Positions 1 through 33,712 of a DNA stretch of 33,712 nucleotides are shown in pieces. The position numbers were made by a program, and so were the translations under genes. How positions within the stretch are numbered: position 1 is the first letter of the stretch; each line of letters begins with the position of its first letter. A model generated the notes under the pieces. The model ran no database searches. It was not told the origin of the DNA and was given only the letters and a program-made list of their open reading frames with translations. This stretch comes from Myxococcales bacterium (lineage in GTDB: Bacteria > Myxococcota_A > UBA9042 > JABWCM01), in NCBI GenBank assembly GCA_013360285.1, contig JABWCM010000122.1, forward strand, positions 1 through 33,712, in the 5' to 3' direction.

Positions 1-515
1 GACAGAAAGTGCCCAAAGACCATCTCCGCATTGAAGCCTACGGAACTATTGACGAATTGAACGCCATTCTCGGAATTGCACGAGTATTTAACTTAAGAGA
101 GACTACAGACGTTGCCGTCAGCGGTGAGATCGACGTTTTTTTACGGACATCTCAAAACAACTTGTTTAACTTAGGAAGTGATCTGGCAACGCGTGTTGAA
201 GATCGATGGCCTAACATGCCGCTGATTGGTGCCGCTGATGTCACAGCACTGGAAACGTTGATTGATCGCTGGAACAACGACTTGTTTCCATTGAATAGCT
301 TTGTACTGCCCGGTGGAAACCCGGTAAGCGCATTTTTGCACCAAGCTCGAACGGTGTGTCGCCGAGCGGAGCGGTGTATTCTGCGATTGTCAAGAGAAGA
401 ACAAATCGGCGAATACGTGCTTTCTTACGTAAACCGATTCAGTGATGCCTTGTTCGTGGCGAGCCGATGGGCCACGATCAAAACCGGAGCATCGGAGTTT
501 CTGTGGGAACGATAA
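1..515 (+). CDS. pduO: PduO-type ATP:cob(I)alamin adenosyltransferase, 5' end cut off by window
   Basis: This enzyme transfers the adenosyl group of ATP to cob(I)alamin to make coenzyme B12 in the cytoplasm. The frame is already open at the window edge and reads QKV-PKDHLRIEAYGTIDELNA, the family's second conserved block, so the first roughly 20 residues (TRTGDDGTTGL-type motif) lie outside the window. The GTG at position 9 is therefore an internal codon and not the start. The C-terminal signature ARTVCRRAER followed by SYVNRFSDALFVASRW is also intact; it carries the Arg residues of the PduO ATP/cobalamin site. The gene ends 6 bp before the stop of the convergent lipoprotein gene. Family assignment is firm; whether it serves B12 salvage or a specific B12-dependent pathway cannot be seen here. 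Confidence 0.93.
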   Translation, partial: QKVPKDHLRIEAYGTIDELNAILGIARVFNLRETTDVAVSGEIDVFLRTSQNNLFNLGSDLATRVEDRWPNMPLIGAADVTALETLIDRWNNDLFPLNSFVLPGGNPVSAFLHQARTVCRRAERCILRLSREEQIGEYVLSYVNRFSDALFVASRWATIKTGASEFLWER

Positions 516-521
516 CGTCCG

Positions 522-1205
522 CTATCGCTGTAACTTAATACGCTTGTATCGCCAGCCTTCGGGAGTTTGTACCAACTCAATTTCCCTACGTTCCTCCGTG
601 CCGTCTCTACGCTTACTTAACACCAGCCCAAGAGCGCGCCCATCGGCTTCGACAGTCAACGGCTCAACCGAGATCTCTGTTATTGGGTTCTTTTCAAGGC
701 GCATATTGATGCCATCGAAATACTGCTTATGTCCGGGTTCGTTATCCGATGCTTGTAGCCTCTCCTTCATGTCGCCAACAGCGTACGGATAAACCGCACG
801 AAAATCTCCGGTTATGAACGCAGTCCAATAACGGGTGGCAACCCCGTTTGCACCGGTTAGACTACCTTTTATTGTCACCGAGCCCCAAGGCGAGTCCACT
901 TTCGCCTCATACCTGTCCCCGGAAACGGTTTCCTGGATTCTTGCTTTCCAGTCTGAGGGCAAATCGGGACACCCTGGAATATGAATATTCCCGGCTTGTA
1001 CTTCCACGGAAGGTTGGTCGCTATTCGGCTCCGTCTTGGTCCCGGCCGCAACCGGGTTTTCATGCACCGACTTTGGCGATTCAGGCGCCTGTTTTGTACA
1101 CCCGATTCCCAAAGAAACAGCCGCGCCCAGCGCAAAAAAAACAAGAACAACTCCAAGAGATTTATTCACATAACTGTAACTTAAGACATGAATGAGCGAT
1201 ACCAC
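522..1205 (-). CDS. putative lipoprotein, unknown function (227 aa)
   Basis: I do not recognise a named family. The N-terminus has a hydrophobic stretch ending in the lipobox LGIGC (Cys36 if the start is at 1205), followed by a Pro/Ser/Glu-rich linker, so an outer- or inner-membrane lipoprotein is likely. The mature part is a compact domain with a second Cys (HIPGCPDLPSDW) and a segment on filling or supplying a position (TAFITGDFRAVYPYAVGDMKE) that recalls small NTF2-like folds, but this is only an impression. Start choice is uncertain: GTG at 1205 has a GGAGG six bases upstream, while GTG at 1169 would give a more typical short signal peptide (MNKSLGVVLVFFALG) but has no visible ribosome binding site. 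The gene is convergent with the adenosyltransferase. Confidence 0.75.
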   Translation of the reverse strand: MVSLIHVLSYSYVNKSLGVVLVFFALGAAVSLGIGCTKQAPESPKSVHENPVAAGTKTEPNSDQPSVEVQAGNIHIPGCPDLPSDWKARIQETVSGDRYEAKVDSPWGSVTIKGSLTGANGVATRYWTAFITGDFRAVYPYAVGDMKERLQASDNEPGHKQYFDGINMRLEKNPITEISVEPLTVEADGRALGLVLSKRRDGTEERREIELVQTPEGWRYKRIKLQR

Positions 1206-1211
1206 AAACAA

Positions 1212-1216
1212 CCTCC
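1212..1216 (-). promoter_or_regulatory. Shine-Dalgarno site favouring the GTG start at 1205
   Basis: On the minus strand the sequence reads GGAGG, then six bases, then GTG in frame with the lipoprotein. It is the only good ribosome binding site for this gene, but it also falls within sequence that could encode Arg-Arg, so chance is possible. Confidence 0.45.
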
Positions 1217-1530
1217 GTCCAAAACGCGCACGATGTGGCCACAATTTTCCGATATTGTCCAGAATCCGGATACCCTCAAAAGAGCGAATCCGTACTGTTC
1301 TTGGCGCCAGCAACACAAATTTATCTGGGATTTTTTTGCGGACCGTAGATTCACGATACGCGGTTTGGTTAGACTACAGGGGCCGTCGAACTGGGGGTTC
1401 GTAAGGCACAAAAATCGCCGGAGTGCGGCCGTTATCCCAATCGGTTTTGCATACGTAGAATCGGGATCCCAATCCCCGTCCGGTTGGGGCACAAAACGAA
1501 TCGTTCGGCATGTAACGAAGGAGCCAGTCG
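1217..1530. other. intergenic region between divergent genes, no gene seen
   Basis: This stretch separates the minus-strand lipoprotein from the plus-strand CARDB protein and must hold both promoters. Open frames crossing it are extensions or shadows without a ribosome binding site. I could not find a convincing -35/-10 pair, hairpin terminator or repeat. A clear AAGGAG lies 9 bases before the ATG at 1531. Confidence 0.5.
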
Positions 1531-3471
1531 ATGAGACGTCTGTACGATATTGTTCGAGAGAATTTCGCAGTTTGCGCGGCATTGGGTGTCGCGGTTTTTG
1601 TGGCGAGTCCCAACAACGCGTCTGCCGCACCCGATCTTGTCGTCACATCGTTGTCCGCCAACGTTTCCGGATACGCAGTCACCTATACGGCGCAAGTCAA
1701 AAACACCGGCGCGGATGCATCCGGTCCGGTTTCCATCGACATCTTTCGTAATACAGACCCCGGCGCCACGGCACCCGCCAGTGGTTACCCGACGAGCGAC
1801 GTTGCCGGCCTTGCGCCAGGTGCAGTGGCAAACGTCCAGTTCCCACCGGTATATTACCAGAACGGAACCTATAGTGCCTACGCGTGGATCGATTCAACGT
1901 CAGCCGTATCCGAGACTGTAGAAACCAATAACACCTTTGGACCTATATCCGTGAAGGTCGCGGCCACACCTGCGACTGGGGCCGATCTGATGATTGTCGG
2001 CGTTGTGGCTGCCCCCCAGCAAGATGGTTCACTTAAATACGACGTGACCGTATTTAACGGAGGTACGGAAGCCGTCGCCGGTGCCCCCATTGGCAGTGGA
2101 GGCAAAGTTGCTCGTTTACAGATCTTTTTTGATTCCAATACCGCCCCGCCGTTTCTGTTGCCCAAGGGAGACAGCAATTTTGATTTTTTTGATGGCCTTG
2201 CTCCAGGTTCATTCAAAACCATTAAATTTTATTGGAAAACTCCGGCGGCAAAATTGACCACCGCGTGGTGCATCATCGATTCCGGGCAAGCAATCCAGGA
2301 AACGAACGAAAACAACAACATGTACGGTCCTCTCTACGTAGATCTCGGTGTCGACACTCCGCTGAATGACCCCGATTTAGTCATTGAAAATTTCGAAGCG
2401 ACTGTTCAGGGGATGTCCATAAGTTACCAGGTAGATATTCGTAATTCCGGCGAAAAGTCTGCAACAGCGTTTACTGTTGCGGTTGTTCATTCGTCCGAAG
2501 GGACACCAAACTTTGGAACCGTGGCATCAGACAACAAAACCACCGTGTTCGTTGGCAATGGGCTTGCACCGGGAGAAACCCAATCCTTAAAGTTGTTTTG
2601 GCCACAAGCAACGGTCGGTAGCCACAAGGCCTGGGCTATGGTCGATAGCACCAACGCAGTTGTCGAAAGTGACGAAAACAACAATGCAGCGGGCCCAGAG
2701 GCGTCCACTGTAGTAACTATCGCCGGGCCGGATTTATTGGTTACCGACTTCAACGTCGATGTTGCAGACAACACGGTCATTTATACCGGATTTGTAAAAA
2801 ATGTCGGCGACCAAGCGACCGGCTCATTTGATGTCGATGTGATTCGAGACAGCGGGGTGACACCAACTTGGACAGGCCACGGTGACCAGTTCAAAACGCT
2901 GCCCGGACTCAATCCGGGCGCATCGGTGTCCGTTTCGTTTACCTGGAATGATGTGCCGGACGGAACGTACTCGAGCTGGATAAAGGCGGACACCATGAAT
3001 ACGGTTGCTGAATCCAGCGAATCCAACAACACCGCTGGTCCCAAGACGTTTTCGGTTGGTGAATCAGGCCCGATTGATGATCCGGTCGGACCCGATAACG
3101 AATGTAAGAACACGGCGTTTATTCAAGCACCATGCAAATGCGGCACCCTAACCGTTCAGAGTGGATATTGCTGCGACACGGTTTGGCGGGTTCTACCCTG
3201 CGACATTGTCATTGATGAGCCGGATATTGACCAAGAGCCATTGGAAACCGATGTTGAAGGCTTTTCGTCCGACGATTCTTCTGGATCTGACGGCATTGGA
3301 TCGGTGGATCCGTCCAGCCAGCCCAGCTCCACGGACGATGACGAAGATGATTCCGGTTGCCGTGCTGGGAATGACTTCAGCACACCCCACCGAGGCATTC
3401 TCCTGTTTTTGATCATTGCCTTTGCTATCTCGATTCGCAATCCCACACGCCGCTTTACCGCAGTTAAGTGA
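1531..3471 (+). CDS. exported protein with four CARDB repeats and a MYXO-CTERM-like C-terminal anchor (646 aa)
   Basis: A signal peptide (about residues 1-33, ending ASAA) is followed by four Ig-like CARDB repeats. These begin near residues 34, 151, 281 and 400, each opening with a PDL(V/L)-type strand and closing with a motif like VVESDENNNAAGP. CARDB domains are adhesion-like beta-sandwiches of surface and secreted proteins. Residues about 539-565 form a small Cys-rich knot (CKCGTLTVQSGYCCD). A long Asp/Ser-rich linker then leads to Cys610 in the motif SGCRAG, a hydrophobic segment (GILLFLIIAFAISI) and a basic end (RNPTRR). This Cys, helix and Arg order matches the layout of MYXO-CTERM sorting tails. 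The start has a good AAGGAG. The likely role is a cell-surface structural or adhesive protein; ligand unknown. Confidence 0.85.
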   Translation: MRRLYDIVRENFAVCAALGVAVFVASPNNASAAPDLVVTSLSANVSGYAVTYTAQVKNTGADASGPVSIDIFRNTDPGATAPASGYPTSDVAGLAPGAVANVQFPPVYYQNGTYSAYAWIDSTSAVSETVETNNTFGPISVKVAATPATGADLMIVGVVAAPQQDGSLKYDVTVFNGGTEAVAGAPIGSGGKVARLQIFFDSNTAPPFLLPKGDSNFDFFDGLAPGSFKTIKFYWKTPAAKLTTAWCIIDSGQAIQETNENNNMYGPLYVDLGVDTPLNDPDLVIENFEATVQGMSISYQVDIRNSGEKSATAFTVAVVHSSEGTPNFGTVASDNKTTVFVGNGLAPGETQSLKLFWPQATVGSHKAWAMVDSTNAVVESDENNNAAGPEASTVVTIAGPDLLVTDFNVDVADNTVIYTGFVKNVGDQATGSFDVDVIRDSGVTPTWTGHGDQFKTLPGLNPGASVSVSFTWNDVPDGTYSSWIKADTMNTVAESSESNNTAGPKTFSVGESGPIDDPVGPDNECKNTAFIQAPCKCGTLTVQSGYCCDTVWRVLPCDIVIDEPDIDQEPLETDVEGFSSDDSSGSDGIGSVDPSSQPSSTDDDEDDSGCRAGNDFSTPHRGILLFLIIAFAISIRNPTRRFTAVK

Positions 3472-3626
3472 GTTAAATGCGGCATTATATTGCGCGTTGC
3501 AGCCGATTCAGTAAACTTGCGGCGTTTATCTGATATCAACACATGCCGAAAACTGGCGTCATCGATTAAGCACGACTACACTCGCACCCTGTACGTGTTC
3601 ACCTGACCCCGGTTGTCGACGTATTC

Positions 3627-6566
3627 ATGAAAAATACTCCTGTTATTACAACACATTATCCAAAATGGCTGATCTTGATTGTCGCCATATCTGGAATGGC
3701 CGCCTTTGGCATTACCATCGTAGTCCAGTGGGCGCGGCTGACAGCGTTGGACATGGTCCAAACGATCGCCCAAGAAACGAATCGAACCATCACTGTTGGC
3801 CGAATTGTGTTGGACCCTCGGGGTCGTGTCGACATTGCCAATTTGCGCGTCTCCGCACCGGGTGATCCAACTCAAGAAATGCTTGCCTTTGAGTCACTTC
3901 AGGCCGAAATCGATCTTCAGAAAGTGTTGAACGGTGAACGAATGCCGCGAAAAATAGTAGTGTCGGGATTGCGAATGGAAACCTACCTCGACAGCGGCTC
4001 ATATGGCGGGTTTGACGACGTTGTGGATGCGGTTCGTTCCTTGAGAACAAAACGAACAAATGACGTCCGCCCTACAACCGACGTGGTCCGAAATCTCCCT
4101 TCCCTCGTGCTTACAGACACATTTGTACGCGTTCACGTGGGAGAGTGGACGGCGGTTGGACAAGGCGAACTGCAATTGACCACGGATGCAGCGCAAACTA
4201 CGGTTGCCGCAACCGGCGTCCTTGATACCGGATCTCAGAGTTCTTATATAAGTCTACAAGGGTCCAAAAATACCAGCTCCGACCAATTCGGTGACTTACG
4301 ACTAAATATCGACCCACCGATCACATTGCCTCCACATCCACTCCTGTCAGGTCGATCCGTCACCCTAGGTAATCTTCGGTTGGTCGACAACGGCACATTC
4401 GAGTTGTCTTCTGTTCATATCGCGCAACGCGATGACCAAGACACTCAGGTTCAACTTGCGTCGCTTGAAGTACGCCCCCGTAGAACGGGAATTTCTCTGG
4501 ATTTGGACAGCATTGGCTCTATCTCTGCAAAGGGGGTTGTGGTCAAACGAAAAACGCAATCACTACAGGCGGGAAAGCTGACTGCATATTTTGCCCAAGC
4601 GAGTGAGGAAAGCCCACAAGACACGCTGGAACGACTTCTGTACCGGCTGACTCAGCTTGAATGCGACCATTGCGAAGCCACGGGCTTGCCAAATATCGGT
4701 ACAGTGGCAGCAAAACGCACTGAAATTATTGGAGAAAAATGGCGAAAGTCGGACCCACTACGCGGAATAGCGAAATTACATGTCGAACACCCCCAGGTGG
4801 TCATGATCGCTGACATTGCGGCGGGCAACGACGACACGATTGGCCAATTATTGCGTCCCGACAACGAGGAATCCGATCCGGACATCCAACCCCCCCCTCT
4901 GGAGGAACCTCCCCAGTCGCCAAAATCATCGCAAAAGGCCCAAAAACGCGACCAAATTAAACCCGCGGAAATTCGCCGAACGACAATTCCCACGATACCA
5001 CCTTCGTGGGTGCACGGATTACGGGACATCGACCTTAAGTTAACAAACGGCGACATTTCTGTAAGGGGAATCAGAGATCAGGACAACCTATTGAGATTGT
5101 CGGGAATCGACTTTCACGTCGATCGCGATGATGCGTCGACCGGATTGAAATTTACCGTGAGCGCAAGCCTCGAAGAGGACAAAGAACAAACCGCAGCACT
5201 TCATTTTTCTGGCGTTGTGGACGGCACCGGACGAATGTTGGCGCTTGACATTCGGTCGGCTGGATCCCGTCTGGCGCAGATGCTTGCCGGATCGTCGTCC
5301 AAAATCCGCGCCACAAAAGAGGCAGAACTAGGACTCGACGTAAGTGTTCGTCCCACGTCGGACACGGCGTATCGGATCGAGGGTGCGTTTTCCAGCAAAA
5401 ACATTGGTTTTGAATGGTGGCGAATCGCAAGTGAACCGATTTCCGGGTTTGAAATGTCTGCCGCATTCACCGCCGATTTTGACCCGAGCCTCGACAAGTT
5501 GGCGCTGAAAGTCCCAAAGCTGACGATTGGTAAACTCAATTTTGATGTATCGTTTGCTGCAGTTAACTTAAGGAGTACACCGGAAGTCGACCTGAAAGTT
5601 CAAATGCCGGTACAGCCCTGCCAACATGTGTTTGATTCTATTCCTAAAGCTCTGATGCCACGATTACAAGACATTCGGGCGTCCGGAACGACGTGGTTTG
5701 AGCTTTCGGTGAACGTGGACCTCAACGACCCATACGGCATGAAGCTTGAGTTAGACGGGGATCTGGAAAGCTGCGTCGTTACCGACATGGGTAAAGACAT
5801 CGACATCGACAAAATAAATCGCCGTACATTTGTTCACACCCCTGTGGTCAACGGAGAGGAACTCAACGTTAAAGTTGGACCCGGCACACGTTCCTATGTA
5901 CCTCTTAGTGCCCTTCCGACATATGTTCCGTGGGCAGCCATCGCAACGGAAGATCTCGATTTTTATAACCACAGAGGCTTCAAACTGTCGTTGATAAAAA
6001 GAGCCATCAAGATGGATCTGGAACACCAGCGGTATGTATACGGGGGCAGTACCATCAGCCAACAATTGGTTAAGAACTTGTTTCTGAGCAGGGAAAAGAC
6101 GTTGGCGCGTAAGTGGGAAGAGGCCATTATCACCTGGCGAATGGAACAAATAACTACCAAGGAGCGGATTTTAGAGCTTTACCTAAACTGTATCGAATAT
6201 GGTCCGGAAATTTATGGCATTCGTGCCGCATCAACCCATTATTTCGGAAAAAAGCCCCAAGATCTGACCCCTCTTGAAACCTCATTTCTCATGGGTCTTA
6301 AACCATGTCCTTCATGTGGATATCGACAATGGAAAAAACGAACAACCGAGAAATACTGGGAGGATCGACTCGCCTTTATCATGAAGCGGCTTCGTGATCG
6401 CGGCTGGATAACGCAAGAACAATTTGAAGCGGAGCAGGATTACCGCATGAACTTCTACTATCCAGGTGAAGGGTATCTTTGGAACCCGCAGCCGGTCCTA
6501 AATACTCCGGGCGAGACGCCAATAAATGAAGCGCCGGTCGAACCGACACCTGAATCACCGCAATAA
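3627..6566 (+). CDS. membrane-anchored AsmA-like protein with C-terminal GT51 peptidoglycan transglycosylase domain (979 aa)
   Basis: One N-terminal transmembrane helix (residues about 13-35) anchors a long periplasmic part. Residues about 40-700 resemble AsmA/DUF748-type beta-rich proteins (for example ITVGRIVLDPRGRVDIANLRVSAPG), with a Pro-rich linker in the middle (residues about 415-440). The C-terminal ~200 residues are a glycosyltransferase family 51 domain, which polymerises lipid II into glycan strands. Motifs present are ATEDLDFYNHRGF with catalytic Glu775, GGSTISQQLVKNLFLS, RKWEEAIITWRMEQ with Glu832, and KERILELYLNCIEYG. No transpeptidase domain follows; the protein ends in a short Pro-rich tail. 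Two CxxC pairs (Cys346/349 and Cys894/897) could form periplasmic disulfides. No clear ribosome binding site precedes the ATG at 3627. The domain call is firm; the biological role of joining the two parts is inferred. Confidence 0.88.
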   Translation: MKNTPVITTHYPKWLILIVAISGMAAFGITIVVQWARLTALDMVQTIAQETNRTITVGRIVLDPRGRVDIANLRVSAPGDPTQEMLAFESLQAEIDLQKVLNGERMPRKIVVSGLRMETYLDSGSYGGFDDVVDAVRSLRTKRTNDVRPTTDVVRNLPSLVLTDTFVRVHVGEWTAVGQGELQLTTDAAQTTVAATGVLDTGSQSSYISLQGSKNTSSDQFGDLRLNIDPPITLPPHPLLSGRSVTLGNLRLVDNGTFELSSVHIAQRDDQDTQVQLASLEVRPRRTGISLDLDSIGSISAKGVVVKRKTQSLQAGKLTAYFAQASEESPQDTLERLLYRLTQLECDHCEATGLPNIGTVAAKRTEIIGEKWRKSDPLRGIAKLHVEHPQVVMIADIAAGNDDTIGQLLRPDNEESDPDIQPPPLEEPPQSPKSSQKAQKRDQIKPAEIRRTTIPTIPPSWVHGLRDIDLKLTNGDISVRGIRDQDNLLRLSGIDFHVDRDDASTGLKFTVSASLEEDKEQTAALHFSGVVDGTGRMLALDIRSAGSRLAQMLAGSSSKIRATKEAELGLDVSVRPTSDTAYRIEGAFSSKNIGFEWWRIASEPISGFEMSAAFTADFDPSLDKLALKVPKLTIGKLNFDVSFAAVNLRSTPEVDLKVQMPVQPCQHVFDSIPKALMPRLQDIRASGTTWFELSVNVDLNDPYGMKLELDGDLESCVVTDMGKDIDIDKINRRTFVHTPVVNGEELNVKVGPGTRSYVPLSALPTYVPWAAIATEDLDFYNHRGFKLSLIKRAIKMDLEHQRYVYGGSTISQQLVKNLFLSREKTLARKWEEAIITWRMEQITTKERILELYLNCIEYGPEIYGIRAASTHYFGKKPQDLTPLETSFLMGLKPCPSCGYRQWKKRTTEKYWEDRLAFIMKRLRDRGWITQEQFEAEQDYRMNFYYPGEGYLWNPQPVLNTPGETPINEAPVEPTPESPQ

Positions 6567-6701
6567 CACTGGCCAAATTTTCCACAATGCGTTAAGACAC
6601 ATCCTTCGTTACCGTGGGATTACGCTCTCATGGATTACCAAATACGTATCTACACTTCGGATTGTTGGCCTGTGCCCAACAATTTTCCGGGAGGTCGTCG
6701 A

Positions 6702-7598
6702 ATGAATCGCAACTTACCGCTGCTCTGTATTGTCTTGCTAACTCTCTGGACCGCAGCTTGCGCCGGTTCCCGTCAGTCAGACATTTGCAAAGACGATTTT
6801 TACTCCAAAGCAACTCTGCAAGGCGATGCCGCGGCAAGTTATGCCGAAGCCAAGCAGAGTTGGGAAGAGAGGGCAGATGAGGCCAAACTTCGTGCGGCCA
6901 TTGGGTCCTGGGAAACAGCCGCAAAAATAGAACCGTGGAATACGGACACTTATGTTAGTCTGTCCCGTGCTTATTATCTTCTTGGCGACGGTCACTTAAG
7001 ATTCGATTCATCCAAAGAAGATGAAATGCTGGCGATGTTTGACAAGGGGGCATACAACGGTGAGTTGGCGCTGGGCGCTCTTGATCCCAAATATCGCCAG
7101 CGAGTTTGCGGCGGTGATGCGGTCGAAGATGCAGTCAAAACCGTCGACAAAAACGCTGTACCGGCTATGTACTGGTATGCGACCAATTTGGGTAAATGGG
7201 CACTCGCAAAGGGTATCTTGGTGGTACTAGGCCGCAAAGACGAGATTTTTTCGGTAATGACCCGCGTTTTGGAACTGGATGAAAAGTTTTTTTACGGCGC
7301 ACCGCATCGATATTTTGGCGCATACTACACAAAAGTGCCGTTTCCCGATGGAGATCCGGCGTTGTCGAGGAAACACTTTGACAAGTCCCTGGAGATCGAA
7401 CCCAATTACCTTGCTACTCGTGTGTTGATGGCCGATTTACTTGCAACCAAAACCAATGACCGTGAGTTGTTTGCAACACAACTTCAAATGGTATTGGATG
7501 CACCGGACGATGTGATTTTAGAACTCAAACCGGAGCAAATGATCGAGAAGAGAAAAGCGAAAGACCTCATGGCGGATATAGACGTGTACTTCGAATAG
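6702..7598 (+). CDS. TatT-family lipoprotein (TRAP-transporter-associated T component-like), 298 aa
   Basis: The start at 6702 is preceded by GGGAGG at a good distance and gives a lipoprotein signal with Cys20 (LTLWTAAC); an upstream ATG at 6630 would bury this signal. The mature protein is helical and TPR-like, and matches the TatT family (the T component described in Treponema, TP0956). Key stretches are PAMYWYATNLGKWALAKGI, the segment MTRVLELDEKFFYGAPHR, and the DPALSRKHFDKSLEIEPNY block. TatT proteins form trimers that work with periplasmic TRAP solute-binding proteins at the outer membrane. No TRAP transporter subunits are seen in this window, so its partner is elsewhere or it works alone. 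It lies 135 bp after the transglycosylase, possibly in the same transcription unit. Confidence 0.82.
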   Translation: MNRNLPLLCIVLLTLWTAACAGSRQSDICKDDFYSKATLQGDAAASYAEAKQSWEERADEAKLRAAIGSWETAAKIEPWNTDTYVSLSRAYYLLGDGHLRFDSSKEDEMLAMFDKGAYNGELALGALDPKYRQRVCGGDAVEDAVKTVDKNAVPAMYWYATNLGKWALAKGILVVLGRKDEIFSVMTRVLELDEKFFYGAPHRYFGAYYTKVPFPDGDPALSRKHFDKSLEIEPNYLATRVLMADLLATKTNDRELFATQLQMVLDAPDDVILELKPEQMIEKRKAKDLMADIDVYFE

Positions 7599-7677
7599 GA
7601 TCGATACAAGCCCACGTCTTCAAATACTAACTACTTGTCGGCTTGCGACCCATCCAAACGTCCTCCATACTCGGGGA

Positions 7678-9957
7678 ATGGTCGAATTACTTCGGCGGCA
7701 TTCTTCTGCCACCCACAAACCCATTGTGAAAGCGCCCCCAAACAAAACTTCCGTGAGCGCCCTACGGCGCGTGCGGCTCTGGATCGGTGTATACGCTGTT
7801 ATCAGCGGTTTCGGATGCGCAGTCGACGTCGAACCGGGATCAGCGCCACCCGGGGCTATTGGCTCCAGTTGCACGACAATTGCCGATTGCAGCAAAGTCA
7901 CTGCCCCCGTGTGCCTGTCGTTATCCGACAACGGTTATTGCAGTGCTTCCTGTGCATTGGGTGGTCAGACGGTGTGCCCCACCGGTTCTATCTGCATGGA
8001 ATTTCCCGGTGACCTTGTGTTGTGTATGGATGGGTGCCTATCTAACAAAGATTGTCGCAGCGGATTTGTGTGTGCACCGGCAACGGGTGTAAAAGGAATC
8101 AATGTCAAACAATTTGGTGTATGCCTAGCCAAATGCAAGGCTAACTCAGACTGCGGTTTCGGTGAGGCATGCCATTTCGAAACCGGAAAATGTGTGCCCA
8201 AGGTGGGTGGGGACGGCAAGACAGGCCATACCTGCACCGTAGACACCAAATGTAACCAAGAAATGTGCCTTCTGGGGTGGCCCGGTGGCTACTGTACTGC
8301 AACCTGCACCGGCGGCGGTGCTGTTTCATGCGAACCCGGTTCGGTTTGCCACACGGTTGACGCACTCGCGGGACTGTGCCTCGCCTCGTGTTCCGATGCG
8401 AACGATTGTCGACCCGGCTACCGGTGTGAATTTGTTGAGCAATCGCCTGTGGGCGGCTGCGTACCGCGCTGCGACGCATTTGACGACTGCCCAGATGGTT
8501 TTCACTGCAATCCCGAAGATGGTAACTGTGTCGCAGGACCCGCGGGTCCGCAACCCATTGGCGCATTTTGTGATACCTCGAGCCACTGCTCATCTGGGCA
8601 ATGTAAATCCGACTGGCCAAACGGGACATGTACGACACCGTGCTCCTCGATCACCCCCTGTGTGAGTGGTGTTTGTGTAAACGCCCTATGCGTTGCAGCA
8701 TGTACCAGTGCTTATGACTGCCGCCCAGATTACGCATGTGGCTCTGCCGGCGGCTGTTTACCACATTGCCGGACCTTGGGCTGTGCGAAAGGAGAGACCT
8801 GCGATAGCCTCTCAGGGTTATGCCACGAACCCAACACCAATGGGCTACTGGTCGAAACTCTATTTTCGTCTTCTGTTGACACGTCTCCCACCGGGGGCCC
8901 ACCAACGACTTTGAATCTACCCGAAGATTCCCTGAGCTTGAGCCTATATGGTGGAGATGGAACCACGCCGCCAACACGGCTAAATTTTCTCGGACGGGTT
9001 GGCGAAGTCCCCTTATATTCACTAGCATCTCCCCTTATCTTATCACTTCCGCTCTACAGCACCGGAAATCCTGATTTTAGCGTGATGCTGCCGCAAGCTC
9101 CGTCTCAAATACCAACGCCCGGCCCGTGGACCGTGTCCGTTTCCCGTCTTGGATTATTCAATTCCTCGGCCCCATTGACCGCCGTCGTCCTTCGAGGCAA
9201 CGGACCACCCGAAAGCGGCAGAATTTCATTCAATTTTCACTTTGTTGGGGTTACTGGAATTACCGCCAAAAGTGCCGCAACCAATTTATTTATGCAATCT
9301 GTCATAAATAAAGTCAGGAATGTCTTTGCCGAAGCATATCTTGATCTAGGCGAAGTGCGATTTTATGACATCAACAGCTCCGATGCCGAGCGGTTGTCCG
9401 TCATCAATACCATCTACGGTGCAAATTCCGAATTTGCAGAGCTGATGGAACTGTCCAAAGGTGATCCCCATGGAATCGACATCTTCCTGGTGGACGAAAT
9501 CCTGGGCAACAAATCCGGATTTTCGCTCCTTGGATTGTCGGGTGGAATTCCAGGTCCTGCGATCGCACACGGTCTTGCCTCAAGTGGAGTCGTCATTGCG
9601 TTGGGTTTTTATTTTCCTCAGGTTAACAAAGGGTTTAAAGACCAGCAAGTACGGCAATTGGGCCAGACTATCGCTCACGAAACAGGACATTATCTTGGGT
9701 TGTTTCATACCAGCGAAGGTCGCGGCACGAAACACGATCCGCTGTCGGATACGCAGAAGTGCCTTCCCAAAAACGACAAGAATGGAGATGGGTATCTGTT
9801 CGGTTCGGAATGCACCGGCAAAGGCGCCGAAAACCTAATGTTCTGGGCGGCATCGGCTGCTGCCGAGCAAATCACCCTGGAACAGAGGTCGATCTTGTTG
9901 AGGAATCCGTTCTGCCAGTTACCTCACCCAACGGACACGGAAGCACTACGACAGTAA
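7678..9957 (+). CDS. Cys-rich lipoprotein/secreted protein with metzincin-type zinc protease domain (759 aa)
   Basis: The N-terminus has a basic region and a hydrophobic segment ending ISGFGC (Cys47), a slightly imperfect lipobox. A GTG at 7753 would give a more typical 22-residue signal, so the true start may be there. Residues about 55-390 hold roughly ten short Cys-rich repeats of the form DCRPGYRC...GGCVPRC, common in surface proteins of myxobacteria and relatives. Residues about 395-540 look like a beta-rich spacer. The C-terminal part carries HETGHYLGLFH (His667, Glu668, His671, His677), the extended zinc motif of metzincins. It is followed by a DPLSDTQKC segment and a probable Met-turn, ENLMF (Met721). 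The order resembles pappalysin-like M43 or related exported proteases. A secreted or surface metalloprotease is a strong inference; its substrate is unknown. Confidence 0.85.
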   Translation: MVELLRRHSSATHKPIVKAPPNKTSVSALRRVRLWIGVYAVISGFGCAVDVEPGSAPPGAIGSSCTTIADCSKVTAPVCLSLSDNGYCSASCALGGQTVCPTGSICMEFPGDLVLCMDGCLSNKDCRSGFVCAPATGVKGINVKQFGVCLAKCKANSDCGFGEACHFETGKCVPKVGGDGKTGHTCTVDTKCNQEMCLLGWPGGYCTATCTGGGAVSCEPGSVCHTVDALAGLCLASCSDANDCRPGYRCEFVEQSPVGGCVPRCDAFDDCPDGFHCNPEDGNCVAGPAGPQPIGAFCDTSSHCSSGQCKSDWPNGTCTTPCSSITPCVSGVCVNALCVAACTSAYDCRPDYACGSAGGCLPHCRTLGCAKGETCDSLSGLCHEPNTNGLLVETLFSSSVDTSPTGGPPTTLNLPEDSLSLSLYGGDGTTPPTRLNFLGRVGEVPLYSLASPLILSLPLYSTGNPDFSVMLPQAPSQIPTPGPWTVSVSRLGLFNSSAPLTAVVLRGNGPPESGRISFNFHFVGVTGITAKSAATNLFMQSVINKVRNVFAEAYLDLGEVRFYDINSSDAERLSVINTIYGANSEFAELMELSKGDPHGIDIFLVDEILGNKSGFSLLGLSGGIPGPAIAHGLASSGVVIALGFYFPQVNKGFKDQQVRQLGQTIAHETGHYLGLFHTSEGRGTKHDPLSDTQKCLPKNDKNGDGYLFGSECTGKGAENLMFWAASAAAEQITLEQRSILLRNPFCQLPHPTDTEALRQ

Positions 9958-9987
9958 CCCCAAACGTCGCGAATGTCAGGAAATGCG

Positions 9988-11970
9988 ATGAGCAAGGGAC
10001 CAGAGAAGTTATTATTACTCGTAGCAACAGAGCCGAAACACGCCTTTCACTTGCAGAGATTGATTCAATCGTCGGGGTTAAGTTACAGCGTGACGCTCGC
10101 ATTAACCACCGACGAAGCAAAAGAAGGCGCTCGCCGCAGCCGCTGGACTACCGTTGTCGTAGATGCCCGATGGAACCATGCCGGAATGGAGGTATTGGTT
10201 CAACAACTCCGCACACTTGACAGATTGGTGCCGATTGTTGTGTTGGCAAACACCGATGAATCGTCGACGCTGTGGAGTCATTACGACCAGTTCGGGGTGC
10301 GAACCATCGAAAGTCAACAATTTGATGATGATCCCGCAGTCTTAATGAAACTCGTCGAGGATACGGTGTCGGCGTATCTTAGCCACTCGAACACCCATTC
10401 GATTGAAACATCTACGCCGCCGTTGTCACAATTCGCTCCCCCGGCCACAGCGCGACCGATCGCCACACTCCGGATCAACACGGCCGGACACATAAGCCAT
10501 ATTGACCGAAGTGCATGGTCGGAACCACCTAGTCCAGACCAAACTTGGCTTCTCACGACTCCATCAACGTGGTTTGATTCAGAAGACGGGTCTACGGTAG
10601 ACCGCTGGGTTCATCATCACACCAGCCATCAATCCGCAATATTGAGCCTCAAATCAAGTACTGCCGAACGTTTCTGGGTCCAATGTGAGTGGATTCCAAT
10701 GGTGAACCATCAGGAAAACACCCTGGGGTGCCTGGTTTTGTTTCCGCTGAAATTAGCCCAACCCAGTCATACGACGACTGAGAGTGGGCTGTCACCCCAA
10801 AAAATTCGTGAATTGCATTCCAGCGCCTTACGAAAATTTTCGGGAATGATAGTTGGGCATTTGGCCAATCCGCTGACGGCGGTGATGGGACACGCGGAGT
10901 TGTTGTTGCTGGATGCTTCGCTGGACAGCGAGAACGTGTCTCAGGTGCAAACGATTGTAAAGGAGGCACGCGCGGTTGCTGAAGTTCTGTCCCGATTGGG
11001 ACGCCTTGCCAATCCTCCTGCGCTGGAAAACGACCTTTTGGGTCTATCTGGTCTTTTGGCCAAAACCGTCGATTTATTGGCCGCGGACCCCTCCACCAAA
11101 CAGGTCTCTTTTCGGCTTGATTTACCCAACGATCTTCCGCTGGCGCTGTTTGATTATCAGCAACTCCAGTCGGCGTTTTCACAACTCATCCTAGCCGCCA
11201 CCAAAGCCGCTCAAGGTCCAAGAAAAGTCGTGTCCGTGACGGCCAAAGCAACCACCACGTCTTTGATCGTTGAAATCATGGATAACGGACCGCCTATCGA
11301 GAAAAACCATCCTCTTCAAATCATTGACCCGTTTGCCGGAATCGGCACATACCGGCAACAAGTCGACAAACTCGCGTTGGCGTTGGCGTATTCGGTCATC
11401 TTGGAACATGGGGGGCGGCTGTTTTTGGATAACCTGCCCGACAACACGGGGGTCCTTTGTACGGTAGAAATACCCCGTACGGAGTCCGATCATCGTACAG
11501 TGCCGCTCAAAACTATCCCGACTCCCATCGTCATCGTTGTCGAAGAGTCAGAACAGATCATTCGCCTCATCAAACGTTCCCTACGCGCGTTATCAATCCA
11601 CACGGTCGTATTATCCAACCCTCATGTTGCAGTTGATCGATTGTTGGGAGGTGGGGTTTTGGCCGTAATGTGTTCGTTGGACATGGTGGATCACGATCTC
11701 CCCGTGCGACTCGTCGACGCAAATTCAGATACTCCTGGGATTTTGCGAAGGTTTATCACGTTAAGCCCAGGACAACCGACCGATGCTTGGATGAATATTG
11801 CGACCGAACATGCGATGCCGAATCTGACCAAACCGTTTTCCTTAAGTGAGATCAGAAACCACATCGAACGGATTTTGCAACTAGGCAAAGTTCCAATTAC
11901 AACCATACGCCACGAATCCAGTTCCAGAAGTCGTACGAAGCTGTCGCTCGTCCCCGACTCGGATGGCTAG
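9988..11970 (+). CDS. hybrid histidine-kinase-like protein with degenerate catalytic sites (660 aa)
   Basis: The ATG at 9988 is preceded by AGGA six bases upstream; the ATG at 9973 is the alternative. Domains in order: a receiver-like domain (residues 1 to about 125, Asp59 kept but the acidic pair replaced by Ala-Thr-Glu), a PAS-like region (about 150-260), a HisKA-like helix pair (about 280-345), a HATPase-like domain (about 370-490) and a second receiver-like domain (about 505-640). In the HisKA motif the usual His-Glu-x-x-Asn-Pro reads Gly290-His291-Leu-Ala-Asn-Pro, so the phospho-acceptor position is Gly. In the ATPase domain the N-box Asn is Ala403 and the GxGLGL lid reads KLALALA, although DNGPP (432-436) remains. 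In the second receiver the phospho-Asp position is Ser563, with the TKPF lysine (Lys615) kept. It is probably a cytoplasmic signalling scaffold and not an active kinase. No membrane segment is seen. Confidence 0.8.
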   Translation: MSKGPEKLLLLVATEPKHAFHLQRLIQSSGLSYSVTLALTTDEAKEGARRSRWTTVVVDARWNHAGMEVLVQQLRTLDRLVPIVVLANTDESSTLWSHYDQFGVRTIESQQFDDDPAVLMKLVEDTVSAYLSHSNTHSIETSTPPLSQFAPPATARPIATLRINTAGHISHIDRSAWSEPPSPDQTWLLTTPSTWFDSEDGSTVDRWVHHHTSHQSAILSLKSSTAERFWVQCEWIPMVNHQENTLGCLVLFPLKLAQPSHTTTESGLSPQKIRELHSSALRKFSGMIVGHLANPLTAVMGHAELLLLDASLDSENVSQVQTIVKEARAVAEVLSRLGRLANPPALENDLLGLSGLLAKTVDLLAADPSTKQVSFRLDLPNDLPLALFDYQQLQSAFSQLILAATKAAQGPRKVVSVTAKATTTSLIVEIMDNGPPIEKNHPLQIIDPFAGIGTYRQQVDKLALALAYSVILEHGGRLFLDNLPDNTGVLCTVEIPRTESDHRTVPLKTIPTPIVIVVEESEQIIRLIKRSLRALSIHTVVLSNPHVAVDRLLGGGVLAVMCSLDMVDHDLPVRLVDANSDTPGILRRFITLSPGQPTDAWMNIATEHAMPNLTKPFSLSEIRNHIERILQLGKVPITTIRHESSSRSRTKLSLVPDSDG

Positions 11971-12001
11971 CCAAGGTTTCTTACAAGCTCCAGGACTAAC
12001 T

Positions 12002-12790
12002 TCATATTTTTTGGCATAAAGTGATGAGGGACACCCCCACAGGGAGCCGGACATGGGGTAAAACGTACCGTTCAGAGGCAACCACCTCGGTCAACAATCG
12101 GTTAACATACAAATGCGGCATAACGACATCGCTTGTTAAACCGCTTGTTGGTTTCGCAGCCGCAAAAAACCGTCGCACCAAACGAACCGCAGCAACTACC
12201 GGAAACAAAACACAATTGTAATAAGAAAACACAACTTGCCTGAGCGGTTGCCCGGCTATCAGTTCGGCGAATGTACTGTAGGTATATCTACGCTTATGGT
12301 GCAGCGCGACATCGTGTTCGCTCCAAAGGAACGGATGCGCCGGCACAGTCAATAAAACAAACCCACCTGGACGAATCACCCTGGTTATTTCCGCAAGCCC
12401 GGCCCGGTCATCATCAAGATGTTCCAACACATCCAACGCCATCACCAGATCAAACAACCCGTCGGAAAACGGTAACGACTCGGCACAGCCCTGTGTCACA
12501 CCCGTCAATCCACGGCGGTGACAGAACTCCACTGCTGCAGCTTCCGGCTCAATCCCAAATCGGTCGACGTTTCTCGACTCAAACCCGGCCAACGTCGCGC
12601 CCGTTCCACAACCAACATCCAATAACTTAGGCAAACCGACTTTCGGAAATGGAGAACAGCCGATTTCTCGTTCCGTCTCAATTTGCGACAATGCAATATC
12701 AGCAACACGAAGAATCACCTGGCGGGTACCGACAAACCACCAGTGTTGATCCTCATTGGCGAACAACGTGTCGTATTCGTGGCGTTCCAA
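12002..12790 (-). CDS. class I SAM-dependent methyltransferase (262 aa)
   Basis: The protein has the Rossmann-type methyltransferase core: motif I LLDVGCGTGAT (residues 57-66) binds S-adenosylmethionine, an acidic residue follows at FGIEPE (about 82), and a motif FDLVMALDVLEHLDDD (113-128) with IRPGGFVLLTVPA (139-151) follow. The N-terminal EYDTLFANEDQHWWFVGTR is typical of the group often found among cell-surface or secondary-metabolite glycan genes; the substrate cannot be told. The frame starts with TTG at 12790, with a weak GGAAA upstream, so the start is uncertain. It lies 19 bp after the RdgC-partner gene and is probably the last gene of a minus-strand operon. It converges on the kinase-like gene with only 31 bp between the stops. 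Confidence 0.88.
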   Translation of the reverse strand: MERHEYDTLFANEDQHWWFVGTRQVILRVADIALSQIETEREIGCSPFPKVGLPKLLDVGCGTGATLAGFESRNVDRFGIEPEAAAVEFCHRRGLTGVTQGCAESLPFSDGLFDLVMALDVLEHLDDDRAGLAEITRVIRPGGFVLLTVPAHPFLWSEHDVALHHKRRYTYSTFAELIAGQPLRQVVFSYYNCVLFPVVAAVRLVRRFFAAAKPTSGLTSDVVMPHLYVNRLLTEVVASERYVLPHVRLPVGVSLITLCQKI

Positions 12791-12809
12791 GCTGTTTCCG
12801 TCGCAAAAA

Positions 12810-13334
12810 CTAGATCGAATGATCCTGATGTGCCCACGCTTGAATGGTCGCCAGTTCGGCCGCCCACTGCTCGGAGTCCAGGCGAATGTTCATAAACTGT
12901 GCATATAACCCATCAAGAACCCCCTCCAACTCCTCGATTAAACCCAGTCGTTCCAAAACCTGTTCGTCCTCGTCGCGACTTAGCACCGCCGGCACTTTGA
13001 CACCAGACAAGGCCAGTTCCTCACCTTTGATATTGCACATCCACTCGCGCCCGTCTTTAATAACCCTCAGTCGCGCGTCTGCTACTTTTTTGCCCATTCG
13101 TATAGCAGCTTTGGCCTCTGCGGTTTCCGTCGGCGCTTCGCCACGTATCGAGTTCACCTCTTTGACCTTCTCCACTGCCGTATCCAGCACCAACTTGTCA
13201 TCAAACCAGACTTCCAGATAAGCACTTCCCTCAAGCTGAAACCTACCTTGATTCGAATCACTCCGATACCAAAGCCAAGTAAGATATTCTTTGCCCAAAA
13301 AGGCGGTCTGAATCATCCGGTCGAGTAAATCCAC
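12810..13334 (-). CDS. RdgC-associated protein, possibly the separated C-terminal half of an RdgC-like protein (174 aa)
   Basis: Reading FLGKEYLTWLWYRSD near the start, then LEVWFDDKLVLDT, and ending QWAAELATIQAWA, this resembles proteins or domains I associate with RdgC-like genes of deltaproteobacteria; I cannot name a domain with certainty. It is acidic, has no signal peptide or membrane segment, and is probably cytoplasmic. The GTG start has AAGGAG five bases upstream. It follows the RdgC-like gene by 54 bp on the same strand, so the two are likely co-transcribed and may act together on DNA. Treat the functional link as inference from position and remembered family resemblance. Confidence 0.7.
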   Translation of the reverse strand: MDLLDRMIQTAFLGKEYLTWLWYRSDSNQGRFQLEGSAYLEVWFDDKLVLDTAVEKVKEVNSIRGEAPTETAEAKAAIRMGKKVADARLRVIKDGREWMCNIKGEELALSGVKVPAVLSRDEDEQVLERLGLIEELEGVLDGLYAQFMNIRLDSEQWAAELATIQAWAHQDHSI

Positions 13335-13388
13335 AACAACTCCTTCTCATTACAGGTCAACAAGGGCGAGAGACGAGACAGGCGACCA

Positions 13389-14015
13389 TCAGGAAGAAAG
13401 CGACCCTACAAAATCCGCCGGATCCAACTTCAACGCCCGGTCAGACATTTCGTCGGACAAACCGACGTCTGCCATTGCGGTATACGGCGTTCGCGGTACC
13501 AGGCGCAGCCCAAAAGTATCAAAAAAGACCTCCGTAAACAGATCACCCATAGTCTTGTTGTGACTCCAGAACCGCACGGTTGCAGTCGAAACATCCCACA
13601 CCATGTCTATCCCTTTCACCGAAGGCAACAAACGTTTCCTCAACGTCTTGATCACGTGCTCTTTGATTTCTTCTTTGTCTTGTTTGCTTAACCGTTCCTT
13701 TTTGGTATCGGTCATAAACTCTTTCTCGGCCTGCCGAAGAACCAGTTTTAACGCCGCCCCGGGAACTTTCAGCGTATCGGTCCGCAGCGTCAACAAAATG
13801 TTGGAACCAAAGAAGATTTTCTCCATCGTCAAATCAAGGTCCAGCACGTCGCCAACGCCCACCCACCCAAAGGTCCTCTCTTCATCCGACGAAATATCTA
13901 TTTCTCGGAAAATCCGTTTCTGAATTGCCTCAAAAAATCGGTTTCGATAATCCTCGGGCAAATCCCCCACGACCCGGTATCGACGATAGGTGATGCTTCC
14001 AGCAAAAACGCCCAC
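13389..14015 (-). CDS. rdgC: RdgC-like recombination-associated protein (208 aa)
   Basis: RdgC proteins bind DNA without sequence preference as a ring-shaped dimer and modulate RecA. This protein matches the short deltaproteobacterial version: YRRYRVVGDLPEDYRNRFFEAI, then EERTFGWVGVGDVLDLDL, LRTDTLKVPGAALKLVLRQAE, ERLSKQDKEEIKEHVIKTLRKRLLPS (split across the alpha-helical middle), and FFDTFGLRLVPRTPY near the end. It is about two thirds of the length of E. coli RdgC (303 aa). The start is GTG at 14015, with GGAGG six bases upstream. It sits between the selenoprotein candidate (58 bp upstream) and the partner gene. The family call is good; a role in recombination control is carried over from the family. 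Confidence 0.78.
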   Translation of the reverse strand: MGVFAGSITYRRYRVVGDLPEDYRNRFFEAIQKRIFREIDISSDEERTFGWVGVGDVLDLDLTMEKIFFGSNILLTLRTDTLKVPGAALKLVLRQAEKEFMTDTKKERLSKQDKEEIKEHVIKTLRKRLLPSVKGIDMVWDVSTATVRFWSHNKTMGDLFTEVFFDTFGLRLVPRTPYTAMADVGLSDEMSDRALKLDPADFVGSLSS

Positions 14016-14073
14016 AATATGCCTCCAAGATCAACGTTCACCGAATCGCCGGCAACCACGGACCCGATTGTTG

Positions 14074-15525
14074 TTAATGATGTTCGCGGGTCTTTAGGTA
14101 GGGATACTTCTCTTTGAGTGCGTTGACTTTGGCGAGTACGTCCGCATGATCGGCGATCTCTTTGGACAACGCTGGATACTCATAGGTCACAAACGACCCA
14201 CTATCCGGACTCACTTCGGGCAACGCCTTCAGCTCCGCTTCGCGCGCCGCCAATTCTTCCTGGGACTGTTTAAGATTTTCAGCAAACCAACTCGAATCAA
14301 CCGCGCCAGGATTGTTTTTTTCCATGTCCTTGATCGCTTGCTGCCGAGATTCGATCCGCGTTTTGATTTCCTGGATATCCCCTTCAAGAACCGCACGACG
14401 ATTGGGGTCAGCAAAAGTGAACACTTTTTCCCCATCACGAACCATCAATGTCAATGCGCTGAAATACTTCGCCTTAGAAAACGCATCGGTAATATAAGTG
14501 TTCCCAACCACATTGGGGTATCGCAGCAGACTCTGACTATGGGTGCCCAATATTGCCGTGATTCCAATAACCGACCTTGCCAGCTCCGACGCCTCCTCCT
14601 GGGCGATATGCCCGAGGCAAACGATGACGTCGGCTCCTTCGGTTTTCAGTGCCGCCACTTGGGTCCGTGCAACTAGGTTCATGTCCAACAATGCCAAACC
14701 GTTTTTGGATAACACATCGGTTCGTTCGGTCGCCATCGGGCTCAACAACGCAAACACGCCGATGTTGACCCCGTCTTTTTTGACAATGACTCGTTCTTTG
14801 AACACGACCTTCTGCGACGCAGCGTCGACAAGATTCGACGCCAAAAACGGGAATTTCGCTTTTGACGCGAGTTTTATCAACTCGTCTTTCCCCAACGCCA
14901 AATCCCGCTCACCAATAGCCTGCGCATCGTGCCCCATTTCATTAAAAACCTCGACAATCATCGTCGCGCGATCCCGAACCATCGGAACTTCTTCAGGTTT
15001 GATGTTCGTCTGTTCGTGGAACAAATCTCCGGCATCCGCCAGAAATACATCCGTCCATCGAGAACGATTGTCATTGAGCCAAGTCGCTTTCCGGGCAAGA
15101 CCGCCCAGAGGATTGGCTTTTCACCCACACGGATCGGTTTCACCCAACATGTTTGCCATGTGGATGAGCCCAATCCGTTTACCCTTAAAATTCGCGTATT
15201 TGTCCATGCCTGACGGGATGTTTGGACGACGAATCGGCGGCGGTTTTTGTAACGTGGGTTTGGACACGACCGTAGCTGCCGGATCAACCGGTGATTTGTC
15301 CTGCTGCGTACCACCATCCGCCTGCTGTACAGCCGGTTCGGCAGATTTCGGTTCTGCCGGGAGCGCAGGTTCGGTCGGTGCAGCTTGCCCGGCGTCCGGC
15401 TTGGAAACCGAGACCTGGGTGGGCTTGGACGGCTCGTCGGGTGTTTGGGACGTACATCCCGGCAGGATGAAAGCAGCCGCCAGAACACCGGCGGTCACAA
15501 TCCTCATAAAATCAGAAACTTTCAT
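14074..15525 (-). CDS. candidate selenoprotein: 5'-nucleotidase/UshA-like lipoprotein with in-frame TGA (483 aa with Sec135)
   Basis: The ATG at 15525 follows GAGG and opens a lipoprotein signal (lipobox ILPGC, Cys24) and a Pro/Ala/Glu linker. Near residue 120 a phosphoesterase-type domain begins: RIGLIHMANMLGETDPCG, then TGA (codon 135), then KANPLGGLARKATWLNDN and LADAGDLF (Asp164, Asp167). This is the 5'-nucleotidase opening (beta strand, GGLARRA, DAGD) running uninterrupted across the TGA in one frame. Downstream are GHDAQAIGERDLALG, VICLGHIAQ (His306) and ILGTHSQ (His329), then a charged coiled-coil (about 395-440). Classic metal ligands are mostly changed: the NDxHG motif reads ANMLG and GNHE reads GERD. 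Cys133-Gly-Sec135 would be a redox-type pair. Without readthrough the product would be a 134-residue lipoprotein stub. A Cys-codon mutation or pseudogene is the alternative, but the frame is otherwise clean. Confidence 0.82.
15077..15118 (-). promoter_or_regulatory. predicted bacterial SECIS element
   Basis: Counting bases after the TGA, AGCCAA (+3 to +8) pairs perfectly with TTGGCT (+39 to +44). An internal loop follows, then a 7-bp upper stem: TCTGGGC (+12 to +18) with GCCCGGA (+25 to +31), including one G-U pair. The apical loop is GGTCTT (+19 to +24). With the U of UGA as base 1, the loop GGUCU occupies bases 22-26, the same as in the E. coli fdhF SECIS, whose G23 and U24 are read by SelB. 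The size (42 nt) and distance fit bacterial SECIS rules. A caution is that the loop also encodes the conserved Gly-Gly-Leu. Confidence 0.77.
15121..15123 (-). other. predicted selenocysteine codon (TGA, residue 135)
   Basis: The codon follows Asp-Pro-Cys-Gly and precedes Lys-Ala-Asn-Pro-Leu-Gly-Gly-Leu-Ala-Arg. From memory, related proteins carry a second Cys here (a PCGC-type motif), the usual residue that Sec replaces. TGA is a normal stop in neighbouring genes, so a general change of code is not the explanation. Confidence 0.78.
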
Positions 15526-15699
15526 GGATTTCGGTACCTCAATGCGAAACCTATTACAACATCACGATCGAATCGAGTCTCCCGTCAAGCGCGCCAAACG
15601 CCGACCGGGAAACCGACACCTAATACGCCGATGACGCTCAGGATGCAACCCGTTTCCGAATGTTTTCTGGGGACACCACAACAATGTACACGACCATCG

Positions 15700-15981
15700 T
15701 TACTGGCCTAGAATTGTGGTTTGCGGGGGATCGGCCCAAACGCTGGGCACATCATGGATGGCGGGTCCTCCAGCCTCCGTTCCGTGCGGCTGCGGCCTCA
15801 GCGACGGTGTTTCGGTACGAGGCGGCCTTGATGGGTTCGGTTCAACCGACTGCGTTTGAGTTTGAGTCCACGATCGAACCTGCGGATAAAATCTCCATCC
15901 AAGAAAACCAAGACCCGCAACAATCAACACCATGACGGCCAGTTCAAGCAGGTTTGCAGTTTTCTTGGTGGAGTTTTTCAT
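15700..15981 (-). CDS. small single-pass membrane protein, unknown function (93 aa)
   Basis: An ATG with AGGA seven bases upstream opens a short basic N-terminus (MKNSTKKTAN), one clear transmembrane helix (LLELAVMVLIVAGLGFLGW, about residues 11-29) and a Pro/Thr/Gln-rich tail of about 60 residues predicted to be disordered. I recognise no family. It lies 174 bp upstream of the selenoprotein candidate on the same strand and could be the first gene of that operon. Low sequence complexity of the tail limits confidence, but the ribosome binding site and membrane helix argue for a real gene. Confidence 0.6.
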   Translation of the reverse strand: MKNSTKKTANLLELAVMVLIVAGLGFLGWRFYPQVRSWTQTQTQSVEPNPSRPPRTETPSLRPQPHGTEAGGPAIHDVPSVWADPPQTTILGQ

Positions 15982-16437
15982 CTGGGCTTCCTATCGATAA
16001 CGTTTCGATAACCGTCGTTCCAACAACATTTTGTGTAACGACCCCACACGAAGATTGTTCAATCGGCCGCACCGCGAACGGCCGACACCTTATGACAATG
16101 ATCCACTGATGTCCATGATTTGAACGATTTTTGTGATTTGCCAACGGGTCGGAACGGGACATTGATAATTGGGCGACCTAATATGACACCATGCTGCCTG
16201 TCCGAACGGTCATTGTGCTGTTGCGCATCCGCGGCTGTCCTCGTATGCTCCACTACGGTAGTGTCCTGCGAATGGAGTCAAATGTTATTGATGAGAGTGG
16301 TAAGTCAAAACGTGTTAGCCGGGATCGACCATGCCGCCAAACCGCAGCATTTTTGCGCCGCTTTCAACCCACATGGCTCATCGGCATTGGCAGCGAGAGG
16401 GCAGGAACACCCGCGCGTGGCCACAGGACGGTGAGAA
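15982..16437. other. 456-bp divergent intergenic region, no gene seen
   Basis: This region lies between the small membrane protein (-) and the Cys-rich lipoprotein (+), so it should carry both promoters. Short open frames here have biased, Cys- or Arg-rich compositions and no ribosome binding sites. Apart from an 11-bp-spaced direct repeat at 16004-16022, I see no hairpin, tRNA or riboswitch. Confidence 0.5.
16004..16022. repeat. short direct repeat TCGATAAC, two copies 11 bp apart
   Basis: TCGATAAC occurs at 16004-16011 and 16015-16022, one helical turn apart, just upstream of the ribosome binding site of the small membrane protein gene. It could be a regulator site; chance is possible for an 8-bp word. 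Confidence 0.3.
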
Positions 16438-18444
16438 ATGCGGGTTAACGTCCGGATGTATCCGTATTTCATTCTCTCCACGACAACGATTCGGTTCGTT
16501 CTGATCACGAACTTTACGTTCATGGCTGGATGCACCTTTGATTTTGATCTGGATGGCCTGAACTATCCCGACTCCGACACGGGCAAACCTGTAGATGTTA
16601 GCAACGACGCCAACAATGTCGTCACCAACGACGGCTCCAAATTGATAGGCGACGCCGCAAACGGGGGTCTAGCCGACACAATTGATGTCGACACGCCGCA
16701 TTGTGATCTCGATTGCGACATCCGTATCCCCCGTTGTACGAGTGGTGAAACCCGATGCAGCATCAATGACTCGTTCCGTGTCGAACAATGTAATGATAGT
16801 GGAACTTGGATCTCCCTACCCTGTCCGTCAGGATCCATATGCAAATCGGGGGCCTGTACTCGTCTGTCCTGTCTACCGAACAGCCTTCAATGTGACCCAT
16901 TGCGCGAAGACATCGTGTTGACCTGCGACTCCGAAGGGACATGGCAGGTCGAAGAAGTATGTCAAGCCCCGTCGATTTGCTCGGATGGGTTGTGTGTTCC
17001 ACCAGCCGATCCTTGCAGTGAAACCCCGGGGACCTGCTTAGATACCCAGTGGTTTCCATGTGACTCCACCAACGCCGACGACAGCATTGCTTGCGTTTTG
17101 TCACCTTGTACTGTCTCCGGCTGCGCGCCGGTTGCCCGCACATGTAGTACTGACCCCAACCAAAATGTATGCCTGAAAGGCGATTTACGAGGAATCTACC
17201 GCTGCACTCAGGACCAAAACAGCGCGCTCAAAATCGCCGATTGTCCCCCATTCAATATTTGTATGAACGGTGAGTGTGTCTGGCCATCCTGCTCGGAAAA
17301 TCAACCCAATGCCTGTGTCGCCGATGGCAGGTTGCTACGCTGCTCCGAGGGGGGGTTGACCTTGACCCAAACCGAATGTCCGGACACCCAAATCTGCATT
17401 CCAACTCAGTCGGCATCGTGTATTTCTTCGTGTATTGCGCTTCCCGCCGAGAAATTTTGTTCCGGTAACCTGGCAATATCCTGTCCAACCACGCCCGGCA
17501 CAGGGAAAATAACCCAGTGTGAATCGACTTTGAGTTGTGATGCCGGTGAATGCAAAGATCTGCTGCTTTTCGAAAATGCTCCCAAGGGCAAACAACTTAC
17601 CCGGGATATTTACGCAACCCGCCTTTCCAATCCGGACCAACCCTGGCTGGTTGCAGGCCTTCCCGAAGTCGACGAAAGCCAACCGGTGTTTGTGCCGGCG
17701 CTGTCGGTTTTTGCGTATTTTTTTGACGAAGTCATGGAAAACAAAAGCCGCAAAATCGCATTTCGTCCCCTCAGTGATCTCGCCGGTTCCAATACCCCGC
17801 CCCACCCGAGGTTTTTGAGCGAACTACCATTGGCCGACCAACAAAAGTTCGCCATTTCCGCAGACGGCCAATGGCTTGCTCTCGGCGTGATTGTTCCATT
17901 CTCCGGACCACGGATTGGGCTCAGGCCGTTGCTGGGCGGAACTGCGTTATCCATACCGACGACGTTCTATTCAGATCATACGGCACCACACTTTCATCCG
18001 ACGGGGTCGTTGATTTACCTAACGCCATCTGTGGCCGGCATACTGGCAGTTCGTAGCGACCCACAAGATCCACTGGCGACCCCTGAAGTCCTTACACAAA
18101 TAACGCACGCTGTTGATGTTGTTTTGTCACCGGATGAAAAGTTGCTGGCCTACGTCGTCGGCCCGACAGTCCAAAATGATTCCCAGTTGTGGCTTTTCTC
18201 TCTTGCAGATTTGGTCCACTACCAAGTACCGGGAATGACCGAAGCCAAAGACCCCGCTTTTTCGGCAGACAGCGGCTGGCTGTATTTTGCCGGCAAAGCT
18301 GTAGAGGGCGGCAAGGACCTTGATTTGTTTAGGCTGCCGTTGCCTATAAAGTCGAAATTGACCCTATCGGACCCGCAGCTATTTCTCCAATTGCCCGGGA
18401 ACCAAACATCTCCCGCGCTTGTGAACCCGCCAATGTTGAAATAA
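16438..18444 (+). CDS. Cys-rich lipoprotein with C-terminal PD40/TolB-like beta-propeller (668 aa)
   Basis: The ATG at 16438 has AGGACGGTGAG upstream. A hydrophobic N-terminus ends in the lipobox FMAGC (Cys32; an in-frame Met7 is an alternative start), followed by an acidic Asp/Asn linker typical of the lipoproteins in this window. Residues about 85-375 hold repeated Cys-rich modules (for example CSDGLCVPPADPC, CNDSGTWISLPCPSGSIC). The rest contains at least four propeller-type strands: FAISADGQWLAL, PHFHPTGSLIYL, VVLSPDEKLLAYV and PAFSADSGWLYF, the pattern of PD40/WD40-like repeats in TolB-type proteins. A surface-exposed binding protein is likely; no catalytic residues are evident. The 21-bp repeat array begins 12 bp after its stop codon. 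Confidence 0.82.
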   Translation: MRVNVRMYPYFILSTTTIRFVLITNFTFMAGCTFDFDLDGLNYPDSDTGKPVDVSNDANNVVTNDGSKLIGDAANGGLADTIDVDTPHCDLDCDIRIPRCTSGETRCSINDSFRVEQCNDSGTWISLPCPSGSICKSGACTRLSCLPNSLQCDPLREDIVLTCDSEGTWQVEEVCQAPSICSDGLCVPPADPCSETPGTCLDTQWFPCDSTNADDSIACVLSPCTVSGCAPVARTCSTDPNQNVCLKGDLRGIYRCTQDQNSALKIADCPPFNICMNGECVWPSCSENQPNACVADGRLLRCSEGGLTLTQTECPDTQICIPTQSASCISSCIALPAEKFCSGNLAISCPTTPGTGKITQCESTLSCDAGECKDLLLFENAPKGKQLTRDIYATRLSNPDQPWLVAGLPEVDESQPVFVPALSVFAYFFDEVMENKSRKIAFRPLSDLAGSNTPPHPRFLSELPLADQQKFAISADGQWLALGVIVPFSGPRIGLRPLLGGTALSIPTTFYSDHTAPHFHPTGSLIYLTPSVAGILAVRSDPQDPLATPEVLTQITHAVDVVLSPDEKLLAYVVGPTVQNDSQLWLFSLADLVHYQVPGMTEAKDPAFSADSGWLYFAGKAVEGGKDLDLFRLPLPIKSKLTLSDPQLFLQLPGNQTSPALVNPPMLK

Positions 18445-18456
18445 CTTTTAATGCCG

Positions 18457-18792
18457 AAATAATTTATTTCAACCTCAAAATAATTTATTTCAACCTCAAA
18501 ATAATTTATTTCAACCTCAAAATAATTTATTTCAACCTCAAAATAATTTATTTCATTTATTTCAACCTCAAAATAATTTATTTCAACCTCAAAATAATTT
18601 ATTTCAACCTCAAAATAATTTATAACGACAGATTATTATTTATTTAATGCATTAAAAAATTTATTTCACTGTCAAAATAATTTATTTCACTGTCAAAATA
18701 ATTTATTTCACTGTCAAAATAATTTATTTCATTATCGAAATAATTTATTTCACAGTCGACAAAAATCATTTCAGTGTCGAAATAATTTGTTT
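18457..18792. repeat. AT-rich array of about 16 palindromic units with 21-bp period
   Basis: Each unit has a 13-bp core AAATAATTTATTT, a perfect inverted repeat around a central T, plus an 8-bp linker. Cores start at 18457, 18478, 18499, 18520, 18541, 18571, 18592, 18613 (3' half decayed), 18633 and 18654 (decayed), 18675, 18696, 18717, 18738, 18759 (decayed) and 18780 (one mismatch). The first block uses linker CAACCTCA, the second CACTGTCA, then CATTATCG and CACAGTCG-like forms. A 9-bp partial duplication after 18553 breaks the phase once. The cores at 18457 and 18738 extend to a 15-bp palindrome with flanking G and C. The array is far more AT-rich than its surroundings. It lies upstream of the alpha-2-macroglobulin gene; bases 18793-19011 after it hold nothing else I recognise. 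Confidence 0.95.
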
Positions 18793-19011
18793 TCAGCATC
18801 TATTGCGAAGCGGTTTGGAAAAAGCTGAATCACATCGGGAATATGGCGCAGGTTTTTTTCTGGGCAGTGGGGCCAAAAGCATCCGTCCAAGTTCGTTCAG
18901 TTATTTTTTCACAAACTCTCGAAGTGTCTGCGGAACTTTTGGATTTTGCATCGGTCCATCCTCACGGCATTTGTATTTTTTCTGTTTCTCAACACCACCG
19001 AGGATTGCGCC

Positions 19012-22000
19012 ATGAACCGTCCTTTTTGGGGATGTATTCTTTGTGTATTGCTTTTTACAAACCACGCAGACGCCAAATCGCTCCCCGAAACTACATTGGT
19101 CCTAAACAAGACGTGGACCAAAGGCAGTGTTACCGCGTTCAACGTGACCACTGCTGAGTCAACCGATTATTTTTCTGCTGTTTCGGTGGCATCCCAGTGT
19201 GTTGCGGTTTTGCGACAATCTGCAAAGAACTCCGCCGAGGGCTCCGAGTGGCCGTTGGTTGAGTTCGAAACCGATCCCGCCGCAGAAACAACCGTAGCGG
19301 TGGACGTGCCTACACTTCCGAAGGGGTCTTACGAACTCGCGATCACCTGTTTGTCCGCATCCGGTGAATCCAAAGTCACTGAGCACATTCAACTGACCGA
19401 CTCCACGACCATTTATATCGTAACGGACCGTCCACAATACCGACCGGGGCAAACGATTCGGGTGCGATTGTCGGTATTGCGCCCGGCGGACCATCGCCCT
19501 TCACCATCTCAGTCAGTTCAACTGGTTTTGCGCGACCCACGTAAAACCGCGGTGTGGCAACAATCCATTACCACCAATAACGCTGGTTTTGCGATAGCCG
19601 AAATCGGTTTAACCGATGATTTGCTCACCGGAACCTATCGACTGGACGCCAATGTGGGTGCTGAGAAAAAATCTTTGGAAATAGAGATCCGTGCCGAAAA
19701 GAACCCACCGTTTTCGTTAACGACAACGGTCACACCCAATCAGGCAGGAGGTTTGAACGTGTCGGGTACCGCCCGTTATTTTTACGGCGAGCCGGTCTTG
19801 GGGAACGCGACGGTGTATTATCAAGGCGACAACGGTCAGAAACAAGAACTCGTGGTCGACCTGGATTCAAACGGAGGCTTTACTGCAACCATTCCTCGTC
19901 CGATCCAGGATATTACAGACCCTGTTTTGGTGTCGGTTGAGGATGAAGCTGGGCGCCAGAGGTCACAAAACCTGGAATTACCCTCAGATAACCACGATTG
20001 GAGTCTGACGGTACTCCCACAAACCGACAAAATCGGTTCGGGCGCTTCATCTCATCTTACGGTTTGTACGATGAACCAGGCAGGGGTATTGGTGCCGGTA
20101 ATATTGACCATCACGTTACCCGGCCAGGCTACCAAAACATTGTCTTCGCAAGGAATCATCCGTGTACCGTTTGCCGCACCCGCGCCGAGACGTACGCAAA
20201 GCATCCGCTGGGAAACCACTTCATGGACAGTGGAATCGAAAACCATGCAAAAGGACCTACCTCAGTTCACCGACGCCACCACCGATGCCATATTGGGTGC
20301 TTTGGCCGAGTGTGTGCCATATGACGACTGGGCACAAACCAGCAACGAGACCACCAGGCACGTGGTTGTTACCCTTGAGCTGACCGGGCAATCGGTTCGG
20401 GTCCAATCGGTTATGGATGAGCCATTTTTTGACTCGCCGAACTTTTTGACCACGTTCCCTTCCGGCGTACGGGAGTGTGTTGAACGTAAACTGCGGCGGG
20501 TTTCTGCGAAATCATTTAACAAAACAACGGTTTTAATGCGTGTCAGTTTGAGTCCGAAACAAGTTGAAACCGTCGAGCCAACCCAGCAGTGGACCATTCG
20601 TGTACACGCCAAATCCACCGATGGGACCGTCAAAAATACATCGACTCAACTTGAAGTGGTCACAAACAACCCGACGAACATACCGATCCTGGAATCATCA
20701 GTCATCGATCCTGGTGACGAGATTCGACTGCGCCTCTTTAATACCACTGCGCGCCACGCCGTACTTGTGCGCCGTCAGGCAACAATTGCCGCAGGCCCTT
20801 GTGTTGCCGGCGCAGACGGATTTACGGACTGCCGCATTGTTCCTCCCACCGGTGTATGGGGTCTGGCCACAGTAGGAGTTGTGGATACAGCATCTGTCGA
20901 CGATCAAAAAACCACTCAGTTGAACATACATACCAAAACGAGCCTCTTTTTGCGTCCGCAAGTGGTTCACTTAACGATCGATATACCGGAACGAGTTCGG
21001 CCCGGTACTATGCTGTCGTTTCCGGTGCAAGCATCTTTGCCGTCGGGTCAACCGGCTGCCGGCGTGGGCCTTGCGGCATCGATCATCGACGAAGCGGCAC
21101 TGAGTCTGGGGCCGCGGTTTCCGTCGCTGATGGAAGCGTTGGCGGATGCTGAAAGTCAGAAGTTCGACCGGTGGGGCACCACATTCGCTCAGCTTTTGCA
21201 TACGCAGGCGGACAATTCTTCCGCCGCGTTGGCCATGGATGCCATCTTAAATGAACTTCCTACCGAATCCGTGTCTTTATGGGCGAACTCTACTTTGGGT
21301 GAACGTCGAGAAAAGGAACGCAGCAAACTCTCGTCATTGCGGGAACAAGTGTACGCAACACTTACCCAATACCCAGAAGCGTTTGTGAAGGCACAAAAAG
21401 ACGCTCAGATCTGTGATTATACGGTGTCGATGAACGATATTCTTACCCGTGCTGGTCTTGACGAAGGACAACGACACAACGAGTGGTCCCTACCCTATCG
21501 ATTTGAAGACGCTGAACGACTGGACCGTGGATATGTTTGTCCACATGTAGCGCGTCATGTCAGTTACCGAAAACTCGAAAAATTAGCGACGTGGCTCGAC
21601 GCCCTACCCCGCAATCAGCAGAAATTATTGAAAAAAAATCCGACACGAACCTGGGCCATATGGTTGGACCAACAACGAATCCCGACCGGCTTATTCATGG
21701 ACGCTTGGGGTCACCAGGTCACTGTTCGCTACACTGAACAAGGTTTACAGGTTCGAACAGCAGGTGGGGATGGTCGGTTGGATACCCCCGACGACCTGAT
21801 AATAGACGACGTGCTTCAAGAGTCGGTTGGTCATCATGGTTTTGGTGTAGCCGGTTATGGAATGGGCGCCGGCGGCAGTGCGTTTGGAAGCCGAAGTGTT
21901 CGTTCGGTCGCATCCATCATCCACGGCGAATCTGAGCCGGACGCCGTCGCCGCTGTTCGAAAACGTTTTGACGAAACCGTGTTGTGGTCCGCAGACACGT

Positions 22001-24099
22001 GGACCGACGCCTCCGGCCTAGCAACATTGGAAACGACTTTGGCCGATTCGATCACCCGCTGGGCGGTCACATTGGATGCCATGGCTCCCGACGGTTCCGT
22101 CGGTTACGCACAACGCCACGTGGAAACGTTTTTGCCGCAGTTTGTTGACCTGTCGGTACCCGATTATTTAACCGAGGGTGATGTTTATTTGATACCAACC
22201 CAACTCGCCAATTATACCGGGCGTGACCAACGCTGGACGCTGGCCACAGAGTTCGCGGGAACGGTTCTGCCGGTGGGCACCAGGACGGAACCAATCGCCG
22301 TGCAAACCGGTCACGTCGGCGCAACCACGATTGCGGTGCGCGCAGCAAAACCTGGCGTTGGAACGATTCGTGTTCACTTAATAGACGAGAACGGCGACAC
22401 GAAAGACACAATTGAGAAAACAATTCCAGTTGTTGCACCGGGACTTATACAACGAGCGGTCTATTCACTGCCGCGCGCCGGCGACCAGCTTATGTTACAA
22501 TTTTCGGTTCCTCCCAACGCACGACCGGAGACGTTGGGAGGCAAACTTCGGCTATTTCGGGATGCTCTGGATGGAGCGCGCGACGGGTTGGAGGGGTTGT
22601 TGCGGGAACCGAATGGTTGTTTTGAACAGACAAGCAGTACGACGTATCCCAACTTATTGATCTTAAAGCTGTTGGGGTCGCGCGAAGACAAAGCGGAACT
22701 CCGTGCAAAAGCCACGGATTTGGTGGCAAGGGGCTACCAAAAGCTCTTACGTTTTGAAGTCCCAAATGGCGGCTTTTCCTGGTTTGGCGATGCTCCCGCC
22801 AACCGCGTGTTAACTGCCTATGGCCTTGTTGAGTTTGTCGACATGCAAAAAGTCGTCCCCATTGACTCCAGCGTGATCGAACGAACTCAAAAGTGGTTGT
22901 TGTCTCAACAAAACCCCAACGGGTCGTTTTCACCAGACAAAAGTTGGCTTCACGATTGGAGCGCGGTGCAAGGCGAAGTGTCGACGACGGCCTATATTTC
23001 CTGGGCTCTGGCAGAAGCCGGACATCGTGGCACGTCGTTGACCAAGGCGCTGCGATTTCTTGAAACACATCGAAAAGAGATCCAGAACAACCCTTATTTG
23101 TTGGGTCTGTGGGCCCGAGCGGCCACCATTGCCGAAGAGGATGCTTCGTTTCCGCTACAACGTTTGCGTTCGATGACCCAAAAAGAAGGTGGTTTGGCAT
23201 ATGTGCCATCAGTCGGGAAAACGCTGCTCTATGGCAACAATATATCGGCACATGTTGAAGTGACGGCGTTGGCGGCAACAAGTCGGTTTTTGGCAAACGA
23301 ACCCACCATTGCGCACGAACACATCGAGTGGCTGTGGAAAAACCGCCATGCAACATACGGCTGGGGAACAACCCAAGCCACCGTCATGGCACTGCGGGCG
23401 ATGGCCGAAATCGAGCAGGGGCACCAGGAAAACACCGACGAGTCTACAACGATCCTATTGGACGGCCAAAAAGTAGGCACGATGTTATTAACAGGTGACC
23501 AGATACCTACATTTAACTTGGCGGAACTCGCCACAAACCTCACACCGGGTCTACACACTTTGTCGACAACCGCAAAAGCACCGGTCCGGGGAGAAATGAG
23601 ACTGACATGGTTTTCGAAAGAACCGAATGACGCAGTCAACACGGGTCTGGGCGTCGTGATGAGCCTCTCTTATGCCAACAAAACAACTGCAAAAAATGCC
23701 CAATCGTGTCCGGCGGGTACCGAAATTGGGGTACGGATTGGAATCCAAAACCCGACGGATACGACGATTGCAATGCCGACAGTCGTGTTTCCGTTGGCTC
23801 CCGGTTATATCGCCGATTCAGATAGCCTGGCGAAACTTGTCAAATCCGGACTGGCGGAAAAATACGAAAACCACGGTGACCGCGTGGTCCTGTATGTGTC
23901 CTCGTTGGCGGCAAACCAAGCACAAGTGTTTGATTTTAAAGTGGTCTCGCAGGCTTCGGCTATCGTCGTTCAACCCGCGGCGCAAGCTTATGCCTATTAC
24001 GACCCGGACACAGCCGGGGCGTCACGGTCCGAACGAATCGGTTGTACGGCTCAAGATGACAAACTGATATCAACAACCATTACAACGACGACACCGTAA
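19012..24099 (+). CDS. bacterial alpha-2-macroglobulin with thioester motif (1695 aa)
   Basis: Bacterial alpha-2-macroglobulins trap proteases through a bait region and a reactive thioester. The ATG at 19012 has GAGGA eight bases upstream and opens a signal peptide (MNRPFWGCILCVLLFTNHADA), apparently SPase I type, so the protein is soluble and exported; a frame-open ATG at 18946 is less likely. MG-type beta domains follow, including TDRPQYRPGQTIRV (about residue 137). A Gly-rich flexible stretch lies near residues 939-963, just before the A2M block WSADTWTDASGLATLETTLADS (in two halves). The thioester motif is GCFEQ (Cys1203, Gln1206), with the usual following alpha/alpha barrel (SSTTYPNLLILKLL, WLLSQQNPNGSF) and a C-terminal receptor-like domain. 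Its last 20 bp overlap the end of the convergent gene. Partner PBP1C is not in the window. Confidence 0.93.
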   Translation: MNRPFWGCILCVLLFTNHADAKSLPETTLVLNKTWTKGSVTAFNVTTAESTDYFSAVSVASQCVAVLRQSAKNSAEGSEWPLVEFETDPAAETTVAVDVPTLPKGSYELAITCLSASGESKVTEHIQLTDSTTIYIVTDRPQYRPGQTIRVRLSVLRPADHRPSPSQSVQLVLRDPRKTAVWQQSITTNNAGFAIAEIGLTDDLLTGTYRLDANVGAEKKSLEIEIRAEKNPPFSLTTTVTPNQAGGLNVSGTARYFYGEPVLGNATVYYQGDNGQKQELVVDLDSNGGFTATIPRPIQDITDPVLVSVEDEAGRQRSQNLELPSDNHDWSLTVLPQTDKIGSGASSHLTVCTMNQAGVLVPVILTITLPGQATKTLSSQGIIRVPFAAPAPRRTQSIRWETTSWTVESKTMQKDLPQFTDATTDAILGALAECVPYDDWAQTSNETTRHVVVTLELTGQSVRVQSVMDEPFFDSPNFLTTFPSGVRECVERKLRRVSAKSFNKTTVLMRVSLSPKQVETVEPTQQWTIRVHAKSTDGTVKNTSTQLEVVTNNPTNIPILESSVIDPGDEIRLRLFNTTARHAVLVRRQATIAAGPCVAGADGFTDCRIVPPTGVWGLATVGVVDTASVDDQKTTQLNIHTKTSLFLRPQVVHLTIDIPERVRPGTMLSFPVQASLPSGQPAAGVGLAASIIDEAALSLGPRFPSLMEALADAESQKFDRWGTTFAQLLHTQADNSSAALAMDAILNELPTESVSLWANSTLGERREKERSKLSSLREQVYATLTQYPEAFVKAQKDAQICDYTVSMNDILTRAGLDEGQRHNEWSLPYRFEDAERLDRGYVCPHVARHVSYRKLEKLATWLDALPRNQQKLLKKNPTRTWAIWLDQQRIPTGLFMDAWGHQVTVRYTEQGLQVRTAGGDGRLDTPDDLIIDDVLQESVGHHGFGVAGYGMGAGGSAFGSRSVRSVASIIHGESEPDAVAAVRKRFDETVLWSADTWTDASGLATLETTLADSITRWAVTLDAMAPDGSVGYAQRHVETFLPQFVDLSVPDYLTEGDVYLIPTQLANYTGRDQRWTLATEFAGTVLPVGTRTEPIAVQTGHVGATTIAVRAAKPGVGTIRVHLIDENGDTKDTIEKTIPVVAPGLIQRAVYSLPRAGDQLMLQFSVPPNARPETLGGKLRLFRDALDGARDGLEGLLREPNGCFEQTSSTTYPNLLILKLLGSREDKAELRAKATDLVARGYQKLLRFEVPNGGFSWFGDAPANRVLTAYGLVEFVDMQKVVPIDSSVIERTQKWLLSQQNPNGSFSPDKSWLHDWSAVQGEVSTTAYISWALAEAGHRGTSLTKALRFLETHRKEIQNNPYLLGLWARAATIAEEDASFPLQRLRSMTQKEGGLAYVPSVGKTLLYGNNISAHVEVTALAATSRFLANEPTIAHEHIEWLWKNRHATYGWGTTQATVMALRAMAEIEQGHQENTDESTTILLDGQKVGTMLLTGDQIPTFNLAELATNLTPGLHTLSTTAKAPVRGEMRLTWFSKEPNDAVNTGLGVVMSLSYANKTTAKNAQSCPAGTEIGVRIGIQNPTDTTIAMPTVVFPLAPGYIADSDSLAKLVKSGLAEKYENHGDRVVLYVSSLAANQAQVFDFKVVSQASAIVVQPAAQAYAYYDPDTAGASRSERIGCTAQDDKLISTTITTTTP

Positions 24100-24523
24100 T
24101 ACGATATGCGTTGTCGGCTTTTGGATCGGGGGCAAACACGACCGGTACCGGCATCCCTTTGCCCCCTCGTTTGGCGGTCCGTTTGATAAAAACCCGTATG
24201 TTTTGAAGTGTGGATTCTTTCGAGACGTGGGAAAACTCACAGCTATCGTAAAGTGAGTTCCAATCTCCTATTTTTCCATTGATATCCCACCAATAGTGCA
24301 TGTTTTCTTTGGCATTGACATCGGAATGAAGAAGCGCCTCAAACTCATCACGTTTTTCGCCGACAACAATCGTACATATCTTTGTTGCAAGCTCTTTGCC
24401 TTTGGCGATGACGTCGGCCGGCGCCTCGGAGACCACCGGCGGGGTTTGAGCCATAGCGGGCGTCAGAAAAAAGACCGAAAGCATCAAGATCGTCAACCAG
24501 CGTAGACCCGCATTACGTTTCAT
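24080..24523 (-). CDS. small exported protein, unknown function (147 aa)
   Basis: A signal peptide (MKRNAGLRWLTILMLSVFF, cleavage near AMA-QTP) is followed by a mature domain of about 120 residues with no family I recognise. It contains two Cys (KICTIVV and YDSCEFS) that could form a disulfide, and a pattern KRDEFEALLHSDVNA suggestive of an NTF2/SnoaL-like or stress-related domain, which is only a guess. The ATG at 24523 has GGAGA seven bases upstream. Its 3' end overlaps the alpha-2-macroglobulin gene by 20 bp in opposite orientation, so transcription of either gene could affect the other. Confidence 0.75.
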   Translation of the reverse strand: MKRNAGLRWLTILMLSVFFLTPAMAQTPPVVSEAPADVIAKGKELATKICTIVVGEKRDEFEALLHSDVNAKENMHYWWDINGKIGDWNSLYDSCEFSHVSKESTLQNIRVFIKRTAKRGGKGMPVPVVFAPDPKADNAYRITVSSL

Positions 24524-24582
24524 TGTGTACTCTCCATAGGTTCGAGTATTTGTAGCAGTCTTATCAAAACACCAACGGAACT

Positions 24583-24978
24583 TTACGAAATCACCGCAAT
24601 CATGTCGATTTCCACACCCACATCCCGGGGAAGTCGCCGGACTTCAACAGTCGATCGGGCGGGTTTGGCCATGTCCGCAAAATACGAACCATAAACGGCG
24701 TTTACCGTTCCAAAGTCCTGGAGATCTGAAAGGAAAATCGTTGTTTTGACCACGTTGGAAAAATCGGCGCCGGCAGCCTGCAACACCGCCTGGAGGTTTT
24801 GCATCACACGACGGGTTTGTGCTTCGATGTCTCCATCGATGATCTGACCGGATGCCGGATCCAATGCTATTTGTCCGCTGGTAAAAACCAGTCGACCCGC
24901 CGGCGCAACCACTGCTTGGGAATACGGGCCAATCGCCGCCGGAGCGTTTTCCGTAAAGATCACAATTTTGTCTTCCAT
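24583..24978 (-). CDS. ridA: RidA family enamine/imine deaminase (131 aa)
   Basis: RidA hydrolyses reactive 2-aminoacrylate and related enamine/imine intermediates made by PLP enzymes, in the cytoplasm. Length and motifs are those of the trimeric RidA family: IGPYSQAVVA (residues 16-25), TSGQIALDPASG, QNLQAVLQAAGADFSNVVKT, and PARSTVEVRRLPRDVGVEID. Arg108 matches the catalytic arginine (Arg105 of Salmonella RidA) and Glu123 the conserved Glu after it. GAGG lies six bases before the ATG. It is upstream of the small exported protein gene on the same strand (59 bp gap). This call is very secure. Confidence 0.96.
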   Translation of the reverse strand: MEDKIVIFTENAPAAIGPYSQAVVAPAGRLVFTSGQIALDPASGQIIDGDIEAQTRRVMQNLQAVLQAAGADFSNVVKTTIFLSDLQDFGTVNAVYGSYFADMAKPARSTVEVRRLPRDVGVEIDMIAVIS

Positions 24979-25146
24979 GGTTTACCTCATCGTTATTTCA
25001 AAAATCGTAACTCAAGTATGATGAACCACTGCATCATTACCACGAACGCAACCGGATGCAATGGAAAGAGGTGGTCCGTCCAACGTTGGTTCTTTGCACC
25101 CGTCTTTTATACCGATTCATTCATTATGAACGCGGATGCTGTTTTC

Positions 25147-25176
25147 TTGACACATTCAAAGGCCTTGTCTTACCTT
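25147..25176 (+). promoter_or_regulatory. possible sigma-70-type promoter for the SPOR protein gene
   Basis: A perfect -35 TTGACA (25147-25152) is followed after 18 bases by TACCTT, a poor -10. It sits about 55-85 bp before the likely start at 25233. The -10 weakness keeps confidence low. Confidence 0.3.
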
Positions 25177-25232
25177 GCGTCCACCATTGAAACACAATGG
25201 TGAGCTTGATATTGACATTCCGCGGAATTCGT

Positions 25233-25946
25233 ATGCCACGTAGAGACCCAAAACAACAACACAGCAGCATTCGATTGGAGAAACAACACATTGCCGCCGT
25301 GGTCATCCTCGCGGTTTTAGGTCTAACGGGTGCCTTTTATGCCGGCTTGGCAATCGGATTGAGGTCGCAGACGCCCGAAACACCTCTGCCCAAAGAAAGC
25401 AGTTCGGCGCTGTTGCCGGAAGCGGATAACTTTAAGATGCCCGATGCTACGTTTACATACGACCGGGCGTTGACGGCCAAAGCAGAAACGGAAATCACGG
25501 AAACGCAAATCCAAGAGATTCCCCAGGCAGCGATTGCCGCCGCGGAGGCGGCACGAAAAGCCCCACCGCGCCAACTGGATACCGTGCAGGCGCCGACACA
25601 ACAGGAAACCGAACAACCTAGACAAACGGCACCCTTACCGGCGCTTCTAACAGTGCTGAAACAACAAGGCCAACAGGGCGAACCCAAAACCGCCGAAGAA
25701 AGTGAGAAAGAGTTGCAATATTCGTTACAAATCAAAGCTTTCCGCTCGGAAGATGACGCAAAAGCATTGTCAAACCAACTTCGGGAAAATGGTTATGAGG
25801 CCTGGGTATCGAAAACCGTGTCCCAGGACAAGGGGACATGGTATCGGGTGCGAATCGGAATGTTCAAAACCGCATCTGAAGCAGAAAAATATCAGAAGAT
25901 TTTTGAGGCAAAAGAAGGGATGACGACTTTGGTTTCAACCCATTGA
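25233..25946 (+). CDS. SPOR-domain membrane protein (237 aa)
   Basis: SPOR domains bind denuded glycan strands of peptidoglycan, usually at the division site. The likely start is the ATG at 25233 (MPRRDPKQQHSS); an ATG at 25197 in frame has no ribosome binding site. A single transmembrane helix (HIAAVVILAVLGLTGAFYAGLAIGL, split about residues 20-43) anchors the protein with its C-terminus in the periplasm. A long Glu/Gln/Pro/Ala-rich linker follows. The last about 75 residues are the SPOR domain, with the two repeats LQYSLQIKAFRSEDDAKALSNQ and WYRVRIGMFKTASEAEKY (partial quotes). The layout matches FtsN/DedD-like proteins. The cupin gene begins 27 bp later and is probably co-transcribed. Confidence 0.9.
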   Translation: MPRRDPKQQHSSIRLEKQHIAAVVILAVLGLTGAFYAGLAIGLRSQTPETPLPKESSSALLPEADNFKMPDATFTYDRALTAKAETEITETQIQEIPQAAIAAAEAARKAPPRQLDTVQAPTQQETEQPRQTAPLPALLTVLKQQGQQGEPKTAEESEKELQYSLQIKAFRSEDDAKALSNQLRENGYEAWVSKTVSQDKGTWYRVRIGMFKTASEAEKYQKIFEAKEGMTTLVSTH

Positions 25947-25973
25947 TCCAGAAGCGCCGGCAGGATAGTCGAC

Positions 25974-26378
25974 ATGAGCAACAAAACAGAACCCAAACCA
26001 CACGGGGCGGTCGCAATTCACGCGCCAACGCTTATCAACAAACCTTGGGGATACGAACTTATTTTTGCAAATACCGATCGTTACGTGGGCAAAATATTGC
26101 ACATCGAACCCGGATGTGCGTTGAGTCTGCAATACCACGAGGTCAAAGACGAGTCGCTTTATGTGTTGTCGGGGGCAGTCGTCTTACACACTGGACCAGC
26201 GGACGCCCGCGAACAACGTATCGTCGGCTCGGGCCATGCATTTCGGATTGTCCCCGGCATGATTCACCGGTTTGAAGCCCATACAGCATGCGATCTGGTA
26301 GAGGTTTCCACACCTGAGTTGGCTGATGTAGTACGTATTGAGGACCGGTATGGTCGCGCCAATACTTCCGACCCTTAA
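25974..26378 (+). CDS. cupin-domain protein, type II mannose-6-phosphate isomerase-like (134 aa)
   Basis: This is a stand-alone single cupin resembling the C-terminal isomerase domain of bifunctional GMP/PMI enzymes. It has KPWGYELIFANTDRYVGKIL, LQYHEVKDESLYVLSG with potential metal ligands His and Glu, GHAFRIVPGMIHRFEA carrying a second His, and a closing VVRIEDRYGR. Mannose-6-phosphate isomerases make fructose/mannose-6-phosphate interchange for sugar-nucleotide supply, but small cupins like this are often of unproved activity. The ATG has AGGA eight bases upstream. It follows the SPOR gene and converges on the next lipoprotein gene with a 5-bp gap between stops. Confidence 0.87.
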   Translation: MSNKTEPKPHGAVAIHAPTLINKPWGYELIFANTDRYVGKILHIEPGCALSLQYHEVKDESLYVLSGAVVLHTGPADAREQRIVGSGHAFRIVPGMIHRFEAHTACDLVEVSTPELADVVRIEDRYGRANTSDP

Positions 26379-26383
26379 ATAAC

Positions 26384-27220
26384 TTATTGTGGCCGAACCC
26401 CGACAATGTCGGGCTGACCTGATTCGGAAAACGAGACACCACTGACAGTAGGTGAAACAGAGGGACGAGCCGCAGCAAGGGCTCTTGTGCGTAAGATGAC
26501 CTGCTCGCTGAGTTTTTTTGAAGCGGAAACCAGCAGATCTTCCTGCAGTGTCCGTTTTTTTCTGTCGTTTTGCCAAATATTTTCTTTCGATTCGGCACGA
26601 ACCCGTTCCTGAACCGTAAACAGCAACGTGCCTGTTTTTACGTCGAAGAGCGTTGCTTCCACGACGCCTCGGGTCGACAACGTATTGGAGGGTACAAAGA
26701 AGGCACCCACCAAGGTCAAATAGACCACTGCCCACTCGTTGGTATAGTCATAGTCAACAAACCGATGGCGTACGAGCAGCAGATATTCCGATCGATATCG
26801 TGCTGCCAGTTCTCGAAGACCGGAAATTTTGCCATCAGCCGGCCAGTCGGTCGATACTTCGGTCACAAGGTCAAACAGGCCCGCATCACCAAGTTGGGAA
26901 ACCAATTCTCCCGGCAACGTATCCAGCGGAACATCGTCGTCGACGCTGTATTGATGGCGTACCGGTACAATACCCAAACGTGCTTTGTCCTCAAGAAACA
27001 CCGGAGCGGCAAGAACCCGTTTCAGATCGTCTTCGCCGATACTCCCAGAGGCATCACGACGAAAAAGATCGTCGGTCAACACTTCTGAAGTCTCCGCAAC
27101 CGCAAGCGGAGGTAACGCAACATCGGATGCGGCATAACGAGCAGCACCGCAACCGGGTCCCAACGGCAAATAACCCAAACACACGATAACCAGTACTACG
27201 GACAACCCTTGTGTTTTCAT
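26384..27220 (-). CDS. putative lipoprotein, unknown function (278 aa)
   Basis: The N-terminus MKTQGLSVVLVIVCLGYLP leads to the lipobox LGPGC (Cys24). The mature part contains a mixed alpha/beta domain with YRSEYLLLVRHRFVDYDYTN, YLTLVGAFFVPSNTL and GVVEATLFDVKTGTLLFTVQ. This is the layout of periplasmic proteins that find and compare numeric-name lipoproteins (GNA1162/CsgG-like folds), but I cannot assign a family. The beta pattern of a strand reporting on content, then a conserved acid/aromatic hairpin, then DVKTGTLL is also seen in outer-membrane-associated lipoproteins. The ATG at 27220 has GGAG seven bases upstream. It is transcribed alone, divergent from mscS. Confidence 0.75.
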   Translation of the reverse strand: MKTQGLSVVLVIVCLGYLPLGPGCGAARYAASDVALPPLAVAETSEVLTDDLFRRDASGSIGEDDLKRVLAAPVFLEDKARLGIVPVRHQYSVDDDVPLDTLPGELVSQLGDAGLFDLVTEVSTDWPADGKISGLRELAARYRSEYLLLVRHRFVDYDYTNEWAVVYLTLVGAFFVPSNTLSTRGVVEATLFDVKTGTLLFTVQERVRAESKENIWQNDRKKRTLQEDLLVSASKKLSEQVILRTRALAAARPSVSPTVSGVSFSESGQPDIVGVRPQ

Positions 27221-27416
27221 ACCCTTTCTCCAGTAACGTTTTCAGGAATAGACTGGAAACACCGTGTTTCCCATTCCCGATTGATGAAACCAAAACGGCC
27301 TGGAACCTCGTTCGCTTACACCCGCGTCAAAAAAAACTTGTAACAAGCTATGGGTTGACATGACGCATACAGTGTTGGTACCGACTGGAAACTTACTGAA
27401 ATAAGGATGGCAAACG

Positions 27417-28247
27417 ATGGAAACAATTATTGAATATATTAAGGAAAACGCCGGCCTTTTCGCGGTCCGAACCACCGTGGCGTTGGTGATTTTTTTAGGC
27501 ATTCGTTATCTGGGAAAACTGGTGGCCATGGCGGTTCGAAGGTCGATGCGGTCCAAACGTTCGGAAACCTTGATGCCGATTGCCGAAAGCGTCATTCGGA
27601 TCGTGTTTACGGCAACCGGGGTGATTATGGCATTAAATAACCTGGGAATGGACGTGGTTACGGTGATCGCGGGGGCGGGAATTGTTGGAATCGCCGTGGG
27701 ATTCGGCGCACAGTCGCTCGTAAAAGATATGATCAGTGGATTTTTCTTGATCGCAGACGATGTATTGTCCGTGGGCGATTTTGTGGAAATTGGCGACAAA
27801 AAAGGAGAGGTTGAGGCCATTGGGCTACGTATGACCCGAGTACGAGCGTTTCGAGGACATGTTTGGCACATCCCGAATGGAGATATCACGGTGGTGGGCA
27901 ACTACAACAAACAATGGATGAGGGCGATGGTTGAAGTGGGATTGGCGTACGAACAGGACGTAGCGCGAGGACTTCGGGTGCTTCAACAGGTAGGGGAAAC
28001 CTATGCTCAACAGTTCCCGGACATCGTGTTGGATAAGCCGGAAGCACAAGGGATTTTGGGGTTTAATGCTTCGGACGTCGCGGTTCGTTTGGTCATCAAA
28101 GTGAAACCCGAAACCTGTTTTGTAGCCGAGCGGGAATTACGCAAACGTGTCAAAGAAGCGTTTGACGAGGCCGGAGTCGAGATTCCGTTTCCACGCCAAA
28201 CGGTGTATCACATCAACGTCGAGCCGGAAGTCCAGGCGGGATTGTGA
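27417..28247 (+). CDS. mscS: MscS-family mechanosensitive channel (276 aa)
   Basis: MscS channels open under membrane tension during hypo-osmotic shock. The protein has about three transmembrane helices. TM1 lies at residues about 15-38 and TM2 at about 58-78. The pore-lining TM3 reads VVTVIAGAGIVGIAVGFGAQ, then SLVKDMISGFFLIADD, the family's hallmark with Gly/Ala packing. The cytoplasmic beta domain follows: GDFVEIGDKKGEVEAIGLRMTRVR (in two halves), WHIPNGDI and an alpha/beta C-terminus ending with PFPRQTVYH. Length is close to E. coli MscS (286 aa). AAGGA precedes the ATG. The GreB gene starts 6 bp after its stop, so the two form one transcription unit. Confidence 0.94.
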   Translation: METIIEYIKENAGLFAVRTTVALVIFLGIRYLGKLVAMAVRRSMRSKRSETLMPIAESVIRIVFTATGVIMALNNLGMDVVTVIAGAGIVGIAVGFGAQSLVKDMISGFFLIADDVLSVGDFVEIGDKKGEVEAIGLRMTRVRAFRGHVWHIPNGDITVVGNYNKQWMRAMVEVGLAYEQDVARGLRVLQQVGETYAQQFPDIVLDKPEAQGILGFNASDVAVRLVIKVKPETCFVAERELRKRVKEAFDEAGVEIPFPRQTVYHINVEPEVQAGL

Positions 28248-28253
28248 ACCACC

Positions 28254-28775
28254 ATGAAACCCAAAAACGAAGCAAAAAACTATATTACGCCGGAAGGGTA
28301 TGATCGACTGGCAGCAGAATGGGACTTTTTACGCCACAAAAAACGTCCTGCCGTGGTGTCGGCGTTGGCGGATGCGGCCGCCGAAGGGGATCGGTCGGAA
28401 AATGCCGAATATATTTATCGCAAAAAGCAGTTACGCGAAATCGACCGCCGGCTGCAATTTTTGTCGGGAAGATTGGATATCGCTGAAGTTGTCAACCCCA
28501 AAGACCAACCACAAAGGGATCGGGTTTTTTTTGGTGCGGAAGTGACCGTGACAACAGAAGAGGAAGACGAAGTCACTTACCGGATTATCGGCGAAGACGA
28601 AATCGATGGAAAACGGCGGTGGGTGTCGTGGAAGTCACCGATCGGAAAAGCACTTCTGGGAAAAAAGCTCGACGATACAGTGATTGCGGAATGGCACGCG
28701 GGTCAGCGGGAGCTGACTATTGTGGCGATTCGTTATGACTGGGAGGGCTCCGGCGTCATGCCGGAATTCATTTAG
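28254..28775 (+). CDS. greB: transcript cleavage factor GreB (173 aa)
   Basis: GreB rescues backtracked RNA polymerase by stimulating cleavage of the nascent RNA. The N-terminal coiled coil carries the acidic tip GDRSENAEYIY, with Asp46 and Glu49 corresponding to catalytic Asp41/Glu44 of E. coli Gre factors. The Arg-rich continuation KKQLREIDRRLQFLSGRL is more GreB- than GreA-like. The C-terminal FKBP-like domain includes VFFGAEVTVTTE, YRIIGEDEIDG and SPIGKALLGKKLDD. Length fits the family. It directly follows mscS. Its last 8 bp overlap the 3' end of the convergent lipoprotein gene. Confidence 0.94.
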   Translation: MKPKNEAKNYITPEGYDRLAAEWDFLRHKKRPAVVSALADAAAEGDRSENAEYIYRKKQLREIDRRLQFLSGRLDIAEVVNPKDQPQRDRVFFGAEVTVTTEEEDEVTYRIIGEDEIDGKRRWVSWKSPIGKALLGKKLDDTVIAEWHAGQRELTIVAIRYDWEGSGVMPEFI

Positions 28776-29811
28776 GTTTTTGGGACAACACTTGCTGATG
28801 TTGCGTAAATGCTTGAATCTCAACGACTGAATTGAAGCCCTCCGGTTCGTCGTGGTGACTCCAATACCGTGTTATCGTGGAATTGACGGTTGTTGCACCA
28901 ATAGGTAGATATTCCATGAAAACACCCGGAACGGTGGCGCGGCCATTGTCTGGAAATGTACAAAGCACCAATCCCGTGTCTTGAGAGACCGGATCGGCGG
29001 CAGAAAAACCTACTACCATAAAGTCAGCACCTTGGGCGTCCCACATCACCGTCAACGATTCCCCCCAAATCAGTTCACCAAACGTAGGAGTCACTGGTTT
29101 GGGGCTTGGAAATGACCTCGTCACGTTATCTTGGAGGTCCGGCAGCAATTGAAAATCCATGGTCACAGTCCCGCCGGAAACAAAAGGCCCGGCCTCACCC
29201 GGCAAATCCTGTTTGACACAGGCACTTTCTAAGGTTTCCCCAGGAAATAATTGGATTCGTGGCACAGAGAGGCCCGAGAAAACAACCCCGCCGGAGGAAA
29301 GAGCGACCGGAACGTGGCTGGGATTGGCAGACGAAGTTCCGGCCCGCACCACGGTGGCTTTACAACCGTCTTTTTCAAGCAGAATGAGTTGTGTTCCTTC
29401 CCCTTTTGGGTTGGGTTGCAACGTACAGGCAAACGCCTCGCCGGCATAGGCCGTTCCCGTTAATCCAACCTTTTTGGTGTGAGAAATACGAGCGAACAAC
29501 ACCGTTGTGGGTTCGCACGTGCCATCATTGCAGCGCTCGCCAAATCCGCAGGTCTCTTCGCATTCCGAGACTTCACCAATGTCCGCTATGCCTGCGGAAT
29601 CTATGCCCGAAGGTATTTGGACATCATCCCCAGTTGATCCGGCATCTGCTTGGGAAACAATCGTGTCTTCAGTGGTCGGTTGTCCATCGGCTCCGACAGA
29701 ATCCGGGTTTTCACCATCAACGGATACACCCGACGACTCACCATCCTCACCACAGGCCACCATCGCCAGCGCCAACACCCAAACGACTCCCCAAATCGGT
29801 TTTTTTGCCAT
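28768..29811 (-). CDS. lipoprotein downstream of ABC exporter genes (347 aa)
   Basis: The start at 29811 has AGGTGG upstream and gives MAKKPIWGVVWVLALAMVAC (lipobox AMVAC, Cys20). An in-frame ATG further up at 29910 lies inside the permease gene and is less likely. A 65-residue acidic Asp/Ser/Gly linker follows, then a short Cys cluster (CEETCGFGERCNDGTC) and a beta-rich domain with four further Cys. No family is recognised. It is the third gene of the minus-strand ABC operon, 16 bp after the permease, so it may be a passenger or accessory lipoprotein of that exporter. The last 8 bp overlap greB tail-to-tail. Confidence 0.8.
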   Translation of the reverse strand: MAKKPIWGVVWVLALAMVACGEDGESSGVSVDGENPDSVGADGQPTTEDTIVSQADAGSTGDDVQIPSGIDSAGIADIGEVSECEETCGFGERCNDGTCEPTTVLFARISHTKKVGLTGTAYAGEAFACTLQPNPKGEGTQLILLEKDGCKATVVRAGTSSANPSHVPVALSSGGVVFSGLSVPRIQLFPGETLESACVKQDLPGEAGPFVSGGTVTMDFQLLPDLQDNVTRSFPSPKPVTPTFGELIWGESLTVMWDAQGADFMVVGFSAADPVSQDTGLVLCTFPDNGRATVPGVFMEYLPIGATTVNSTITRYWSHHDEPEGFNSVVEIQAFTQHQQVLSQKPK

Positions 29812-29827
29812 ACCATATCCACCTGTC

Positions 29828-32437
29828 TTATTCGTAACCCAACGCATCGGTAACCCGAAAACGGGCAGCCTGACGAGCAGGATACCAACCTGCCAACGCC
29901 GCAACCACAAGGATTAGAAAAAACACCTGAATGATAGGGATGGTGGGCATCGAAAACGGAAACACCCAGCCAGTCTGCACGGTGTTGATGGAGTAAAGCA
30001 TGACCAACCCACCGACCAAGCCGCTGACAATACCCATTAAATTACTTGCAAAGCCTAAGATCATCGCTTCGTAGACCACCATCTTACGCACCTGTTTTCG
30101 CAGCGTTCCGATGGCCCGTAGGACGCCGATTTCCCGCACACGGTCCAAAACACTCGCCAACATCGTATTGACAACCCCCAAAAGAGCGATGATCAGAGCG
30201 ACCAATTCCAACGCATCGAGCACAGCAAATATCTGATTTAAAAGCGCTTTTAGTTCGCCCTTGAATTCTGCATTGGACAACACAAACAAGTCGTACGTGG
30301 CGCCGTAGGTTTTGATGATCTCGGACCGGATCGTTTCCAAGTCCCCGTTCGGTTCGAGATACAATTCGTAAGTGTCGACCATGGTGTCGCCAAACGCATG
30401 AATATAAGCGGTACGATCCATCACGATGATACCTTGGTCACTTGTGTAGTCGATAATCACACCTCCGACTCGATAGGTACGGGTTCCGGCCGGCGTCAAC
30501 AATTCCACGGTGTCACCGGCAGACAATCCACAACGACGGGCAAGGTTTTCGCCAATCAACACGCCAGACCCGGCGCCGAGCAACGGATCCGCCATCTCAA
30601 ACGAACCATCCACATACGTAGATTGGGCATGCTCCTTGTATACGTTCCAATCCAAACTGAGTAACTTAATAGGGAGATCCCGAAAATGAAGATCGGCAAT
30701 GCGGATCATATCGACCGACTCGACCCCATCTATCTCCATAAAAAATGGCAATAGATCTGCAGACATCGGGTTGTTTTTGACCCCGGAAAACCGGGCGGCA
30801 CTGGTTACAAAAATATCCGCGGGCACACTCTGATCGATCCACTTGAGGGTAGAGTCGCGGAAACTCGTAATAAAAACCGCCGATGAAACCGCCATACCGA
30901 TGGCGATCATCAACGCGGCGGTGGTTGCCGACGCCCGATTGATGTCCCGGATCAAAGATTCATTGGCAATTTGTGCTTCCACGCCATCGAATGTTGCGAG
31001 AATCGGACGAAACATCCGATGAACCAAAAGGACAACACGCGGCATCAAAAGCGCAAAGGTCAAAGTCAGCGTTAACATCGCCCCGTATGCAAACAGGGGC
31101 ATATCCCAAATGGGATCTTGAAACAAAAACAGGACGGAGACGGCACCAAGCACAAACGCCGCAACATCGGCCCGGCCCAACGGACGTGTCGCATCGGCCA
31201 TAGTGGGTGTCGGTGACGCCCGCAACGTTTCGACAGGCCTCACCGCCGTGGCGGATTTCGCTGGCCACAACGAAGAAACCAGGCTCATACCGATTCCAAG
31301 AAGAAATCCAGCCGCCATCAGCAGTGGGTCCAAATGGACTTTGTTGGCTTCCACCTGAAGATACAACTCGCCGACCGACTCGGTCACACTTGCGAGCAAC
31401 ACTTTTGCCAACACGACACCAAGCCCGGTACCCAATACACTTCCGACGACGCCCATCACCGTTCCCTCAAACGTAAACAGGCGAAGGATTTGTCTTCTAG
31501 TGGTTCCCAGGGCTCTCAAGATGCCGATTTCGTATTTTCGCTGAACCACGCTGATCGAGATCGTGTTAAAGATCAAGAACATTCCCACCAACAACGCGAT
31601 CATGCTTCCCATGGTTAACGCGAATTGAAACGCATTGAGCATCTTTGTGACACGGCCGCTACGCCTTTCGGGACGTTCGATTTCAAAACCAGGACCCAAC
31701 CGCGCCAACATAGCGTCCCGCACGGCATCGGCATCAGCACCGGGGGTAACGGCAACGTCAAAACGGTCTACCAACGTGCCGCGCTCAAACGCAACTTGTG
31801 CTGCTTGGTAATACATGACGCCAATGAATCCACCAAACGCCCGACCAATCCTTTCTTCACGAATGAATCCCCAGATTTCGAAATCCTGTGTTCCCGAAGG
31901 TGTCAACAAAGGAACCGTATCGCCAACCCGATATCCGTATTCATTCGCAAACTTATCGCTCAGTACAATATTGGTGCTGGAATTCAGAAAGGCCAACGGT
32001 TCTTCTTTGACTGCGTCGACTTCCTGGGACCCATAAGCACGAAAGTACTCGTCGTCTTCACCGAGAAAATCGACGCCTAAAACCAACAAATACTGACCAT
32101 CAAGCTGCGTTTTCCGCTCGGGGTCAAGGCGGTCCGCGGACACCCGAACCGTTTTCTGAATGATTGGCGTGACCTTATAGACCCCGGGGATCTCTTTTAA
32201 TGTTTCGAGTAAGGATTCCTCAATGCCCGCACTGCCACCTGCAACCTGCCAATCGGCTTTTCCGGAAATATCATCAAAGGTGGCTTGCACACTTCCGACA
32301 ACGGAGCGGTTAACCAAAACAACCGCAACAAGAGTGGCGACGCCAAGCATCACACCCGCTATGGTCAAAGCGGTTCGTAACGGATGTTCACGAAACCTCG
32401 GTAGGCTTACGGTGTACAACAATCGAAACAAATCCAT
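29828..32437 (-). CDS. ABC transporter permease with two FtsX/MacB-type modules (869 aa)
   Basis: The N-terminal helix (RTALTIAGVMLGVATLVAVVL, split, about residues 22-42) is followed by a MacB-like periplasmic domain. Then comes an FtsX block (FALTMGSMIALLVGMFLIFN, RKYEIGILRALGTTRRQI). A second set of membrane helices, a second periplasmic domain and a second FtsX block (VALIIALLGVVNTM, DRVREIGVLRAIGTLRKQV) follow. Duplicated FtsX permeases of about 800-870 aa pair with LolD/MacB-type ATPases and move lipoproteins, peptides or other large hydrophobic substrates by a mechanotransmission cycle. The stop is 16 bp before the lipoprotein start and the ATG lies 9 bp after the ATPase stop, so the three form one operon. 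The cargo is not known. Confidence 0.9.
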   Translation of the reverse strand: MDLFRLLYTVSLPRFREHPLRTALTIAGVMLGVATLVAVVLVNRSVVGSVQATFDDISGKADWQVAGGSAGIEESLLETLKEIPGVYKVTPIIQKTVRVSADRLDPERKTQLDGQYLLVLGVDFLGEDDEYFRAYGSQEVDAVKEEPLAFLNSSTNIVLSDKFANEYGYRVGDTVPLLTPSGTQDFEIWGFIREERIGRAFGGFIGVMYYQAAQVAFERGTLVDRFDVAVTPGADADAVRDAMLARLGPGFEIERPERRSGRVTKMLNAFQFALTMGSMIALLVGMFLIFNTISISVVQRKYEIGILRALGTTRRQILRLFTFEGTVMGVVGSVLGTGLGVVLAKVLLASVTESVGELYLQVEANKVHLDPLLMAAGFLLGIGMSLVSSLWPAKSATAVRPVETLRASPTPTMADATRPLGRADVAAFVLGAVSVLFLFQDPIWDMPLFAYGAMLTLTLTFALLMPRVVLLVHRMFRPILATFDGVEAQIANESLIRDINRASATTAALMIAIGMAVSSAVFITSFRDSTLKWIDQSVPADIFVTSAARFSGVKNNPMSADLLPFFMEIDGVESVDMIRIADLHFRDLPIKLLSLDWNVYKEHAQSTYVDGSFEMADPLLGAGSGVLIGENLARRCGLSAGDTVELLTPAGTRTYRVGGVIIDYTSDQGIIVMDRTAYIHAFGDTMVDTYELYLEPNGDLETIRSEIIKTYGATYDLFVLSNAEFKGELKALLNQIFAVLDALELVALIIALLGVVNTMLASVLDRVREIGVLRAIGTLRKQVRKMVVYEAMILGFASNLMGIVSGLVGGLVMLYSINTVQTGWVFPFSMPTIPIIQVFFLILVVAALAGWYPARQAARFRVTDALGYE

Positions 32438-32446
32438 GGTGTTTGC

Positions 32447-33148
32447 CTAAAGCCGATGTTGGGGATCGATCGTTTCGGTCCCGAGAATGGCTCCATCCTG
32501 GAGCTGAATGAGACGATGACCCCAGTTCGCTGCTTGTCGATCGTGGGTCACCATGACAACGGTCATTCCGCGCCGATCGCAGGTAGAACGCAACAACTGT
32601 AGGATATCTCTACCGGTTTTTGTGTCTAAGTTACCAGTTGGTTCATCGGCGAGCAACAGCTTGGGGTTTTGGACCAAAGCACGTGCGATCGCTACACGCT
32701 GCATTTCGCCACCGGAAAGCTGGGTGGTTTTGTGGTGAATCCGCTTTTCCAGCCCCACTTCACGCAGAATCTCTTTGGTTCGGTCCTTATCTTCCTGGTT
32801 CGCGCGCCTCGAAAGTTGAATCGGCAGCAACACGTTGGCAAAGGCATCCAAAGTGGGCAACAGGTTAAAAAATTGAAATACGAGCCCTATTTTGTTACGC
32901 CGAAACAAAGTCAGTTCGTCGTCGGACAGTGTGCCGATATCTACTGAGTCAATCCGAATACTACCCGAAGTGGGAACATCCAGAGCGCTCACGAGATTGA
33001 GCAGTGTCGATTTTCCCGACCCGCTGGGCCCCATGATGCTTACAAACTCACCAGTGGAAATCGACAAAGTCACATCGCGTAATGCCGCCACCTGGGCCTG
33101 TCCTGCGCCGTATATTTTTTGTACGTTTTCGAGTTCAATGAAAACCAT
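32447..33148 (-). CDS. LolD/MacB-type ABC transporter ATPase (233 aa)
   Basis: This ATPase powers the adjacent permease. The ATG at 33148 has GGAGG seven bases upstream and gives the standard MVFIELENVQKIYG opening; an in-frame ATG at 33244 adds 32 residues unlike the family. Motifs are complete: Walker A GPSGSGKST (40-48), Q-loop FQ at 91-92, signature LSGGE (144-148), Walker B LLLADEP with Glu169, and the His switch MVTHD (His202). FQFFNLLPTLDAFANV is typical of the LolD/MacB subgroup. It is the first gene of the ABC operon, and its promoter must lie in 33149-33347. Confidence 0.94.
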   Translation of the reverse strand: MVFIELENVQKIYGAGQAQVAALRDVTLSISTGEFVSIMGPSGSGKSTLLNLVSALDVPTSGSIRIDSVDIGTLSDDELTLFRRNKIGLVFQFFNLLPTLDAFANVLLPIQLSRRANQEDKDRTKEILREVGLEKRIHHKTTQLSGGEMQRVAIARALVQNPKLLLADEPTGNLDTKTGRDILQLLRSTCDRRGMTVVMVTHDRQAANWGHRLIQLQDGAILGTETIDPQHRL

Positions 33149-33347
33149 ACCAACACCTCCGGAAATGAGGTTCCACACTACCACGGTATCGCCCGATCGC
33201 AACACTCGTCGGCAAAAACAGACCACCGTTCCCAAATCGAGCAAAAGTTGCGGATTGGGCTCAACAAAGGTGGTGTTACGGACCGCCTTTCTGTTAGGAT
33301 AAACTCACGGCAAATCGAGGCCGCTCAATTACGTCATGAGGTTCACA

Positions 33348-33712
33348 TGGGTCGATGCTGGGCTATTGTTGTTTTGACTTTGGGTCTTTTGGGAACTGCG
33401 TGTGGTGAGGACAGCACCGTTCCGGGTAGCTCCAATGGCAGCGAGGATTCGTTGGGACTTTCGGATATTTCCGGAAACGGAGGCTTCGACCTAGGTGGAG
33501 GCGGCATACCATCAGGGAAGGATGTGGACAACAATGCCCAACCGGACAGCGGTGTGAACGACACCACCGGCGACGTCGCCGATGATCCAGGCATCGACGA
33601 ATGGGGGTTGCCGGTCGAGCCGGAAGAAAACGCATTTGGATGGCCCTGCAAAGACAATAGTGATTGTTACAGCGGGTTTTGTATCAATTCACCCAAAGGA
33701 AAGGTGTATACC
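33348..33712 (+). CDS. Cys-rich lipoprotein, 3' end beyond window
   Basis: An ATG with GAGG five bases upstream opens MGRCWAIVVLTLGLLGTAC (lipobox LGTAC, Cys19). It is followed by GEDSTVPGSSNGSEDS and a long Asp/Gly/Asn linker, and then, just before the window edge, FGWPCKDNSDCYSGFCI, the start of a Cys-rich repeat of the kind seen in the proteins at 7678 and 16438. The frame is open at the last base. It is divergent from the ABC operon. Surface lipoprotein is a fair inference; nothing more can be said from the visible 121 residues. Confidence 0.8.

Follow-up and report, generated by a model that had tools for sequence, protein, structure and literature searches.

The closest described system is the UshA-like selenoprotein family, which was tabulated in 2008 as 'COG0737, UshA-like, CxU' (PMC2398784), again in a table of PMC9312934 and, with the NCBIfam model NF041198 (UshA_like_PCGU), in a table of PMC13188914. 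The protein studied here (P0001) shares with the NF041198 family the PCGU motif at the same place, the same fold region and the alternation of Sec and Cys, and it contains the Gly-Gly-Leu motif that follows PCG(U/C). It matched the model with an E-value of 1.1e-59 and 202.4 bits, below the curated cut-off of 275. The match covers profile positions 23-382 out of 519; positions 383-519, which form the multihaem part, were unmatched, and the C-terminal multihaem part of the profile is in fact missing from our protein. Three loci that reach profile position 518 (L045, L059 and L169) scored 298, 349 and 352. A related N-terminal region is present in NF049981 (UshA-like selenoprotein family 2; E 4.3e-8, 32.9 bits vs. 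a cut-off of 140), whose description gives the motif as CxxU, whereas our protein has CxU. With the SoxB thiosulfohydrolase model (TIGR04486, 2wdc) the score was 78.5 bits, as compared to a cut-off of 550. The gene is thus likely a haem-free relative of a catalogued family. The original prediction had considered the family perhaps undescribed, which turned out not to be so, and this reduces the surprise of finding Sec in it. In the open PMC literature on UshA-like selenoproteins or selenocysteine lipoproteins of Myxococc-, no account of a haem-free lipoprotein branch was found; the 2008 set may include haem-free forms.

The gene lies in a window (the whole stretch of 33,712 nucleotides that was analysed) which is contig 206 of the 430 contigs of a 7.15 Mb genome, and its features are collected in Table 1. 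Two minus-strand frames in the same phase, parted by one TGA, had been the starting point of the original prediction. Translation of 15525-14074 confirmed 483 codons followed by TAA, with the TGA at 15123-15121 (codon 135) as sole internal stop. The upstream ORF, with the TGA counted in, spans 15525-15121, and the peptide context of the TGA is GETDPCG-TGA-KANPLGGLARKA. The downstream frame, which had been said to lack a good start before the domain, has as earliest listed start the TTG at position 15024, downstream of the conserved GGLARKA block. The protein database entry for the gene (P0002, 302 aa) corresponds to the downstream part only. The three closest other proteins, P0003 (87% identical), P0004 and P0005 (both 45% identical), are likewise listed as short entries within a range of 302-326 aa, which would fit a shared TGA. 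For this reason, haem-free members of the family are likely mis-annotated as truncated genes, and it is this branch, scoring below the curated model, that keeps its interest. The reading of codon 135 as Sec is very likely. We hold with high confidence that the UGA is so read. The product would have 483 residues, with predicted export and membrane anchoring, and a likely redox-active Cys-Gly-Sec motif on a predicted 5'-nucleotidase fold without most of its metal ligands.

Table 1. Features of the UshA-like selenoprotein gene and its product in the window.
Feature	Position	Strand	Basis or remark
UshA-like selenoprotein gene	14074..15525	-	483 sense codons including UGA codon 135, TAA stop
Predicted signal peptide and lipobox-like ILPGC, Cys24	15454..15525	-	read from translation
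Pro/Ala/Lys-rich linker, residues 25-115	15181..15453	-	translation; pLDDT <50 over residues 19-103
5'-nucleotidase/SoxB-like metallophosphoesterase fold with degenerate metal site, residues ~116-375	14401..15180	-	predicted model and alignment
In-frame TGA, likely Sec135 of a Cys133-Gly134-Sec135 motif	15121..15123	-	column comparison
Predicted bacterial SECIS hairpin	15078..15117	-	folding and loop codon constraint
C-terminal long helical hairpin and small end	14077..14406	-	predicted model

The residue aligned to the TGA was determined in relatives. P0001 was searched against 282 genomes of the phylum, with matches in 211, and the better matches among those found were aligned (126 loci, the window's own included; weaker matches lie outside this set). 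At position 135, a TGA is present in 60 loci, Cys in 59 (44 TGC and 15 TGT codons), another residue in 6 and a gap in 1. This result indicates that the in-frame TGA is more than a chance event, and agrees with the expectation that related proteins have PCGC at this place: the homologues have either PCGC or PCGU. Cys133 is kept in 58 of the 60 TGA rows and in 58 of the 59 Cys rows. In the two remaining TGA rows (L042 and L103) it is replaced by Ser or Thr, and therefore the Cys-Sec pair is not absolutely required. Ser was also observed at the Cys133 position in one Cys row (L091) and at position 135 itself in L144. Rows of these kinds are useful natural variants for studies of the mechanism.

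A tree of 118 rows, from which one short row was left out, requires at least 10 changes between Sec and Cys, 6 of them forced by supported branches. The sister of the window gene among the tree rows is a Cys paralogue of the same genome (contig C309; 37% identity, SH-aLRT 99). As judged by eye, this paralogue (L136, 12292-13722) adjoins genes resembling M48 peptidase and LexA, and stands between dnaX/recR-like and translesion polymerase-like genes. A search with P0001 in a genome-contig collection found no relatives, the protein search repeated with a 15-row profile returned again 36 proteins, few of them new, and viral contigs did not contain the PCGU pattern.

The original prediction called the protein a lipoprotein. 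A putative signal peptide and a lipobox-like sequence with Cys24 can be read from the translation, and the predicted model has an N-terminal helix at residues 4-18, of low confidence. The usual lipobox pattern does not include Pro at -2, as is found in Ile-Leu-Pro-Gly-Cys; the same-genome Cys paralogue has FIGGC. Lipoprotein status is therefore a prediction, with an atypical lipobox; the N-terminal signal would export the protein, and lipidation may occur at Cys24.

The description as 5'-nucleotidase-like held for the predicted fold and failed for the active site. The predicted model shows a metallophosphoesterase fold and places Cys133 and Sec135 in the loop after strand 116-122. On the basis of UshA residue numbers, which we take to mark the ligand and catalytic columns, P0001 has N, L, D, E, H, H and Q at the di-metal ligand positions and R and A at the catalytic His-Asp pair. 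The Asp and His of the first motif have thus become N and L, the motif-III Asn has become E, and R and A stand in place of the catalytic His and Asp, so that, as compared to 5'-nucleotidases (UshA, CD73 and T. thermophilus 2z1a), the protein lacks the catalytic pair and most metal ligands. Since this is so, the term '5'-nucleotidase' is fitting for the fold only. Asp167, His306, His329 and Gln331 are retained, and therefore some metal binding is possible. A Pfam search of the window protein (E 0.001) gave no match, including none to the C-terminal nucleotide-binding domain of 5'-nucleotidases (PF02872), and no CxxCH haem motif is present in this protein.

The genomic context of relatives was analysed in a broader set. 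A pattern search of named genomes, in which the last base of the Gly-Gly-Leu codons was left free, found 110 stretches, and 109 of these loci were counted (L168, without a core match, was dropped); 26 of the 109 repeat the first 126-locus set. Among the listed titles, 47 of 80 are Neomarinimicrobiota or Marinimicrobia, and the remaining ones are mostly Myxococcales, Deltaproteobacteria or give no group. Genes for a rhodanese-like and a MauE/DoxX-like protein, with the families confirmed on one protein each, were both detected by tblastn in 44 of the 110 pattern loci. All 44 pair-linked loci are haem-free, lacking CxxCH and ending at a stop 331-357 residues past the Sec. Among the remaining 65 matched loci, 35 are likewise haem-free with a stop, 12 reach the end of the sequence with no haem motif, and 18 have at least four such motifs. 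Within the first 80 loci, the start of the rhodanese gene lies -42 to +45 bases from the end of the selenoprotein gene in 31 out of 34 cases, and MauE then follows at 428-527 bases in 28 out of 31, all on the same strand. For 32 linked loci a title was listed, and 25 of these titles are Neomarinimicrobiota or Marinimicrobia. When the loci with room for the pair were considered, it was present in 25 and absent in 34 of 59, the titled myxobacterial and deltaproteobacterial loci being among the latter.

No such pair is found beside the window gene. When the source genome was searched for MauE, contig 421 gave the single match, which exceeds the cut-off; it is immediately preceded, in the same orientation, by a rhodanese gene (68 bits). 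These two genes (L265, 1414-2526), with no gap between them and away from the selenoprotein gene, resemble the Neomarinimicrobiota pair (32 and 36% identity). The association of haem-free UshA-like selenoprotein, rhodanese and MauE/DoxX genes, of which L155, L214, L182 and 41 others are the pair-linked examples, has the appearance of an uncharacterised selenium/sulfur redox operon. Up to 25 loci also showed a SUI1-like gene upstream.

In 5'-nucleotidases, the loop after the first strand holds two metal ligands. In our protein the calcineurin-like fold would be kept, and this loop would bear Cys133-Gly-Sec135 in place of these ligands. Since the motif stands where the two ligands sit, the chemistry is likely thiol/selenol redox or sulfur transfer and not phosphate hydrolysis. 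A rhodanese and a MauE/DoxX-type membrane protein are the likely partners, because in other phyla many haem-free relatives are immediately followed by genes for these two proteins, and one pair is present in the source genome; they may act jointly with our protein here. Haem-type relatives have a C-terminal tetrahaem domain instead. We tentatively suggest that a widespread haem-free 5'-nucleotidase/SoxB branch swapped its di-metal site for Cys-Gly-Sec and, together with membrane-anchored rhodanese and MauE/DoxX, may constitute an undescribed selenium-dependent relay of sulfane sulfur or disulfides outside the cytoplasm; the Gly-Gly-Leu codons of the protein would double as the SECIS loop. The same-genome Sec/Cys sister pair, a hydrolase fold that has lost its metal site and the recurring rhodanese-MauE pair make the function directly testable.

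CxU can act as a soft-metal site, and the predicted location outside the cytoplasm would suit a role in transport or detoxification, in which Cys-Gly-Sec binds a metal or metalloid and is not a redox catalyst; the two Sec rows without Cys133 also speak against an obligatory Cys-Sec bond. We regard this as unlikely, given that the rhodanese and MauE/DoxX neighbours of haem-free members and the haem-domain fusions of the others suggest sulfur or electron transfer. A metal-dependent hydrolase of the nucleotidase or SoxB-like kind, in which Sec is made and serves as ligand or nucleophile, is rather improbable. Besides the replacements described above and the missing Pfam C-terminal domain, the retained positions are not conserved across the 60 Sec rows (D in 26, H in 22, H in 12, and Q or H in 4).

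The hairpin directly after the UGA has a 4-nt apical loop GUCU (inside GGUCU), an 8-bp upper stem and a UGA-to-loop spacing of 19 nt. The 46 nt from the UGA gave an MFE of -18.0 kcal/mol (z -2.43), and equal stability was reached by 2 out of 200 shuffles. These values fall within the bSECIS model as given in PMC13188914, that is, a loop of 3-9 nt with G in the first two loop positions, an upper stem of 4-16 bp, 16-37 nt from the UGA and an MFE ≤ -7.5. The model was matched by 52 of the 60 TGA rows (8 missed it) vs. 16 of the 59 Cys rows, and with a (G)GUC loop by 50 vs. none. The difference in folding z-scores between the two groups was modest (mean -0.60 vs. -0.16).

The loop sequence coincides with the codons of the Gly-Gly-Leu motif, which is also present in 27 of 58 Cys rows (L119, a Cys row that lacks the GG motif, is omitted from the count). 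Among rows with the motif, GGUCU was observed in 59 out of 60 TGA rows as compared to 8 out of 27 Cys rows (Fisher 5.6e-12, uncorrected for kinship); the same-genome Cys paralogue has GGA GGA TTG there. A kinship-corrected codon test left 6 independent pairs, of which 3.5 on average agree, too few for significance; no pair opposed GGT, and a single pair, in one of the pairings, opposed the GGTC variant. In the pattern loci, the second Gly codon is GGT in 104 out of 109, and in the 83 loci outside the first set it is GGT in 79, vs. 217 out of 677 background Gly codons. All 109 frames lack stops from 20 codons upstream to 120 codons downstream, within the limits of the loci, and 100 of the 108 folded stretches reached -7.5 kcal/mol. 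No Rfam family passed its gathering threshold in the window, and the SECIS assignment therefore rests on folding and codon evidence. According to this in silico prediction, SelB carrying Sec-tRNA would bind the hairpin, and Sec would be inserted at codon 135.

The source genome contains the corresponding machinery. SelB was found above the family cut-off. A tRNA-Sec above cut-off, with anticodon UCA according to ARAGORN, lies on a contig other than the window, in which ARAGORN detected no tRNA. SelA, also above cut-off, was seen in part (positions 135-451), as the contig end cuts the gene. The selD gene (L019, contig C181) has an in-frame TGA of its own (CG-TGA), and a hairpin downstream of it has a GGUC loop; SelD of this genome is likely itself a selenoprotein. 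The selenoprotein with a Cys-Gly-Sec motif put forward in the original prediction is supported by these data: selB, selC, selD and most of selA are present, the homologues carry PCGC or PCGU (TGA or Cys at position 135), the frame has no further stop, and none of the refutation tests that were run told against it.

Termination competes with Sec insertion in general, and the TTG at 15024 might serve to start a separate downstream protein, the other product being a 134-residue lipoprotein. It is very improbable that these two products are the intended ones: the conserved domain crosses the TGA, a protein started downstream would be without the first strand and the GGL block, and the Cys relatives are uninterrupted at this position. 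A true stop in a pseudogene, or a sequencing error, could account for the truncated database entry, and is hardly credible considering the single stop, an alignment column that holds TGA or Cys in 119 of 126 loci (own included), the SECIS codon constraint, the Sec machinery and the equally short P0003-P0005. The frame would likewise stay open if reassignment or suppression put Trp or some other standard residue at the TGA. This can be dismissed since TGA ends 6 of the 23 main ORFs of the window and is therefore a normal stop there, as originally stated, the relatives carry Cys (Trp occurs once in 126 loci, in a row without the CGC motif) and the genome has a tRNA-Sec. The Sec reading of codon 135 is thus retained.

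No useful conserved neighbours of the window gene were found among the compared loci. One match of a frame antisense to the selenoprotein gene was judged spurious, and a far ORF (9-515 of the window) has relatives near two other loci. The gene directly downstream in the same direction (13389-14015, minus strand) has a very weak RdgC match (21.9 bits vs. a cut-off of 324), and the following one (12810-13334, minus strand, same direction) gave no match. On the plus strand, 3627-6566 encodes a 979-residue protein with a weak, sub-threshold DUF748 region and a peptidoglycan transglycosylase domain, and 18946-24099 a 1717-residue alpha-2-macroglobulin-like protein.
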